From assembly GCA_025210295.1 (NCBI GenBank), contig JAOASC010000040.1:1-64000 (forward strand): a DNA stretch of 64,000 nucleotides. The letters run 5' to 3'. The stretch is from Flavobacteriales bacterium. GTDB taxonomy: Bacteria; Bacteroidota; Bacteroidia; Flavobacteriales_D; Parvicellaceae. The notes beneath the pieces were generated by a model. The model saw only the letters and a program-made list of their open reading frames with translations, searched no databases and was not told the origin of the DNA. A program made the position numbers and the translations under genes. Positions 1 to 64,000 of the stretch are shown one piece after another; positions within the stretch are counted from its first letter, which is position 1; every line of letters begins with the position of its first letter.

Positions 1-474
1 AAGGAAATTGTAGAAGAATTGCATCAACGCATTAAATTACGCGTAGGAGGGAGTCCAACAGCTCAAGTTAGAGACAGTATGGATTTAGGGTTGTTTTCGT
101 TGAATGAAAAGACAAGAGAGGTGCGTTTTGTGGGAACACATACGAGTGTTTGTCTGGTCAGAAACTCCAAGTTAACGAAATACAAAGGTTCCAAAGCAGA
201 TATTGGTTATAAGCCCAATATAGCAATAGAAGAACAAGTTTTTCAAGTAGCGATCAATGATATGTTGTATATGCATAGTGACGGTTACCCTGATCAGAAA
301 GGAGGACCAAAAGGGAAGAAATTTTACTATCAACCCATTCGTAAAAAGTTTGAAGAAATCAGTTTGTTAAACATAATGGAGCAAGAGCAAATTATGAGTC
401 AGACTTTTGAAGATTGGAAAGGAGCATTAGACCAGTTTGATGATGTTTGTATGGTTGGAGTAAGAATTAAATAG
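1..474 (+). CDS. SpoIIE-type PP2C serine phosphatase, C-terminal fragment
   Basis: The reading frame is open from base 1, so the gene begins upstream of the window and only about the last 157 residues are seen. The fragment looks like the C-terminal half of a SpoIIE/PP2C catalytic domain: a strand with SMDLGLF, then SDGYPDQKGGPKGKKF (acidic metal-binding Asp) and a closing QFDDVCMVGVRIK, where the paired Asp residues are the usual last metal ligands. In Bacteroidota these domains usually follow sensor regions such as 7TMR, TPR or GAF, but that part is outside the window. The likely role is dephosphorylating an anti-sigma-antagonist type protein; the partner cannot be seen. A second, complete phosphatase of this class lies at 47665-48906. 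Confidence 0.8.
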   Translation, partial: KEIVEELHQRIKLRVGGSPTAQVRDSMDLGLFSLNEKTREVRFVGTHTSVCLVRNSKLTKYKGSKADIGYKPNIAIEEQVFQVAINDMLYMHSDGYPDQKGGPKGKKFYYQPIRKKFEEISLLNIMEQEQIMSQTFEDWKGALDQFDDVCMVGVRIK

Positions 475-575
475 TGTTTTTTGTAACCTTATTCTGTTTT
501 TATAGTTATTATGTTTAACTTAATTTATGATACGTTAGTTGATTAAAATATTAGGTTTGTCATAAAAAACATCTT

Positions 576-1241
576 TTGATAGAATTAAAAAACATAAAGA
601 AGACCTATAGAACAGGTAAGATTGAATATACAGCGTTAAAGAATATTAACTTAACTGTTCATCAAAATGATTATTTGGCTTTAATGGGGACATCTGGTTC
701 TGGAAAATCAACGCTAATGAATATCTTAGGAGCGTTAGATACTCCTACTTCTGGATCGTATACACTTAAGGGAAAATCTGTTGATCAATTAGACGATCAA
801 GCATTATCGAAATATAGAAATAAAGAAATAGGTTTTGTTTTTCAAACATTTAATCTATTGCCGAAATTAAACGCGATAGAAAATGTTGCATTACCATTGT
901 TGTATGCAGATGTATCCAAAAAAGAACGAGAAGAGCGGGCTAAAAAAATGTTAGGAAAAGTAGGATTATCTGAACATATGTACAATAAGCCTAATGAAAT
1001 GAGTGGAGGGCAACGTCAGCGAGTTGCAATAGCTAGAGCCTTAATCAATGAGCCATCTATCATCTTGGCGGATGAACCTACAGGAAATTTGGATACTAAA
1101 ACTTCAATAGAAGTTATGGAGTTTTTTAAAACGTTACATAAAGCTGGAAATACAATAATACTAGTTACCCATGAACTAGATATCGCTGAATATGCTGAGA
1201 AAACAATTGTATTGAAGGATGGAGAAATAATTGAAAAATGA
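576..1241 (+). CDS. ABC transporter ATP-binding protein, MacB/LolD type
   Basis: This 221-residue ATPase would energise the FtsX-type permease encoded two genes downstream. It has a Walker A at residues 38-45 (GTSGSGKS), the signature MSGGQRQRVAIARAL, Walker B ILADEPTGNLD and an H-loop His in VTHE; the LDTPTSGSY and FNLLP segments are typical of the LolD/MacB/FtsE group. The start is a TTG, chosen because MIELKNIKKTY is the canonical N-terminus and no ATG lies nearby. A TAGGTTTG -7-like box at 552-559 would put the transcript start about 10 bases before it. Its last codon overlaps the next gene's start (ATGA), so the genes are translationally coupled. Whether the substrate is a lipoprotein, peptide or macrolide is not visible. 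Confidence 0.92.
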   Translation: MIELKNIKKTYRTGKIEYTALKNINLTVHQNDYLALMGTSGSGKSTLMNILGALDTPTSGSYTLKGKSVDQLDDQALSKYRNKEIGFVFQTFNLLPKLNAIENVALPLLYADVSKKEREERAKKMLGKVGLSEHMYNKPNEMSGGQRQRVAIARALINEPSIILADEPTGNLDTKTSIEVMEFFKTLHKAGNTIILVTHELDIAEYAEKTIVLKDGEIIEK

Positions 1242-2482
1242 AAAAAACAGGAATTATAATTGGAGGAGTAATTTTAGCTGCAATAGCTTATTTCTTTTTA
1301 TTTAATGAGTCAGAACAAGAAGAATTGGATCCAATTAAAGCAACAGTACAAAGCGGTGAGTTTATTGTTTCTGTAGTAACAACAGGAGAATTAGAAGCTA
1401 AAAACTCAGTAGATATTTATGCTCCAGCTAGTTTGAGAAAAATGGGGGTTAATCAGATTAAAGTGTCAACAATGGTTGACGAGGGAACTATTTTAAAAGA
1501 AGGCGACTTTGTAGCTACACTAGATCCTTCTGAAATAGGAACGGAGATCAGGAAATTATATTCAGAATTATCCCAAAAAGAATCCGATTTAAAAGCCGCA
1601 AAATTAGATACGAGTTTAACGATGCGAAGTGAAAGAGAAACATTGTTAAATTTAAAGGTAGAATTAGAACAAAACCAGCTAGAGTTAGAGCAATCAAAAT
1701 TCGAACCACCTGCTACTCAACGAAAAATAGAAATACAATTAGAAAAAACAGCCCGAAACTATAAACAAGCAAAAAGTAATATCGTTCTTAAAGAACAACA
1801 AGCAGTAGCAAAAGTTTTTAAAGTACAATCAGATGTCATGTTAATTCAAGATAAAATATCGAGAATGCAAGAGGTGATGGATGGCTTAACAATTAAAGCT
1901 CCTCAAAATGGGATGTTAGTTTATTATGAAAATTGGAATGGAAAAGTTAAGGCTGGAACAACCATTAATACATGGAATCCAGTTGTGGCTAGTATTCCTG
2001 ATCTATCGGAAATGATTTCTAAAACTTATGTCAATGAGATAGACATTAGTAAAGTGTCAAAAAATCAGAAAGTAAAAATCAATATTGATGCATTCCCAGA
2101 TCTCCCACTTGAAGGAGAAGTAATACAGGTCGCTAATATTGGTCAGCAAGAAAAAGATGGAGACGCAAAAGTATTTGAGGTAAAAGTTAGACTGACCAAA
2201 ATGGATAGTGTATTAAAGCCTGCAATGACAACTACCAATGAAATCATGATTGAAAAATTTGAAGATGTTTTGTCTATTCCAATTGAGGGCGTGTATGCTA
2301 CAGACAGTTTACTCTATGTATATAAAGCTATTAATGGAAAGGTTGAAAAACAGGAAATTAGAACAGGAGTATCCAATTCAACATCAATTATTATAGAAAA
2401 TGGGGTAGAAGCTGGGGATGAAATTTATTTGATTCCGCCTAAAGATGCCGAAAATACATCTATTACTAGATTAACCAAATAA
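1238..2482 (+). CDS. MacA-like periplasmic adaptor (HlyD family)
   Basis: This 414-residue membrane-fusion protein links the inner-membrane ABC permease to the outer-membrane channel. Residues 5-22 form a single N-terminal membrane anchor. Residues about 40-100 are a lipoyl/barrel-sandwich half, about 100-210 a long Glu/Lys/Gln-rich coiled-coil hairpin, and the second lipoyl half follows at TIKAPQNGMLVYYENW. A beta-barrel and membrane-proximal domain complete it. The coiled coil is long enough for TolC docking. It overlaps the ATPase gene by 4 bp and lies 7 bp before the permease, in a clear four-gene operon. MacA-type rather than RND-type identity is inferred from the ABC partners. Confidence 0.9.
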   Translation: MKKTGIIIGGVILAAIAYFFLFNESEQEELDPIKATVQSGEFIVSVVTTGELEAKNSVDIYAPASLRKMGVNQIKVSTMVDEGTILKEGDFVATLDPSEIGTEIRKLYSELSQKESDLKAAKLDTSLTMRSERETLLNLKVELEQNQLELEQSKFEPPATQRKIEIQLEKTARNYKQAKSNIVLKEQQAVAKVFKVQSDVMLIQDKISRMQEVMDGLTIKAPQNGMLVYYENWNGKVKAGTTINTWNPVVASIPDLSEMISKTYVNEIDISKVSKNQKVKINIDAFPDLPLEGEVIQVANIGQQEKDGDAKVFEVKVRLTKMDSVLKPAMTTTNEIMIEKFEDVLSIPIEGVYATDSLLYVYKAINGKVEKQEIRTGVSNSTSIIIENGVEAGDEIYLIPPKDAENTSITRLTK

Positions 2483-2489
2483 TTACTCT

Positions 2490-3785
2490 ATGCAACGTAA
2501 TGTTCTGATAGCAATAGATTCTATAATGGCTAATAAATTAAGAGCTGTTTTAACCACATTAGGAATTATCTTTGGGGTTGCAGCTGTAATAGCGATGTTG
2601 GCAATAGGAAATGGAGCTCAACAAAAAATATTAGAACAGCTAAAAATTGTTGGAGCTAATAATGTTTTTATTAAGGCTAATTTTTCTTCAGATTTAACAG
2701 AGAGTGGGGAGGAAGAAAAGAAAACGTTTTCTCCTGGATTAACAATGAGCGATTTTAAGAACATTAAGGGGGTAGTACCATCAATTAAGCTGGCTACTCC
2801 TCAAGTGGCTTTTGATTGTTATGCCAATAGCTCTTCAAAAAGAGAAAAAACAAAATTGGTTGGGGTAAATGCAGACTACTTTCAATTATTTTCTTTAGAG
2901 CTTCAAAATGGAGCCTATTTTAGTGAATCACACAATTTGTTTTACAAAAAAGTATGTGTGTTGGGTGGTAAAATAAGTAAAAAGTTATTTCCAAATACTT
3001 CACCAATAGGGAAAGTTATACGAGTTAAAAACTTAAACTTAACGGTAATAGGAGTGTTACAAAACTTATCGGGAGTAAGTGATAATTTACAAGATATGGG
3101 AATTAACGATTACAATGCGGAAATCTATATCCCCATTCAAACCATGTTATTAAGGTATAAAGATAGAAGTTCAATTCAAGTAGTAGATCCCATGGAATGG
3201 GTGGATGAGGATGCTCCAAAAGTAATTAGAAATCCCAATCAATTGGATAAAATAACTATTCAGTTTTCAGACGCTAAAGAATTACAAAGTGGAGTATTGT
3301 TACTAGAACGGTTGTTGAATAGGCGTCATAATAATGCTACAGATTATAGTTTAGTTATTCCCGAGCAATTGTTGAAGCAACAAAAAGAAACCGATGATTT
3401 ATTTAATTTGTTGTTGGGAGCCATAGCCAGTATTTCTTTATTAGTTGGAGGAATAGGAATTATGAATATTATGTTGGCTTCCGTCATGGAACGAATCAAA
3501 GAAATTGGATTAAGGATGGCTATAGGGGCAACCAAGAGAGATATTAAAGCACAATTTGTTTTTGAAGCCTTGTTTATTAGTTTAAGTGGTGGGATAGCAG
3601 GAATTTTATTAGGGGTGTTATTAAGTTATTTGATAGAGACCTTACTCTTGATGCCTGTCATGATTTCTAATTTTTCCATATTCATTTCATTTTTTATTTC
3701 AGTATTGGTCGGTATTATTTTTGGATATCTTCCTGCTAAAAAAGCTGCTGAACAAAATCCTGTTACATCATTAAGGTATGAATAA
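2490..3785 (+). CDS. MacB-like ABC permease (MacB_PCD and FtsX domains)
   Basis: At 431 residues this is a four-helix type VII ABC permease without its own ATPase domain, unlike E. coli MacB, where ATPase and permease are fused. TM1 is near residues 17-40 (TTLGIIFGVAAVIAMLAIGN). A large periplasmic MacB_PCD domain follows to about residue 300, then three helices with the FtsX-type loop IMNIMLASVMERIKEIG and a C-terminal PAKKAAEQNPVTSLRYE, the usual family ending. The ATPase is supplied in trans by the 576-1241 gene. The stop overlaps the start of the TolC-like gene by 8 bp. Such systems move substrates from periplasm to exterior by mechanotransmission; the substrate is unknown here. Confidence 0.92.
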   Translation: MQRNVLIAIDSIMANKLRAVLTTLGIIFGVAAVIAMLAIGNGAQQKILEQLKIVGANNVFIKANFSSDLTESGEEEKKTFSPGLTMSDFKNIKGVVPSIKLATPQVAFDCYANSSSKREKTKLVGVNADYFQLFSLELQNGAYFSESHNLFYKKVCVLGGKISKKLFPNTSPIGKVIRVKNLNLTVIGVLQNLSGVSDNLQDMGINDYNAEIYIPIQTMLLRYKDRSSIQVVDPMEWVDEDAPKVIRNPNQLDKITIQFSDAKELQSGVLLLERLLNRRHNNATDYSLVIPEQLLKQQKETDDLFNLLLGAIASISLLVGGIGIMNIMLASVMERIKEIGLRMAIGATKRDIKAQFVFEALFISLSGGIAGILLGVLLSYLIETLLLMPVMISNFSIFISFFISVLVGIIFGYLPAKKAAEQNPVTSLRYE

Positions 3786-5244
3786 AATTAATTTTTTTTT
3801 AGTAGTAATATTTGGGGTAAATGGTTTAATAGCTCAGGATACTTATACATTGTCAGATATCATTAGGTTGGCTCATGGGCAATCAATAGCCATTAAACGA
3901 GTAGAGAATTCACTGGAAAACAAGTATTGGAGGTTCAACTCTTTTAAAAAGTCGTTTTTACCAAAAATTGAATTTGATGGAAGTTTACCGAATTTCAATA
4001 TAGGGTTAACAGAGGTTATTCAACCAGATGGAACAGTTACATTTGAGCGAACAAGCCAAGTAAATACTAGAGCCAATGTGTCGATTAGTCAACCTTTGAG
4101 GTGGACAGGAGGAGATGTCTTTATTTCTTCCAACCTTTTGCGTTTGGATTGGTTAGGAGACTCTCCCTATACTTCATACCGTGCCAACCCTTTGTATATA
4201 GGGCTTTCACAACCTTTGTTAAAACATAATAGCTATAAATGGTCATCAAAGATAGAACCTTTGGTATACGAAGAAGCAAAACGATTGAGTGTAGAAGAGT
4301 CTGAAGATGTATCAAGAGAAGCAGCTCGTTTATTTTTTGATGTTTTAAGTAAGAAAGCACAATACGAAGTTGCTAAGCTAAACAAGAAAAATGGAGATAC
4401 TTTGTATCAAATATCGAAAGGAAGATATAGTTTAGGTAAAATTGCTGAAAATGAATTGTTACAGATAGAGTTAACCTCATTAAATGCTGAAAAATCTCTA
4501 GCTCAATCCATGCTGGATGTACAGGTGAGCGAACAAGCTCTTAAAGCGTTTTTAAAGCTAGATAATAGCACTCAAATGCGTCTAGAAATAGATACTGTTT
4601 TGCCTTTAAGGAAAATAGACGTTAATCAAGCGGTAGCATTAGCAAAAGAGCATCGCTCAGAATATATTGCTTATGAAAGAAGAATAATGGAAAGTCAGCG
4701 TGATTTGGATAAAGCAAAGAAAGATAATTCGTTTAATGCTGATTTATTTCTAGCTTATGGAATTACCCAAACGGCTGCTTCTTTTGATGAAAGTTACCAA
4801 AATCCGTTGGATCAAGAACAAGTAAGTTTAGGTGTTAGAGTTCCGATATATAATTGGGGGCTTTCAAAATCAAACATTAAACAGCAACAAGCCAATTCTG
4901 AGTTGATAGAAAATCAAGTAGAGCAGGATCGAAAAAACTTCGAGCAAAATACCTTTATTATTGCCTCTCAGTTTAATATCATGTCACAACAAGTAGATAT
5001 TTCGCAAAAGGCGATGGTAGTTGCCAAAAAAAGGTATGAAGTGGCCAAGCAACGTTATTTAATTGGTAAAAGTGATATTTTGACCTTTAATAATTCACTC
5101 CAAGAAAGAAACCAAGCAATAGATGCCTATTATCAAACCATTGCAATGTATTGGAACTCCTATTATAATATCAGAAAAATCACACATTACGACTTTGTCA
5201 ATCAAAAAGTAATTGAAGCTAATGACTTTGATCCTAAGGGGTAG
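3778..5244 (+). CDS. TolC-family outer-membrane efflux channel
   Basis: This 488-residue outer-membrane factor closes the tripartite exporter operon. A cleavable signal peptide ends near residue 20 (VNGLIAQ). Two outer-membrane efflux protein repeats follow, rich in long amphipathic helices: the first around residues 30-240, the second around 285-470, with the typical SLGVRVPIYNWGLSKSNIKQ transition into the second coiled coil. Its start lies within the 3' end of the permease gene (8 bp overlap), supporting coexpression. No terminator hairpin was recognised in the 116 bp between it and the convergent HNH gene. Confidence 0.9.
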   Translation: MNKINFFLVVIFGVNGLIAQDTYTLSDIIRLAHGQSIAIKRVENSLENKYWRFNSFKKSFLPKIEFDGSLPNFNIGLTEVIQPDGTVTFERTSQVNTRANVSISQPLRWTGGDVFISSNLLRLDWLGDSPYTSYRANPLYIGLSQPLLKHNSYKWSSKIEPLVYEEAKRLSVEESEDVSREAARLFFDVLSKKAQYEVAKLNKKNGDTLYQISKGRYSLGKIAENELLQIELTSLNAEKSLAQSMLDVQVSEQALKAFLKLDNSTQMRLEIDTVLPLRKIDVNQAVALAKEHRSEYIAYERRIMESQRDLDKAKKDNSFNADLFLAYGITQTAASFDESYQNPLDQEQVSLGVRVPIYNWGLSKSNIKQQQANSELIENQVEQDRKNFEQNTFIIASQFNIMSQQVDISQKAMVVAKKRYEVAKQRYLIGKSDILTFNNSLQERNQAIDAYYQTIAMYWNSYYNIRKITHYDFVNQKVIEANDFDPKG

Positions 5245-5360
5245 GAGATGATGGTTTTGTATAAAATTATTAGAGGGAAAGGAGGTCAGTTATTTTCAGT
5301 TGTAACCGAAAGGTCTATTAATAAGATTGAATTTCCTCTCGGCAATTTAACGGCAATTAA

Positions 5361-6101
5361 TTATACACGTTGGTAACTACTGTTATTTATTCTTTTCTTT
5401 AATTCATTTATTGTTAGTGTGTTTATTTCTCGATGTAGCATTCTGTGACAATTAGAGCAAACCAATGCTAAATCTTTAAGAGAGGTAGTGGATTCTCCTT
5501 GTAGTTCTGATAAAGGAATTCTATGATGACATTCAATATAACCTTTTCCTAACTCTCCATAAGTTTTATAAAAATCAAATCCACAAACTTCACAATCAAG
5601 TTTTCCGTTTTCTTTGAAATATTTGTGCTTCTTTTTTTTATTAATTTTATAATCTCTTTCTATGTGTTTATGTAATTTATAAATGACTTTTCCTTCTTGA
5701 ACTTTTATTTCTTCATTAAGATCTTCATCAATTTTATACAGTTTAATATTTAAGCTAGAGTTCTTAATAGTTTCTTTTATCTGATTTGCAGTCTTCTTTA
5801 ATTCAGCTTGGTTATTATGATATTCATCAAAAACTGATTTGTCAAGCTTACTATATGATTGCATTCCTTTTCCCTCATAATTTGGGTCAATCGCCAAGAA
5901 ATTACTCAACTTTAAACCAACTCCATTTGAATTTCTAAATTTATTTTTATCTGGAATATTCTCGTGAATTGGTAATTTATTTAAAACCTCAGAAAGTTCG
6001 ATGATTTTAGGGTTTCTAGAATGAATTTGACCAGGTTCTAAATCAAAATATAAATCTAATGCTAAAATAATTTCATCTTTCTGCCATTTTGGGTTTTTCA
6101 T
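5361..6101 (-). CDS. McrA-like HNH endonuclease (putative type IV restriction)
   Basis: This 246-residue protein has a C-terminal HNH nuclease with structural zinc pairs CEVC (Cys170/Cys173) and CSNCH (Cys215/Cys218), and the catalytic His pair ECHHRIPL near 191-193. The N-terminal 110 residues carry the pattern WQKDEIILALDLYF ... IIELSEVLNKLPIH ... KFRNSNGVGLKLSNF, which I recognise from 5-methylcytosine-specific McrA-like enzymes. That region probably recognises modified DNA. It stands alone: no methyltransferase or helicase partner is adjacent. It is convergent with the efflux operon and codirectional with recF. The target modification cannot be read from sequence. Confidence 0.8.
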   Translation of the reverse strand: MKNPKWQKDEIILALDLYFDLEPGQIHSRNPKIIELSEVLNKLPIHENIPDKNKFRNSNGVGLKLSNFLAIDPNYEGKGMQSYSKLDKSVFDEYHNNQAELKKTANQIKETIKNSSLNIKLYKIDEDLNEEIKVQEGKVIYKLHKHIERDYKINKKKKHKYFKENGKLDCEVCGFDFYKTYGELGKGYIECHHRIPLSELQGESTTSLKDLALVCSNCHRMLHREINTLTINELKKRINNSSYQRV

Positions 6102-6190
6102 AGTTTTTTTCTTTATAACATAAAAAATACCTTACAAACGTAATTTATTAAAAAACAAGGAACAATCTTTTTAATGTGGTTATTTACAGC

Positions 6191-6239
6191 AAAAAAAACT
6201 TAGATAGTTTATTATGGTAATTATCGACTGATAAACTAT
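6191..6239 (-). terminator. Intrinsic terminator after the recF-DUF721 unit
   Basis: On the minus strand ATAGTTTAT (6231-6239) pairs with ATAAACTAT (6204-6212) and is followed by CTAAG and eight T residues. It sits just downstream of the DUF721 stop. The stem is AT-rich and the loop is 18 nt, so strength is uncertain. Confidence 0.5.
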
Positions 6240-6243
6240 TACT

Positions 6244-6564
6244 CTATACAAAAACAATATCCAGTACAACCACTTTCCCCAAGTCTTCATTAATCATTTT
6301 AATGATTTTAGATTTACCCATAGAAAGTTCCTCTCTAATGACAGATGAGGTCAATTTGATATACATTCTTTTATTTTTTAAACGAATCTCTTGTGTATAC
6401 TTAACAATAGGAGCTCCCATTATCTTTTTAAAAGAATTTACGGCTTCGTATTCATCATAGTTTTTAGTCAAACCGTAAGCCTTTAGGAGTTTGTTAACAA
6501 CATCATCAATACGCTCTTCTTCAGAGTTTCTGTTGTTGGGTTTACGATTTTTATAATAAGCCAT
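6244..6564 (-). CDS. DUF721 (DciA-like) protein
   Basis: This 106-residue protein has the DUF721 layout: a basic, disordered N-terminus (about residues 1-18), a helical part with VNKLLKAYGLTKNYDE, the central VNSFKKIMGAPIVKYTQEIRLKNKRMYIKL region and a closing strand. The family includes DciA, the ancestral loader/operator of replicative helicase DnaB in bacteria lacking DnaC, and related proteins often sit beside recF or gyrase genes. Here it follows recF after 17 bp, which supports a role in replication or repair. A DciA function in this species is inferred; sequence similarity in this family is weak. Confidence 0.75.
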   Translation of the reverse strand: MAYYKNRKPNNRNSEEERIDDVVNKLLKAYGLTKNYDEYEAVNSFKKIMGAPIVKYTQEIRLKNKRMYIKLTSSVIREELSMGKSKIIKMINEDLGKVVVLDIVFV

Positions 6565-6581
6565 AAGTTATGAATACAGGA

Positions 6582-7688
6582 TTAAATTTTTTCAACAGTA
6601 CCGTTGGTTACTTTAAATACGTGGTGGTCAACATTTAAATTTTCTAATATCTCAGGAGTTTTCGTTAAGCTAGTATCAGTAATAAAGGTCTGTCCTAGCT
6701 GTTGGTTCGCAATCATTTGTAAGATATAATTCACTCTATTTTCATCCAATTTATCAAAGATATCATCCAGCAATAAAATAGGAGAGAAGCCTTTCTTTTC
6801 TTTGATGTATTCAAATTGTGCTAGTTTTAAAGCGATTAAAAAGGACTTTTGTTGACCTTGAGAAGCAAACTTCTTCAACGCATAATCTCCCATTATTCTA
6901 AAATCTAAATCATCCTTGTGAATTCCTTTAGAAGTATAAGTCAGTGCTCTATCTTTATTGATGTTTAATTTTAGAATGTCTTCAAAACGGTCGTTGTTTA
7001 AAGCAGAATTGTAGATTAAGTTGACCTCTTCATTACCTTTCGAAATATCAGCGTAGTAACGGTTAAAGACAGGGATGAATTCCGTTAAAAATTGCGTTCT
7101 ATCCGCATGAATTTTATTCCCTTTTTCAACCAATTGCATATCAATAACATCAATGAGGTCTTGGTTAAACTGTTGCTGTTCAGCCATCTGTTTTAAAGTC
7201 GCATTACGTTGGGCTAACAATTTATTATAAGCGATTAAATACTCTAAGTAGGGTTTATTGAATTGAGAAATTAAACTGTCTAAAAACTTTCGCCTAGTCT
7301 CACTCCCCTCAAGTATTAAGTTACTATCGTATGGCGTGATCATAACCAATGGAAACTTTCCAATATGTTCGGCCAGTTTAGTATAATTCTTTTTATTAAA
7401 CTTAAATTGCTTTTTTACTCCTTTTTTTACTCCACAATAGATGTTAGCAGGCTCATCATTTACATGATATTCACCTTGTATTACAAAAAAAGGTTCACCA
7501 AATTTTATGTTGTGGCTATCTATGGCATTAAAATAACTTTTCGTATAGGAGAGATAATAAATCGCATCCAACAGATTCGTCTTTCCTTCTCCATTATTAC
7601 CCAAAAAACAATTCACAGAAGCATTTAATTCTATAGAAGCCTCAGTGCTATTTTTAAAATTGATAAGAGAAAGGTGGGTTAAAAACAT
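6582..7688 (-). CDS. recF: DNA replication/repair protein RecF
   Basis: This 368-residue SMC-like ATPase binds gapped DNA and, with RecO and RecR, helps load RecA at stalled forks. Walker A is GNNGEGKTN at about residues 30-38, the ABC signature is ASQGQQKSFLIALKLAQFEY, and Walker B plus D-loop is ILLLDDIFDKLDENR. The length matches the family norm of 360-370. The ATG at 7688 is followed by the canonical FLTHLSLINFKN. It is the first gene of a minus-strand pair with DUF721, not next to dnaA or dnaN, which is common in Bacteroidota. Confidence 0.96.
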   Translation of the reverse strand: MFLTHLSLINFKNSTEASIELNASVNCFLGNNGEGKTNLLDAIYYLSYTKSYFNAIDSHNIKFGEPFFVIQGEYHVNDEPANIYCGVKKGVKKQFKFNKKNYTKLAEHIGKFPLVMITPYDSNLILEGSETRRKFLDSLISQFNKPYLEYLIAYNKLLAQRNATLKQMAEQQQFNQDLIDVIDMQLVEKGNKIHADRTQFLTEFIPVFNRYYADISKGNEEVNLIYNSALNNDRFEDILKLNINKDRALTYTSKGIHKDDLDFRIMGDYALKKFASQGQQKSFLIALKLAQFEYIKEKKGFSPILLLDDIFDKLDENRVNYILQMIANQQLGQTFITDTSLTKTPEILENLNVDHHVFKVTNGTVEKI

Positions 7689-7776
7689 TCCACGAAAATA
7701 AGGATTTAAAATAAAAGAACGTAACTAGAATAGCATGATTTTTTAGCGATGTTTATAAAAAAAATAGAGAATAGGA

Positions 7777-7805
7777 TTGCTCTTTTCATAAAAAGATTAT
7801 TTTTG
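7777..7805 (+). promoter_or_regulatory. Bacteroidota-type promoter for the TPR-ribH genes
   Basis: TTG at 7777-7779 and TATTTTTG at 7798-7805 are separated by 18 bp, fitting the -33 TTG / -7 TAnnTTTG consensus known for the phylum. The ATG at 7829 follows 24 bp after the -7 box. Confidence 0.55.
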
Positions 7806-7828
7806 CGTTTTGAAATTAAAAAAGAACA

Positions 7829-8542
7829 ATGTCAGAACAAGAAATAGAATTTGAAGAAATTGAAGCGACGAGTGGAATTGACGGAGATATTATTACTCAA
7901 GGTCAAGACTTTTTAAAAGGACCTGGTAAGTTTGTGTTAATCGCAATAGCTGGTATTGCTGTTCTAATTGGAGGGTATTTCGCTTACAATAAATTTGTTG
8001 TAGCTCCTAAAGATGTTAAATCTGTAGAAGCAATGTATATGGCTGAGCATTACCTTTTAGATAAAGAAGATTATGCAACAGCAATTAATGGAGATGCCAA
8101 CGGAGCTAAAGGATTAGAAGCTTTAGCGAAGTCGAGTTATGCAGGAGGTGAGATTGCGAAATATGATTTAGGTATTGCTTACTTAAATAATGGACAGTAT
8201 CAAGAAGCGATTAAAGTATTGAAAGATGTTAATTTTAAAGATGATGTTCTGGGAACTGAAGCTTTAGGAATGATAGGAGATGCTTATTTAGAGTTAGATG
8301 ATTTATCGAGTGCATTAGATTTTTATACTAAAGCTTATAAAAATAGAGAAAACATTTTAACAACACCAATGTATATGATGAAAGCAGCTCAGTGTATGGA
8401 ATTGTTAAACAATTATACAGATGCAGCTGAAATCTACGAAAAACTAATCGCAGATTATCCATTTGCAAAGGAAAAAAATAATGCCGAGAAGTATTTGGCA
8501 ATGGTCAAACAAGGAAAGTCAATTTATTCGATTACAAAGTAA
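7829..8542 (+). CDS. Membrane-anchored TPR protein (YfgM-like)
   Basis: This 237-residue protein has an acidic cytoplasmic N-terminus, one membrane helix at about residues 32-51 (VLIAIAGIAVLIGGYFAYNK) and a periplasmic TPR domain of three to four repeats (for example KYDLGIAYLNNGQYQEAIKVL and GMIGDAYLELDDLSSALDFYTKAY). The arrangement resembles YfgM, a partner of the SecYEG/PpiD chaperone network, but many anchored TPR proteins share it, so this is only a structural analogy. It is followed after 7 bp by ribH and shares its promoter. Confidence 0.75.
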   Translation: MSEQEIEFEEIEATSGIDGDIITQGQDFLKGPGKFVLIAIAGIAVLIGGYFAYNKFVVAPKDVKSVEAMYMAEHYLLDKEDYATAINGDANGAKGLEALAKSSYAGGEIAKYDLGIAYLNNGQYQEAIKVLKDVNFKDDVLGTEALGMIGDAYLELDDLSSALDFYTKAYKNRENILTTPMYMMKAAQCMELLNNYTDAAEIYEKLIADYPFAKEKNNAEKYLAMVKQGKSIYSITK

Positions 8543-8549
8543 TAATTAG

Positions 8550-9044
8550 ATGGCAACAGCAATAAAGAATTTATCACATTACGATATAAATTCAATCCCG
8601 AATGCAGCAAACATGCGATTCGGGATTGTTGTTTCGGAATGGAACGAAAAGATAACTAACGGGTTATTGGCGGGAGCATTAGCAGCATTAAAAGAAAATG
8701 GAGCTAAGGAAGAAAATATAATCGTACAATTTGTTCCTGGTTCATTTGAGTTACCTTTAGGGGCTCAGCACCTATTTGAAGCTAAAGATGTAGATGGCGT
8801 GGTTTGCTTAGGAAGTGTCGTACAAGGAGAAACTAAGCATTTTGATTTCGTTTGTCATGGAACTACTCAAGGTATAATGGACGTGAGTTTAAAATACGAT
8901 CGACCAGTTATATTTGGGTTGTTAACAGATAATACAATGCAACAAGCTATTGATCGTTCTGGTGGTAAATATGGAAACAAAGGAATTGATTGCGCCATAG
9001 CATGTATTAAAATGATTGATGCTAAAAAGCAGTTAATCAAGTAA
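8550..9044 (+). CDS. ribH: 6,7-dimethyl-8-ribityllumazine synthase
   Basis: This enzyme condenses 5-amino-6-ribitylamino-uracil with 3,4-dihydroxybutanone phosphate, the penultimate riboflavin step, in the cytoplasm. Family signatures are present: FGIVVSEWN near residue 24, VPGSFELPLGAQ, VCLGSVVQGETKHFDFVC with the catalytic His, and TDNTMQQAIDRSGGKYGNKG. The length of 164 residues is slightly above the typical 155 because of an N-terminal extension. It is cotranscribed with the TPR gene 7 bp upstream; the other riboflavin genes are not in the window. No FMN riboswitch was recognised upstream. Confidence 0.96.
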   Translation: MATAIKNLSHYDINSIPNAANMRFGIVVSEWNEKITNGLLAGALAALKENGAKEENIIVQFVPGSFELPLGAQHLFEAKDVDGVVCLGSVVQGETKHFDFVCHGTTQGIMDVSLKYDRPVIFGLLTDNTMQQAIDRSGGKYGNKGIDCAIACIKMIDAKKQLIK

Positions 9045-9073
9045 TATTGTTGATTTTTTAGTTCGGTATTCTA

Positions 9074-9637
9074 ATGAAAAAAGCTATTCTAATAGTAGAC
9101 TGTGGGAGTGATAAAGTAAAAGCAATAGAAAACTGCTTAACAGAGTTAAATTACAATTTTGAAACGATCCCATTTACATTATTAAATGATATAGAGGTAG
9201 AGACCTATTTGGGAATTATTATTAGTGGTTCCCCGATATTGATTGCTGATGAAAACCCATTTTTAGATGACTTTAGTTTCTTAAAAGCATATCATAACCC
9301 TGTTTTGGGAATTTGTTTTGGTCATCAAATAATTGGAGCTGTATTTGGAGCTAAGGTTAATACTCAACAAGAAGTTAGAGTGGAGACAGAGATTGAAATA
9401 GTAAATTCGTCTGGATTGTTCAATTTTATTGAACAACCAATGGTAATGGCAGAAGATCATACTGAAGCTGTTGGAGTTCCCGAAAAATTTAATCTTTTAG
9501 CAAAATCTGAAAATTGCCAAAATGAAGCTATGCAACATAAAATGTTGCCTATTTTTGGCGTTCAATTTCACCCTGAAGTAAGTGGAAAACAAGGGATTCA
9601 ATTATTGAATAATTTTTGTAAATTGACCAGAAATTAA
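9074..9637 (+). CDS. Class I glutamine amidotransferase, stand-alone
   Basis: This 187-residue domain resembles the GuaA N-terminal amidotransferase. The nucleophile is Cys81 in GICFGHQ and the His/Glu pair is His166/Glu168 in VQFHPEVSG, so the catalytic triad is complete. An oxyanion-forming IISGSP is at residues 49-54. No synthetase domain is fused. It would release ammonia from glutamine for a partner enzyme, or act as a glutamyl hydrolase. Its neighbours, ribH 29 bp upstream and the SpmAB-type protein 2 bp downstream, do not identify a partner. Confidence 0.85.
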   Translation: MKKAILIVDCGSDKVKAIENCLTELNYNFETIPFTLLNDIEVETYLGIIISGSPILIADENPFLDDFSFLKAYHNPVLGICFGHQIIGAVFGAKVNTQQEVRVETEIEIVNSSGLFNFIEQPMVMAEDHTEAVGVPEKFNLLAKSENCQNEAMQHKMLPIFGVQFHPEVSGKQGIQLLNNFCKLTRN

Positions 9638-9639
9638 AA

Positions 9640-10878
9640 ATGGTACTCAATTATATTTGGATTTCGTTCTTTATCATTGCATTTATTGTTGCAGTTTATA
9701 AGACAATAAAGGGAGATGTAGAGATCTTTTCAACAATAATGAACAGTACGTTCGATCTTGCAGAAACATCCTTCGAAATATCAATTGGCTTAACAGGTGT
9801 ATTGTGCCTTTGGTTAGGGATCATGAGTATTGGAGAAAAAGGTGGGGCTGTTCAGCTTTTAAGTAAACTAGTAGGTCCCTTTTTTAATCGCTTATTTCCT
9901 GAAGTTCCTCAAGATCATCCAGCTCGTGGAGCAATGTTGATGAATTTTTCGGCCAATATGTTAGGGTTAGATAATGCTGCAACTCCAATGGGGTTAAAAG
10001 CCATGACAGAGTTGCAAAAACTAAACCCTCAAAAAGAAACAGCTTCTAATGCTCAAATAATGTTTTTGGTGTTGAATACATCAGGTTTAACGTTGATTCC
10101 AATAACTGTAATGAATTACAGAGCTCAATTTGGAGCAGAAAATCCCGCTGATGTTTTTATTCCAATTCTAATAGCAACATTTTTTGCTTCTCTAGTAGGT
10201 TTAATTACTGTAGCGATTTATCAAAAAATCAATTTATTGGATAAGGTTATTTTGGCCTACCTAGGGGGGATGACTGCTTTTGTAGTAGGGATGATTTGGT
10301 ATTTTTCAGGGTTATCTCCTGAACAGTTAAAAGTCCAATCATCATTAATCAGCAGTATTGTACTCTTCGTTATTATTATCAGTTTTATATTGATGGCATT
10401 ACAAAAGAAAGTAAATGTCTATGATGCGTTTATTGAAGGGGCTAAAGAAGGTTTTGGAATTGCGATAAAGATAATTCCTTTTTTGGTAGCAATTTTAGTG
10501 TCAATAGGAGTGTTTAGAGCTTCAGGAGCTATGGATCTTTTTAATGATGGTGTAAAGTGGTTGTTTGCTCTTTTAATAGAAGATGTAAGGTTTGTTGATG
10601 CTTTACCAACCGCTTATATGAAACCGTTAAGCGGATCTGGAGCAAGAGGGATGATGCTAGAAGTGTTTAATAACCCTGCTTATGGAGTGGATAGTTTTGT
10701 AGGGAAATTAAGCTCTACATTCCAAGGGGCTACTGATACTACTTTTTATATTGTTGCGGTTTACTTTGGTTCAGTTAATATTAAAAATACCAGGTATGCT
10801 ATTAAAGCTGGTTTATTAGCTGATTTTGCTGGGATTATAGCAGCCATCTATATCGGTTACCTTTTCTTTGGAAATTAA
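9640..10878 (+). CDS. Nucleoside-recognition-domain membrane protein, SpmA-SpmB fusion type
   Basis: This 412-residue polytopic protein has about nine to ten membrane helices. Its first half carries the SpmA-like NFSANMLGLDNAATPMGLKAM and its second half the SpmB-like PLSGSGARGMMLE and STFQGATDTTFYIVAVYFGS, so two spore-maturation-type proteins appear joined in one chain. The name is historical: this bacterium shows no sign of sporulation, and members of this superfamily are thought to be transporters. The start lies 2 bp after the amidotransferase stop, pointing to coupled expression. The substrate is unknown. Confidence 0.85.
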   Translation: MVLNYIWISFFIIAFIVAVYKTIKGDVEIFSTIMNSTFDLAETSFEISIGLTGVLCLWLGIMSIGEKGGAVQLLSKLVGPFFNRLFPEVPQDHPARGAMLMNFSANMLGLDNAATPMGLKAMTELQKLNPQKETASNAQIMFLVLNTSGLTLIPITVMNYRAQFGAENPADVFIPILIATFFASLVGLITVAIYQKINLLDKVILAYLGGMTAFVVGMIWYFSGLSPEQLKVQSSLISSIVLFVIIISFILMALQKKVNVYDAFIEGAKEGFGIAIKIIPFLVAILVSIGVFRASGAMDLFNDGVKWLFALLIEDVRFVDALPTAYMKPLSGSGARGMMLEVFNNPAYGVDSFVGKLSSTFQGATDTTFYIVAVYFGSVNIKNTRYAIKAGLLADFAGIIAAIYIGYLFFGN

Positions 10879-10904
10879 ACTGTAAAAGTTTTCTAAAATA
10901 AAAA

Positions 10905-10933
10905 AGCAACATTGGAAACAATGTTGCTTTTTT
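10905..10933. terminator. Bidirectional intrinsic terminator
   Basis: The stem AGCAACATTG (10905-10914) pairs perfectly with CAATGTTGCT (10919-10928) around a GAAA tetraloop, flanked by A and T runs. It ends the SpmAB-type operon on the plus strand and the tRNA cluster on the minus strand. Confidence 0.85.
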
Positions 10934-10938
10934 ATTAG

Positions 10939-11011
10939 TGATTCAGCTGGGGTTCGAACCCAGGACCCCATCCTTAAAAGGGATGTGCTCTACCAGCTGA
11001 GCTACTGAATC
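10939..11011 (-). tRNA. tRNA-Lys(TTT), copy 2
   Basis: The 73-nt cloverleaf has acceptor stem GATTCAG/CTGAATC, anticodon stem CATCC/GGATG with loop CTTTTAA (anticodon TTT) and T-loop TTCGAAC. CCA is not encoded. It is identical to the copy at 11162-11234 across the whole tRNA. Confidence 0.97.
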
Positions 11012-11029
11012 AATATTTTCCTATTTGAG

Positions 11030-11113
11030 TGCCCAAAGAGGGAGTCGAACCCTCACGTCCATAAGGACACATGACCCTCAATCATGCCTGTCTACCAATT
11101 CCAGCATTTGGGC
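11030..11113 (-). tRNA. tRNA-Leu(GAG)
   Basis: The 84-nt class II tRNA has acceptor GCCCAAA/TTTGGGC, anticodon stem CATGA/TCATG with loop TTGAGGG (anticodon GAG), and a long variable arm (GTGTCCTTATGGACGT). It sits 18 bp upstream of tRNA-Lys copy 2 in the same transcript. Confidence 0.96.
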
Positions 11114-11125
11114 GTCTTGGTAAAC

Positions 11126-11158
11126 AAAAAAAAACTTCACATTTTTTCAGTGAAGCTT
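11126..11158 (-). terminator. Terminator-like hairpin inside the tRNA cluster
   Basis: On the minus strand AAGCTTCAC pairs with GTGAAGTTT (one G-U) and is followed by further T residues. It lies between tRNA-Lys copy 1 and tRNA-Leu, so it could cut off part of the transcription into the last two tRNAs. Confidence 0.6.
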
Positions 11159-11161
11159 ATG

Positions 11162-11234
11162 TGATTCAGCTGGGGTTCGAACCCAGGACCCCATCCTTAA
11201 AAGGGATGTGCTCTACCAGCTGAGCTACTGAATC
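11162..11234 (-). tRNA. tRNA-Lys(TTT), copy 1
   Basis: This is the first tRNA of the minus-strand cluster: 73 nt, anticodon TTT, identical in sequence to the copy at 10939-11011. Its 5' end is 27 bp downstream of a promoter-like -7 box. Confidence 0.97.
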
Positions 11235-11260
11235 TTGCTATCAATTTGTGATTGCGGTTG

Positions 11261-11290
11261 CAAATATAAAGACTTTTTTAAACTTGACAA
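11261..11290 (-). promoter_or_regulatory. Promoter of the tRNA cluster
   Basis: On the minus strand TTG (11288-11290) and TATATTTG (11261-11268) are 19 bp apart, matching the Bacteroidota consensus at every defined base. It is directed at tRNA-Lys copy 1. Confidence 0.65.
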
Positions 11291-11485
11291 TGCTATTTTT
11301 ATTTTTTTTATATTCTTTTTTATAAGTGGTTGAATATTAGTCTTTTGATGTTTGAAAAAAAAAGTAAAGAAATAAAGCAACCGAAAATAGGATACTTCGT
11401 CTGAAAGTTAACTGTGTGTTATGAACGTTTTATAAATATGTTAATAAAAATAAACATATTATTAGAATTAAAACACGCATATTAT

Positions 11486-11493
11486 TATATTTG
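11486..11493 (+). promoter_or_regulatory. -7 element upstream of the first giant surface protein
   Basis: TATATTTG fits the -7 consensus 50 bp before the ATG at 11543; no TTG lies at the expected -33 distance. The rest of the 300-bp gap after the tRNAs is AT-rich and I see no further gene in it. Confidence 0.35.
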
Positions 11494-11542
11494 AGACAAT
11501 TAACACACTAACTCCCAAAAATAAAACACTTATTCTCCCAAA

Positions 11543-14500
11543 ATGAAACACTTATTTAAACTATATATTATAGGGATAATTTTATTAATGAATCAATCTC
11601 TATTTGCTTCACACGTTCCTGGAGGAAACCTAACTTATGAATGTTTAGGTAATAATCAGTTTAGAGTTACTTTGACTTTGTATGAAGATTGTGGTACAGC
11701 CTTTGCCTCATCTTCAGATGAAACGATTGACGTTACAAGTGATTGTGGACACAATTTAACAATGACGTTAACCAATACTGTATACCAACAAGAAATATCT
11801 CAATTATGCCCATCAAGTATGGGACAATCTGAGTGTAATGGAGGAAACTTACCTGGGATATATATGCACCAATGGTCTGGTATCATAACACTACCAGCAC
11901 AATGTGACAATTGGAGGTTTGAGTTTGATGATTGCTGCCGAAATAGTTCTTCAAATTTGGTAGGAAGTAGTAGTGACTATTATTTTTATGCCGATTTAAA
12001 TAATTTAGATTCACCCTGTAATTCTTCACCAACAATTACAGCACCTCCAATTCCATACTATTGTGTTAACCAACCAGTATGTTATAATTTGGGTATTGTA
12101 GAGGTGGATGGAGACTCATTAGTCTATTCTTTAGTAGAAGCATTGGATAATGCAACCACTCCTGTTCAATACCAAGGAGGATTTTCAGGAGCTCAACCTA
12201 TTCAAGGAATTACAATTGATCCCAATACGGGGTTGATTAATTTTGTGCCTACAGCACAAGGAAACTACGTTGTTGTTATTCAAGTGGATGAGTATTTGAA
12301 TGGTGTATTAGTTGGAACAATTATACAGGACTTTACCTTTGAAATCGCTAACTGCTCTAATCAAATCATTAGTTGTAATAATTCTAGTATCTCAAATGTA
12401 GTAGGGAGTGTGACGCAAACCGATCCAACTACTTTGGAAATGTGTGAAGGTGTTCCTTTTTCTTTTGATTTAACTTTTACAGATCCAGATATTAATGATT
12501 CGCTGTATATTGTTAGTAATATTAATTTGGTATTGCCAGGAGCAATTGTAAATTATTCATACCCTAACTCTCCCAATGCAAGTGTTATGAGTATGAACGT
12601 ATCATGGACACCGCCACCTGGAAGTTCAAACTCGAATAATTCATTTACTGTTACGGTGAGAGATAATGCTTGCCCGGTTTCTGGACAGCAAACATTGGTT
12701 TATAATATTGATGTTATTGGTAGTACTTATGCCGGCCAAGATTTAACAATTTGTCAAGGAGATACTATTGGAATAACAGCATCCAATGGTTCTGTTTTTA
12801 ATTGGTATGGTATCAGTGGAGAACCAATTAATGTTGGAACGAACTTTAGTTGTGATAACTGTGCCTCAACTTTAGTTAATCCTAGTATTACTTCTACTTA
12901 TGAAGTTGTTAGTGACTTATCTGGGAATTGTGTCAATAGAGATACAATAACAGTCAATGTAGCTCCAAATTTTACTTATTCGATTAACCAAAGTTCAAAT
13001 TCAAGTTGTTTAGGAGCTGAAATACAGTTGGAAGTTATTCCAGATGTTCCTAATAATTATACTTATGTATGGTCTCCTGATACTGACCTCGATAATCCGA
13101 ATATCGCCAATCCACTTTTAACCCCATCTACTCCTGGTACTTTTCAATATGCCGTAGAAGTTGCTAGCCCTCTTGGATGTATAAAATATGATACTGTAGA
13201 AGTTAATGTTGTGTCAGAATATGCTCCAGACCTATCAGCTTCAACTTTAAATATGCCAGTTCTAGGATGTACAGATTCAGCTGTTTTTGAAATTGATTTA
13301 GGAGGGGGAATTCCTGCTATGTGTGGACCAAGTGCAAACGCCAATTGTTCAGGAGGTTCAATACAAACATTAGGCACAGCAACTGGGCAAAATACTTCAA
13401 CAGGTTGGCCTGCTCCTTTTGGTAATTATTATAGAAATTCAAAACACCAGTTTTTATATACAGCAGCAGAGTTACAAGCTATGGGCTTTACAGGAGGGAA
13501 AATTAATAGAATTAGTTTTCTTGTTGATGATATGAATAATAGTACCTCTAATTATAATAGTTATTCTGTTAGAATGGGCTGTGTAGGAACAACATCTTTA
13601 ACGACATGGGAAACCGGATTGACGCAAGTGTTTGGGCCTCAAAATATAACGATTTCGACTGGTTGGAATGATTTAGCTTTTTCTACCGCTTATGAATGGG
13701 ATGGAATTTCGAATTTAGTGATAGAAGTTTGTTACAATAACTTAGCAACATCTTATACACAAAATGCAACAAGTCCTTATCAAACAACATCATTTAACTC
13801 TTGTATTTATTATAGAAGTGATGGTACTGCAGCTTGTCCATATACTGGTAACCCAACAACAAGCACCAGAAGACCATTGACTAAGTTTTCATATTGCCCA
13901 ACTACCCCAGACCCTTCAGCATTTACATTTGATTGGTCGGTAAATGGAACGCCACAAAACATTAATCAATACAATACTCCATTGAGATTTTATGATCTTC
14001 CAACAACAGCTACAGATTATCAATTAATCGTAACTAATATTGCGGGAGGCTGTTCAGATACTGCTGAGTTTCATGTGGATTTCGAATGTTTATTGCCTTT
14101 ACCATCAGTAGAAGTACCAACTTGTAATGGCTATAATGATGGAACAATCACAGTAGGAGCTTTTGGTAATGATGGACCTCCTTGGACCATTGAGTTATTA
14201 GATAACCTTGGTAACGTTATTTCAGCAGTTCCTAATGTAATGAATACAACTGTATTTAATAACATTACAGCTGGAGATTATATCGTAAGAGTAACCGATA
14301 CCGTTGGACTGCAAGCCGATACCATTGTAAGAGTTGAAGAACCAACACCTGTTACATTGTCTGTAGCTAATGATACGATTATTTGTGAAGGAGGTACTGT
14401 TAATTTATATGGTGCTGTGACTGGAGGAAATGGAACCAATTCCTATGTTTATCATTGGAATGGAGGAGTAACGGGAACAACTGCTAATGAGACAGCTATG

Positions 14501-15643
14501 CCGCTTGTTAATACCACTTATGATGTTTATGTACTAGATTCGTTAAGTTGCTCTTCAGATACACTTTCTATCAATGTTAGTTTGTTCCCTCCAATTATTA
14601 CGAATACAGAAGGAACAGATACGGTTTGTCCAGGTGATGTCGCTAATATTGAAGCTTCAGCAAACGGAGGACATGGAGGAGTTTATTTTTACGATTGGTA
14701 TGATGTTAATGGAACACTGATTGGAAGTGGAGATAATATAGATGTTACACCAACAGATTCTGTGACCACTTATTACGTACAAGTTACAGATGATTGTGAA
14801 ACACCAATGGAGTTAGATAGTGTCATTGTTTATTGGTACCCACTACCTAATGTTGATTTTGACGCTGATAAATATAATGGATGTTACCCAATATTAGTTA
14901 ACTTTGATAATTTGACTCCAACTAATGAAGTAAGTACACTTGAATGGAGCTTTGGAGATGGAGCAACAGCTGCTAATAATACCAATCCTGTTCATGTATA
15001 TACACTTCCTGGAGTTTTTGATGTAAACCTAACAGTAGTTAGCCCTGACGGATGTGTTAATGATACTACAAAAGTTGCCTTTATTGAAACATTTGATTAT
15101 CCTGAAGCTCAGTTTAGTGCTTTCCCTAATCCTGCTAATATTTTTGAATCGACAGTAGAGTTTACCAATGAATCATCGAGTGATGCTGTAATGTTTGAAT
15201 GGTTCTTTAGAGATACAACATTGCTAGATACCTCAATGCAAGAAAATCCTAGTTATCAATTTTCAACACAAGTACCAAATGTATATCCTGTTGAGTTAGT
15301 CGTGACGAATGAAAATGGATGTACAGATTCGACAGTATTAGAAATCATTGTTAATGGAGTTTATAGCTTTTATGTTCCTACAGCATTCTCGCCAAACGGA
15401 GATCAAATTAATGATCTTTTTCAACCACTAGGAGAGGGAGTAGAGCAAGCAGATTATACTATTCAGATATTTGATAGAGATGGACACATTATTTTTTCTG
15501 AAGCAGATATGAACGTTCCCTGGGATGGAAAGCACTTAGGTGAAGTTGTCAAAGAGGATGTTTATATCTGGAGAATTAATACTAAAGATAGGTTTACAGG
15601 AGAAGAACATGAATACTTTGGTTATGTAGCTCTCATTAAATAA
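11543..15643 (+). CDS. Giant secreted surface protein with PKD-like repeats and T9SS type B sorting domain
   Basis: This 1366-residue protein is predicted to be exported by Sec and then T9SS. The signal peptide ends at about residue 22 (NQSLFA), followed by SHVPGGNLTYECLGNNQ, a start shared with the proteins at 15839 and 34770. Residues about 23-390 form a Cys-rich domain with DGDSLVYSLV, and Ig-like blocks follow. Residues about 556-850 hold an extra module (GNYYRNSKHQFLYTAAELQ) seen in many secreted Bacteroidota proteins. After a GAFGNDGPPWTIELLD repeat come PKD domains near 1101-1176 (LEWSFGDG) and 1183-1270. The C-terminal 90 residues (PTAFSPNGDQINDLF ... FDRDGHIIF ... PWDGK) are the gliding-motility-associated type B sorting domain. 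It is probably an adhesin or matrix protein; the ligand is unknown. Confidence 0.88.
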   Translation: MKHLFKLYIIGIILLMNQSLFASHVPGGNLTYECLGNNQFRVTLTLYEDCGTAFASSSDETIDVTSDCGHNLTMTLTNTVYQQEISQLCPSSMGQSECNGGNLPGIYMHQWSGIITLPAQCDNWRFEFDDCCRNSSSNLVGSSSDYYFYADLNNLDSPCNSSPTITAPPIPYYCVNQPVCYNLGIVEVDGDSLVYSLVEALDNATTPVQYQGGFSGAQPIQGITIDPNTGLINFVPTAQGNYVVVIQVDEYLNGVLVGTIIQDFTFEIANCSNQIISCNNSSISNVVGSVTQTDPTTLEMCEGVPFSFDLTFTDPDINDSLYIVSNINLVLPGAIVNYSYPNSPNASVMSMNVSWTPPPGSSNSNNSFTVTVRDNACPVSGQQTLVYNIDVIGSTYAGQDLTICQGDTIGITASNGSVFNWYGISGEPINVGTNFSCDNCASTLVNPSITSTYEVVSDLSGNCVNRDTITVNVAPNFTYSINQSSNSSCLGAEIQLEVIPDVPNNYTYVWSPDTDLDNPNIANPLLTPSTPGTFQYAVEVASPLGCIKYDTVEVNVVSEYAPDLSASTLNMPVLGCTDSAVFEIDLGGGIPAMCGPSANANCSGGSIQTLGTATGQNTSTGWPAPFGNYYRNSKHQFLYTAAELQAMGFTGGKINRISFLVDDMNNSTSNYNSYSVRMGCVGTTSLTTWETGLTQVFGPQNITISTGWNDLAFSTAYEWDGISNLVIEVCYNNLATSYTQNATSPYQTTSFNSCIYYRSDGTAACPYTGNPTTSTRRPLTKFSYCPTTPDPSAFTFDWSVNGTPQNINQYNTPLRFYDLPTTATDYQLIVTNIAGGCSDTAEFHVDFECLLPLPSVEVPTCNGYNDGTITVGAFGNDGPPWTIELLDNLGNVISAVPNVMNTTVFNNITAGDYIVRVTDTVGLQADTIVRVEEPTPVTLSVANDTIICEGGTVNLYGAVTGGNGTNSYVYHWNGGVTGTTANETAMPLVNTTYDVYVLDSLSCSSDTLSINVSLFPPIITNTEGTDTVCPGDVANIEASANGGHGGVYFYDWYDVNGTLIGSGDNIDVTPTDSVTTYYVQVTDDCETPMELDSVIVYWYPLPNVDFDADKYNGCYPILVNFDNLTPTNEVSTLEWSFGDGATAANNTNPVHVYTLPGVFDVNLTVVSPDGCVNDTTKVAFIETFDYPEAQFSAFPNPANIFESTVEFTNESSSDAVMFEWFFRDTTLLDTSMQENPSYQFSTQVPNVYPVELVVTNENGCTDSTVLEIIVNGVYSFYVPTAFSPNGDQINDLFQPLGEGVEQADYTIQIFDRDGHIIFSEADMNVPWDGKHLGEVVKEDVYIWRINTKDRFTGEEHEYFGYVALIK

Positions 15644-15674
15644 AGTTAATTACAGTTAAATATATAACTATTTC

Positions 15675-15714
15675 AACCCTTATATCATTTGTTGGTATAA
15701 GGGTTGTTTTTTTT
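15675..15714 (+). terminator. Intrinsic terminator after the first giant gene
   Basis: AACCCTTATA (15675-15684) pairs with TATAAGGGTT (15696-15705) and is followed by G and eight T residues. The two giant paralogs are therefore probably transcribed separately. Confidence 0.8.
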
Positions 15715-15838
15715 GAAATTGATAAAAAAAATATTGGATTGGTTGAATTGGCAACCAGTAGTAAAATATTCCGTCTAAATACTGATTGGGTGTTGTGTCG
15801 TAGTGCTATGGATTTTTAATTATAATACAAAATCTATC

Positions 15839-18800
15839 ATGTATAAAACACTGATTACCCCTTGTCTTACTAAAGTTTATTTTTTTAGATTATTTCTTTT
15901 AGGTATATGCTTATTAAGCATACTAAATATGTTGGCCTCACATGTCCCTGGAGGTAACTTAACTTACCAATGTTTAGGAAACAATCAATTTAGTGTCACT
16001 TTAACGTTATATGAGGATTGTGGAGATGCCTTTGAACCCCTTCTAGGGACGGCTATTAACGTAAACAGTAGTTGTGGACATAATTTTACAATGTTGTTAA
16101 ATAACACCGTTTACCAACAAGAAATCTCTCAACTATGTCCATCAAGTATAGGGCAGTCTGAGTGCAATGGCGGTGGTTTACCAGGAATATTTATGCATCA
16201 GTGGTCGGGGGTAATTACACTGCCAGCACAATGCAATAATTGGAGGTTTGAGTATGATAATTGCTGTAGAGATAACTCCTCAAATTTGGTAGGAAGTAGT
16301 AGTAATTATTATTTTTATGCAGACCTAAATAACTTGGATGCTCCATGTAATTCATCACCTACGATTACTGCACCTCCTATACCATATTATTGTGTTAACC
16401 AGCCAGTATGTTACAATTTGGGGATTGTAGAAACAGATGGAGATTCGTTGGTGTATTCACTAGTTGCGGCATTGGATAATGCTACTACACCATTACAATA
16501 TCAAGGAGGCTTTTCAGGTAGCCAACCAATACAGGGCATAACAATTGACCCCAATTCAGGGTTAATTAATTTTGTACCAACAGTACAAGGGAATTATGTG
16601 GTCGTTATTCAAGTGGATGAATACCTAAATGGAGTATTAGTCGGAACAATCATACAGGACTTTACGTTTGAAATAGCGGCTTGTTCTAATCAAATTGTTA
16701 GTTGCAATAATGCAAATATTTCCAATGTTGTAGGAAGTGTAACTCAAATTAACTCCACTACATTGGAGATGTGCGAAGGGATCCCTTTTTCTTTTGATTT
16801 AACTTTTTCAGATCCTGATATCAATGATTCTGTATTTATTTCAACAAATATAGATTTGGTATTAAATGGAGCGGTAGTTACCTATTCCTACCCCAATGCT
16901 CCTGCTACCAATGTGATGAATATGAATGTCTCTTGGACACCTCCTGCTGGAAGTTCTAATTCTAATAATTCCTTTACTGTTACTGTTAGAGATAACGCCT
17001 GTCCTGTTTCAGGTCAACAAACATTGGTTTATAATATAAAAGTCATAGGAGGTACTTATGTTGGGCCAGATTTAACGATTTGTGAAGGAGACTCAGTTGA
17101 ATTAATGGCTGTAAATGGTTCTGTTTTTAATTGGTATATGGTAAGCGGAGAACCCATCAGTGTTGGAACAAACTTTAGTTGTGATAATTGTGCTTCTCCG
17201 ATCGTAAATATTGGTGCCACCTCTACCTATGAAGTTGTAAGCGATTTATCGGGAAATTGTGTTAATAGAGATACGATAACTATAAATGTAGCACCTAACT
17301 TTACCTATTCAATTCATCAAAGTTCAAGTTCAGGATGTCTTGGAACTGAAATACAATTGGAGGTAATTCCAGATACTCCCAATAATTACACCTATTTATG
17401 GTCTCCTGTTGTCAATTTAGATAACTCGAATATTGCTAATCCTATTTTTAGTCCGTCCGTCCCTGGAACTTTTCAGTATGGAGTTGAAATATCGAGTCCA
17501 CAAGGTTGTGTCAAATATGATTCTATTGGAATTGTTATTGATGAGGAATGTTTAACACCATTAATATTAAATATACAGAGTCCTACTTGCAATGGGGGGA
17601 GCAATGGAGCATTGACCATTGGTGCTTTTGGAAATGATGGACCTCCTTGGACAATTGAGTTGCTAAATAACTTAAGTAATGTAATTTCAACAGTTCCTAA
17701 TGTGATGGATTCAATTGTGTTTAATAACCTTTTAGCAGGTAACTATACGGTAAGAATTACAGATACAACAGGCTTTCAAGTTGATACCATTGTAAGCGTT
17801 ACAGAACCAACTGTCGTATCATTGTCTCTAGCCAATGATACGACAATATGTGAGGGAGGTACAGTATATTTAAACGGAGACGCAACAGGAGGAAATGGTA
17901 CCAATTCATACGTTTATCATTGGAGTGGAGTGACAGGTACATCAGCCAACGAAACAGCAATGCCGCTAGTTAATACTACTTACGATGTTTATGTACTAGA
18001 TTCGTTAAATTGCTCTTCAGATACACTTTCAATTAATGTCAGCTTGTTCCCTCCAATTATTACGAGTACAGAAGGAACAGATACTGTTTGTCCAGGTGAT
18101 GCCGCTAATATTGAAGCTTCAGCAAGTGGAGGACATGGAGGAGTTTATTTTTACGATTGGTATGCTATTAATGGTACACTGATAGGAAGTGGAGCTAATA
18201 TAGCTGTTACACCTACAGATTCTGTGACTACTTATTACGTACAAGTTACAGATGATTGCGAAACACCAATGGAGTTAGATAGTGTCATTGTTTATTGGTA
18301 CCCATTACCTAATGTTGATTTTGAAGCTGATAACAGGAATGGATGTTATCCAATATCAGTCAACTTTAGTAGTTTAACACCAGTCAATGAAGTCAGTACA
18401 TTAGAGTGGAGCTTTGGAAATGGAATTACAGTAATAGGAGATAATAATCCTGCTAATACATATACATTTCCTGGAATTTATGATGTGAAACTAACAGTAG
18501 TTAGTCCCGATGGATGTGTCAATGATACAACTAAAGTAGCCTTTATTGAAGCGTTTGATTATCCAATCGCTGAGTTTCAAGCGTTTCCTAATCCTACCAA
18601 TATTTTTGAGTCGACTGTAGCATTTACAAATGAATCTTCCAGCGATGCAGTAGAATTTGAATGGTTCTTTAGAGATACAACACTACTAGATACTTCAAGA
18701 CAAGAAAATCCTAGTTATCAATTTTCGTCTGAAATACCAAATGTGTATCCAGTAGAGTTAGTAGTCACCAATGAAAATGGTTGTACAGATACAACGCTTT

Positions 18801-19105
18801 TAGAAGTTATTGTTAATGGCGTTTATAATTTTTATGCTCCTACAGCGTTTTCTCCTAATGGAGACCATACTAATGATGTTTTTCAGCCATTTGGAGAGGG
18901 AGTGGAACATGCAGATTATTCTATTCAAATATTTGATCGAGATGGACATCTTATTTTTTCTTCAAAAGAAATGAATATGCCTTGGGATGGAAAGTATTTA
19001 GGAAAAGTGGTAAAAGAAGATGTCTATGTTTGGAAGATTGTGACTAAAGATCGATATACAGGAAAAATGTATGAATATTATGGCCATGTAACATTGATTA
19101 AGTAA
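15839..19105 (+). CDS. Second giant secreted surface protein, tandem paralog
   Basis: This 1088-residue paralog of the preceding gene has the same order: signal peptide, SHVPGGNLTYQCLGNNQ domain, Ig-like blocks, GAFGNDGPPWTIELLN module, two PKD-like domains (VNFSSLTPVNEVSTLEWSF is the first) and a type B T9SS domain (PTAFSPNGDHTNDVF ... PWDGKYLGKVVKEDVYVW). It lacks the roughly 290-residue middle module of its neighbour. The ATG at 15839 gives a standard signal peptide; an upstream in-frame GTG at 15803 would add 12 residues and is less likely. The N-terminal domains are very similar in protein but differ at many synonymous sites, whereas about 17972-18320 is nearly identical in DNA to 14503-14850, suggesting gene conversion. 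Ligand unknown. Confidence 0.87.
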   Translation: MYKTLITPCLTKVYFFRLFLLGICLLSILNMLASHVPGGNLTYQCLGNNQFSVTLTLYEDCGDAFEPLLGTAINVNSSCGHNFTMLLNNTVYQQEISQLCPSSIGQSECNGGGLPGIFMHQWSGVITLPAQCNNWRFEYDNCCRDNSSNLVGSSSNYYFYADLNNLDAPCNSSPTITAPPIPYYCVNQPVCYNLGIVETDGDSLVYSLVAALDNATTPLQYQGGFSGSQPIQGITIDPNSGLINFVPTVQGNYVVVIQVDEYLNGVLVGTIIQDFTFEIAACSNQIVSCNNANISNVVGSVTQINSTTLEMCEGIPFSFDLTFSDPDINDSVFISTNIDLVLNGAVVTYSYPNAPATNVMNMNVSWTPPAGSSNSNNSFTVTVRDNACPVSGQQTLVYNIKVIGGTYVGPDLTICEGDSVELMAVNGSVFNWYMVSGEPISVGTNFSCDNCASPIVNIGATSTYEVVSDLSGNCVNRDTITINVAPNFTYSIHQSSSSGCLGTEIQLEVIPDTPNNYTYLWSPVVNLDNSNIANPIFSPSVPGTFQYGVEISSPQGCVKYDSIGIVIDEECLTPLILNIQSPTCNGGSNGALTIGAFGNDGPPWTIELLNNLSNVISTVPNVMDSIVFNNLLAGNYTVRITDTTGFQVDTIVSVTEPTVVSLSLANDTTICEGGTVYLNGDATGGNGTNSYVYHWSGVTGTSANETAMPLVNTTYDVYVLDSLNCSSDTLSINVSLFPPIITSTEGTDTVCPGDAANIEASASGGHGGVYFYDWYAINGTLIGSGANIAVTPTDSVTTYYVQVTDDCETPMELDSVIVYWYPLPNVDFEADNRNGCYPISVNFSSLTPVNEVSTLEWSFGNGITVIGDNNPANTYTFPGIYDVKLTVVSPDGCVNDTTKVAFIEAFDYPIAEFQAFPNPTNIFESTVAFTNESSSDAVEFEWFFRDTTLLDTSRQENPSYQFSSEIPNVYPVELVVTNENGCTDTTLLEVIVNGVYNFYAPTAFSPNGDHTNDVFQPFGEGVEHADYSIQIFDRDGHLIFSSKEMNMPWDGKYLGKVVKEDVYVWKIVTKDRYTGKMYEYYGHVTLIK

Positions 19106-19123
19106 AAAAGTTAATAAAAGGTT

Positions 19124-19161
19124 AAAAAAAAGGAGGTTGCTATCATTAAGCCTCCTTTTTT
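19124..19161 (+). terminator. Intrinsic terminator after the second giant gene
   Basis: AAAGGAGG pairs with CCTCCTTT (19151-19158) around a 14-nt loop, with A and T runs on either side. Confidence 0.75.
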
Positions 19162-19295
19162 CATTTTTGGAATGAATTATGGTATAACTGAGTTGAAAGT
19201 AAAACAGAATTAACCTTTTAGGTAGTGATGGCTATAATAGGTAAAAAAAAAATGCTATTTTTGGTCAGATACATAGAAGTATAAAACAAATTGTT

Positions 19296-20495
19296 ATGGT
19301 GAAGAATATATTTACAATAGGACTATTTAGTAGTCTAGCTATCTTTGGAATAGCGCAAGAGGATGATAATAACTTGGTTGATAATCCAAGTTTTGAAGTT
19401 GCAGATAAGGTAAAGAAATTAAATAAGTTAAAGAAAATTGAAGTTGCTAATGGATGGAGTTCTCCAACTGCAATGAAAGCCGATTTATATTCAACACAAG
19501 CAAAAGAGGTGGCTACAATTCCTAATAATGGCCAAGGTAGAGAATTTCCAATGGGGGCTGAAGAAGGCAACTACGCTGGAATAGTAGCCTATAGTTATAA
19601 TAATAAAGAACCAAGAACATATTTACAAACAGAATTGATAGGGCCTTTAAAGAAAGACGTTGAATATTGTGTTAAATATCATGTTAGTCTTTCCGATTTA
19701 TCAAAATACGGGGTTAATAACTTAGGTATGTACATTGCTAAAGATCCTATTGAAATTGAAACAAAAGAAGATATCATTTTTCAAAAGGAAAAAGAGTTAG
19801 CAAGAGTTGTTATACCTCAAAATAATGAAGTAAAAATGGCTCGTTATGGTTTCGAACCGATCTGTGGGGTTTATAAGGCTTCAGGGAAAGAAAGATTTAT
19901 TATTATAGGAAATTTTAAAAATAATAAAGATACCAAATATGAAAAGCTGAAAAAGAAAGCTGATATTAAAGGATCTCAGTTCCCAAAAGCTTATTATTAT
20001 GTAGATCAAGTAGAAGTATTTGTATTAGAAAACCCTGAAGATTGTGATTGCTCTCAAAAGCAAAAAACAAATAATGGAGAGTCTGTGATTTATCATAAAC
20101 AGTTTACAAGTGAAGATGCTTTTACTATTGAGCAGCAAATTAAATTTTCAACGATTTATTTCGATAACTTGAAAGCTGAAATAGATCCTATTATGATTAC
20201 AGATCTAGATAATTTAGTAAAAGTTTTAAAAGAAAATTCAGCAGTTAAAATAGAGATTAATGCTCATGCTGATAAAACTGAAGTAGTTGCAGCATCTAAG
20301 GAGCCAGATAATGAAAAGTGGCAAAAGTTAGATGAAAAGAGAGCAGAAAAAATAAAAGCTTATTTAGTTGAAAAAGGGGTAGATGCAGGAAGATTAACCG
20401 TAAAAAATCATGGTTCTTTACGAGCAGCATCCGAAGGTGCAGGTGAAATAGATAAAGCAAAAAATAGAAGAGTAGAGTTTGTTATAATCAAATAA
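19296..20495 (+). CDS. OmpA-family outer-membrane/peptidoglycan-binding protein
   Basis: This 399-residue protein has a signal peptide (about residues 1-20, ending GIAQ). An N-terminal domain of about 230 residues begins NLVDNPSFE, which resembles the carbohydrate-binding-like start common in Bacteroidota OmpA fusions. A DCDCSQKQ linker follows, then a C-terminal OmpA-like domain from about residue 280. That domain contains TIYFDNLKAEI, INAHADKTE, KRAEKIKAYLVEKGVD and the closing KNRRVEFVIIK, the peptidoglycan-binding core; its usual NR..RV motif is intact. A TATTTTTG -7 box lies at 19256-19263. It probably tethers the outer membrane to the wall; the N-terminal function is uncertain. Confidence 0.85.
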   Translation: MVKNIFTIGLFSSLAIFGIAQEDDNNLVDNPSFEVADKVKKLNKLKKIEVANGWSSPTAMKADLYSTQAKEVATIPNNGQGREFPMGAEEGNYAGIVAYSYNNKEPRTYLQTELIGPLKKDVEYCVKYHVSLSDLSKYGVNNLGMYIAKDPIEIETKEDIIFQKEKELARVVIPQNNEVKMARYGFEPICGVYKASGKERFIIIGNFKNNKDTKYEKLKKKADIKGSQFPKAYYYVDQVEVFVLENPEDCDCSQKQKTNNGESVIYHKQFTSEDAFTIEQQIKFSTIYFDNLKAEIDPIMITDLDNLVKVLKENSAVKIEINAHADKTEVVAASKEPDNEKWQKLDEKRAEKIKAYLVEKGVDAGRLTVKNHGSLRAASEGAGEIDKAKNRRVEFVIIK

Positions 20496-20519
20496 ACGAT
20501 ATTCGATGAATTGAATACC

Positions 20520-20550
20520 AAAGCCAGATAATTTTATTGTCTGGCTTTTT
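20520..20550 (+). terminator. Intrinsic terminator after the OmpA-family gene
   Basis: AAGCCAGA pairs with TCTGGCTT around an 11-nt AT loop and is followed by a T run. A TATATTTG -7-like box at 20552-20559 begins immediately after it and may serve the next gene. Confidence 0.75.
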
Positions 20551-20585
20551 TTATATTTGTAAAAGAATAAAATAACCCGAAATAT

Positions 20586-21479
20586 ATGTTTACAATAGAT
20601 ACTTCTATTACTAAAAACCCTCAATTACATCATTATTTATTGGGGGCTGTAGGACCTCGTCCAATTTGTTTTGCCAGTACAATAGATAAAAATGGAGTCG
20701 CAAACCTTGCGCCATTTAGCTTCTTTAATGTATTTAGCTCTAATCCGCCAATAGCTGTTTTTTCTCCGGCTAGAAGTGGTAGGACAGGGAAACAAAAAGA
20801 TACATTTAATAATATCAAAGAAGTACCTGAAGTTGTGATTAACATCGTTAACCACGCTATCGTTCATCAAATGTCATTAGCAAGTTCACCCTATGCTCCT
20901 CATGAAGATGAGTTTGTAAAAAGTGGGCTAACTCCACTAAGGTCTGATTTGGTAAAACCTCTTCGAATTCAAGAATCTCCAGTTCAAATGGAATGTAAAG
21001 TCATTGAAGTAAAAGAGTTAGGAGAACAAGGAGGTGCTGGAAACCTTATTATTTGTGAAATTCTTAAAATTCATATTGATGAGGCTGTATTAGATGATAA
21101 CAACATGATTGATCAACTAAAAATTGATTTAGTAGCAAGAATGGGAGGGAATTGGTATTGTAGAGCAGACAAAAATTCAATGTTTGAAATAGAAAAACCT
21201 ATTATATCTAAAGGTATTGGTTTTGATCATATACCTGAGGATATTTTAAATAGTAAAATCTTAACAGGGAATGATTTAGGTATGTTAGGGGGAATTGAAA
21301 TGCTTCCTAATGAAACAGAAGTTAATGACTATAAATTAATGGAATTAAGCGACTTATTCATGGAGTATGAAGATAACGCAACTCAATTAGAAGAAGAACT
21401 TCATAAAAAAGCGAAAGTACTTTTAGAGCAGCAAAATATCGAAGATGCTTGGAAAACGTTATTAACATTCAATAACTAG
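20586..21479 (+). CDS. Flavin reductase-like FMN-binding split-barrel protein
   Basis: This 297-residue protein belongs to the DIM6/NTAB flavoprotein group. The FMN-binding split barrel covers about residues 15-190, with GAVGPRPICFASTIDKNG (the usual phosphate-binding loop), NLAPFSFFNVFSSNPP and VINIVNHAIVHQMSLASS. The C-terminal 90 residues are acidic and helical and look like a family-specific extension. It would bind FMN and possibly reduce flavin or act on a flavin-dependent substrate; the reaction is not known. It is 78 bp from the DUF3127 gene and codirectional with it. Confidence 0.85.
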   Translation: MFTIDTSITKNPQLHHYLLGAVGPRPICFASTIDKNGVANLAPFSFFNVFSSNPPIAVFSPARSGRTGKQKDTFNNIKEVPEVVINIVNHAIVHQMSLASSPYAPHEDEFVKSGLTPLRSDLVKPLRIQESPVQMECKVIEVKELGEQGGAGNLIICEILKIHIDEAVLDDNNMIDQLKIDLVARMGGNWYCRADKNSMFEIEKPIISKGIGFDHIPEDILNSKILTGNDLGMLGGIEMLPNETEVNDYKLMELSDLFMEYEDNATQLEEELHKKAKVLLEQQNIEDAWKTLLTFNN

Positions 21480-21557
21480 ATATTCACAGTATGTCTTTAT
21501 TCAGAATAAAAGGCTTACTTTTAGGGTTCGAAAAAAAATAAAAAGTTAAGATAAAAA

Positions 21558-21908
21558 ATGGCAGAATTAAAGATTAACGGGAAAGTAAAAGTATTAATGG
21601 ATGCTCAAACTTTTGACAGTGGGTTTACAAAGAGAGAGTTTGTGATCACAACTCAAGAGCAATATCCACAAGATGTAAAGTTAGAGTGTACACAGCAAAG
21701 AGTAAGTTTATTAGATAACTTAAAAGAGGGAGATAATGTTGATGTTTCTTTTAACATTAGAGGAAATGAGTATAACGGAAGATATTTTGTAAATCTTCAA
21801 GCTTGGAAAGTTGAAGCTGCTGGAAGTGCTCCAATTCCTGCACCACAACCTGTTACTCCTGATACAGCATTAGATGCTGCTGAAGATGATGGTGATTTAC
21901 CATTTTAA
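21558..21908 (+). CDS. DUF3127 OB-fold-like protein with SSB-type acidic C-terminal tip
   Basis: This 116-residue protein matches the DUF3127 family common in Bacteroidota: a small beta-rich domain (about residues 1-88; KREFVITTQEQYPQDVKLEC, LKEGDNVDVSFNIRG and GRYFVNLQAWKVE), compatible with an OB fold. A Pro/Ala-rich disordered linker of about 20 residues follows, then the terminal AAEDDGDLPF. That tail closely resembles the DDDIPF tip with which bacterial single-stranded DNA-binding proteins recruit repair and replication factors. Protein-protein or ssDNA binding is therefore a reasonable but untested inference. A strong terminator follows. Confidence 0.82.
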   Translation: MAELKINGKVKVLMDAQTFDSGFTKREFVITTQEQYPQDVKLECTQQRVSLLDNLKEGDNVDVSFNIRGNEYNGRYFVNLQAWKVEAAGSAPIPAPQPVTPDTALDAAEDDGDLPF

Positions 21909-21923
21909 TTAAAAACATTTTCT

Positions 21924-21958
21924 AAAAAAGGCAAGATTTTAATCTTGCCTTTTTTTTT
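21924..21958 (+). terminator. Intrinsic terminator after the DUF3127 gene
   Basis: AAAAGGCAAGAT pairs perfectly with ATCTTGCCTTTT around a 4-nt loop and is followed by T residues. Confidence 0.88.
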
Positions 21959-21978
21959 GTTTCGCTATTTATTGGTAC

Positions 21979-22016
21979 AAAAAAATCCCATTGGAATTTC
22001 CAATGGGATTTTTTTA
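21979..22016 (-). terminator. Intrinsic terminator after pckA
   Basis: AAATCCCATTGGAA and TTCCAATGGGATTT form a long perfect stem with flanking A and T runs. Lying next to the pckA stop, it ends minus-strand transcription and may also back up the DUF3127 terminator. Confidence 0.85.
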
Positions 22017-22037
22017 ATCTAAAGATTTATTAATCTT

Positions 22038-23651
22038 TTAAACTGAAGCCTTAACAACTGGAGCTGCCGCCATGATTTCTTCATTAGCGTTATCTGCAAA
22101 CTGCTCAAAGTTTTTGATAAATTGTTCAGCTAAATTATTCGCTTTAACATCGTAAGCATCTTTATCTTCCCATGTGTTTTTAGGACTTAAAACTTCATCT
22201 GGTACATTTGGACATGTTGTAGGCATTGCCAAACCAAATATTTCGTGGTTGGTGTAAGCAACATGGTCTAATTCACCTTCAAGAGCAGCTGTAATCATAG
22301 CTCTAGTGTATTTTAAACTCATACGTTTTCCTGTACCATAAGCACCACCTGTCCAACCAGTGTTAATTAGCCAAATGTTAACATTGTTTTCAGTCATTTT
22401 TTGACCTAACATTTCTGCATATTTAGTTGGGTGTAAAGGTAAGAAAGGAGCTCCAAAACAAGCAGAGAATGCCGTTACTGGTTCAGTAATTCCAGCTTCA
22501 GTTCCCGCAACTTTTGCAGTGTACCCCGAAATAAAGTGATACATTGCTTGCCCTTTTGTTAACTTAGAGATTGGAGGTAATACTCCAAAAGCATCAGCAG
22601 TTAAGAAGAAAATATTTTTAGGTGTAGTTCCTATGCTACCTTCTTGTATATTATCAATATGGTGAATTGGGTAGCTGACACGTGTATTTTCTGTTTTTGA
22701 TTTATCGTGAAAATCAACAGTAGAAGTGTTTTCTAAAAAGTTGATATTCTCTAAAATAGCACCAAATTTAATGGCATCCCATATTTGAGGTTCTTTTTCA
22801 GCACTTAAATCAATACATTTAGCATAACACCCTCCTTCGAAGTTAAACACAGTACCATCTGCCCATCCGTGCTCATCATCTCCAATTAATTTACGGTTTG
22901 GATCAGCCGATAACGTTGTTTTTCCAGTACCTGATAACCCAAAGAATACAGCAGTATCACCGTCTTTACCTACGTTAGAAGAACAGTGCATTGACAATAC
23001 ATTTCTTTCGTGAGGTAAAATAAAGTTTAATACAGAGAAAATTCCTTTCTTAATCTCTCCAGTATATCCAGTACCTCCAATAACAATCATCTTTTTGGTA
23101 AAGTTAATGGCAGCAAAGTTGTGCTGGCGAGTTCCATCTGTTTCTGGGTTGGCATAAAAACCAGGGGCATTAATGATCGTCCATTCTGGATTGAAATCGT
23201 TTAACTCCTCTTGAGTTGGTCTTAAAAACATGTTTGAAGCAAACTGATTAGACCAAGGATATTCATTAATAACTCTGATGTTTAATTGGTGATTTTTATC
23301 AGCACAAGCATAAGCATCTCTAACAAAAATATCTCTATTTTGTAAATATGCAGTAGCTTTCGCCAATAGGTTGTCAAAGTGTTCAGGAGTCATTTTAATG
23401 TTGATATCTCCCCACCATACCGCATCTTCAGTTTTGCTGTCAGCAACAATAAAACGATCTTTAGGAGATCTTCCTGTGAATTCACCTGTGTCAATTGCTA
23501 AAGCTCCAGAGTCAGCTAAGGCTCCATGACCTCTTAAAATAGATTCTTCAACAAGTTCAGCAGGAGTTAAATTCCAAAATGCATTGGCTACATTACCCAA
23601 CCCTAGCTCTGGTAAATTAGCTGTTGTTGGTTTTATTCCAAATTCATTCAT
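22038..23651 (-). CDS. pckA: Phosphoenolpyruvate carboxykinase (ATP)
   Basis: The enzyme converts oxaloacetate and ATP to PEP, CO2 and ADP, the entry step of gluconeogenesis, in the cytoplasm. At 537 residues it is the normal size of the ATP-dependent family. Diagnostic motifs are FTGRSPKDRFIV near residue 58, the kinase-1a P-loop GLSGTGKTTLS with the adjoining GDDEHGW metal site, and the adenine-binding RVSYPIHHI ... NIFFLTADAFGVLPP region. ATP rather than GTP dependence follows from the P-loop type. It is monocistronic, with its own terminator and 239 bp upstream to the next hairpin and tonB. Confidence 0.97.
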   Translation of the reverse strand: MNEFGIKPTTANLPELGLGNVANAFWNLTPAELVEESILRGHGALADSGALAIDTGEFTGRSPKDRFIVADSKTEDAVWWGDINIKMTPEHFDNLLAKATAYLQNRDIFVRDAYACADKNHQLNIRVINEYPWSNQFASNMFLRPTQEELNDFNPEWTIINAPGFYANPETDGTRQHNFAAINFTKKMIVIGGTGYTGEIKKGIFSVLNFILPHERNVLSMHCSSNVGKDGDTAVFFGLSGTGKTTLSADPNRKLIGDDEHGWADGTVFNFEGGCYAKCIDLSAEKEPQIWDAIKFGAILENINFLENTSTVDFHDKSKTENTRVSYPIHHIDNIQEGSIGTTPKNIFFLTADAFGVLPPISKLTKGQAMYHFISGYTAKVAGTEAGITEPVTAFSACFGAPFLPLHPTKYAEMLGQKMTENNVNIWLINTGWTGGAYGTGKRMSLKYTRAMITAALEGELDHVAYTNHEIFGLAMPTTCPNVPDEVLSPKNTWEDKDAYDVKANNLAEQFIKNFEQFADNANEEIMAAAPVVKASV

Positions 23652-23841
23652 TATAATTTTTTTTAGTTTTTAGAACACAAAAATACAATATCTCAACTTT
23701 TAAGTCATATTGTTTTGAAATACTTTTACACTTTTGTTGTGAATTATTAAAAATTAAGGATAAAAACTTCTTTTATAAAGCTTTAATAAGGCTTATTGGG
23801 TATTTGAGAATAAAGAATTTTATTGGAAAGGCTATAAAAAC

Positions 23842-23876
23842 AAAAAACTTCAACATCTCAATGCTGAAGTTTTTTT
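23842..23876 (-). terminator. Intrinsic terminator after tonB
   Basis: AACTTCAACAT and ATGCTGAAGTT form a stem with one mismatch and a 4-nt loop, between an A run and a T run. It is placed just past the tonB stop. Confidence 0.75.
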
Positions 23877-23890
23877 GATGAATGGTTTGC

Positions 23891-24619
23891 TTAATTTCTC
23901 AATTTATAGTTTACAGGAATTGTATATTTTACTTTAACCGTTTTTCCTCTTTGTTTACCAGGTTTCCATTTTGGCATTTTCTTTATCACTCGAATAGCTT
24001 CTTTATCCAAATGTTTATTTTTTCCTTTTTCTAATTCTACATTAGTAACATTTCCATCTTCGTCAATGATAAAACTGATAAAGACTCTTCCTTGAACACC
24101 ATTATCTCTACAAATGGATGGGTAGTGAACATTTTTTGAAATAAATTTCATCATGGCTTGAGGTCCTCCAATAAACTCTGGCTTTTCCTCAACAGCAGCA
24201 AAAGGAAGTGTTGGGTCTACAAGTACAATATCCTTATCATCACCTTCAAAGTCAGGTAATTCATTATCAATATCAAAACCAGTTTTTGGATTTGGGTTAG
24301 GGTTGGGGTCTGGCGTAGGATTAGGTTTGGGAGTAATAGGAGGGGTAGGTTCTGGTGTAACAACAACAGGTCCTTTTTTAGCCATGCGCTGACGGTTTGC
24401 AGATGAGCTACTTTTAGGTGCTGGTTTCACAACCATTACTTCATTAATAGGCTCAAATAAGTCCTCATCTCCTAAAGCACTAATAGGTTGTATTCGAACA
24501 TCACTTTTTAACCATTCAAAAGATTCTAGTGTAATTCCAAAGGCGAAAATAAGCCCAACTAATAGTAACGTTGGACGTTTAGATTCCAAGTTTGCTGTTT
24601 TACTTTTTTTTAATTCCAT
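23891..24619 (-). CDS. tonB: TonB-family energy transducer
   Basis: This 242-residue protein would carry proton-motive energy from ExbBD to TonB-dependent receptors. A short basic cytoplasmic tip precedes one membrane helix at about residues 18-34. A periplasmic spacer follows, including a Pro/Asn/Lys repeat near residues 90-120 (PNPTPDPNPNPNPKTG). The C-terminal TonB domain runs from about 150: YPSICRDNGVQGRVFISFII, with the Gln-containing VQG motif, and a closing KVKYTIPVNYKL. No exbB or exbD is adjacent. The 179-bp upstream gap carries three AACGGT boxes spaced 20 bp apart that may be regulator sites. Confidence 0.88.
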   Translation of the reverse strand: MELKKSKTANLESKRPTLLLVGLIFAFGITLESFEWLKSDVRIQPISALGDEDLFEPINEVMVVKPAPKSSSSANRQRMAKKGPVVVTPEPTPPITPKPNPTPDPNPNPNPKTGFDIDNELPDFEGDDKDIVLVDPTLPFAAVEEKPEFIGGPQAMMKFISKNVHYPSICRDNGVQGRVFISFIIDEDGNVTNVELEKGKNKHLDKEAIRVIKKMPKWKPGKQRGKTVKVKYTIPVNYKLRN

Positions 24620-24701
24620 AGCATTAATTTTTATTGATTTTTAATGCTTGAAATAGTGCAAGAATTAGCCCAAACCTTAACAGATTTTTAACAAGTGAAT
24701 A

Positions 24702-24747
24702 AACGGTTAGTTTTGTTATTTAACGGTTTTTAACAAAAAATAACGGT
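24702..24747 (-). promoter_or_regulatory. Three 20-bp-spaced AACGGT boxes (LytTR-like direct repeats)
   Basis: AACGGT occurs at 24702, 24722 and 24742, at exactly 20-bp steps, upstream of tonB. Read on the minus strand the boxes are ACCGTTATT, ACCGTTAAA and ACCGTTTAT; the last fits the published LytTR consensus [TA][AC][CA]GTTN[AG][TG] at every position and the others nearly so. Binding by a LytTR-type regulator is inferred. Confidence 0.45.
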
Positions 24748-24798
24748 AGGTTTTAGAAATAAAAGAGGAGTAAAAACAACGAATAATAGTTGTAAATC

Positions 24799-25485
24799 TT
24801 ACGATAAATCTTTCTTGATGATGTCTGGACGCCTTTCTTTTGTCCTTTTTTCAGCTTGTTCCATTCGCCAGTTTTCCACTTTGTTAGGATCTCCACTCAA
24901 TAAAATCTCAGGAACTTTATGTCCCTCATAATCTGCTGGACGAGTGTAGACAGGAGGGGCTAATAAATCGTCTTGGAAAGAATCCGTTAAGGCAGAAGTT
25001 TCATCATTTAAAACTCCAGGGATTAATCGAATAATACTATCAGCTAAAACCGCAGCAGCCAACTCTCCACCAGATAATACATAGTCGCCAATAGTTATTT
25101 CTTTAGTTATAAATAAGTCTCTAACACGTTGATCCACGCCCTTATAATGTCCGCAGAGAATAATAATGTTTTCTAAGGATGACATTTGATTACTAATGGT
25201 TTGAGTTAGTCGTTCTCCATCAGGAGTCATGTATATCACTTCATCATAAGTTCTTTCCGATTGCAGTTGTTTGATACAATCTGCTATCGGTTGAATAGTC
25301 ATCACCATTCCAGCCCCACCTCCAAAGGCATAATCATCAATCTTACGATGTTTATTGGTGGTATAGTCCCTTAAATCATGAATTTTAACCGTAACCAATC
25401 CTTTGGTTTGAGCACGTTGTAAAATAGAATCCGCAAAAGGACTTTCTAAAAGCGATGGTACAGCAGAAATAATGTCTATTCTCAT
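24799..25485 (-). CDS. trmD: tRNA (guanine-N1)-methyltransferase
   Basis: TrmD methylates G37 of tRNAs that have G36 and so prevents +1 frameshifting. This 228-residue SPOUT enzyme shows the trefoil-knot SAM site: YMTPDGERLTQ, IILCGHYKGVDQRV and ITIGDYVLSGGELAA. The ATG at 25485 gives the canonical MRIDIISAVP; an in-frame TTG three codons upstream is disfavoured. It lies 26 bp after the GHMP kinase gene, probably at the end of the pyrG-thioesterase-kinase-trmD operon rather than in the usual rimM-trmD-rplS cluster. Confidence 0.96.
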   Translation of the reverse strand: MRIDIISAVPSLLESPFADSILQRAQTKGLVTVKIHDLRDYTTNKHRKIDDYAFGGGAGMVMTIQPIADCIKQLQSERTYDEVIYMTPDGERLTQTISNQMSSLENIIILCGHYKGVDQRVRDLFITKEITIGDYVLSGGELAAAVLADSIIRLIPGVLNDETSALTDSFQDDLLAPPVYTRPADYEGHKVPEILLSGDPNKVENWRMEQAEKRTKERRPDIIKKDLS

Positions 25486-25511
25486 AATTGGCAAAGATAA
25501 ACAACTTCTAA

Positions 25512-26435
25512 TTATAAAATCATATCTGAATACTTAAGAATCGTTGAGTAGCCTCTTTCTTTAAAATAACTAATTGATGTATCATTTCCAGTAACAAGGA
25601 TAAAATCACCTCCCCAAGCTCCTAATGATTTGATAACTCCATCTTTATAATCACTAAAAAGCTGCTCTGTAATAGTGGGAACTCCTAAAACTTTTGATAA
25701 AATTACTTCATGTTGTGTAATGAGCTCTTCAAACTCGGCAAGTGTTGGAGTAGTAATAATTTGATGGGTTATTAAGCTGATGTCTTTTACTGCCTTATTG
25801 ATCGTTTTCGGATCTTTATTTTGAAGGTACTTTTTTATTTCGTTATAACTACTTTGCTTTTGATTAAGGTGAATAAAGTAAAGCTGTTCTTTATAGGGTG
25901 GTATAAAGTTAACAGTTGTAACTCGTGGATTTTGATTGTTAATCAAATAGGTTACTGGTAAATTGTTTTGAGCAGATGCAATATCATAACCGCTGCCATT
26001 AAAAACACTAAAGTGGAGTGTAAAAGGATTAATTGAAAACCATTGAGCAATGTTGTTAATTAATGTGGAACTACTTCCTAATCCCCAATTTTGAGGAAAT
26101 TCTAATGTTGTTTTAACAATGTAATCAAAGTCAATTGATAGTTGAGTTGGATGAAGTTGTAATGCTGCATTTAGAATCCGGTTAAGATTTTGAGCTATAG
26201 CATTATCAGAATGAGTTGTTAGCTTTCCTTCACTGAGTTGAAATGTGCCTTTGAACCAAACTTCTTGTTCATTAGAATAGCTGGTCCATTCTATACCTCC
26301 ATTACCTTTTTGGGTTTGAACAGAAAGAGATTGCCCAAATTGAGTAGGTAACGTCAGAACCAATGCATTATCGAGCGCTAAATATTCGCCCGTAAGCATT
26401 AATTTTCCATTGCTTCTATACGATTTTACTTCCAC
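25512..26435 (-). CDS. GYDIA-family GHMP kinase
   Basis: This 307-residue small-molecule kinase has GKLMLTGEYLALDNAL at the N-terminus and the phosphate-binding glycine loop WGLGSSSTLINN near residues 115-126. It also has GSGYDIASAQ near residue 147, the signature after which this Bacteroidota family is named, and a C-terminal GAWGGDFILVTG motif. It resembles mevalonate/phosphomevalonate kinases, but its substrate is not settled by sequence. The GTG start overlaps the thioesterase stop by 10 bp, so the two are translationally coupled. Confidence 0.85.
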   Translation of the reverse strand: MEVKSYRSNGKLMLTGEYLALDNALVLTLPTQFGQSLSVQTQKGNGGIEWTSYSNEQEVWFKGTFQLSEGKLTTHSDNAIAQNLNRILNAALQLHPTQLSIDFDYIVKTTLEFPQNWGLGSSSTLINNIAQWFSINPFTLHFSVFNGSGYDIASAQNNLPVTYLINNQNPRVTTVNFIPPYKEQLYFIHLNQKQSSYNEIKKYLQNKDPKTINKAVKDISLITHQIITTPTLAEFEELITQHEVILSKVLGVPTITEQLFSDYKDGVIKSLGAWGGDFILVTGNDTSISYFKERGYSTILKYSDMIL

Positions 26436-26848
26436 TCTTTTGATGTGCGATATACAGAACCTCTAAAGAAAGCTACTTTTTCATTGTTCTGATTCGTAAT
26501 GGTTATACTATAAATACCTATTCTGTTGGTTAAGCTCAGTTCTTCAGCTTCAGCAATTAATGTGTCTCCCACATTGGTAGATTTAGTATGAGAGATCGAA
26601 GTTTCAACGGATAACGATTGCCTTCCATAAGAATTTGAGGCCAAAGCTAAACAAGTATCTCCTAGAGAATAGGTAATTCCTCCATGAGTAATTCCAAAGC
26701 CATTGAGCATTTCTTTTCGTACTTCCATTTGAATTTTACAATACCCTTCTCTAATCGCTAGTACTTCAATTCCTAACCAATCACTAAACCAATCTTCTTT
26801 TAAAAGGTTGTTGATAACGATTTCAGGTTTAGTAGCTTCTTTTTCCAT
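26426..26848 (-). CDS. PaaI-like hotdog-fold acyl-CoA thioesterase
   Basis: This 140-residue single hotdog domain has the PaaI-type active-site helix: NGFGITHGGITYSLGDTCLALASN (the HGG motif and an Asp/Thr pair on the central helix), followed by ETSISHTKSTNVGDTLIAEAEE. It hydrolyses a CoA thioester, classically ring-hydroxylated phenylacetyl-CoA. No paa catabolic genes are nearby, so the real substrate is open. It sits 14 bp downstream of pyrG and overlaps the GHMP kinase gene. Confidence 0.85.
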   Translation of the reverse strand: MEKEATKPEIVINNLLKEDWFSDWLGIEVLAIREGYCKIQMEVRKEMLNGFGITHGGITYSLGDTCLALASNSYGRQSLSVETSISHTKSTNVGDTLIAEAEELSLTNRIGIYSITITNQNNEKVAFFRGSVYRTSKEWK

Positions 26849-26862
26849 GTTATAATGATAAA

Positions 26863-28513
<1,651 letters not shown>

Positions 28514-28600
28514 TCGTAAAGTTAATCATAATAATTGGTTTTAAAGGAGGAAACACTTAAAAAGACTTATTAACAATTCAGAAAAAACTAAAGTATCTTT

Positions 28601-28630
28601 TTGAATCTCAAATCATTTCAATTATTTTTG
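28601..28630 (+). promoter_or_regulatory. Promoter of the metal-efflux operon
   Basis: TTG (28601-28603) and TATTTTTG (28623-28630) are 19 bp apart. The ATG at 28641 lies only 10 bp after the -7 box, implying a very short or absent 5' leader if that start is used. Confidence 0.55.
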
Positions 28631-28640
28631 TACTGTTGAG

Positions 28641-29021
28641 ATGATTATATTTTTTAGAATATTACTGGTGTATGCAGGTATGGTAACTTTTTTACATGCT
28701 ATTATTCCTCATAGCCATCATATTGATGAGCTTGCATCAGCTCATGAGCATGGTCATCATCATCATCATGAAAAAAGTTTATTCGATATTTTAGAGTTAG
28801 CCTTTCATAATAGCCAAAGTTTTGGCGCTACAGATTCATTCATTATCGATGAAAATTTTAATCAAGATCATTATACAATTCAAGAGCCATTGTTATTAAA
28901 ATGGTTAAGAGAACAAGAGCTATTTGTTTATTATACAATAACTTATCTAGAAGTAGTTGGAAGTTCTTCTTATTCTGGGTTTATTGAAGAACTCCGGGGA
29001 CCTCCAAATCATATTGTATAA
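28641..29021 (+). CDS. Small exported or membrane-anchored His-rich protein, efflux-operon leader
   Basis: I do not recognise a named family. The 126-residue protein starts with one hydrophobic helix (residues 2-22), then a His cluster, IIPHSHHIDELASAHEHGHH continuing HHHEK, that would bind divalent cations. The rest is acidic and ends GFIEELRGPPNHIV. It precedes the CzcA-TolC and CzcB genes by 173 bp in the same direction. Small His-rich proteins often sit at this position in Bacteroidota metal-efflux operons. A periplasmic metal buffer or sensor role is inferred. An alternative ATG is 13 codons in. Confidence 0.65.
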   Translation: MIIFFRILLVYAGMVTFLHAIIPHSHHIDELASAHEHGHHHHHEKSLFDILELAFHNSQSFGATDSFIIDENFNQDHYTIQEPLLLKWLREQELFVYYTITYLEVVGSSSYSGFIEELRGPPNHIV

Positions 29022-29194
29022 TTACTCCATTTTTTATAAGAGCATCAACTAGCTTATTAGTTGTGTAATTATACATACCATCACGTGTTATTTCTAGCGT
29101 TATATTCTATTTAGGGTGTTCTTTATAGGGATATAATGCCATTTTCTAGGATGAATATTTATTCAAATATTCCATCACTTATTTTATAGTTATT

Positions 29195-32100
29195 ATGATA
29201 GATAAACTAATCGCTTTTTCCATAAGGAATAAGTTAATTATAGGAGTATTTATCTTGGGGTTAATAGGCTGGGGAAGTTATTCTTTAAAGCAAATACCCT
29301 TAGACGCTATTCCTGATATTACCAATAACCAAGTTATGGTAATTACACAAGCTCCCTCTTTAGCGACACAAGAGGTAGAGCAATTGATAACATCACCAAT
29401 TGAAATTTCGTTTTCAAATTTGCCAGATGTTGTCGAAATAAGATCCGTCTCTCGTTTTGGTATTTCTGTGATTACAGTAGTATTTGAAGAGGATGTTGAT
29501 ACATATTTAGCAAGGCAACAAATAACAGAACAGCTAAAACTCATTGAAGAGACTATTCCCCAGCACTTTGGAACTCCTGAGTTGGCTCCTGTAACTACTG
29601 GGCTAGGAGAGGTATTCCAGTATATATTACACACCGAACCTTCTTATGATACCCTATACAATGCGATGGATTTGCGTACAATGAACGATTGGATTGTCAA
29701 AAGACAATTAGCAGGGACAAAAGGAGTGATTGAAGTAAATGGTTGGGGAGGCCAATTAAAGCAATATGAAGTGGCTGTATCTACAGCTAAATTGAAGAGT
29801 TTTGATTTGAGTATTCAAGACATTTATACAGCACTCAATCAAAATAATGAAAGCTCTGGTGGAGGATATATTGAAAAACAATACCATACCTATTTTATTC
29901 GAGCCAATGGAAGAGTTCAAACATTGGATGATATAGCTTCTATTGTCGTGGGATATAGAGAAAATGTTCCTATTCTAGTTAAAGATATTGGAGAAGTCAA
30001 GTATGGAAGTGCCCCAAGATTTGGAGCAATTTCATGGAATGGGAAAGGAGAAGTTGTGTCTGGACAAGCATTAATGTTAAAAGGCGAGAATTCTTATGCC
30101 GTAGTTAATGCAATAAAAGAGAAATTAGAGACCATACAAAATTCACTGCCTGAGGGAGTTGTTTTAGAGCCATTTATGGATCGTTCTGGATTGATAGAAA
30201 GAGCTATTGGAACAGTAACCAAGAATTTAATAGAAGGCGGCTTAATCGTGGTGTTTATTTTGGTGTTATTATTGGGGAATTTTAGAGGCGGATTAATTGT
30301 AGCCTCTGTGATTCCTTTAGCTCTATTGTTTGCTTTGGGCATGATGAATTTATTTGGTGTTTCTGCTAATTTAATGTCTTTGGGGGCAATTGATTTTGGA
30401 TTAATTGTAGATGGAGCAGTTATTATTGTGGAAAGTATTGTTCATCGTTTAAATCAACGAGCAGAGAAAGAAGTATTTACCCAAGAGGAAATGAATGAGG
30501 AAGTAAGAAGTTCGGCAGTTAAAATAAGAACCTCAGCAGCTTTTGGTGAAGTCATTATTTTAATTGTATACATTCCTATCATGGCCTTGGTTGGAATTGA
30601 GGGAAAAACATTTATACCCATGGCGCAAACGGTAAGCTTTGCAATTTTAGGAGCATTAATATTGTCTTTGACTTATGTGCCGATGATGTGTGCATTGTTT
30701 TTAAGTAAAAGAAAATCGAAAAGGATCTCAGTAGCTGATCGAATCATTGCTGTTTTACAAAAGTTATATGAGCCTGTATTGAAAGTAGTGTTAAAGATTA
30801 AACTGATAGTTATAGCAGGGATTTTAGTCTTGTTTTTTGCAAGCGTGTATACATTTAATCACCTTGGAGGAGAATTTATTCCAACTTTAGAAGAGGGAGA
30901 TTTTGCATTGCATCAAATTTTACCTCCTGGGAGTTCTCTATCTCAAAGTGTGGCTATATCAACAAAAATACAACGACAATTATTAAGCGATTTTCCGGAG
31001 ATAGAGCATGTTGTAACGAAAATAGGAAGTGCAGAAGTGCCAACAGATCCCATGCCAATGGAAGTGGGAGATGTGATGGTGAAAATGAAACCTAAACAAG
31101 AATGGCAGTATCAAACGAAAGAAGAAATGTTTGAGGCTATGCGAAAATCGCTTGCTGTGATTCCAGGCGTTCAGTATGAATTTACACAACCTATTCAGAT
31201 GCGATTTAATGAGTTGATTTCTGGGGCTAGAGAAGATATTGCAGTGAAGATATATGGTGAAGATTTAATAGAGCTTTCTGAAAAAGGCAAAAAAGCAGAA
31301 GAGCTAATTAAAAAAGTGTCTGGAGTTGCAGATGTAAAAGTTGAACAAGTAACAGGCCTTCCTCAGATATCTGTAGATTATAATCGGTCTAAAATAGCTC
31401 AATATGGAATAACCATTAATCAAGTGAATCAAATCATTGAAACAGCTTTTGCAGGTGGGATAGCAGGAGTTGTTTTTGAAGGAGAAAGAAGGTTTAATCT
31501 AGTGGTTCGTTTACAAGAAAAGGAGCGTAATAGTATTAATGATGTTCGAAATTTATTAATTCCAATTTCTGAAAAAGCCCAAATTCCTCTAAAGGAAATC
31601 GCAACAGTTGAATTTAAAAAGGCTCCAATGCAAATATCAAGAGAAAACTCTAAAAGAAGAATCACTGTTGGTGTAAATGCTAAAGTTCCAGATATTGAGG
31701 GAGTTGTAACAGCCATTGATGAGGTGTTGCAAGCAGAGTTAAAGTTAAAACCTGGTTATTATATAGAGTATGGCGGACAGTTTGAAAACTTACAAAAAGC
31801 ATCAAGCCGATTAATGATTGCTGTTCCTATCGCTTTATTATTGATTTTTATTTTATTGTACTTTACATTTAGGTCAATAATCCAAGGGTTGTTAATCTTT
31901 ACAGCTATACCACTTTCGGCCATAGGAGGAGTTTATGCTTTGTACATAAGAGAACTGCCTTTTAGTATTTCAGCTGGGATAGGTTTTATTGCTCTTTTTG
32001 GTGTAGCTGTTCTTAATGGAATAGTGTTAATAGGTTATTTTAATCAACTAAAATCAGAGGGGGTTGATGATGTTACCGAACGTATAATTGAAGGAACTAA

Positions 32101-33499
32101 AGTGAGGTTACGACCTGTATTGATGACTGCATTGGTTGCGGCGTTAGGGTTTTTACCAATGGCTGTATCGGTTAGTGCTGGTGCTGAGGTACAAAAACCT
32201 TTAGCAACAGTTGTAATTGGAGGGCTACTTAGTGCAACAGTATTGACGCTGTTTATCTTACCAATTCTGTATAGTTGGACAGAAAAACCTAGACCAAGTG
32301 TGTTTAATTATAAAAACATTACAGGAATATTAATATTATTGGTTGGTACAACGTACAGTCAAGAAAATGTTGTTGAGTTAGATCTCAATAAAGCAGTTAA
32401 GATAGCGAAAGAATATCATCCCATTTTAAAAGCTGAACAACTAAAAATAGAACAGCAAAAAGCTGTTAACCGAGCTAATTTTCAATTTGAAAAAACCTCA
32501 GTTGATTTTAATTATGGACAAATCAATAGTTCGTTAATGGATTATCAAATTGCTATAGCTCAAAGTTTTAAATTCCCATCTTTTTATCAACAAATTGGAG
32601 CATATAATAACGCAAGTTTAACAGTTGCTGAACAAAAGAAAGGATTAGTAGCAATTGACTTAGAATATAGAATAAGAAAATTATATATGGAGTTACTTGC
32701 TACAAAGGAGGGGATAAAAAATACTGAACAGTTGTTGACTTATTATGATGAATATTTGACCATCGCTCAAAAAAGATTGGAAGCAGGAGAAGGGACAGCG
32801 ATAGAGCATTCCAGTGTAGCAATGGAAAAATTCAAGATGCAGGCTGCATTAAAAAACTTAAGAAAAAGTTACGATGGATTATTAAATCAGTTAAAATTAG
32901 ATTTAGGGATTACTGCTACCATAGAATTAACTGAAAATAAGTTAGAGCAAATTAGACTGGATGCGCTTGATACTTTGGTTAAGAGTTTACCAGTAGTTCA
33001 GCTAGCAGAGCAAGAGGTGATGTTAAATAAGTTAGGAGTAAAAGTTGAACGCTCAGCTGCTCTTCCTGAACTTTCTTTAGGCTACTTTAATCAACAAATT
33101 GATGGAGTAGTCGGTTTAGAAGGGATTAGTGTAGGTTTAAAGATTCCGCTCATCTATCAAACAGGAAAAGGGAAAATTCAAGCAGCAAAACTTAGAGAGG
33201 AAATTTCTTTTCAAGAATTAAAAAATAAAGCGTTGTCATTAAATAAACTACTAACAAAAGAGTTCGCCATAGCAGAACAACAGTCCACTCTAATCAGTTT
33301 TTATGAAGAAGAAGGAATGCCAATAATAGTCAATTTGGTGAAAGCTAATAGAAAATTGCTCCAAGAAGGAGAAACGAATTATATCACTTACTTAAATGCT
33401 TTAAGGGAGCTTAATACTATTCAACAAGAACAGTTGAATTTAATAAAAACCTATAATGAGAGCATTTTAAATATACAGGTACTAACAGGTACTTTTTAA
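29195..33499 (+). CDS. czcA: CzcA-type heavy-metal RND pump fused to a TolC-like channel
   Basis: This 1434-residue protein has two parts. Residues 1-1030 are a heavy-metal-efflux RND transporter: TM1 at 13-32, porter-domain RSVSRFGISVITVVFEED, TM4 proton-relay segment LGAIDFGLIVDGAVIIVES and the second transmembrane bundle ending ILPILYSWTEKP. Residues about 1050-1434 are an outer-membrane efflux protein (helical OEP repeats; SLGYFNQQIDGVVGLEG, SVGLKIPLIYQTGKGK). The joint at 1036-1055 is a signal-peptide-like stretch (ITGILILLVGTTYSQ) preceded by an in-frame GTG at 32300. Similar fused pumps occur in other Bacteroidota. The metal (Co/Zn/Cd or Cu/Ag) is not resolvable. Confidence 0.88.
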   Translation: MIDKLIAFSIRNKLIIGVFILGLIGWGSYSLKQIPLDAIPDITNNQVMVITQAPSLATQEVEQLITSPIEISFSNLPDVVEIRSVSRFGISVITVVFEEDVDTYLARQQITEQLKLIEETIPQHFGTPELAPVTTGLGEVFQYILHTEPSYDTLYNAMDLRTMNDWIVKRQLAGTKGVIEVNGWGGQLKQYEVAVSTAKLKSFDLSIQDIYTALNQNNESSGGGYIEKQYHTYFIRANGRVQTLDDIASIVVGYRENVPILVKDIGEVKYGSAPRFGAISWNGKGEVVSGQALMLKGENSYAVVNAIKEKLETIQNSLPEGVVLEPFMDRSGLIERAIGTVTKNLIEGGLIVVFILVLLLGNFRGGLIVASVIPLALLFALGMMNLFGVSANLMSLGAIDFGLIVDGAVIIVESIVHRLNQRAEKEVFTQEEMNEEVRSSAVKIRTSAAFGEVIILIVYIPIMALVGIEGKTFIPMAQTVSFAILGALILSLTYVPMMCALFLSKRKSKRISVADRIIAVLQKLYEPVLKVVLKIKLIVIAGILVLFFASVYTFNHLGGEFIPTLEEGDFALHQILPPGSSLSQSVAISTKIQRQLLSDFPEIEHVVTKIGSAEVPTDPMPMEVGDVMVKMKPKQEWQYQTKEEMFEAMRKSLAVIPGVQYEFTQPIQMRFNELISGAREDIAVKIYGEDLIELSEKGKKAEELIKKVSGVADVKVEQVTGLPQISVDYNRSKIAQYGITINQVNQIIETAFAGGIAGVVFEGERRFNLVVRLQEKERNSINDVRNLLIPISEKAQIPLKEIATVEFKKAPMQISRENSKRRITVGVNAKVPDIEGVVTAIDEVLQAELKLKPGYYIEYGGQFENLQKASSRLMIAVPIALLLIFILLYFTFRSIIQGLLIFTAIPLSAIGGVYALYIRELPFSISAGIGFIALFGVAVLNGIVLIGYFNQLKSEGVDDVTERIIEGTKVRLRPVLMTALVAALGFLPMAVSVSAGAEVQKPLATVVIGGLLSATVLTLFILPILYSWTEKPRPSVFNYKNITGILILLVGTTYSQENVVELDLNKAVKIAKEYHPILKAEQLKIEQQKAVNRANFQFEKTSVDFNYGQINSSLMDYQIAIAQSFKFPSFYQQIGAYNNASLTVAEQKKGLVAIDLEYRIRKLYMELLATKEGIKNTEQLLTYYDEYLTIAQKRLEAGEGTAIEHSSVAMEKFKMQAALKNLRKSYDGLLNQLKLDLGITATIELTENKLEQIRLDALDTLVKSLPVVQLAEQEVMLNKLGVKVERSAALPELSLGYFNQQIDGVVGLEGISVGLKIPLIYQTGKGKIQAAKLREEISFQELKNKALSLNKLLTKEFAIAEQQSTLISFYEEEGMPIIVNLVKANRKLLQEGETNYITYLNALRELNTIQQEQLNLIKTYNESILNIQVLTGTF

Positions 33500-33511
33500 A
33501 TCAAACGAGAA

Positions 33512-34696
33512 ATGAAATATATACAGCTATTAATCACAACTGGAGTTTTACTTTCCAGTTGTTTAGAGAACAATACTTCCCCAAAAAATGACCATAATCA
33601 TAACCATGAAAACCATGGACATCACGAAGAAAATAGCCTTGTAGAATTGACAGAAGAACAGTTGAAACTCATGCAAATTGAAGTTGGAGTTCCAGAGGAA
33701 CGGTACATTTCAACTTCAATAAAATCAACTGGAGTATTGGAATTACCACCTCAAAATAAGGCCAGTTTAAGTGCAATAGCTGAGGGGAGAGTAAAATCAA
33801 TACATGTTACAGAAGGTGTAGCTGTTAGAAAAGGAGAAGTCTTAGCTTTAGTCGAAAATACTACTTTTATAGTGTTACAACAAGAGTATTTAACACTCAA
33901 ACAAAAAGGAGAAGTACTGAGGCAAGATGTAGAACGAAAGACTCAGTTACAAAAAGATAGCATTGTTGCCCTCAAAGTTTTACAAGAGGTTATTGGAGCG
34001 TATGAAAATAATCAAATAAAAATAAAAGCATTAATTGCGCAAATGGACTTATTAGGAATCAATAGAGAGAAGGTGGATGAAGGGAAAATAGTTAGTCATA
34101 TTCCAATTAAAGCTCCAATCAATGGCTATGTTCGAGTTATTAAAATCAACATGAATGCATACGTTCATCCAGGAGATGTGTTGTTTGAAATAGTTGATAA
34201 TGAGCATTTGCATATAGATTTAATGGTTTTTGAAAAGGATATACCTTTTATTAGAAAAGGACAGCGTGTTACATTTTCAATGGCTCAATTTCCTAATAAA
34301 ATATATGAAGCATCTGTTTTTGCTGTGGGAAAAGCGCTGGAAGAAGAACAAAGGGCGATGCGAGTTCATGCAGAATTAATCGAAGAATATCATTCTTTAT
34401 TACCAGGAATGTATGTAGATGCTACAATTCATTTTGGTAGCAAAAAGGAGTTAGCTATACCTACAGATGCTTTTGTAGAAGAGAATGGAATGTTCTATGT
34501 TTTTATCAAAAAGGGGAATCATCAAAAAGGGGTTTATACCTTTAATAAAGTAGCAATCTCCAAGGGGAAAACGTATGGAGGATATAGTGCTGTTAAGTTA
34601 TCTGAAAAATTGAAAGTAGACTCAGAAATAGTCACCAAAGGAGCGTTTTATCTTCTTGCTGAACAGAATAAAGAAGCATTTGAACATTCTCATTAA
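33512..34696 (+). CDS. czcB: CzcB/CusB-type periplasmic adaptor lipoprotein
   Basis: This 394-residue adaptor bridges the RND pump and the outer-membrane channel. A lipoprotein signal ends at the lipobox LLSSC (Cys17). A His/Asn-rich segment (NDHNHNHENHGHHEEN, about residues 26-41) probably binds metal. The barrel-sandwich hybrid, a short helical hairpin and the beta-barrel follow (IKAPINGYVRVIKINMNAYV, the second lipoyl half). It is 12 bp downstream of the czcA-tolC gene, so the operon encodes a complete tripartite pump. Confidence 0.9.
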   Translation: MKYIQLLITTGVLLSSCLENNTSPKNDHNHNHENHGHHEENSLVELTEEQLKLMQIEVGVPEERYISTSIKSTGVLELPPQNKASLSAIAEGRVKSIHVTEGVAVRKGEVLALVENTTFIVLQQEYLTLKQKGEVLRQDVERKTQLQKDSIVALKVLQEVIGAYENNQIKIKALIAQMDLLGINREKVDEGKIVSHIPIKAPINGYVRVIKINMNAYVHPGDVLFEIVDNEHLHIDLMVFEKDIPFIRKGQRVTFSMAQFPNKIYEASVFAVGKALEEEQRAMRVHAELIEEYHSLLPGMYVDATIHFGSKKELAIPTDAFVEENGMFYVFIKKGNHQKGVYTFNKVAISKGKTYGGYSAVKLSEKLKVDSEIVTKGAFYLLAEQNKEAFEHSH

Positions 34697-34769
34697 ACAA
34701 GTAAAATCAAGAATAATGCAACTAATTTTATATATTTGGCGTCAATCTACGAGAAAAGAATAAATAATT

Positions 34770-36767
34770 ATGAAAAAGCTACTACTACTACTGCTACTTA
34801 TACCTTTTAGTTTTATTACAAGTTGGGCCTCACATATTGTAGGAGGAGATATAAGTGTACAATGGCAATCCCAAAATAACTATACCATTACAGTTAGAGT
34901 GTATAGAGATTGTGAAAATGCTTTAGTTTCTATGCCTAGTGACGTTGAGGTTGGGATATATGAAATCGGAACGAATAATCAAATAGCTACCTATACAATC
35001 AATAGGACAACACTAAACAATAACTTAAGTTTTGGAGATGCTTGTTATACACCTACAGATATCTGTGTAGATGAGGGTATTTTTGTTTCAAATACTATAA
35101 CAATTCCAGATTTTGCTGCAGGTTATTACCTTTCTACTCAACTCTATGCAAGAAATAGTATTATCGATAATATTGATAGTCCAGGTTCTACAGGAATGAC
35201 ATTTTTTGCCGAAATTCCAGACCCAGCCTTTGGGCAAAATTCTTCTCCAGATTTTGGAGCGTACCCTTCTGATGCTTATTTATGTGTAACTGGAGTCAAA
35301 GAGTTTTCATTTAACCTAACTGATGCAGATGGCGATTCATTAGTGTATTCATTGGTAGATCCTTTAGCTTCAATTGGGACATCTGATGGAACAAACGCAG
35401 GAAGTGGAGCTTATCCTTATTACTCATCTATTACTTGGGATACAGGATTCAGTTTAGCGAATATTTGCGGAGGTTCTCCAGCAATGTCAATTAATAGTCA
35501 AACAGGCGTGATTACTGCTGCACCAAATGTAATAGGTGTATATGTATTTGCGGTGAGAGTTGAAGAATATCGAAATGGCGTAAAAATTGGAGAGGTAAGA
35601 AGAGATGTTCAGTATGCTTCATTGGCATGTACATTAGATACGCCTCCTACAATAGATTTAGAAGATACAGTAGATGTATATGTCGCTTCTTCTATTTGTA
35701 TAGATGTAATGTCTTCAGATTCTGATGGAACAGACACCATTTATTCGCAAGTTTTTTCTGATGATTTTGATGTAAATGGTACCTATGTAGCTCCAGATAC
35801 ATTGAATAACAATCTTTATTATTTAAATTATGGAGGGAATGATACCTTATGGATTAATCATTTAGATACCGTAAATAATGTATATGAGGGAATAGGAGAA
35901 ATTCCTTTAAGATACTGTTGGACAGCATCCTGTTTGGATGTCGATTCTATTTATCACTTGAATATCTTGTCTTATTCTTTAGGTTGTTCAGGGTCTGATA
36001 CTACAGAAAAAGATGTAGCAGTAAGAGTTGTATATAATCCGTTGCCTTTTGAACTGAATGTACCTAGTAACCTTTTTGTTTCCTATTCAAATGAATTATG
36101 TTTTGATGTGTTAACGCAAGATACTGCTGGGACAGGAGAAATACTTTCGCTTAAACCACTTTCTTCTAACTTTGATCACCTTGGTTCTTATGTTGCGCCT
36201 AGTCAATTAAACGGTCAAAGTTATTATGCTCCATTTATGGGACAAGATACCATGTGGATTAATAACCATAGTTACGATGGGAATGGAACGGTTTCGGCTA
36301 TAGGAAATGTTCCAATTAAGTATTGTTGGACACCAAATTGTGATGATGTATTTCAAACGGAATTTGATATAGAATACCAAGCTTCAATTACACTGTGTGA
36401 AATACATAGTCAAAACAAAACAATGCATGTAACAGTAGAACCGCCTCAGGGAGAAGTAAAACCTGTAGCTAATGTGTTTACCCCAAATGGAGCAGATGGT
36501 AATGATTATTTTAAATTAGATGGAACGAGTGATCCTTGTTATGATGTGATGGATATTGAAATTTTTAATAGATGGGGTAAAAAAGTCTTTGAAAGTACTG
36601 ATCCGCATTTTAAGTGGGATGGAAAGCATCATAAAACTGGATTAGATTGTGCTGAAGGGGTTTATTATGTGATTATTGATGGAACTTATGGAAGTCAATA
36701 CGATTTACAAGGTAACAGAATTCCAAATGTTGTAAGAGATCAGTTTACAGTCTATTTAATGAGGTAA
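34770..36767 (+). CDS. Third secreted surface protein with T9SS type B sorting domain
   Basis: At 665 residues this is a shorter relative of the giant proteins. The signal peptide (about 1-20) is followed by SHIVGGDISVQWQSQNNY, the same start as SHVPGGNLTY, then TVRVYRDCENA and the shared motif DADGDSLVYSLV near residue 185. Two repeated modules of about 130 residues follow (LDTPPTIDLEDTVDVYVASS and a copy near residue 430, both with SYVAP/TYVAP and RYCWT/KYCWT). The C-terminal domain from about 570 (VANVFTPNGADGNDYFKL, IFNRWGKKVFES, WDGKHHKTGLDCAEGVYY) is type B T9SS. A TATATTTG box lies at 34731-34738. Ligand unknown. Confidence 0.85.
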   Translation: MKKLLLLLLLIPFSFITSWASHIVGGDISVQWQSQNNYTITVRVYRDCENALVSMPSDVEVGIYEIGTNNQIATYTINRTTLNNNLSFGDACYTPTDICVDEGIFVSNTITIPDFAAGYYLSTQLYARNSIIDNIDSPGSTGMTFFAEIPDPAFGQNSSPDFGAYPSDAYLCVTGVKEFSFNLTDADGDSLVYSLVDPLASIGTSDGTNAGSGAYPYYSSITWDTGFSLANICGGSPAMSINSQTGVITAAPNVIGVYVFAVRVEEYRNGVKIGEVRRDVQYASLACTLDTPPTIDLEDTVDVYVASSICIDVMSSDSDGTDTIYSQVFSDDFDVNGTYVAPDTLNNNLYYLNYGGNDTLWINHLDTVNNVYEGIGEIPLRYCWTASCLDVDSIYHLNILSYSLGCSGSDTTEKDVAVRVVYNPLPFELNVPSNLFVSYSNELCFDVLTQDTAGTGEILSLKPLSSNFDHLGSYVAPSQLNGQSYYAPFMGQDTMWINNHSYDGNGTVSAIGNVPIKYCWTPNCDDVFQTEFDIEYQASITLCEIHSQNKTMHVTVEPPQGEVKPVANVFTPNGADGNDYFKLDGTSDPCYDVMDIEIFNRWGKKVFESTDPHFKWDGKHHKTGLDCAEGVYYVIIDGTYGSQYDLQGNRIPNVVRDQFTVYLMR

Positions 36768-36786
36768 AATTAGATAAAAGAGAAAA

Positions 36787-37779
36787 GTGTATCTATATAT
36801 AACTTTAGGATTATTCTTAGCTCTTTTAGCATTATTTTGCTATGCCATATTTAGAATTTTTTATGCTTATGCATTAAACTATTATATCAAGTGGAAATGT
36901 TCTAAATATAAAGTAAATACGTACGCTCCAATAAAAAACGAGAAATCAAATGTAAAGTTTTGGTTCAACAAGTCTTTTTATGATTATCAATACGTCTATT
37001 ACCTTTCACCTTTTAAGCAAAACTTATGGGGTGTTTCAATACTAAAAAACAAGTCCTTTAATAGGTATCTTTCTATTGATCAATTTAATGTAATAGTGGT
37101 ATTGGCTTCGTTTCATTTGGTTACTATAGACCAAAAGTTTACTGTTAAGGAATTGAAACATATCGATAACTTCTTTAGTACGTTTTTGAATAAGAATAAA
37201 AAGGATGACTTAATATGGTTATTAGGTTTGTACAAAAAGAATAATATTAACTTATCACGTGAAAAACGAGATAATTCAACTTTAAAAGCCTTGGTTAAAG
37301 GAGCGAATATTTATTTTACAACACAACATAAATATACTTTGCTTTATTATTTGTTTGAGCTTGCAGAAGCTGATAAAGCCATTGAGAATAAAGAATTGAA
37401 ATTTATTTTTAGTTTAGGACAAAATATAGGGCTTTCAAAGCAAGACCTTAACTCGATTACTTCATTATACTTTAGTTCATATATACCGTTTCCCGAAGCT
37501 AAGAGCTCAACTCAAACAGAGAAAGAAAAAACAACTTATTCTAGTCATAAAACAGTATCCAATTATATTGCTCAATCAAAATTGCAAAATGCCTTGTCAA
37601 TATTTAACTTAGAAGAGTCAGCTACTTTTGAGGAGATTAAAGCCAAATATAGAAAGATGGTTAAAAAACATCATCCAGATCGCGTAGCTCATTTAGGTGA
37701 AGAGCATGTTAAAAAAGCAACAGCGCTATTTAAACAAATCACTGTAGCATACCAATATCTTGAACAAGTGAAAGGTTAA
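36787..37779 (+). CDS. DjlA-like membrane co-chaperone: TM, TerB-like, J-domain (copy 1)
   Basis: This 330-residue protein has an N-terminal membrane helix (residues 2-30). A middle helical region contains a TerB-like stretch (YLFELAEADKAIENKELKFI, acidic metal-binding pattern), preceded by a more degenerate similar segment near residue 105 (FHLVTIDQKFTVKELKHI). A linker follows, then a C-terminal J-domain (from about 262) with the HPD motif in KKHHPDRVAH that stimulates DnaK ATPase. This order (TM, TerB, J) is that of DjlA. The start is a GTG, 19 bp after the surface-protein gene. Its neighbour is a tandem duplicate. Confidence 0.82.
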   Translation: MYLYITLGLFLALLALFCYAIFRIFYAYALNYYIKWKCSKYKVNTYAPIKNEKSNVKFWFNKSFYDYQYVYYLSPFKQNLWGVSILKNKSFNRYLSIDQFNVIVVLASFHLVTIDQKFTVKELKHIDNFFSTFLNKNKKDDLIWLLGLYKKNNINLSREKRDNSTLKALVKGANIYFTTQHKYTLLYYLFELAEADKAIENKELKFIFSLGQNIGLSKQDLNSITSLYFSSYIPFPEAKSSTQTEKEKTTYSSHKTVSNYIAQSKLQNALSIFNLEESATFEEIKAKYRKMVKKHHPDRVAHLGEEHVKKATALFKQITVAYQYLEQVKG

Positions 37780-37788
37780 AATTAAAGT

Positions 37789-38772
37789 ATGATAGTATTA
37801 TTATTGATCTTTTTACTAGGAGTAGGTTTTAGTCTTTATTTCAATACCGTTGAAGAATATATTAGGACAGAGTCAATCAAGAATAAAATCAATACTTATT
37901 CTCGACAAAGTTCAATAAAAGATACAAACGTTCAGTTTTGGTATAAGAAATCATTTACAAAAGAGTTTCATAAATACATTTATGATCTTTCTCCTTTTGA
38001 GAGTAGTCTTTGGCTAGTTTATATGACTAATCGTAAAGCATTCAATAGGTATTTATCTATAGACCAGTTTAATGTAGTTGTTGTTCTTTCATCATTACAT
38101 TTAGTCATGTTGGATGGTGTTTTTGCTAAAAAAGAGTTGCACCATATTCATAAATTTTATAAAAGTTTTTTAGATCAAGAAAAACATAGTGATTTAATAT
38201 GGCTGCTAGGACTGTATAAAAGAAATAAAATTAGTGTTGTTACCAGAGTAAAAGAGAATTGGGTAATTGAAACTTTAATAGAAGGAATTAATCGTTATTT
38301 TTTAACTCAACATAAATATACTTTAATTTATTATTTGTTTGAGTTAGCTGAGGCTGATAGTCAAATTTCTAAAAAAGAATTAGCATTTATATTTCGTTTG
38401 GCAAATGGTATAGGACTATCAAAACAAGAATTAAATACCATTACCTCTCTATATTATAGTAATTATATTCCTTATCCTGAAGCTGGTTTTGCTCAACAAA
38501 AAAGCGAAAAGAAACAAGCGAATAATCGCCAAAAATCAAAAGGTAAAACACAGCGTATTGTAAAACAAACAAAATTAGAGAATGCTCTGTCAATCTTTAA
38601 TTTAGATGATTCTGCTACTTTAGATGAGATAAAAGTAGCGTACAGGAAAATGGTCAAAAAACATCATCCAGATCGAGTGGCTCATTTAGGAGAGGAGCAT
38701 GTCATAAAAGCAACTGCTTTTTTTAAACGGATTACCGTTGCTTATGAGTATTTAGAACGTGCAAAAGGGTAG
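37789..38772 (+). CDS. DjlA-like membrane co-chaperone (copy 2, tandem duplicate)
   Basis: This 327-residue paralog of the preceding gene starts 9 bp after it and has the same layout: TM helix (2-17), helical middle with YLFELAEADSQISKKELAFI, basic linker, and C-terminal J-domain with KKHHPDRVAHLGEEHV. The HPD and flanking bases are highly conserved between copies, while the linker and N-terminus differ. HPD is intact in both, so both could recruit DnaK. Retention of two copies suggests different partners or client positions. It converges on lptD with 9 bp between stops. Confidence 0.82.
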   Translation: MIVLLLIFLLGVGFSLYFNTVEEYIRTESIKNKINTYSRQSSIKDTNVQFWYKKSFTKEFHKYIYDLSPFESSLWLVYMTNRKAFNRYLSIDQFNVVVVLSSLHLVMLDGVFAKKELHHIHKFYKSFLDQEKHSDLIWLLGLYKRNKISVVTRVKENWVIETLIEGINRYFLTQHKYTLIYYLFELAEADSQISKKELAFIFRLANGIGLSKQELNTITSLYYSNYIPYPEAGFAQQKSEKKQANNRQKSKGKTQRIVKQTKLENALSIFNLDDSATLDEIKVAYRKMVKKHHPDRVAHLGEEHVIKATAFFKRITVAYEYLERAKG

Positions 38773-38781
38773 CGGGTAATA

Positions 38782-41334
38782 CTAGTTAATACCATTGTCG
38801 TACCAGTTACGTCTTCTTTGTAGTTTTAAATCTTGTAACATGGCTGATTTAACATTAATCTGTATACTGTAGCTTTGTAAATTACCAAAAGGAACCCAAT
38901 GAAAAGCCATTTCCCAACAGTGTAAATCTCGTCGAATATCAATAGATGAAAAGCTAAACTGTTTATTGGTTATATCATAATTAGTAAGGTAATCAATCAT
39001 CCAGTTTTCAGTAATCTTTAATTGTCCATTTACTCCAATCGTTTGGATTAATTGGAAAGGATCTTCATCATTAAACAGTTTACGGTAATTAATCTTATAG
39101 TCTAGACTGATTATCCAAGGAATATTAAAGTCTAAATATTGCTCTTTATTGTTGTTTATTTGGTCTAATTCGGCTTGAGAACCAGCTGAACTTCGATAAT
39201 CTCCTTTCTTAGAAGTTTTGCTTTTAAAAGATAAATTCAAGGCGAAATCAGCATTAGTGAAAGTCCCCAGATCTCCATTGATATTGGTTTGGAAGACCTT
39301 TGTTCGGTTGCCTTCAGCATCATAAGCATAAGGATCTAAAATAGCACTAAATCTTGTGTTTAAGTTCTTGTATAGTTTAGTTCTTCCAGTAAAACGAATG
39401 ACATCTAAGTTCATAGAATCTTTTAAGAAGTCATAGCCAGAAGTAAGCGTGAGGTTATCCAGTATACTTGTCTTTTTATATGGAGTTTTGGTAGAATCGT
39501 CTTCTAAATCTTTTTGTTTTAATTCAAGGGCATTAATTAAACTAAATCCAATTCTTCCCGATTCTCCACTAACTGGAGTACCGTATATTCCAGTTTGATA
39601 TAAGTTCGCTGAGTTGAGCGTTCCGTTACTGTCCGATTGGTATTGATATTCGTATGAACTGTTAGGTCGATAGGAAGCATTGATACTTGGGGTAATACTG
39701 TGTCGAACAACACTTTCTTTTTTTCCTCTAATAAAATCAGCAAATTTATAGAAACCATAAATTTTGGTAGTTAGACCAGCTGAGAAACTTTGTGTAAAAG
39801 GCATTCCAAAAGTCTCGATAGTATCTGTAATGATCGAGTCGTTAATAGCATCATATCGTTTTTGGGTTTGCTCAAAATAATTATATAGATTGAAGTTATA
39901 ATTAGGAGTTAAACTTACTTTTTTATTAAACATTCGAATAGAAGTAGCCGCTTTAATGTTGTGTTTAGCTCCATATTCGATATTATTAATTAGATCAGTA
40001 GTAGAGAAATTCCCATTTTCATCCATACTAGCATAAGTTCTGTTTTTGAAATTGACACTATAGGTCGTTCCTATTTGTTCGTACCAATAATCACTTCCTG
40101 TATGTGTTTTGGTAAATAGTTTCCCGATAAAGAAACGATTCATGTTATAACTGGCCTCCGGAAGCCTAAAGTTGATGGTGTTATTGAGACTGTTTTGGTC
40201 ATGACTTAAATTGAGGTTTAAATTACTGTTTATTTTTCCCTTAAAACTTCTTCCCCAAGCGATGTTGGAGTTAAAAGTATTGGTCAAGGCATTTTGAGCA
40301 GTAATGTTGTTGTAATCATTGATGAGCTGACGTTGAGAACCTATATTTACAGTCCCATTAAAAGTAGAGTTTGGAATAGATTTTGGGTCTTGGTAATGTG
40401 TCCATCTTACAAATAATTGGTTGGATTTACTAAATGAGTCAAAGCCTTTCTCTCCATTAACAACTTGTAGGAATCTAATATTTAAGTTTCCATTATACTT
40501 ATACTTGTTCTTATACTCAGCATTAAAACTTGTTCCCCAACTTCCTTTGGAGTAAATGTCTCCAGTTAGCATCAAAGCTAATTTGTCAGCAAGAGGTGAG
40601 AATTTCCCATTTTTCTTTTTTTGGAATTTATAATAATATCCTCCACCAGTTAAATAGAAACCTCTATCAGGTGAATTTCCATAGGTTGGTATAATGATAC
40701 CATTAGTCCCGTATTTTTGATTAGGGAAATAGGCAAATGGAAGTCCCAAAGGGGTTGGAATATCAGCAATAAATAAGTTGACAGGACCAGATATAATTTT
40801 ATCGTCAGGTTTAATAATGGCCTTTCTCAGTTTAAAATAATAATGTGGATGATCTAAGTCGCATGTTGTGTATAGTGCGGTGTCGATATGAATATCTCCA
40901 CTAGATTGTCTTTTGACCTTATTACCATGAATATACCCTTCTCCCTCTTGCATTTTTACCTGATAGGTAATTCCACGTTTAGTTTCAAAATTAAACCCCA
41001 AACTATCTGCTTTAGTTTTTACATCTCCATCTGTTAATTCTGGAACACCAATTTTCTTTCCTAAAGAGTCTCTACAAAGTCTAGCTGTAACCTGTTGGGT
41101 TTTAAAATCAAACGCTATAAAGCAAGCTTTCAACTCAAAAGAACCATATTTAATGTGCGCTTGATTATAGAGGTACGCTTTTTGATTAACCATGTCTAAG
41201 TCAATGGAGTCCTCTGCATCATAAAATAAAGGACTTTCAAGTTCACTTTGAACAGTGTCTGGACTCGTTTGACTGTAGGATAAATTAGAATAGCTTATTA
41301 ACAATGATACGAGTATAACAATGTATTTAAACAC
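38782..41334 (-). CDS. lptD: LptD-like outer-membrane LPS assembly protein
   Basis: About 850 residues, this protein would form the outer-membrane barrel that places lipopolysaccharide in the outer leaflet. An N-terminal signal peptide is followed by an OstA/LptA-like jellyroll (about residues 40-210; VKTKADSLGFNFETKRG, YIHGNKVKR) and a long beta-barrel of alternating aromatic strands. I chose the GTG at 41334 because it yields a compact signal peptide; an upstream in-frame TTG at 41394 adds 20 polar residues. The divergent amidase and mlaD-like genes are envelope genes too, and this neighbourhood recurs in the phylum. Confidence 0.8.
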   Translation of the reverse strand: MFKYIVILVSLLISYSNLSYSQTSPDTVQSELESPLFYDAEDSIDLDMVNQKAYLYNQAHIKYGSFELKACFIAFDFKTQQVTARLCRDSLGKKIGVPELTDGDVKTKADSLGFNFETKRGITYQVKMQEGEGYIHGNKVKRQSSGDIHIDTALYTTCDLDHPHYYFKLRKAIIKPDDKIISGPVNLFIADIPTPLGLPFAYFPNQKYGTNGIIIPTYGNSPDRGFYLTGGGYYYKFQKKKNGKFSPLADKLALMLTGDIYSKGSWGTSFNAEYKNKYKYNGNLNIRFLQVVNGEKGFDSFSKSNQLFVRWTHYQDPKSIPNSTFNGTVNIGSQRQLINDYNNITAQNALTNTFNSNIAWGRSFKGKINSNLNLNLSHDQNSLNNTINFRLPEASYNMNRFFIGKLFTKTHTGSDYWYEQIGTTYSVNFKNRTYASMDENGNFSTTDLINNIEYGAKHNIKAATSIRMFNKKVSLTPNYNFNLYNYFEQTQKRYDAINDSIITDTIETFGMPFTQSFSAGLTTKIYGFYKFADFIRGKKESVVRHSITPSINASYRPNSSYEYQYQSDSNGTLNSANLYQTGIYGTPVSGESGRIGFSLINALELKQKDLEDDSTKTPYKKTSILDNLTLTSGYDFLKDSMNLDVIRFTGRTKLYKNLNTRFSAILDPYAYDAEGNRTKVFQTNINGDLGTFTNADFALNLSFKSKTSKKGDYRSSAGSQAELDQINNNKEQYLDFNIPWIISLDYKINYRKLFNDEDPFQLIQTIGVNGQLKITENWMIDYLTNYDITNKQFSFSSIDIRRDLHCWEMAFHWVPFGNLQSYSIQINVKSAMLQDLKLQRRRNWYDNGIN

Positions 41335-41415
41335 CAGTTTTGGGCAAGTATTTCTGTTAAATTTGTTATTTACTATGTTAATGTAAGCGTTCAAGTGATA
41401 TTAAAATATTTAGTT

Positions 41416-42573
41416 ATGGTAACGAACACAATCAAATATTATGCGAAGAAACGGATTTTTTCTATTTTTTTAGCATTTGTGGCGCTTCTGTTTTCAAATA
41501 TTCTTTCTGCTCAAACAGGGATGGGGATCAAAACGGTAGTTATAGACCCAGGTCATGGAGGTAAAGATCCTGGAGCAATAGGAACCAATAAAGTAAAAGA
41601 AAAAGATGTTGTTTTAGCTGTTTCTTTAAAGTTAGGAGCTTTAATTAAGAAAAATTACCCTGATGTTAAAGTCATCTATACCCGTTCTACAGATGATTTT
41701 ATTGGGTTAGCTGAAAGGGCAACTGTAGCTAATAAAGCTAAAGCAGATTTGTTTATTTCTATCCATTCTAATGTTGCAGGAAATTCGTCAGCAAGAGGCT
41801 TCGAAGCTTGGGTGTTGGGATTACATAAATCTGAAGCGGCTTTAAATGTTGCTAAATTAGAAAATTCATCCATTTTGATGGAGGATGGACATAGTAGTAA
41901 ATATGAAGCGTTTGATCCATCAGACCCAGATGCTTATATTGGTTTGTCGATGAGACAAAATGTGTTTTTAGATCAAAGTTTAATGTTTGCTGATCAGATT
42001 GTTAAAGATGCTGTAAATACCATTCACGTGAAGAGTAGAGGAGTTAAACAGGCTGGGTTTGTGGTGTTGTATCGTACAACAATGCCTGCAGTATTAATTG
42101 AGTTAGGTTTTTTGTCTAATGCAGAAGAAGAAAAGTTTTTAGGAAACAAAGAGGGGCAAACAAAATTGGCAACAACAATATTTAATTCGTTTTCAAAATA
42201 CAAAGCAAGAAGAGATAAAGTTGACGGGATTATTAGTACCCCTAAAATTATAGAGGCACCTAAAGAAAAAGAAACAACTGAAGCAGAAACCAAGACTTCA
42301 GTGGGAGAAAACTCGATAAAATTTCGAGTGCAAATAGCTACTTCCCAAAATAAAGTTGAAACAAAGTCGTATAATTTTAAGGGGATGAATGATGTAGATA
42401 TGTATATTAGCGGAAAGTTTTATAAATACATTGTTGGAAACTATGAAACTGTTGAAGAGGCAAAGACGCGTCTAAGCAGTGTAAAAGAAAAAGGGTATAC
42501 TTCGGCATTTATTATTGCTTTTGAAAATGGAAAGCGTATAAGTGTAAAAGAAGCAATAGCAAAGACAAAATAA
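41416..42573 (+). CDS. N-acetylmuramoyl-L-alanine amidase with C-terminal SPOR-like domain
   Basis: This 385-residue exported hydrolase cleaves the bond between MurNAc and L-Ala in peptidoglycan, typically at division. A signal peptide (ends about residue 33, FSNILSAQ) precedes an Amidase_3 zinc domain: VVIDPGHGGKDPGA, ISIHSN and the catalytic Glu in VLIELGFLSN. A Lys/Glu linker leads to a SPOR-like tail (FRVQIATSQNKV ... GNYETVEEAKTRL) that would bind denuded glycans at the septum. The ATG at 41416 is chosen over the GTG at 41395 for its better signal peptide. The mlaD-like gene follows after 2 bp. Confidence 0.9.
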   Translation: MVTNTIKYYAKKRIFSIFLAFVALLFSNILSAQTGMGIKTVVIDPGHGGKDPGAIGTNKVKEKDVVLAVSLKLGALIKKNYPDVKVIYTRSTDDFIGLAERATVANKAKADLFISIHSNVAGNSSARGFEAWVLGLHKSEAALNVAKLENSSILMEDGHSSKYEAFDPSDPDAYIGLSMRQNVFLDQSLMFADQIVKDAVNTIHVKSRGVKQAGFVVLYRTTMPAVLIELGFLSNAEEEKFLGNKEGQTKLATTIFNSFSKYKARRDKVDGIISTPKIIEAPKEKETTEAETKTSVGENSIKFRVQIATSQNKVETKSYNFKGMNDVDMYISGKFYKYIVGNYETVEEAKTRLSSVKEKGYTSAFIIAFENGKRISVKEAIAKTK

Positions 42574-42575
42574 AA

Positions 42576-43637
42576 ATGAAATTTAAAAAAGAAATAATAG
42601 TAGGAATTGTTGCTTCAGTTGGAGTTACAGCTTTAATAGTTGGTTTTTTCTTCCTAAAAGGTCAAAATTTATGGGAAAAGAATCAACGTTTCTATGCTGT
42701 TTATGAACGAGCGGAGGGGTTAGTAACAGGAAATTCAGTGGTGAAAAACGGGGTCCCAATTGGGGTGCTAACAAGTGTAGGGTTATATCCTAATGACCCA
42801 TCAAGAGTATTAGTAGAATTTGATGTAACTAACGAATGGATTAAAATTCCTAGAGGTTCAATAGCACAATTAGAGCCAGGAATGCTAGGTAGCCCTCAAA
42901 TCAATATTTTATTTTCTGAGGAGACAACTAATTTCCATGAAAGTGGAGATACTATTTTTGCCAAAGCTAAACCAGGAGTTTTTGAAGAAATAAAAGTCCA
43001 AGTATTAGAACGAATCGATCCTTCATTATCTAAAATTAATAATGTAATTGCAACAGCAGATTCTTCTTTAGAAGTTATGTCGGCAGTGTTAACTAGAAAT
43101 ACAGGAAACTTAGATCAAAGTTTTGAGGGGATCAAAAATGCGATAATCAATTTTGAGAAAGTGTCGAAGAATTTAGATACGCTGATAGCAGGTTTCTCGG
43201 GGGCAAGAAACCAAATTTTTGCGACTTTAGAAAATGTACGTTCTATAACAGGGAACTTAAAAGAAAGTAATGAGGAAATAACTAAGACGTTGGCAAATGT
43301 TAGTGTTATTACAGATAGTATTGCTGCTTTAGATTTAGCAGGTACCTTAAATAAAGCTCAGGAATCGTTGGACAATGTCAATGCGATTTTGTATGAGTTA
43401 GAAAATGGAGAAGGAAGTTTAACGATGTTGCTTAAAGATTCTACCTTATACAATAATGTCAATGTTATGGTAGAAGAAGCAGGTCGTTTAGTTGAAAATA
43501 TACAAGAACATCCAAATAGATACTTGCAATTTGCTGTCTTTGGTTCAAAAGACAAAGGAGTTAATTTAAGTTCTAGAGATGAAAAACTATTACGTAAATA
43601 TGTAAAAGATAGTCTAAGGGAATTGTATAAGAATTAA
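42576..43637 (+). CDS. MlaD/Mce-family lipid-transport protein
   Basis: This 353-residue protein has an N-terminal membrane anchor (residues 7-28), one Mce/MlaD beta-barrel domain at about 35-115 (FYAVYERAEGLVTGNSVVKNGVPIGV) and a long helical tail with heptad-like repeats to the C-terminus. Single-Mce proteins carry phospholipids between the inner and outer membranes as part of an ABC system. The permease and ATPase partners (MlaE, MlaF) are not in the window. It is coupled to the amidase gene 2 bp upstream and ends at a strong bidirectional terminator. Confidence 0.88.
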   Translation: MKFKKEIIVGIVASVGVTALIVGFFFLKGQNLWEKNQRFYAVYERAEGLVTGNSVVKNGVPIGVLTSVGLYPNDPSRVLVEFDVTNEWIKIPRGSIAQLEPGMLGSPQINILFSEETTNFHESGDTIFAKAKPGVFEEIKVQVLERIDPSLSKINNVIATADSSLEVMSAVLTRNTGNLDQSFEGIKNAIINFEKVSKNLDTLIAGFSGARNQIFATLENVRSITGNLKESNEEITKTLANVSVITDSIAALDLAGTLNKAQESLDNVNAILYELENGEGSLTMLLKDSTLYNNVNVMVEEAGRLVENIQEHPNRYLQFAVFGSKDKGVNLSSRDEKLLRKYVKDSLRELYKN

Positions 43638-43664
43638 TTAATTCTAATCAGGTTATAAAAAACA

Positions 43665-43699
43665 AAAAGCCGAAAAGAATATTCTTTTCGGCTTTTTTG
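43665..43699. terminator. Bidirectional intrinsic terminator
   Basis: A near-perfect inverted repeat, AAAGCCGAAAAGAAT / ATTCTTTTCGGCTTT, flanked by A and T runs lies between the convergent mlaD-like gene and the 676-residue unknown gene. Confidence 0.9.
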
Positions 43700-43717
43700 T
43701 TGGAAGCTGTATTAGAT

Positions 43718-45748
43718 TTAAAACCTTCCAGCACTTTCAATTAAAGATTGAATAATTTCTAAAGAATGCATTAAAGCGTTTTGTTCAGATTCAACAAGAT
43801 TTAATTGACCTGTAGAAGTAAATAAGTTGCCTTTGTTTTTAACACCACTTACAATAAATGATTGGTAAGTGTTAGCTGCAACTTCAAGTGGTTGAAGCTC
43901 CGATTGGAATTCTTGAGGAATTTTGTCATACGTAGCTTTTGGTGTCCAATACGCAAACATATTATTCGTTTTCATTAATTTTAGGGCTTCTCCGTTTAAT
44001 TGTTGTGATTTCGGTAAACCATTACCGTCATTGTCGATTAGTAATTGTTCGTCATTCGTAACAATCAGTAAATCGCCTTTTAGCATATAAAAGACATTTA
44101 AAGGTTTAGCAGCTCTATCCGAGTACCTTGATTTAGGTTCTTGTAGCTCATAGTAGTTTCCTTTCTTACGGATAACGTCAGTTTGGTTCATTAACTTAAT
44201 AATTTTGTCTCTTAATGCTTTATTTCCAATAGTCGCAAGACTAACAAATTCCGGTAATGTTTCTTTTTTGGTTTTTGTAGTTTCCACTCTATTGTAGTTT
44301 TCATCATAATCGTATGAAGTGTATTCTACTTCAAATTCTTTAATGTCAGTCAATGCAAATACAAAATCCCCCTGAATTAAATCAAATAGTTCTTCCTCAT
44401 CGAAAAAAGTAAAACCTATTTCAGCAGCAGTACCTATCCATTCTTCTCCCAAATCCATGTTAGAAAGAATATTAATGTAGGTGTCTTTGTATATTTCATA
44501 AGCAGGCTCAGGATTTGCAGCAAAACCAGCTATCCCAATTAAGTTTTTCCCATCAATATACTTGTACATGGCTTTATTGAACTTCTTCTTATTCATTTCC
44601 TTTATTTGGTTTAAATAATGAGCTCCAACATGTTGTGTAGAGGTAATTTCGATGTCGTTAGTGTTAAAGTTCAATGCACCATAAGTGAAATTGTCTTTAA
44701 ATAAGCTTAAGAAATTATCTGTTTTTTCAGTTTTATATGCTTTGAAATAAAAGTCAGTGTTTCCCCCCATAGCATTAATAAAATAGGAGATGTCACCTTT
44801 TTCAATAAGTGATTTTTTGTAATTAGTATTGTACTTTAAAGAATGTTGCGGATTAGTATTAAAAATACTATTTAAAACACTTTCTATTTTGGCTTTTTTC
44901 TCAGCTTCTTTCTTTTTAGCTTCAGCTTCTAAACGGTCTTGGTAGGATTCGTAATAGTTATCTTCAGTTGTTGTTTCTTCATTATAAGAATAAGAACGGT
45001 ATCGATAAGGTATTTTGTAATCAATAAAGGTAACGATATCATTGTTCCATGCTAACAAAATGTCTTCATCTTTATAATAATGATAATTATTATTTAGAGT
45101 AATGAGTTGCTCTTTTTGATCAGTAGGAATAATGTTATTAATCAGTTGATCAAACTTAGCTTGATCACTTTTTGAAAAAATAAGGGCAGAATGATTAATG
45201 CTATCATTCATTCCAAATGTAAAAAAGTAATCTTTATTAGTACTTAAACCATAAGCATGACCATTACTAACCAAGGCACCAAAAATATTCTCAATCGTTA
45301 ATCGAGGAGTAGGTTTGTAATTGTATTCGTAGTTATAATCATAGCTATCGTATGCTTTTTCAGCAGATTCCACTTCTTCAGTGGCTACTTCTACTTCCTC
45401 TTCAATAATTTCAGCTTTTATTTGAGGTTCTGGTTGAGGAGGTGGTGGTGGAATGACCATATCATCAACTTCTTCACGTAGAATTTCAACTTCAGCATCA
45501 GAAACACTGGTGTTTTCATCAATTAGAGCTTGTTTATAGTCAGCGATTAATCGATCAAATTGGTTAGTGATCGAGTCATACATTGCTAGTTTACTTAAAT
45601 CACTGCTCTTAGCCGTAATTGAAGCTCCATCAAAAGTCACTACTGCAAATTCGTTAGTAGGAATATGTTCCAATAAATTGGATTGAGCATTGGTTATAAT
45701 TGACCCAGTTGCTAAAATTGAAGTCAAAAAAAATGAAGTCTTTTTCAT
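43718..45748 (-). CDS. Exported protein of unknown function, 676 residues
   Basis: I do not recognise this family with confidence; the opening LLEHIPTNEFAVVTFDGASI faintly resembles DUF4836-type Bacteroidota proteins. A signal peptide (about 1-21, ending TNAQ) is followed by a segment rich in Pro and Glu (about 95-125; IPPPPPQPEPQ, then EEEVEVATEEVESAEKAY). A Tyr/Glu/Lys-rich coiled region (KKKEAEKKAKIESVLNS) comes next. The C-terminal half is mixed alpha/beta with NKALRDKIIKLMNQ and LKGDLLIVTNDEQLL. No catalytic motif is apparent. It is divergent from dnaX and has its own terminator. Confidence 0.7.
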   Translation of the reverse strand: MKKTSFFLTSILATGSIITNAQSNLLEHIPTNEFAVVTFDGASITAKSSDLSKLAMYDSITNQFDRLIADYKQALIDENTSVSDAEVEILREEVDDMVIPPPPPQPEPQIKAEIIEEEVEVATEEVESAEKAYDSYDYNYEYNYKPTPRLTIENIFGALVSNGHAYGLSTNKDYFFTFGMNDSINHSALIFSKSDQAKFDQLINNIIPTDQKEQLITLNNNYHYYKDEDILLAWNNDIVTFIDYKIPYRYRSYSYNEETTTEDNYYESYQDRLEAEAKKKEAEKKAKIESVLNSIFNTNPQHSLKYNTNYKKSLIEKGDISYFINAMGGNTDFYFKAYKTEKTDNFLSLFKDNFTYGALNFNTNDIEITSTQHVGAHYLNQIKEMNKKKFNKAMYKYIDGKNLIGIAGFAANPEPAYEIYKDTYINILSNMDLGEEWIGTAAEIGFTFFDEEELFDLIQGDFVFALTDIKEFEVEYTSYDYDENYNRVETTKTKKETLPEFVSLATIGNKALRDKIIKLMNQTDVIRKKGNYYELQEPKSRYSDRAAKPLNVFYMLKGDLLIVTNDEQLLIDNDGNGLPKSQQLNGEALKLMKTNNMFAYWTPKATYDKIPQEFQSELQPLEVAANTYQSFIVSGVKNKGNLFTSTGQLNLVESEQNALMHSLEIIQSLIESAGRF

Positions 45749-45924
45749 TCGAGATAATTAGTTTGTTTATAGACCAAAAGTAACAGTTCTTTGATAAAAT
45801 ATTGAATTTCTATGAGTTAATTTATTAGCTAGCGAAAAACTTTAACAATTGTTAATAAAAATAGCACGGATAAGCTTAGTGATTTCAAATCGTAATTTTA
45901 TATTTGTGAATCTTAATTAAGATA

Positions 45925-47007
45925 ATGGCAGAAGATCAATTCATAGTATCAGCAAGGAAATATAGACCATCGACATGGGAAAGTGTTGTAGGGCAGTCGA
46001 ATATTACGGATACACTTCAACATGCAATTGATACTGGTCATTTAGCTTCGGCTTATTTATTTTGTGGTCCTAGAGGAGTAGGAAAGACGACTTGCGCTAG
46101 AATCTTTGCAAAAACAATCAATCAACAAGAGGGAGGAGATTTAGAAGAAGACTTTTCATTTAATGTCTTTGAATTGGATGCGGCTTCAAATAACTCTGTT
46201 GATGATATTCGATCAATTACAGATCAGGTTAGAATACCACCGCAAACAGGTAAATACAAAGTCTATATCATTGATGAGGTTCACATGTTATCTCAAGCAG
46301 CTTTTAATGCTTTCTTAAAAACATTAGAAGAGCCGCCTCCACATGCGATATTTATTTTAGCTACTACAGAGAAGCATAAAATTATTCCTACGATATTATC
46401 ACGTTGCCAAGTTTATGACTTTAATCGTATTACGATCAAAGACATTGCCAATCATTTGAGTTGGATTGCTGAGCAAGAAAATATCAAGGCAGAACCAGAT
46501 GCACTGCATGTCATTGCTGAAAAGGCTGATGGGGCACTAAGAGATGCTCTTTCTATTTTTGATCAAATTGTAAGTTATTGTGACGACAATATAACCTATG
46601 ATGCAGTAATTAAAAATTTGAATATTCTAGATTATGAATATTACTTTAAATTAACTGATGCTTTATTAGGTAATAAGATTCATGAAGCTTTATTAGTTTT
46701 CGATGAAATTCTAGACAATGGTTTTGATGGCCATAATTTTATTGTAGGTTTAGGTGGACATTTTAGAAATTTATTAGTTTGTAAAGATGCCATTACACTC
46801 AGACTATTAGAAGTTGGGGATAATATCAAGTTAAAGTATAAAGAACAGTCAGCAAGTGCATCAGCGCACTTTTTGGTGGATGCCTTAAAAATAACAGGAG
46901 ATGCTGATGTTCATTTTAAAGCAGCTAAAAACAAACGACTTCATGTTGAATTGGCTATCATGAAATTAAGCTCTCTAACTGCCATAGAGGGTCAAAAAAA
47001 AAAGTAA
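45925..47007 (+). CDS. dnaX: DNA polymerase III subunit DnaX, gamma-length product (0 frame)
   Basis: This 360-residue clamp-loader ATPase has Walker A GPRGVGKT at residues 48-55, Walker B IIDEVH at 115-120, sensor 1 ILATTEKHK and the SRC arginine-finger motif, then the lid and collar domain to about 355. The zinc-binding cysteines usual between Walker A and ELDAAS are absent. The 0 frame stops at TAA (47005-47007) directly after an A10-G tract (46994-47004), giving QKKK as the last residues. That is where gamma ends in other bacteria, just after domain III. The other frame stays open for another 217 residues (46994-47656). TATATTTG lies at 45899-45906. Confidence 0.93.
   Translation: MAEDQFIVSARKYRPSTWESVVGQSNITDTLQHAIDTGHLASAYLFCGPRGVGKTTCARIFAKTINQQEGGDLEEDFSFNVFELDAASNNSVDDIRSITDQVRIPPQTGKYKVYIIDEVHMLSQAAFNAFLKTLEEPPPHAIFILATTEKHKIIPTILSRCQVYDFNRITIKDIANHLSWIAEQENIKAEPDALHVIAEKADGALRDALSIFDQIVSYCDDNITYDAVIKNLNILDYEYYFKLTDALLGNKIHEALLVFDEILDNGFDGHNFIVGLGGHFRNLLVCKDAITLRLLEVGDNIKLKYKEQSASASAHFLVDALKITGDADVHFKAAKNKRLHVELAIMKLSSLTAIEGQKKK
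46994..47004 (+). promoter_or_regulatory. A10-G slippage tract in dnaX
   Basis: Ten A residues followed by G join the 0 frame (stop 3 nt later) to the +1 frame. Loss of one A in the transcript, or a +1/-2 shift, continues into the tau region; a -1 shift stops at TAG 47013-47015. AGAGGG sits just upstream at 46985-46990. An assembly indel is the alternative. Confidence 0.6.
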
Positions 47008-47656
47008 CCCACTAGACTTTGAAATTATTGCTCCTGATTTCTTAGGGATAGATACTCCAAAAGCACCTAACCCTCAAACAGTTCAACCCACACAAACTGG
47101 ACAACCAGTGGCCAAAAAGGAAGTTGTGGTAGAACCTCCTAAGGAAGAAAAGAAGAACATTAAAGTTGCAGCATTTCAACAGTTTAAACGAAAGTCGAGC
47201 CTTTCAATTGGCGGTGCTATTAAGAAGAAGACTGAGGTTAAAGAAGAGCAGAAACAACAAGAAGATTTATCCAATAAACCAAGAAAAAGCTTTACAGTTG
47301 AGCAACTACACGCCAAGTGGAAATCGTATGCATATCGCGTTCAAAAAGAGCGAAGAGTTAGTATGTATGCTACGTTATCAAAACGACAACCTGAATTAAA
47401 AGAAAATTTTGAAGTTGTATTTACGATAGATAGTGCTGTACAGCAAATTGATTTGGATAATGAACGTCCAGATTTATTGGCTTTTTTAAGAAAAGAGTTG
47501 AATAATTACGGAGTTAGTCTAACCATCGAAATGACCGAAAAGGAAGCAACTTCTATGAAGTACTTATCTGGAAGAGATCGTTTCTTACAAATGGCTGAAA
47601 AAAATGATGCGCTCCATCAATTAAGGGAGAAATTAGGATTGGATATTGAATACTAA
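46994..47656 (+). CDS. dnaX: DnaX tau-specific C-terminal region (+1 frame)
   Basis: Read in the +1 frame from the A10 tract this region is open for about 220 codons and is not an independent gene. It begins SNPLDFEIIAPDFLGIDTP, a Pro/Gln/Thr-rich linker (about residues 360-420 of a fused chain), then Lys/Glu-rich sequence (KRKSSLSIGGAIKKK) and a folded C-terminal part of about 120 residues (FTVEQLHAKWKSYAYRVQKE ... LREKLGLDIEY). That part resembles the tau C-terminal domain that binds polymerase III alpha and DnaB. The GTG at 47108 is an arbitrary internal start. The fused chain would be about 576 residues, normal for a Bacteroidota tau. Confidence 0.8.
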   Translation, partial: KKKSNPLDFEIIAPDFLGIDTPKAPNPQTVQPTQTGQPVAKKEVVVEPPKEEKKNIKVAAFQQFKRKSSLSIGGAIKKKTEVKEEQKQQEDLSNKPRKSFTVEQLHAKWKSYAYRVQKERRVSMYATLSKRQPELKENFEVVFTIDSAVQQIDLDNERPDLLAFLRKELNNYGVSLTIEMTEKEATSMKYLSGRDRFLQMAEKNDALHQLREKLGLDIEY

Positions 47657-47664
47657 TAGTCGTA

Positions 47665-48906
47665 TTAAATGTCTGTTTGGATTCCAACTACTAAAATATC
47701 ATCTGTTTGACGCTCTTCACCTTGCCATTTTTTGAGTTGATTGGTTAAGTAAGTCACTCGATCTTTTAGTAGGTGTTTTTCACAGTTTAAAAACATTGTC
47801 TTCATTCTTCGTTTAGTGAGTTTTTTGCCTTTCTCTCCCCCAAATTGATCCTGTAACCCATCACTCGTTAAATAAAATGAATCTCCTTTTTCAAAAGAAA
47901 TATATTGAGTGGTAAATGGTAAAGGAGTAGAGGTTTTTCCAATAGTTTGTCGATCAGCTTTATACTCTAATAGAAGATGTTGATCATCATAAAATGCCTT
48001 TTCTAATTCAACTGAAGTCTTGCTATTCTTTGTTATTCTATAAATCGAATTATTGGCTCCACTATAAGCTAATGTGGTAGAACCAATTTTCATAGAACAC
48101 AATGAAATATCCATGCCTTCACTATGATAGGCGTTTTCAGTTTCAAACAAACGTTGAACCCTCATTCTTACAAGGCCTAAGAGTTCGCCTAATTCGAGCG
48201 TCGGTTCTTGCTGAATGACTTCATCTAGGGCTTGATAACAAACAATACTTATCATAGCTCCTGAAACACCATGTCCAGTGCAATCAGCAACAGCAAAGAA
48301 GAGTTGGTCGTTGAGGCGTCTTGACCAAAAAAAGTCGCCAGAGAGAATATCTCTAGGTTGCATCAAGACACAACTATTGGGAACGTTTAATATAAACTGC
48401 TCTGTGGATTGCAATAAGGTGTTTTGAACCTTTTTAGCGTAAGTAATATTATCGGTTATTTCCTCCTTTTGCGATTGGATTTGAAGGGTTTGTTCATGAA
48501 CCAAGTTTCTGTTATGGATTAATTCGTTCAGTCTATCATTATACAATTCAGCAATATAATTTCTCCAAGAAGAATATTGATCGAACCATTTTTTTGTTAT
48601 TGTTGGAGGAACTAAAATAACGGTGCAGTCATCTTTTACTGTTCCGCTACCAACACTCAGTTGGTTGTTTTGTCCTGCAATTAAAGATAAAATACAACTT
48701 TGACCAGGACAAATATCATAGATATGTGTTTCTATTTGCTTATGATTCGTTTGAGTGACCTCAATGGTCCCCTCCATTAGCAAAGGAATGGCGGTAACAG
48801 GTGAGAATTCATGAATTAATACTGTTCCTTTCTTAAAATGTCGAACAGGAAAACTTTGCAGTTCTTTAAGTAATGGGGCTTCAAAAATATGTTCTAATTT
48901 TTTCAT
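47665..48906 (-). CDS. cNMP-binding-domain plus SpoIIE/PP2C phosphatase
   Basis: This 413-residue signalling protein has a cyclic-nucleotide-binding-like beta-roll in residues about 1-125 (FKKGTVLIHEF, PLLMEGTIEVTQTNHKQ). A coiled coil follows at about 135-175 (QTLQIQSQKEEITDNITYAK, a common signalling linker in the phylum). The PP2C SpoIIE domain starts at about 185: GDFFWSRRLNDQLFFAVADC, GHGVSGAMIS, DISLCSMKIG, LTSDGLQDQFGGEKGKK and a C-terminal TDDILVVGI, so the metal-binding aspartates are present. The ATG at 48906 begins MKKLEHIFEAPLL; a longer in-frame start at 48993 would prefix an unlikely hydrophobic segment. The coupled regulator is unknown. Confidence 0.85.
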   Translation of the reverse strand: MKKLEHIFEAPLLKELQSFPVRHFKKGTVLIHEFSPVTAIPLLMEGTIEVTQTNHKQIETHIYDICPGQSCILSLIAGQNNQLSVGSGTVKDDCTVILVPPTITKKWFDQYSSWRNYIAELYNDRLNELIHNRNLVHEQTLQIQSQKEEITDNITYAKKVQNTLLQSTEQFILNVPNSCVLMQPRDILSGDFFWSRRLNDQLFFAVADCTGHGVSGAMISIVCYQALDEVIQQEPTLELGELLGLVRMRVQRLFETENAYHSEGMDISLCSMKIGSTTLAYSGANNSIYRITKNSKTSVELEKAFYDDQHLLLEYKADRQTIGKTSTPLPFTTQYISFEKGDSFYLTSDGLQDQFGGEKGKKLTKRRMKTMFLNCEKHLLKDRVTYLTNQLKKWQGEERQTDDILVVGIQTDI

Positions 48907-49013
48907 TTTTTTTAGGTTGAAAAACTTTATCTCGAGCGAAAGTAGTAAAAAACAACAAATGTTTAGAATTAGATTTGAAAACAAAAGTTTCATTTTAAAG
49001 CTTGCCGTATAGC

Positions 49014-49044
49014 TTGCAAAAGCTTACCAAATTTCTTATATTCG
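49014..49044 (+). promoter_or_regulatory. Promoter of the icmF gene
   Basis: TTG (49014-49016) and TATATTCG (49037-49044) are 20 bp apart; the -7 box differs from consensus by one base. Start of transcription would fall near 49050, upstream of the palindromic operator. Confidence 0.5.
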
Positions 49045-49068
49045 CGAGTCTAAAATTACGAGGAAAAC

Positions 49069-49092
49069 ATTGTACAATATGCATTGTACATT
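49069..49092 (+). promoter_or_regulatory. Tandem TTGTACAA operator in the icmF leader
   Basis: ATTGTACAAT (49069-49078) is a perfect 10-bp palindrome; ATTGTACATT (49083-49092) is a near copy with centres 14 bp apart. The pair lies between the promoter and the ATG at 49105, a typical roadblock-repressor position. The regulator (TetR-type is plausible) is unknown. Confidence 0.45.
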
Positions 49093-49104
49093 ATACAAAA
49101 AAAA

Positions 49105-52100
49105 ATGGAAAATATAGCACCTTATCAACCCCAAAATAAAGTAAGAATTGTTACCGCAGCTTCTTTATTTGATGGACACGATGCAGCAATAAATATCATG
49201 AGAAGAATTATTCAATCCACTGGATGTGAAGTCATTCATTTAGGACATGATAGAAGTGTAGAAGAAGTAGTTAATTGTGCCATTCAAGAAGATGTTCAAG
49301 CGATTGCAATGACTTCATACCAAGGGGGACATACCGAATACTTGAAGTATATGTATGATTTGTTAAAAGAGAAAGGAGCTCCGCACATCAAAATCTTCGC
49401 TGGAGGTGGAGGAACGATTTTACCTTCCGAAATCGAAGAGTTACAGGCTTATGGAATAGAACGTATTTACCATCCAGATGATGGAAGAGCAATGGGATTA
49501 CAAGGTATGATCAACGATTTGGTAGAACGATCTGACTTTCCTGTGGGCGCTGAAATTACCAATGAAAAAGATTTAATGGCAGAAAAGAATAATTATGCCA
49601 TTGCCCGTCTGATCAGTGCAGCTGAAAATTTTCCAGATGCTAATGAAAAGTTATTAGCTGATATTCACTCTGAAGCAGATAAAAATAATACGCCAATTTT
49701 GGGGATTACTGGGACTGGTGGTGCAGGTAAATCTTCTTTAGTTGACGAGTTAGTACGTCGATTTTTAATTGACTTTCCAGAAAAAAATATAGCGATTGTT
49801 TCGGTTGATCCTTCAAAAAGAAAAACAGGAGGAGCATTATTAGGAGATCGTATTCGTATGAATGCGATAAATAACGCTAGAGTTTATATGCGTTCGTTAG
49901 CAACACGTCAAAGTAATTTGGCTTTAAGTAAACATGTTTCTGAAGCATTAGTGATTTTAAAAGCAGCAAATTATGATCTAATCATATTAGAAACTTCTGG
50001 TATTGGACAATCTGATACAGAAATTATGGATCACTCAGATGTAAGCTTATATGTCATGACTCCAGAGTTTGGTGCTGCAACGCAATTGGAGAAAATTGAT
50101 ATGCTTGATTTTGCAGATTTAGTTGCGATTAATAAATTCGATAAACGAGGGGCATTGGATGCAATAAGAGATGTAAAAAAGCAATACATGCGTAACCATA
50201 ATTTATGGGACGTAAATCAAGATGATTTGCCTGTTTTTGGAACAATAGCTTCGCAGTTCAATGATCCAGGTATGAATACGTTGTATAAATCTGTAATGGA
50301 TAAAATTGCAGAAAAAGTAAACAATAAACTAACCTCTTCTTTTGAAATTACAAAAGAAATGTCTGAAAAGATATTTGTAATTCCACCTGCTAGGACTCGT
50401 TATTTATCCGAAATTTCAGAAAATAACCGAGCGTATGATAATGAAGCAAACAAACAAGCTGAAGTTGCTCAAAAATTATACGGTGTATACAAAACGATTG
50501 AAACTTTAGTTGAGGAAAAATTGACACTAGATAAATCTGGAATTGTAACAGAAGGGTTAACAGTTGGTGAAGATAACCAAACATTAGTTGATTTATTAAT
50601 CAAAGAATTTGATCGCATTAAAATGGACTTAAACCCACACAATTGGGAAACCATTATCAATTGGGGAGAAGTTCAGAAAAAATATAAAGATCCTGTATTT
50701 AAGTTTAAAGTAAGAGATAAAGAACTGTCGATAAAAACACATTCAGAGTCATTGTCTCATTTGCAAATTCCAAAAATTGCATTACCAAAGTATTCAGCTT
50801 GGGGAGATTTGTTAAAATGGACTTTACAGGAGAATGTCCCAGGTCAGTTTCCTTACGCTGCAGGATTGTTTCCTTTTAAAAGAGAAGGGGAAGATCCTAC
50901 AAGAATGTTTGCAGGAGAAGGAGGTCCTGAACGTACCAACAAACGTTTTCACTATGTGAGTTTGGGAATGCCAGCTAAACGTTTATCAACGGCGTTTGAT
51001 TCGGTTACTTTATATGGAAATGATCCAGATTTAAGACCAGATATTTATGGTAAAATTGGGAATTCAGGGGTTTCTATTTGTTGCTTAGATGATGCCAAGA
51101 AACTGTATTCTGGTTTTGATTTGACTCATGCTTTGACTTCAGTATCCATGACGATTAATGGACCAGCTCCAATGTTGTTAGGGTTCTTTATGAATGCAGC
51201 AATTGATCAAAATTGTGAAAAATACATTAAAGAAAATGGATTAGAAGCTGAAGTAGAGGCAAAAATAGAAGCGATTTATAAAGCCAAAGGAACAAAACGA
51301 CCAAGATATCAAGGAGATTTACCAGAAGGAAACGACGGATTAGGGCTAATGCTGCTAGGTGTTACTGGAGATAAGGTGTTACCTACTGAAGTGTACCAAC
51401 AAATAAAAGCAGAAACTTTAACGAAAGTAAGAGGGACTGTTCAAGCAGATATTTTGAAAGAGGATCAAGCACAAAATACTTGTATTTTTTCTACTGAATT
51501 TGCTTTGCGTTTAATGGGAGATGTACAGGAATATTTTATCAATAATGGCGTAAGAAATTTTTATTCTGTTTCAATCTCAGGTTACCACATTGCCGAAGCT
51601 GGAGCAAATCCTATTACACAGTTAGCGTTAACATTAGCCAATGGATTTACTTATGTAGAGTATTACTTAAGTAGAGGTATGGATATCAATAAGTTTGGAC
51701 CCAATTTATCGTTCTTCTTTTCGAATGGTATTGATCCTGAATATGCTGTAATTGGTAGGGTAGCACGTAAGATTTGGAGTAAAGCATTAAAGCATAAATA
51801 TGGAGCTAGTGCAAGAGCTCAAATGCTAAAATATCATATTCAAACAAGTGGACGTTCGTTACACGCTCAAGAAATTGATTTTAATGATATTCGTACAACA
51901 CTACAAGCGTTATATGCCATATACGATAACTGTAACTCACTGCATACGAATGCTTATGATGAAGCAATTACAACACCTACAGAGGAGTCAGTAAGAAGAG
52001 CAATGGCGATTCAGTTAATCATTAATAGAGAGTTAGGATTAGCTAAAAATGAAAACCCAATTCAAGGGGCGTTTATCATAGAAGAATTGACAGATTTAGT

Positions 52101-52530
52101 TGAAGAAGCAGTATTACAAGAGTTCGATAGAATCACGGAAAGAGGAGGCGTTTTAGGTGCAATGGAAACAATGTATCAACGTAGTAAAATTCAGGAAGAA
52201 AGCTTGTATTATGAAACATTGAAGCATACTGGTGAATTTCCTATTATTGGAGTAAATACGTTCTTAAGCTCTAAAGGATCGCCAACCATCTTACCTAAGG
52301 AAGTAATTCGTGCAACAGAAGAAGAAAAACAATATCAAATTGAGATGTTGAATGAATTGCATACCACACATGAGGAAGAAGTTACCAAGCAAATTGCAAT
52401 TATACAAGAAGCAGCTATCCAAAACGAAAACGTATTTGAAAAGTTAATGGAGGCTTCAAAATATTGTTCTTTAGGTCAAATTACAAAAGCGTTGTTTGAA
52501 GTAGGAGGACAGTATAGAAGGAATATGTAA
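49105..52530 (+). CDS. icmF: Fused isobutyryl-CoA mutase (IcmF)
   Basis: This 1141-residue adenosylcobalamin enzyme interconverts isobutyryl-CoA and n-butyryl-CoA; relatives also act on isovaleryl/pivalyl-CoA. Domains in order: B12-binding Rossmann domain (about 10-140) with the cobalt-ligand motif FDGHD (His25); a MeaB-type GTPase chaperone (about 180-420) with P-loop GTGGAGKSS near 200; a linker; and the TIM-barrel mutase domain from about 575 ([31 protein letters not shown]) to the C-terminus ([12 protein letters not shown]). Having mutase and its G-protein repair chaperone in one chain is the IcmF hallmark. The ATG at 49105 is preferred over a TTG at 49084. It is transcribed alone behind the promoter and operator noted above. 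Confidence 0.93.
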
Positions 52531-52539
52531 GATTTAAAT

Positions 52540-52569
52540 TATGAGCGTTATATTTTTATAACGCTCATA
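52540..52569. terminator. Hairpin between icmF and the DoxX gene
   Basis: TATGAGCGTTATA (52540-52552) and TATAACGCTCATA (52557-52569) form a perfect 13-bp stem with a TTTT loop. It includes the last codons of the DoxX gene. There is no clear T tract, so it may work as a convergent-end hairpin rather than a strong terminator. Confidence 0.5.
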
Positions 52570-53000
52570 TAGATCCATAATATAAAAAATACTTGCAATG
52601 GGACTCTAAACCATAAATAAGATAAACCAGGACCATCAAGAGTTCCTTTTTGATAATCGATATGATGATAGGTTGCATAGATATTTACAGGTAACATTAC
52701 AATGAAAAAGAGAACTAAGAAGTAAGTTGTAACAAGTTGATAATCTTTGGTGAGTAAACCTATTGCGAAAAGTATTTCGAAGATTCCTGTAGCATAAACA
52801 GCAAACGTTCGATAAGGGATAAATTTCGGTAGCATCATGGTCATACCTTTGGTGAAAATAAAATGACCAATAGCAGTAAAAAGAAGCATGCAAGACATGG
52901 CAATTCGCCCTGCTAAAGAAAAGTTATAGCTTTGTTGAACTAATCTTAAAATAAGTATTGCAATAAAAAAACTTGCAAGCAAAACAATTAAAGGTTTCAT
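52548..53000 (-). CDS. DoxX-like small integral membrane protein
   Basis: This 150-residue protein has four predicted helices; the second and third (FAVYATGIFEILFAIGLLT, then TTYFLVLFFIVMLPVNIYAT) fit the DoxX/DoxD-like quinone-linked membrane family. Members have been tied to oxidative-stress and sulfur metabolism, but most are uncharacterised. The ATG at 53000 gives MKPLIVLLAS; an in-frame TTG nine codons upstream is less likely. It lies 75 bp downstream of the Crp/Fnr regulator gene in the same direction and may be its target. Confidence 0.75.
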   Translation of the reverse strand: MKPLIVLLASFFIAILILRLVQQSYNFSLAGRIAMSCMLLFTAIGHFIFTKGMTMMLPKFIPYRTFAVYATGIFEILFAIGLLTKDYQLVTTYFLVLFFIVMLPVNIYATYHHIDYQKGTLDGPGLSYLWFRVPLQVFFILWIYMSVIKI

Positions 53001-53075
53001 AAAGTTATTGTATTCAATGAACAACAAAGGTCAATAGAATATAACCAAAAACACTGAACCCAAGTTAATTAATCC

Positions 53076-53639
53076 TCATATACGCTTTCTAATTCTACTT
53101 AATGCTTGTGGAGTAACACCAATGTAGGAGGCAATATATTTTAATGGGATTTCACGAATTAAGTTAGGGCGTTGGGTGAATAAATTCAGGTAACGTTCCT
53201 CTGCTGTTTTAGTGAGTAAATCATGTTCTCTTTGAGACTTAATTAAAAACATTTTTTCGGCCATTTTTCTGCCGATACTATTTCCACATTCGGTTGTACG
53301 ATATATCAATTGCAAATCTTTGTATGAAATTCTCCAAAGGATACTTTCCGATAAGGTTTCAATGGAGTAGGTGGAAGGTATTTGGGTTATCAATGAATCA
53401 TAAGCAGTTGCAAATTCATTTTTAAAAACAAAACCAAAAGTAATTGCTAAATCTTCAGTAGGAATAAAGAAGCGAATAATTCCCTCAGCAACAAAGTAAA
53501 GGTACTTTTCAGTTTTACCTTTAGCAGTAATTGTCGTGTTCTTGGGAAGTTTTATTTTTTGTAGTTTAGAAGAGAACAATTCCCATTCATGGTTAGAAAT
53601 AGGGTAAAGGGTTTCGATATATTGTTTTAACTCATCCAA
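53076..53639 (-). CDS. Crp/Fnr-family transcriptional regulator
   Basis: This 187-residue protein has a cNMP-binding-like beta-roll (about 10-115; ITAKGKTEKYLYFVAEGIIR) and a C-terminal winged HTH whose recognition part is IPLKYIASYIGVTPQALSRIRKRI. It is the short Bacteroidota form and lacks the cysteine pattern of Fnr iron-sulfur sensors, so a small-molecule or no ligand is likely. The start appears to be TTG, because an in-frame stop lies just upstream and no ATG is available. DoxX is downstream. Confidence 0.85.
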   Translation of the reverse strand: MDELKQYIETLYPISNHEWELFSSKLQKIKLPKNTTITAKGKTEKYLYFVAEGIIRFFIPTEDLAITFGFVFKNEFATAYDSLITQIPSTYSIETLSESILWRISYKDLQLIYRTTECGNSIGRKMAEKMFLIKSQREHDLLTKTAEERYLNLFTQRPNLIREIPLKYIASYIGVTPQALSRIRKRI

Positions 53640-53679
53640 ATTTATTAGTGATTTATTGCTAAGGTATCAATAATCAATA

Positions 53680-53713
53680 AAAAAGCCTATTAGCAAAACT
53701 AATAGGCTTTTAA
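53680..53713. terminator. Terminator after the zinc-type regulon genes
   Basis: AAAAGCCTATTAG and CTAATAGGCTTTT form a perfect 13-bp stem around CAAAA. On the minus strand it closes the TonB receptor-lipoprotein unit. Confidence 0.85.
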
Positions 53714-53729
53714 CAAATTATTATTTTTT

Positions 53730-53954
53730 TTAGTGCTCATGACAGTGTACATCGTATTTGTTACCATCAGCGTCAGTATAACCATTTGCTTCTAGGTCTT
53801 CTAACTCGTCACCACATTTCTCTCCTAATTCAACTTCAGTTTCTGCTCCGTTTACCATTTTTTCGTAATGACACTCATGGCATTCTTTCTTTTTACAAGC
53901 GTTTAAACTTAATAAGAATACAGATGCTCCGATAATTAATGTTAACTTTTTCAT
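53730..53954 (-). CDS. Small Cys/His-rich lipoprotein
   Basis: This 74-residue protein has a lipoprotein signal with lipobox LNAC (Cys20), followed immediately by KKKECHECHYEKMVNG, a CxxCH-type metal-binding arrangement, and it ends YDVHCHEH. It is the last gene behind the TonB-dependent receptor (12 bp gap) and next to a Fur-family regulator. The simplest reading is a periplasmic metal-binding lipoprotein, probably for zinc, but no family was recognised. Confidence 0.75.
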   Translation of the reverse strand: MKKLTLIIGASVFLLSLNACKKKECHECHYEKMVNGAETEVELGEKCGDELEDLEANGYTDADGNKYDVHCHEH

Positions 53955-53966
53955 TGTTTTTGGTTT

Positions 53967-56174
53967 TTATTTTATATTTATTTTTAAGCCGATATATATA
54001 TTTCTACCGGGATTATTAATGCCTAGATATTTTAATTGGGATAGGTGATTAATATATGCTTCATTGAAAAGGTTTCTAACTCCAAAGTTTAGTTGAGATT
54101 GCCATTTAAAATTAAGATCAAGATGAACACCTATATGAACTAAATGATAGTCGATAGAAGCACTTTCGTTAAGTCCTATATTGTTTTGTGGTAAGAAATA
54201 TTGATGTTGTAAACTAATGTTATTCAATGCGATCTTACCTTCTCTTTTTCCTTCATATTTAATTAAGGAATTAAGTTTAGGTTGCGGAATTAAAGGGAGG
54301 AATGCATCCTCACTTAATCTTCCTTCAGTATATGAGAAATTGGTTTCAAAGTGAATTTGATGAGCAAAATGTGGGTGATAGTGTACTCCCAGTTCTCCAC
54401 CAAATAAAGTTGCTTTATTAGCCTGTTGGTATTCATAAACATTTTTGTTGTCTATCATACTGTCTAATGGCGAAATATAGATGTAGTTATTGATAAGGCT
54501 AAAATATGGGTTGATAATAATCGAAAGGTGCTCTTTGCTCAACTCCCAACTTAAATCAACTTGGTTGGCTTGTTCAGATTGTAAGTTGGTATTACCAAGT
54601 TCATATCGAAGTGCTGCATGATGAACTCCATTTGAGTATAGCTCAGAAGTATTAGGAGCTCTATAGCCACTCGATAAGTTGAGGCGGTAGACATTGCTTT
54701 TGTTTTCATAAGCAAAACCAGTAGAATAATTGATGCTATTAAATTGTTTTTGTGTACCGTTTTCTGTTCCTTTGAAATCGTTGTTTAGTTGTAGGTGTTT
54801 AAAATCATATCTTATACCTGCTTGAAATTCGAGCTTTTTAATAGAACGATTATATAAAGCAAATAATCCATTTTCAAATGAGGTTGCATCAGGAATAATT
54901 TGTTCACTAGCCCTTTCATTACTATTATCTTGTAGCATACCTTGAACACCTATGACGATTCCTGATTTTTCAGCAGGGATACTATATTGGATGTTATAAT
55001 TGGTGGTATTAAGTAATAGGTTAATTGCTGGAAAAGTTACTTTTTCATCATATTCTTGAAGATGATTAATTACATGACCTACTTTCATGCTTAAGGTATT
55101 TTTATTGAAGTAAAATTTATTATCCAATAACAAATAGTGGTTATTAATAACTTGTGCAGGAATAGTTGTAGCTCTGCTTTGTGATGTCGATAAAAAGTCT
55201 TTTAATGTTGCATTAGCACTATGTGTATGACCTGGTATTCCCACTCTACCGCTTAGGTAGTTATATTTTAAATTAAGATTATAATTTTTCTTTTGATAAC
55301 CAATAGCGGTTTTAAAATTATAATTACTAAATCTAGCATTTTTCACAAACTCACCCGATGGGATTTGATAATCAGCTTGAGAACTTTGACTACCAAAAAT
55401 ATTAACGCGTAAATTTTTAAGAGAAAATTTTGTCCCAACCTCAGAGTTAATCCCTAAATTATTCGATTCAAATGAACTTTTTATATAGCTTTCAGGTTTA
55501 ATGCTATAATCTTGATCAGTAAAATAAATAATTCCGCCTAATGCATCAGAACCATACAATAAAGAAGCAGGGCCTTTAATGATTTCAACTCCTTTTATTC
55601 CAATATTTGTAATTCCTGTTCCGTGATCAGCTCCCCATTGTTGGTTTTCAATACGTAACCCATTTAATAAAGTAACAATTCTACTTCCAGAAAGTCCTCT
55701 AATGGTTGGTTTACTAATACCAGCTCCATTCCCAGTAGTCTCCACTCCTGGAATATTACTAATTTGTTCAACAATGTCAGAAGAAGGAATATAACTGAGT
55801 TGTTCCATTTTTCTGGCTTCTACATTGATAATATGCTGACGCTGTAATTGACTGTTGGGTACAGATACAATGACTTCTTCTAAATGGTAATGTAAGGCCT
55901 CAAGTTCAACTTTTGTAGTGTTTTTTGTTAGTGTAATTATTTCACTTTTGTAGCCTAAGGCTTTTACTTCGACTTCTTGAGGTAAAGTAATTGTAGAATC
56001 AATGGATACATCCCCATTTTCGTTAGCATACAAGGTCAGGCTCAGGTCTAGCATATAGATTGATGAGGAGGAGATCCCTGATTGAGATTCTTTGTCTACA
56101 ATTGTACATACAGTAGTTTGTCCAAAAATTAGAAAGCTGCTGAATAAAGTAATTATAAAGGTAAATAATTTCAT
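53967..56174 (-). CDS. TonB-dependent receptor, probably for zinc
   Basis: This 735-residue outer-membrane receptor has a signal peptide (ends FGQ), a carboxypeptidase-regulatory-like N-terminal domain (about 25-95), a plug domain (SDIVEQISNIPGVETTGNGA, PTIRGLSGSRIVTLLNGLRI, IKGPASLLYGSDALGG) and a 22-strand barrel whose last strand ends YIGLKINIK. An external loop segment GIPGHTHSANATLKDF recalls the His-containing region of zinc receptors such as ZnuD. The ATG at 56174 is used because it starts the signal peptide MKLFTFIITLF. It is divergent from a Fur-family gene; the shared intergenic region has GTTGCA operator-like boxes. Substrate is inferred. Confidence 0.85.
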   Translation of the reverse strand: MKLFTFIITLFSSFLIFGQTTVCTIVDKESQSGISSSSIYMLDLSLTLYANENGDVSIDSTITLPQEVEVKALGYKSEIITLTKNTTKVELEALHYHLEEVIVSVPNSQLQRQHIINVEARKMEQLSYIPSSDIVEQISNIPGVETTGNGAGISKPTIRGLSGSRIVTLLNGLRIENQQWGADHGTGITNIGIKGVEIIKGPASLLYGSDALGGIIYFTDQDYSIKPESYIKSSFESNNLGINSEVGTKFSLKNLRVNIFGSQSSQADYQIPSGEFVKNARFSNYNFKTAIGYQKKNYNLNLKYNYLSGRVGIPGHTHSANATLKDFLSTSQSRATTIPAQVINNHYLLLDNKFYFNKNTLSMKVGHVINHLQEYDEKVTFPAINLLLNTTNYNIQYSIPAEKSGIVIGVQGMLQDNSNERASEQIIPDATSFENGLFALYNRSIKKLEFQAGIRYDFKHLQLNNDFKGTENGTQKQFNSINYSTGFAYENKSNVYRLNLSSGYRAPNTSELYSNGVHHAALRYELGNTNLQSEQANQVDLSWELSKEHLSIIINPYFSLINNYIYISPLDSMIDNKNVYEYQQANKATLFGGELGVHYHPHFAHQIHFETNFSYTEGRLSEDAFLPLIPQPKLNSLIKYEGKREGKIALNNISLQHQYFLPQNNIGLNESASIDYHLVHIGVHLDLNFKWQSQLNFGVRNLFNEAYINHLSQLKYLGINNPGRNIYIGLKINIK

Positions 56175-56200
56175 TAAAAATGAGTTATCTTTGAAACTTC

Positions 56201-56238
56201 GTTGCAAATATACGTAATTAAAATGCAACCTTGTTGCA
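56201..56238. promoter_or_regulatory. GTTGCA operator cluster of the Fur-type regulator
   Basis: GTTGCA (56201-56206), TGCAAC (56224-56229) and GTTGCA (56233-56238) form two inverted pairs, including TGCAAC-CTT-GTTGCA. On the minus strand TATATTTG (56205-56212), the receptor's -7 box, overlaps the first hexamer, so binding would block the promoter. The Fur-family protein is the obvious candidate binder. Confidence 0.55.
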
Positions 56239-56242
56239 AGTT

Positions 56243-56656
56243 ATGGTAAAAAATTTATTAAAGTCAAAAAAGATAAGGGAAACAGCCTTTCGTTTAAAGG
56301 TCTTAGAAATTCTTCTAGTAGAGAAGAAGCCTTTGACAGTAGAAGAAATTGAGAAGCAATTAGGAAAGTTTGATCGAATAACACTTTACAGAACAATTAA
56401 AACTTTTGAGGATAAGGGAGTTATCCACGAAATAGTGATTGCTGGTGAACCCAAACGAATTGCTTTATGTGCTTCTTCTTGTAAAGATGGGGAACACCAT
56501 CACCATTTAGAACATATTCATTTTTTTTGTGAGACTTGTAAAGAAACTTACTGTATTGATCATGTTGAAATTCCAGAAATTAATATACCTAATTACGTTA
56601 TTAATTCATTTGACTTCCAAATGAAAGGAATGTGTGAGAAGTGTCTAAATAAGTAG
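56243..56656 (+). CDS. Fur-family metalloregulator (Zur-like)
   Basis: This 137-residue repressor has an N-terminal winged helix (RLKVLEILLVEKKPLTVEEI ... DRITLYRTIKTFEDKGVIHE) and a dimerisation domain with the metal-site cluster CASSCKDGEHHHHLEHIHF and structural-zinc cysteines CETCKETYC and CEKC. The sequence alone does not separate Zur from Fur or PerR; the neighbouring ZnuD-like receptor and Cys/His lipoprotein favour zinc. The ATG at 56243 is preferred; two in-frame TTG codons at 56231 lie inside the operator. Confidence 0.85.
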   Translation: MVKNLLKSKKIRETAFRLKVLEILLVEKKPLTVEEIEKQLGKFDRITLYRTIKTFEDKGVIHEIVIAGEPKRIALCASSCKDGEHHHHLEHIHFFCETCKETYCIDHVEIPEINIPNYVINSFDFQMKGMCEKCLNK

Positions 56657-56695
56657 AAGTATAACTTTTTTATATATTTGTAGTACACAACTTGT

Positions 56696-57334
56696 ATGAC
56701 ACTAAGAATATTCCCTTTCTTTTTTCTATTAATTCTTTCCTTAAAGAGTTGGTCTCAGGTAATTAATGAGGAGATCAGACCTGCTGTCAATAGAGGGACA
56801 GAAGAATTTTTAAAGGATTATTTATCGATTAAATACCCTGGAAGAAAATTTACGGATTTTATTTATGTGGGTGTTAAACGGCAAGAATTGTATTTATTTA
56901 GAGGAGGAGAGCTCTTGAAAGTATACCCAGTATCTACTTCAAAACATGGTGCAGGTTCAGTCGAAGGTAGTGAAATGACTCCAGTGGGGTTACATAAAGT
57001 GCATGGTAAATTTGGAGAGGATATTCCTGAAAATGGCATTCTAAAACACAAACGTTTTACTGGTGAGTTGGCAGAAATAGAGTATAGGCCAATGCCCATC
57101 AATAAAGATATTATCACCACAAGAGTTATTACTATAGAGGGATTAGAAAGAGGAGTGAATAAAGGAGGTAAGTTAGATTCCTACGATCGACACATCTATA
57201 TCCATGGTACAGCAGAAGAAGGGTTGATAGGGCAACCAGCTTCACATGGATGTGTTAGATTAAAGAATAAAGATGTAATGGATTTATTTGATTTGCTCTC
57301 CAAAGGTATGTATGTAATCATTCTGAATAATTGA
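56696..57334 (+). CDS. L,D-transpeptidase (YkuD domain)
   Basis: This 212-residue exported protein has a signal peptide (residues 1-20, SLKSWSQ). Its YkuD catalytic domain has the motif HIYIHGTAEEGLIGQPASHG followed by CVRL, in which the two His, Ser, Gly and the nucleophile Cys are all present. L,D-transpeptidases cross-link peptidoglycan 3-3 or attach lipoproteins to it. The middle HGAGSVEGSEMTPVGLHKVH region fits the fold. It starts 40 bp after the Fur-family gene. Confidence 0.9.
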   Translation: MTLRIFPFFFLLILSLKSWSQVINEEIRPAVNRGTEEFLKDYLSIKYPGRKFTDFIYVGVKRQELYLFRGGELLKVYPVSTSKHGAGSVEGSEMTPVGLHKVHGKFGEDIPENGILKHKRFTGELAEIEYRPMPINKDIITTRVITIEGLERGVNKGGKLDSYDRHIYIHGTAEEGLIGQPASHGCVRLKNKDVMDLFDLLSKGMYVIILNN

Positions 57335-57438
57335 TTGTGGGGAAGGGATTGATCCAATGATTTAATGCCATAATGCTTGATTTAATTTTCTATTGGTATA
57401 AATAATTGGTTATTTCTTTTATTAACAGTTTATCAGCA

Positions 57439-57514
57439 CATCATCTAATCAACCCATCATCTAATTAGCTCATTATCTAATTCTCATATTCTCTCATCAT
57501 CAAAATTATCTAAT
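57439..57514. repeat. 16-bp tandem CATCATCTAAT repeats upstream of ahcY
   Basis: CATCATCTAAT at 57439 and 57455 and CATTATCTAAT at 57471 are exactly 16 bp apart; AATTATCTAAT lies 33 bp further on at 57504. The repeat is short and degenerate and precedes the ahcY promoter. Function unknown. Confidence 0.55.
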
Positions 57515-57537
57515 AAACGTTAATTTAAATCACAATT

Positions 57538-57568
57538 TTGATTTTAATAAAGCTATGTTGTACATTTG
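57538..57568 (+). promoter_or_regulatory. Promoter of ahcY
   Basis: TTG (57538-57540) and TACATTTG (57561-57568) are 20 bp apart, matching the phylum consensus at all defined bases. The ATG at 57602 gives a leader of about 25 nt. Confidence 0.65.
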
Positions 57569-57601
57569 CAGCAGTAAAAATAAGTTTTTAAAAACACAAA
57601 A

Positions 57602-58912
57602 ATGACAAATACAGAAAAATTACCTTACAAAGTAAAAGACATTAGTCTTGCTGATTGGGGAAGAAAAGAAATTAAATTAGCAGAAGCTGAAATGCCAGGT
57701 TTAATGTCTCTTAGAGAGGAGTACGGAGAATCTAAGCCTTTAAAAGGAGCTAGAATTGCTGGATGTTTACACATGACAATTCAAACTGCTGTTTTAATCG
57801 AAACTTTAGTTGAGTTAGGAGCTGAGGTAACTTGGTCTTCTTGTAATATCTTCTCGACTCAAGATCAAGCTGCTGCTGCAATTGCTGCTGCTGGAATACC
57901 TGTATATGCTTGGAAAGGTATGACTGAGGAAGAGTTTAACTGGTGTATTGAGCAAACGTTATTTGCATTTGAAGGAGGAAAGCCTTTAAATATGATTTTA
58001 GATGATGGAGGTGATTTAACAAATATGGTTTTAGATGATTATCCTGAGTTGGTTGAAGCGATTAAAGGGTTATCTGAAGAAACAACAACTGGTGTGCATA
58101 GATTATATGAGCGAGTTAAAAACGGAACTTTAACTATGCCAGCTATTAATGTAAATGACTCAGTAACAAAATCGAAATTTGATAACAAATACGGATGTAA
58201 AGAGTCTTTAGTAGATTCAATTAGAAGAGCTACAGATGTTATGTTAGCTGGAAAAGTAGCTGTAGTTGCAGGTTATGGCGATGTAGGTAAAGGTTCTGCT
58301 GCTTCATTAGCAGGTGCTGGAGCAAGAGTTATTGTAACTGAAATTGATCCAATTTGTGCATTACAAGCTGCAATGGACGGTTTTGCTGTTAAGAAAATGG
58401 ATAACGCTATTAAAGAGGCTGATATTGTTGTAACAACTACAGGAAACAAAGATATTATTGTTGGTAAGCACTTCGAAATGATGAAAGACAAAACTATCGT
58501 TTGTAATATTGGTCACTTCGATAATGAAATTGATGTTGCTTGGTTAGATAACAACCACGGTTCTACTAAAGTAACTGTTAAGCCACAGGTTGATATGTAC
58601 AATATCAATGGAAATGATATTATTTTGTTAGCTGAAGGACGTTTAGTAAACTTAGGATGTGCTACAGGTCACCCTTCTTTTGTAATGAGTAACTCATTTA
58701 CAAACCAAACTTTAGCTCAAATTGAACTTTGGAACAATAGTGAAAACTATGAAAACCAAGTTTATATGTTACCAAAGCATTTAGATGAGAAAGTAGCAAA
58801 ATTACATTTAGCTAAGATTGGTGTTGAATTAGATGTATTATCTCAAGACCAAGCTGAGTATATTGGTGTTACTGTTGAAGGTCCATATAAACCAGAACAC
58901 TATAGATATTAA
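57602..58912 (+). CDS. ahcY: Adenosylhomocysteinase
   Basis: AhcY hydrolyses S-adenosylhomocysteine to adenosine and homocysteine, clearing the product that inhibits methyltransferases such as TrmD and PrmA. The 436-residue protein has the N-terminal substrate domain with [14 protein letters not shown] and [20 protein letters not shown], a central NAD-binding Rossmann fold [20 protein letters not shown] (near 220-239), [10 protein letters not shown] and the conserved C-terminal YKPEHYRY. Length and motifs are standard. It is monocistronic behind a good promoter. No SAH riboswitch was recognised; the upstream repeats are unrelated in form. Confidence 0.98.
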
Positions 58913-58933
58913 GATTATCTTAAAACAAAATAT

Positions 58934-58969
58934 AAAATCCCGTTAAGTAATACTTGACGGGATTTTTTT
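58934..58969 (+). terminator. Intrinsic terminator after ahcY
   Basis: AAATCCCGTTAAGT and ACTTGACGGGATTT pair with one mismatch and are followed by T residues. The next 229 bp to the NhaC stop hold nothing recognisable. Confidence 0.85.
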
Positions 58970-59198
58970 ATGGGTAAATTAAACGAGATAATAAAAGAGC
59001 GAGAACTTTTGATCGTAGGGAGAAGGAATATAGTCAGTTCGACTTTCGACAGAAGTATTGAGAACTAGGTAGACTGTTGGAGTAGAATAAAGTGACGACA
59101 ACCTTTTTATCTTATGTAGGATAATAATGCAAAGTATAATCCAAGTCTAAAAATCTTGAATCTCAAAATGATCTAATTCGCTATTTAAGATAAATAAC

Positions 59199-60644
59199 CT
59201 ATTTAATCTTGGCAATTTTAATCCCTAAGTAACCATAAGCCACGGTCATTATTGGACTTAAAATATTGAAGAAGCAGTAAAAGAAATACTCCCCTGTAGC
59301 AATGCCCAAAACACTAGATTGCGCCATTCCACAGGTGTTCCAAGGGACTAATACCGAAGTAACAGTTCCACTATCTTCAAGAGTTCTACTTAGGTTTTGA
59401 GGGGCTAAACCTCGATCTTTATAGGCTTTTGCAAACATTTTACCTGGGACAACTATTGCAAGGTATTGATCAGAAGTTGTAACATTAAAGCCAATGCAAG
59501 TTGCTGTAGTTGTTAAAATTAAAGACCCTTTTCCTGTTTTTTTCTTGGAAATCATAGCCTCGGTAATAACTTTTAAAAGTCCCAGTTTCTCCATCATTCC
59601 ACCAAAGCTCATCGCACATACAATTAACCAAATAGTATAGAGCATTCCATACATCCCTTTAGTAGAGAAGAGTTCATTTACCATTTCGTTTTCTGTTATT
59701 ACATTTGTTTCTATTGTCAATGCATTGACTACAGCTCTATAGGATGCTTCAATAAAAGAAGTATTTTCTAAATTAGAATTTTGTCCTAGATCTTGAATAA
59801 TTTCAGGTTGAAAAATAATGGCAAATACACCACCTAAAATGGCGCCAGTAAGAATAGATGGAATAGCATCAATTTTCTTAATAATCATAAAAATAACAAC
59901 AACTGGAACGATAAATAATGCAGGAGTAATATTAAACTTTCCTTCAATGGTTTTCAAGATACTGTCGATATCAGCTGTTGACGCCTCTGCGTCGAAGAAA
60001 AAGCCAATAATCAAAAATATAATTAAGGTTATAATTATAGATGGAACAGTAGTCCATAGCATATAACGAATATGCGTAATTAAGTCGGTCCCAGCAACAG
60101 CAGGAGCTAAATTAGTGGTGTCGCTCATTGGCGACATTTTATCACCGAAATAAGCACCTGAAATAATTGCACCAGCAGATAGTCCTGCTGGGATTTCTAG
60201 TGCAGTACCAATACCAAACATTGCAACACCAACAGTAGCTATAGTACTCCACGAACTACCAGTTGCTAAAGAAACAATAGCACTAATGATACAAGCAGCG
60301 ACTAAAAAATAGGTAGGGTTTAAGATGTGTAAGCCATAATAAATTAGCGTAGGAACGATTCCACTAATTAACCATGTCCCAGCCAAAGCACCAATCAATA
60401 AAAGAATCATTATTGCTGGCATAGCTGTACCAATTGCTGCGCTCATACCTTCTAACATTTCTTTCCATTTATAGTTTAATCGATAACCTATTAAACCAGC
60501 TACAACAGTCGCAATAATCAACCCCATTTGATTTCCTCCCTCTAAATTTAAATAGACAGATAATGAAAGCAAGATAATTAAAACAACAATTGGAATAAGT
60601 GCTTCAATTAATATCGGTTTTCTTTTGTCTTTAGACATAATCAT
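59199..60644 (-). CDS. nhaC: NhaC-type Na+/H+ antiporter
   Basis: This 481-residue polytopic transporter has about eleven helices. It shows the NhaC family features AIGTAMPAIMILLLIGALAG, LATGSSWSTIATVGVAMFGI, GAIISGAYFGDKMSPMSDTT and PWNTCGMAQSSVLGIATGEY. It exchanges Na+ for H+ across the inner membrane for pH and salt balance. Two start codons, ATG at 60644 and at 60638, are equally plausible and differ by two residues. Nearest neighbours are codirectional glycosyltransferase (28 bp) and convergent ahcY. Confidence 0.9.
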   Translation of the reverse strand: MIMSKDKRKPILIEALIPIVVLIILLSLSVYLNLEGGNQMGLIIATVVAGLIGYRLNYKWKEMLEGMSAAIGTAMPAIMILLLIGALAGTWLISGIVPTLIYYGLHILNPTYFLVAACIISAIVSLATGSSWSTIATVGVAMFGIGTALEIPAGLSAGAIISGAYFGDKMSPMSDTTNLAPAVAGTDLITHIRYMLWTTVPSIIITLIIFLIIGFFFDAEASTADIDSILKTIEGKFNITPALFIVPVVVIFMIIKKIDAIPSILTGAILGGVFAIIFQPEIIQDLGQNSNLENTSFIEASYRAVVNALTIETNVITENEMVNELFSTKGMYGMLYTIWLIVCAMSFGGMMEKLGLLKVITEAMISKKKTGKGSLILTTTATCIGFNVTTSDQYLAIVVPGKMFAKAYKDRGLAPQNLSRTLEDSGTVTSVLVPWNTCGMAQSSVLGIATGEYFFYCFFNILSPIMTVAYGYLGIKIAKIK

Positions 60645-60672
60645 CGTGTTTTAATCATCAGATTGATTAAAG

Positions 60673-61674
60673 TTATAAATCTGAATAGTTTTGTTTTTTG
60701 AGCGCAAAAAATTGCCACACAATACTTTTGTTATATACTCCTACCAATTGACTGTACTTTTTTTGAGGTAAAGCCCTACGTTGTTTGTTGAGTTGAGGAA
60801 TATGTTTGTAATAATGAAAGTGAGATTTAATAATGCTCCAAATGTTCTTAAATTCTCCCCCAAATAAAAATTTAATACCTGCAATCCCATCTAATACTAA
60901 ACGAATAAAAATGACAAGAGGTAAGAAACCGTCATAGTTTTTGTGCAAAGTATACAGACTATTCCTAAAATTAAGATAAGTTTTGAAAGGACTCATATAA
61001 TCGAGTGTTCCACCTCCAACATGATAAACAGTACTATTGGGTAGGTATAAAATCTTTTTCCCCGAATTCTTTATTCGCCAACAGAGGTCTATTTCTTCCA
61101 TGTGTGCAAAATAGTTCGCATCAAAACCTCCTTGTTCTTTAAAAACGTTTGCTCGAATAAATAAACAAGCACCAGTGGCCCAAAATATTTCAGTAGGAGC
61201 ATCAAATTGACCTTGATCTTGTTCTGTATAATTAAAAATTCTTCCTCTACAAAAAGGATAACCGTATTGGTCCATCATTCCTCCTGCAGCTCCCGCATGT
61301 TCAAAATGACTTTTATTATTGTATGCCAAAACTTTAGGTTGAGCAGCAGCAATGTCTTGATCTTGTTCAAGAGCATCAATTACAGGCATGATCCAATTAT
61401 CAGTAACTTCGACATCAGAGTTTAAGAGAATAAAATAATCTGCTTCTAAAGATTTTAATCCCTCATTATACCCGCCAGCAAACCCATGATTTTCTTTATT
61501 AATAACCAGCTGAATTTTTGGAAAAAACTGCTTTAAGAAAGTTATGGAGTCATCAGTTGAAGCATTGTCAATAACAACAATTTCGGCTTCCTTACTCTTA
61601 GAAACAACGGTAGGTAAAAATTTCTCTAGCCATTGTTTACCATTATAGTTTAATATTGCAACAATTATTTTCAA
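60673..61674 (-). CDS. Family 2 glycosyltransferase
   Basis: This 333-residue GT-A enzyme carries ILNYNGKQWLEKFLPTVV at the N-terminus, the nucleotide-binding VIDNASTDDS, the metal-binding LLNSDVEV (DxD-type) and a mid-domain EEIDLCWRIKNSGKK typical of rhamnosyl- and N-acetylglucosaminyl-transferases. It probably adds a sugar to a cell-surface glycan. The start is a TTG, as no ATG occurs before it. It is not in a polysaccharide cluster. NhaC follows 28 bp downstream. Confidence 0.88.
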   Translation of the reverse strand: MKIIVAILNYNGKQWLEKFLPTVVSKSKEAEIVVIDNASTDDSITFLKQFFPKIQLVINKENHGFAGGYNEGLKSLEADYFILLNSDVEVTDNWIMPVIDALEQDQDIAAAQPKVLAYNNKSHFEHAGAAGGMMDQYGYPFCRGRIFNYTEQDQGQFDAPTEIFWATGACLFIRANVFKEQGGFDANYFAHMEEIDLCWRIKNSGKKILYLPNSTVYHVGGGTLDYMSPFKTYLNFRNSLYTLHKNYDGFLPLVIFIRLVLDGIAGIKFLFGGEFKNIWSIIKSHFHYYKHIPQLNKQRRALPQKKYSQLVGVYNKSIVWQFFALKKQNYSDL

Positions 61675-61940
61675 GTCACCAAAAATAACATTTACACCCG
61701 AAATAGACTAAATAAATTGAAAAAAGCTCATGAATAGGTGATTTTATGGAAGTAACGAATCAAATTAGGAGGTAAGCTATGATTTCGTAAAACATTATTA
61801 AAGAATGTTTAAACGAAGATAAAAAAGGGCCTGTTTGTTGAAAACCTTAATAAAAATAGCCTTTTTGTTGGTATCTATTATTGAATTAGAGAAAGCTCTA
61901 AATTGAGAATTTCTATTTTTGTTACGAAGTAAAATTAAAT

Positions 61941-62768
61941 ATGGATTATATTAAAGTTAGTTTTGAACTTGCCCCTGTTTTACCTGCAAGAGAAATCTTA
62001 TATGCAGAATTAGGTGAGTTACCTTTTGAATCTTTTGAAGAAACTGATAACGGCATAGAAGCCTATATCCCCGCTCCGAGTTTTAAGGAAGAAATGCTTA
62101 AGGATTTAATGATAGAGCGCCTTCCCAATCAGGGAGTTAAAATAGCTACAGAAACAATAGAACAACAAAATTGGAATGCTGTTTGGGAAAGTAATTTTGA
62201 ACCAATTGTTGTCAATGATCGTTGTGTAATTAGAGCGCCTTTTCACGAGAAAACAGCGGTAGATTATGAGGTCATCATTTCCCCTCAAATGTCTTTTGGA
62301 ACTGGACACCATGAGACTACTTTTTTGATTTCAAATGAGTTATTTCATTTAAACTTAAAGAATAAAAGTTTACTTGATATGGGATGCGGAACAGGTGTTT
62401 TAGCAATTATAGGACATTTATTAGGGGCGCATCCAATTGAGGCAATTGATATCGAAGAATGGGCTTATGAAAATACCAAAGAGAATAACACCTTAAATAA
62501 GGTGGAGGGGATGACAGTTTTACATGGAGATGCTGCATTATTAGAAAATAAGAATTTTGATGTGATTTTAGCAAATATTAATCGAAATATCTTACTCAAT
62601 GATATGACTACTTATGCAAATTGTTTAAATAAAGGAGGAAAGATCTTGTTCAGTGGTTTCTATGAAACAGATGTCCCTACAATAAAGGCCTCGGCAGAAG
62701 AAAATGGTTTAATTTTTGAGAAAATAGAAGTAAAGAATAATTGGGCAATGGCGTTATTCACTAAATAA
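61941..62768 (+). CDS. prmA: Ribosomal protein L11 methyltransferase
   Basis: PrmA methylates ribosomal protein L11 using SAM. The 275-residue protein has an N-terminal substrate-recognition domain (residues about 1-95) and a class I methyltransferase domain with FGTGHHETTFLISNELF, the SAM motif LLDMGCGTGVLAIIG and the catalytic-region DVILANINRNIL, which match PrmA closely. A TATTTTTG box at 61914-61921 precedes the ATG by about 20 bp. It is followed after 11 bp by the large exported protein. The 266 bp between it and the divergent glycosyltransferase hold no gene I can see. Confidence 0.95.
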   Translation: MDYIKVSFELAPVLPAREILYAELGELPFESFEETDNGIEAYIPAPSFKEEMLKDLMIERLPNQGVKIATETIEQQNWNAVWESNFEPIVVNDRCVIRAPFHEKTAVDYEVIISPQMSFGTGHHETTFLISNELFHLNLKNKSLLDMGCGTGVLAIIGHLLGAHPIEAIDIEEWAYENTKENNTLNKVEGMTVLHGDAALLENKNFDVILANINRNILLNDMTTYANCLNKGGKILFSGFYETDVPTIKASAEENGLIFEKIEVKNNWAMALFTK

Positions 62769-62779
62769 AATAGAACAAC

Positions 62780-64000
62780 ATGAAAATGAAGATCATTATA
62801 ATACTAGCTTTAGTATTGTCAATTTTTACAAGTTATGGGCAAACTTTTAGCTCAGACTCTGTAAAGTTTTATAAGGAAGTTTCTTCTTATTTGAATAGTA
62901 TTTCAAAAGTAAAATCTAAAGACTTTTTGAAAGAATTTGAAGACTCGTGGTATGGTGGGAATTTTACACCTTCTCAACGTACAGAAGTGTATGCTACTTC
63001 TAATCTTATTGTAGCTAAAAAGTTAAAGCCATTTCCAGATTTTTCAAATTATCTAGATGCTATTATGAATTTTGGACAATCAGGAAAGTCAATCGATGAA
63101 TTTAAAAAATGGCATGAGACCTTAAATAAGGTACTAGAGGGTAGGAATAAGAAGAAAATGCAATCTTACATAAAAACAAGTAAAGAATTGTTTGAAAATA
63201 ACACCATCTATAGCTCTTCTTCTACCGTATGGAGAGCTAGTAATAACAACTATCATTTTGTCTATGATAAGGATCCATATATTGTATTTGATGAGATGGA
63301 TTTAAAATGTTATTCTAAAAGAGATAGTAGTGTATTATACAAAACTAAAGGAACTTTTTATCCCGTTACATCAAAATGGATAGGTGTTGGAGGTAAATTA
63401 ACATGGGAAAGAGCTGCTTTGTCCAAAGACACTGTATATGCTTTATTGAATGACTATGAAATAGGGATGAAAAGTGCTGGTTTTACAGTTGATTCAGTAG
63501 ATTTTTATAGCAACTATTTCGACAAACCTCTTAAGGGGAAATTATATGAAAAAGTTTTGGCCAATAGGGGAGCAGATAAAGTGGCGTATCCAAAGTTTGA
63601 ATCCTACAGTAAACGTTTATTGATTAAAGATATATTTCCTTCGATTGATTATGATGGAGGGTTTACACTTACTGGACAAAACTTACAAGGTTTAGGAACA
63701 ATAGATAACTTATCTCGACTTATTTTTTATAAAGATGGACAAGTATTTTGCAAGACAGAAGCATTGAGCTTTGTTATTAATGCTTCTGAGATTAGTTCAG
63801 AGAAAGCGAGTGTTAGTTTTTATATAGAAACGGATTCGATTACTCATCCAGGTTTAGAGTTTAAATACACTAATAAAGATCAAAAACTAACCTTAATTAG
63901 AGGAGGGCAAGGGTTAGGATTGTCTCCATTTTATAATAGTTATCATCAATTTGAAATGTTTTTCGAAGCTTTGTATTGGAAAGTTGGAGATCCTGTGATG
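62780..64000 (+). CDS. Large exported protein of unknown function (5' part)
   Basis: An open frame begins at the ATG 62780, runs to the window edge (407 codons without a stop) and continues beyond, so its true length is unknown. It begins MKMKIIIILALVLSIFTSYG, a signal peptide that continues QTFSSDSVKFYKEVSSYLNS. The rest is mixed, with WYGGNFTPSQRTEVYATSNL and YVIF-like strands; no domain was recognised. Its closeness to prmA (11 bp) suggests cotranscription. A generic surface or periplasmic role is all that can be said. Confidence 0.75.
   Translation, partial: MKMKIIIILALVLSIFTSYGQTFSSDSVKFYKEVSSYLNSISKVKSKDFLKEFEDSWYGGNFTPSQRTEVYATSNLIVAKKLKPFPDFSNYLDAIMNFGQSGKSIDEFKKWHETLNKVLEGRNKKKMQSYIKTSKELFENNTIYSSSSTVWRASNNNYHFVYDKDPYIVFDEMDLKCYSKRDSSVLYKTKGTFYPVTSKWIGVGGKLTWERAALSKDTVYALLNDYEIGMKSAGFTVDSVDFYSNYFDKPLKGKLYEKVLANRGADKVAYPKFESYSKRLLIKDIFPSIDYDGGFTLTGQNLQGLGTIDNLSRLIFYKDGQVFCKTEALSFVINASEISSEKASVSFYIETDSITHPGLEFKYTNKDQKLTLIRGGQGLGLSPFYNSYHQFEMFFEALYWKVGDPVM

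Follow-up and report, generated by a model that had tools for sequence, protein, structure and literature searches.

We identified a palindromic DNA element, TGCAAC-N3-GTTGCA, upstream of genes of the zinc-starvation type in its own genome, across its family and at a set of hand-picked targets. The boxes are very probably the operators of an autoregulated Fur-superfamily repressor of Zur type that responds to zinc and is encoded at 56243-56656 of the window (the whole 64-kb stretch of DNA that was analysed). Binding, the zinc signal and repression are what we infer; the observed basis for a Zur-type reading is the presence and position of the sites and the conservation of both sites and ligands. 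A preliminary description of this DNA had proposed an autoregulated zinc-uptake regulon with an uncommon box sequence, and the analysis supports that reading as a predicted regulon, with sites at zinc-type genes and a box that combines ordinary Fur-family geometry with an unfamiliar sequence.

The divergent locus and its boxes

In the window, the receptor ATG (56174, minus strand) and the regulator ATG (56243, plus strand) are divergent and 68 bp apart. Sequence inspection and a pattern search placed two boxes between them, neither assigned to a strand. Box A (ATGCAACCTTGTTGCAA, 56223-56239) has the exact core TGCAACCTTGTTGCA at 56224-56238, the perfect palindrome TGCAAC-CTT-GTTGCA, and its core ends 4 bp upstream of the regulator ATG. 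Box B (TTGAAACTTCGTTGCAA, 56191-56207; core TGAAACTTCGTTGCA, 56192-56206) carries one mismatch, and its centre is 32 bp from that of box A. The candidate receptor -7 element, TATATTTG (56206-56213, minus strand), overlaps one end of box B and lies downstream of box A, starting 19 bp from the box A centre. It is faced by the regulator -7 element, TATCTTTG (56186-56193, plus strand), which overlaps box B at its opposite end. The three hexamers reported in the preliminary description are present (GTTGCA at 56201-56206, TGCAAC at 56224-56229 and GTTGCA at 56233-56238), and the two placements given there, one hexamer overlapping the receptor -7 element and one 4 bp before the regulator ATG, correspond to box B and box A, respectively. 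Its inverted pairs held in part: the pair at 56224-56238 is exact, but the partner of the GTTGCA at 56201 is TGAAAC (56192-56197), which is mismatched once and falls outside the interval described.

The receptor gene (53967-56174, minus strand) encodes a 735-aa ZnuD-like TonB-dependent receptor, named from Pfam and NCBIfam searches, a PDB match and alignment. It is followed after 12 bp by a gene for a probable lipoprotein of 74 aa (53730-53954, minus strand), which carries a CHECH motif and, at the protein end, a CHEH motif, agrees with the CxxCH lipoprotein noted earlier and matches no Pfam family. A strong terminator-like stem comes next (53681-53711, minus strand; 14-bp stem and T tail, from a terminator scan), the probable terminator of the receptor-lipoprotein operon. 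On the other side, the gene at 56243-56656 (plus strand) encodes a Zur-like Fur-family regulator of 137 aa, named from Pfam and alignment. Downstream of it lies an L,D-transpeptidase-domain gene (56696-57334) preceded by its own TATATTTG; such a gene adjoins the regulator in one relative (G031) too, and it is probably unrelated to zinc.

The paired arrangement was found repeatedly. In 18 divergent gaps we counted 35 boxes with at most 3 mismatches in 14 positions, against 0.44 expected over all 18 from a first-order Markov control, and 17 gaps hold two boxes, with centres 29-32 or 38-40 bp apart. Because 14 of the 18 gaps had been found through one exact site, only the second box counts as independent there; the four gaps located through the regulator and not through a site (G003, G004, G027 and G031) all contain two boxes at up to 3 mismatches. 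The -7 consensus is TAnnTTTG. The receptor-proximal box overlaps such an element at its receptor-sense end in 13 of the 18 gaps and a regulator-directed one at the opposite end in 15. In 11 gaps, that of the window included, both ends are overlapped, so that two promoters face each other across one operator.

At other, hand-picked targets, a TAnnTTTG element lies between -15 and +28 bp relative to the box centre in 25 of 29 cases, where 2.4 are expected by chance, and all 25 fall at -13, at +15 to +18 or at +25 to +26. In the +25 register the GTTGCA of the box itself provides a TTG located 19 bp upstream of the -7 element; in the -13 register the box overlaps the -7 element itself. Since every register puts the box over core promoter elements, we infer repression by blocking of RNA polymerase. 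A sigma-70 promoter scan was set aside as unfit for Bacteroidetes promoters.

Distribution of the probable operator

In the source genome (4.2 Mb, 95% complete) the exact pattern TGCAACN3GTTGCA occurs three times and its reversed control not at all. One copy is box A; the second lies 38 bp upstream of a MerC-FolE operon (contig C15) and the third 60 bp upstream of a ZigA-like COG0523 GTPase gene (contig C48). The preliminary description had named absence of the motif upstream of other metal genes as a result that would refute the regulon; the genome-wide search went the other way, returning these two further sites. Looser patterns were at the level of the control, with 6 one-mismatch copies against 5 genome-wide and 15 against 17 for the 14-base form at up to 2 mismatches; only the exact copies therefore stand out unaided, and box B, as a single-mismatch copy, rests on its conserved pairing. 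Chance is ruled out as the origin of the exact sites by the reversed-pattern control, in the genome itself and in the family, and stays as a reading for single-mismatch sites genome-wide.

Among 39 genomes of the family, 24 contain exact sites, 38 in total, and the reversed control gave none in all 39. By reading the loci we assigned 34 of the 38 to zinc-type genes. Twenty-one belong to the receptor/lipoprotein/regulator locus or, where the contig ends, to a receptor of the same type, and five to MerC, with FolE alongside in three; four are at COG0523-type operons (one of which, L083, shows only the two companion genes), two at a second type of receptor, which has a different lipoprotein, and two at carbonic anhydrase or HELLH-motif (SprT-like) genes. 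Two sites have no obvious zinc link, being at a weak DsrE match and at an FAD oxidoreductase gene, and the last two fall inside genes. The central three bases are ANT in 29 of the 38 sites, which makes the usual box a 7-1-7 palindrome, TGCAACA-N-TGTTGCA; box A of the window, with CTT, is among the nine exceptions and departs from this form at one base.

A regulator of the window type was found in 30 of the 39 genomes, with an exact site at its locus in 19. In G022, the exact site precedes a receptor of the second type some 3 kb ahead of the regulator. The regulator upstream DNA was readable in six of the remaining ten (G003, G004, G011, G014, G027 and G031) and is cut by contig ends in the other four (G001, G010, G020 and G024). 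Five of the six have boxes with at most 3 mismatches in 14 at the expected place; at the same threshold G014 has none, and the regulator relative there adjoins a different receptor. A site with at most 3 of 14 mismatches precedes MerC in 11 of 11 places in the family (that in G006 stands at the head of a COG0523 operon), a loose test for which, by our estimate from the Markov rate, chance alone would give one or two sites in as much sequence. All three COG0523 genes of the close type in the family lie inside an operon with an exact site. Fifteen of the 39 genomes have a completeness of 90% or more together with a contamination of 5% or less; the remaining 24 fall short of this mark, which weakens statements of absence.

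The order-wide scan found an exact site in 44 of 150 genomes. Outside the family, 125 genomes contain 38 exact sites against 16 control sites, so the exact pattern is only enriched there and a good part of the matches is chance; in three of the 15 order-wide loci that were read (L111, L116 and L123) the site is well inside a gene. The same divergent regulator and receptor occur in other families of the order, with two boxes in L109, L110 and L113 and one in L114.

Regulator, receptor and further candidate targets

The regulator passes the Pfam FUR model PF01475 with a weak score (33.2 bits against a gathering threshold of 23.1); three Fur-family genes, this one included, were found in the source genome. 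NCBIfam models gave mostly PerR, Irr and Fur types and no Zur, all far below cut-off. The Cys4 set C96, C99, C131 and C134 is present in all 31 aligned sequences (the window and 30 others), in which H62, C76, C80, H91, H93 and C104 are invariant as well. The cysteines outside the Cys4 set, C76, C80 and C104, suggest a thiol-containing sensor site, and a site of this kind is described for Zur in PMC6103462. An AlphaFold model of the regulator (pLDDT 77.7, pTM 0.67) was compared with known structures by VIA-align. The best match was DNA-bound E. coli Zur (4mtd; Z 14.5, rmsd 2.3, 129 residues aligned), followed by Xanthomonas Zur (13.9), the DNA-binding domain of E. coli Fur (12.6) and full-length Vibrio Fur (12.4); Streptomyces Zur (11.9) ranked below full-length Fur. 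This preference for Zur may partly reflect the closed conformation, and Foldseek E-values ranked Vibrio Fur and PerR above Zur. The sequence and modelled fold appear to fit Zur, a fit that does not prove the metal.

Two other types of Fur-family regulator were encountered. A second clade (the source-genome gene at C48 320177-320563, corresponding to L106 3660-4070; L048-L066; L167) lies beside metal-efflux genes, such as a P-type ATPase identified by Pfam in L048 and an RND pump that resembles CzcA by eye in L106. The relatives at L048-L066, from named or MAG records, were rejected as orthologs, as they are separate from the window-type regulators in the tree. A box within 2 of 14 mismatches is missing from 18 of the 19 loci; that in L066 is about 4 kb from the gene. 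Directly after the second-clade stop codon, 10 of the 19 loci carry TTGCACTTCCATTGCAC or a close variant, and the source genome carries TTGCAACTCACTTGCAT; TTGCACTTCCATTGCAC looks like a related operator for the efflux genes. Most second-clade copies are almost the same in sequence and may owe their spread to transfer. The third type, of about 126 aa (L115, L118, L119 and L182-L187), has boxes such as ATGCAACTGAGTTGCAA and TTGCAACACAGTCGCAT and is divergent from MerC-FolE in L115/L182 and from a gene that is MerC-like by eye in L186 and L187. A search of 120 genomes gave a match in 44, with related clades counted in. Among 30 of the matching loci, a box with at most 2 mismatches lies near the gene start in 10 (0.2 expected) and is lacking in the other 20, so only some members use a related box.

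The best PDB match of the receptor is ZnuD of Neisseria meningitidis (1.4e-16), followed by the copper channel OprC (3.7e-13). Receptor residues H184, H316, H318 and H518 align with H114, H255, H257 and H513 of the ZnuD chain (plug, loop 3 and barrel), and a 14-residue offset, inferred from the loop sequence quoted in PMC4557270, converts these to H100, H241, H243 and H499, which lie in crystallographic metal sites according to that paper. The likeness to ZnuD thus covers a D-H in the plug, an HxH loop and a barrel histidine, matched with H100, H241/H243 and H499. The four aligned histidines are kept in 82-95% of 22 sequences, the window included, and five more (598-608) are conserved in 86-91% of the aligned sequences. 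Unlike ZnuD, the window receptor has a shorter loop after HTH and a linked lipoprotein, and the receptors in L096 and L097 have no HTH loop. The receptor reached 122.8 bits of the 950 required by the NCBIfam ZnuD model NF038289, for which reason it is labelled ZnuD-like and not ZnuD, and a heme-receptor model in NCBIfam scored higher (139 bits). The earlier reading of a ZnuD-like receptor with an HTH loop was borne out by the top PDB match and the aligned zinc ligands, while the strict NCBIfam cut-off was missed. The second TonB receptor type, accompanied by a longer lipoprotein (KKDD...LITTL or similar), stands under a box in L091 and L092 and adjoins Fur-family regulators in L161 and L197; it is probably another metal receptor.

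The COG0523 protein of the source genome matches the ZigA model NF038288 over nearly its full length with 555.4 bits. In this it resembles the ZigA-type GTPases, from which it differs by falling below the curated cut-off of 600 bits, and the box overlaps the -7 element of its gene. FolE, encoded in the MerC operon, belongs to a zinc enzyme family that is not an obvious zinc-sparing one, a point against the zinc reading. A one-mismatch box stands just before an FAD-oxidoreductase-like gene (C16:188098-188112; L107 4098-4114), of thioredoxin-reductase type by eye, which may be a further target. In L204 a comparable gene adjoins both a box and a regulator of the third type; in L205 one adjoins such a regulator, and the site there is weaker. 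Boxes were also seen upstream of an alpha-carbonic anhydrase gene (L100, 3026-3042) and of small HELLH-motif proteins in L100 and L103 (2122-2138), the latter with no Pfam family where tested (L103). A search of the 39 family genomes found no ZnuA, with the control search positive in 11 of 14 well-known genomes. All 39 contain ZIP proteins, which may give zinc a way across the inner membrane besides MerC, and naming MerC as a candidate inner-membrane zinc importer is a guess.

Proposed switch, alternatives and meaning

In a zinc-replete cell, zinc-loaded regulator dimers would occupy the two palindromes of the divergent gap. Because box B is fused with both divergent -7 elements (TATATTTGCAACGAAGTTTCAAAGATA, receptor sense), one dimer could block both promoters, and the block that the regulator would impose on its own promoter at box B would constitute autoregulation. 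Box A lies in the -33/spacer region of the receptor promoter. The zinc-bound regulator would also silence MerC-FolE and the GTPase. Under zinc starvation the dimers would leave, the ZnuD-like receptor and the small lipoprotein would be made, and the MerC-FolE operon (C15) and the ZigA-like COG0523 GTPase gene (C48) would be opened too; the FAD-dependent oxidoreductase gene (C16, one mismatch) would possibly be derepressed as well.

The same regulator and boxes might instead respond to iron, manganese, nickel or cobalt and form a Fur, Mur or Nur system. Such a response would agree with the Fur-superfamily fold, with the first places of Fur and PerR by Foldseek E-value and with the heme-receptor model outscoring the ZnuD model on the receptor. 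The targets nevertheless include COG0523/ZigA-like genes, MerC-FolE, a receptor that matches ZnuD best in the PDB and, in one relative, carbonic anhydrase, and the invariant C76, C80 and C104 beyond the Cys4 set suggest a thiol-containing sensor, as in Zur; we consider another metal improbable. The box could also be read by the paralogous Fur-family protein of contig C48 (320177-320563) in place of the window regulator, to which it is 36% identical, and a one-mismatch copy of the box follows the stop codon of the paralog's own gene. This protein belongs, however, to a separate clade whose other members lie beside metal-efflux genes with sites of a different centre, whereas of the 30 family genomes in which a window-type regulator was found, 19 carry the exact box at its locus, which makes a role of the paralog very improbable.

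That the palindrome acts as RNA, as a terminator or hairpin, and not as a protein operator would account for the flagging of box A by the terminator scan, with a T-rich tail on the minus strand. The fixed register of the box to the -7 element at many promoters, the occurrence of boxes as pairs and the -13 register, which overlaps the -7 element itself, all argue against an RNA, to which we give almost no credence.

The preferred Zur-type repressor can be set beside known Zur regulons (E. coli, B. subtilis, Streptomyces and Caulobacter) through the literature (PMC6103462, PMC8000910, PMC2770081, PMC4557270 and PMC9976891). Shared features are a Fur-superfamily regulator with a Cys4 site and a palindromic operator, which is 7-1-7 in some Zurs. 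Zur promoters in which two boxes cover the two promoter elements are also described (PMC6103462), as are COG0523 genes among Zur targets (PMC2770081), and TonB receptors are Zur targets in Caulobacter, by the title of the paper. The differences are the operator sequence, here TGCAACANTGTTGCA on TAnnTTTG-type promoters, the position of the regulator gene divergent from, or in an operon with, the receptor gene, and the targets, with MerC among them and no ZnuA found in the 39 genomes. The Cys4 site and the target genes agree with Zur, and the system would work like a Zur regulon; the operator sequence is the new part. Among the matches listed in the literature search, which covered titles and abstract openings, there was no Bacteroidetes Zur box, and a word search of two Zur reviews and the COG0523 survey (PMC2770081) returned neither Bacteroidetes nor Flavobacterium.

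A wider reading joins these parts, and we put it forward only tentatively, as rather unlikely in its entirety. A Bacteroidota order, probably Flavobacteriales to judge by named relatives of the regulator and by the promoter type, would have its own Zur branch and its own operator, TGCAACANTGTTGCA, and in many members one operator fused to two facing -7 elements would shut the promoters of both receptor and repressor. ZnuABC would be replaced by the ZnuD-like receptor, the CHECH lipoprotein as a zinc carrier on the periplasm side, and MerC, which to date is known for transporting mercury, as the inner-membrane zinc importer. The analysis points to parts that, to our knowledge, have been assigned no zinc role, namely the CHECH lipoprotein and MerC in genomes in which no ZnuA was found. 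With an operator recognisable from its sequence, genes of zinc starvation would become predictable in a major environmental group.
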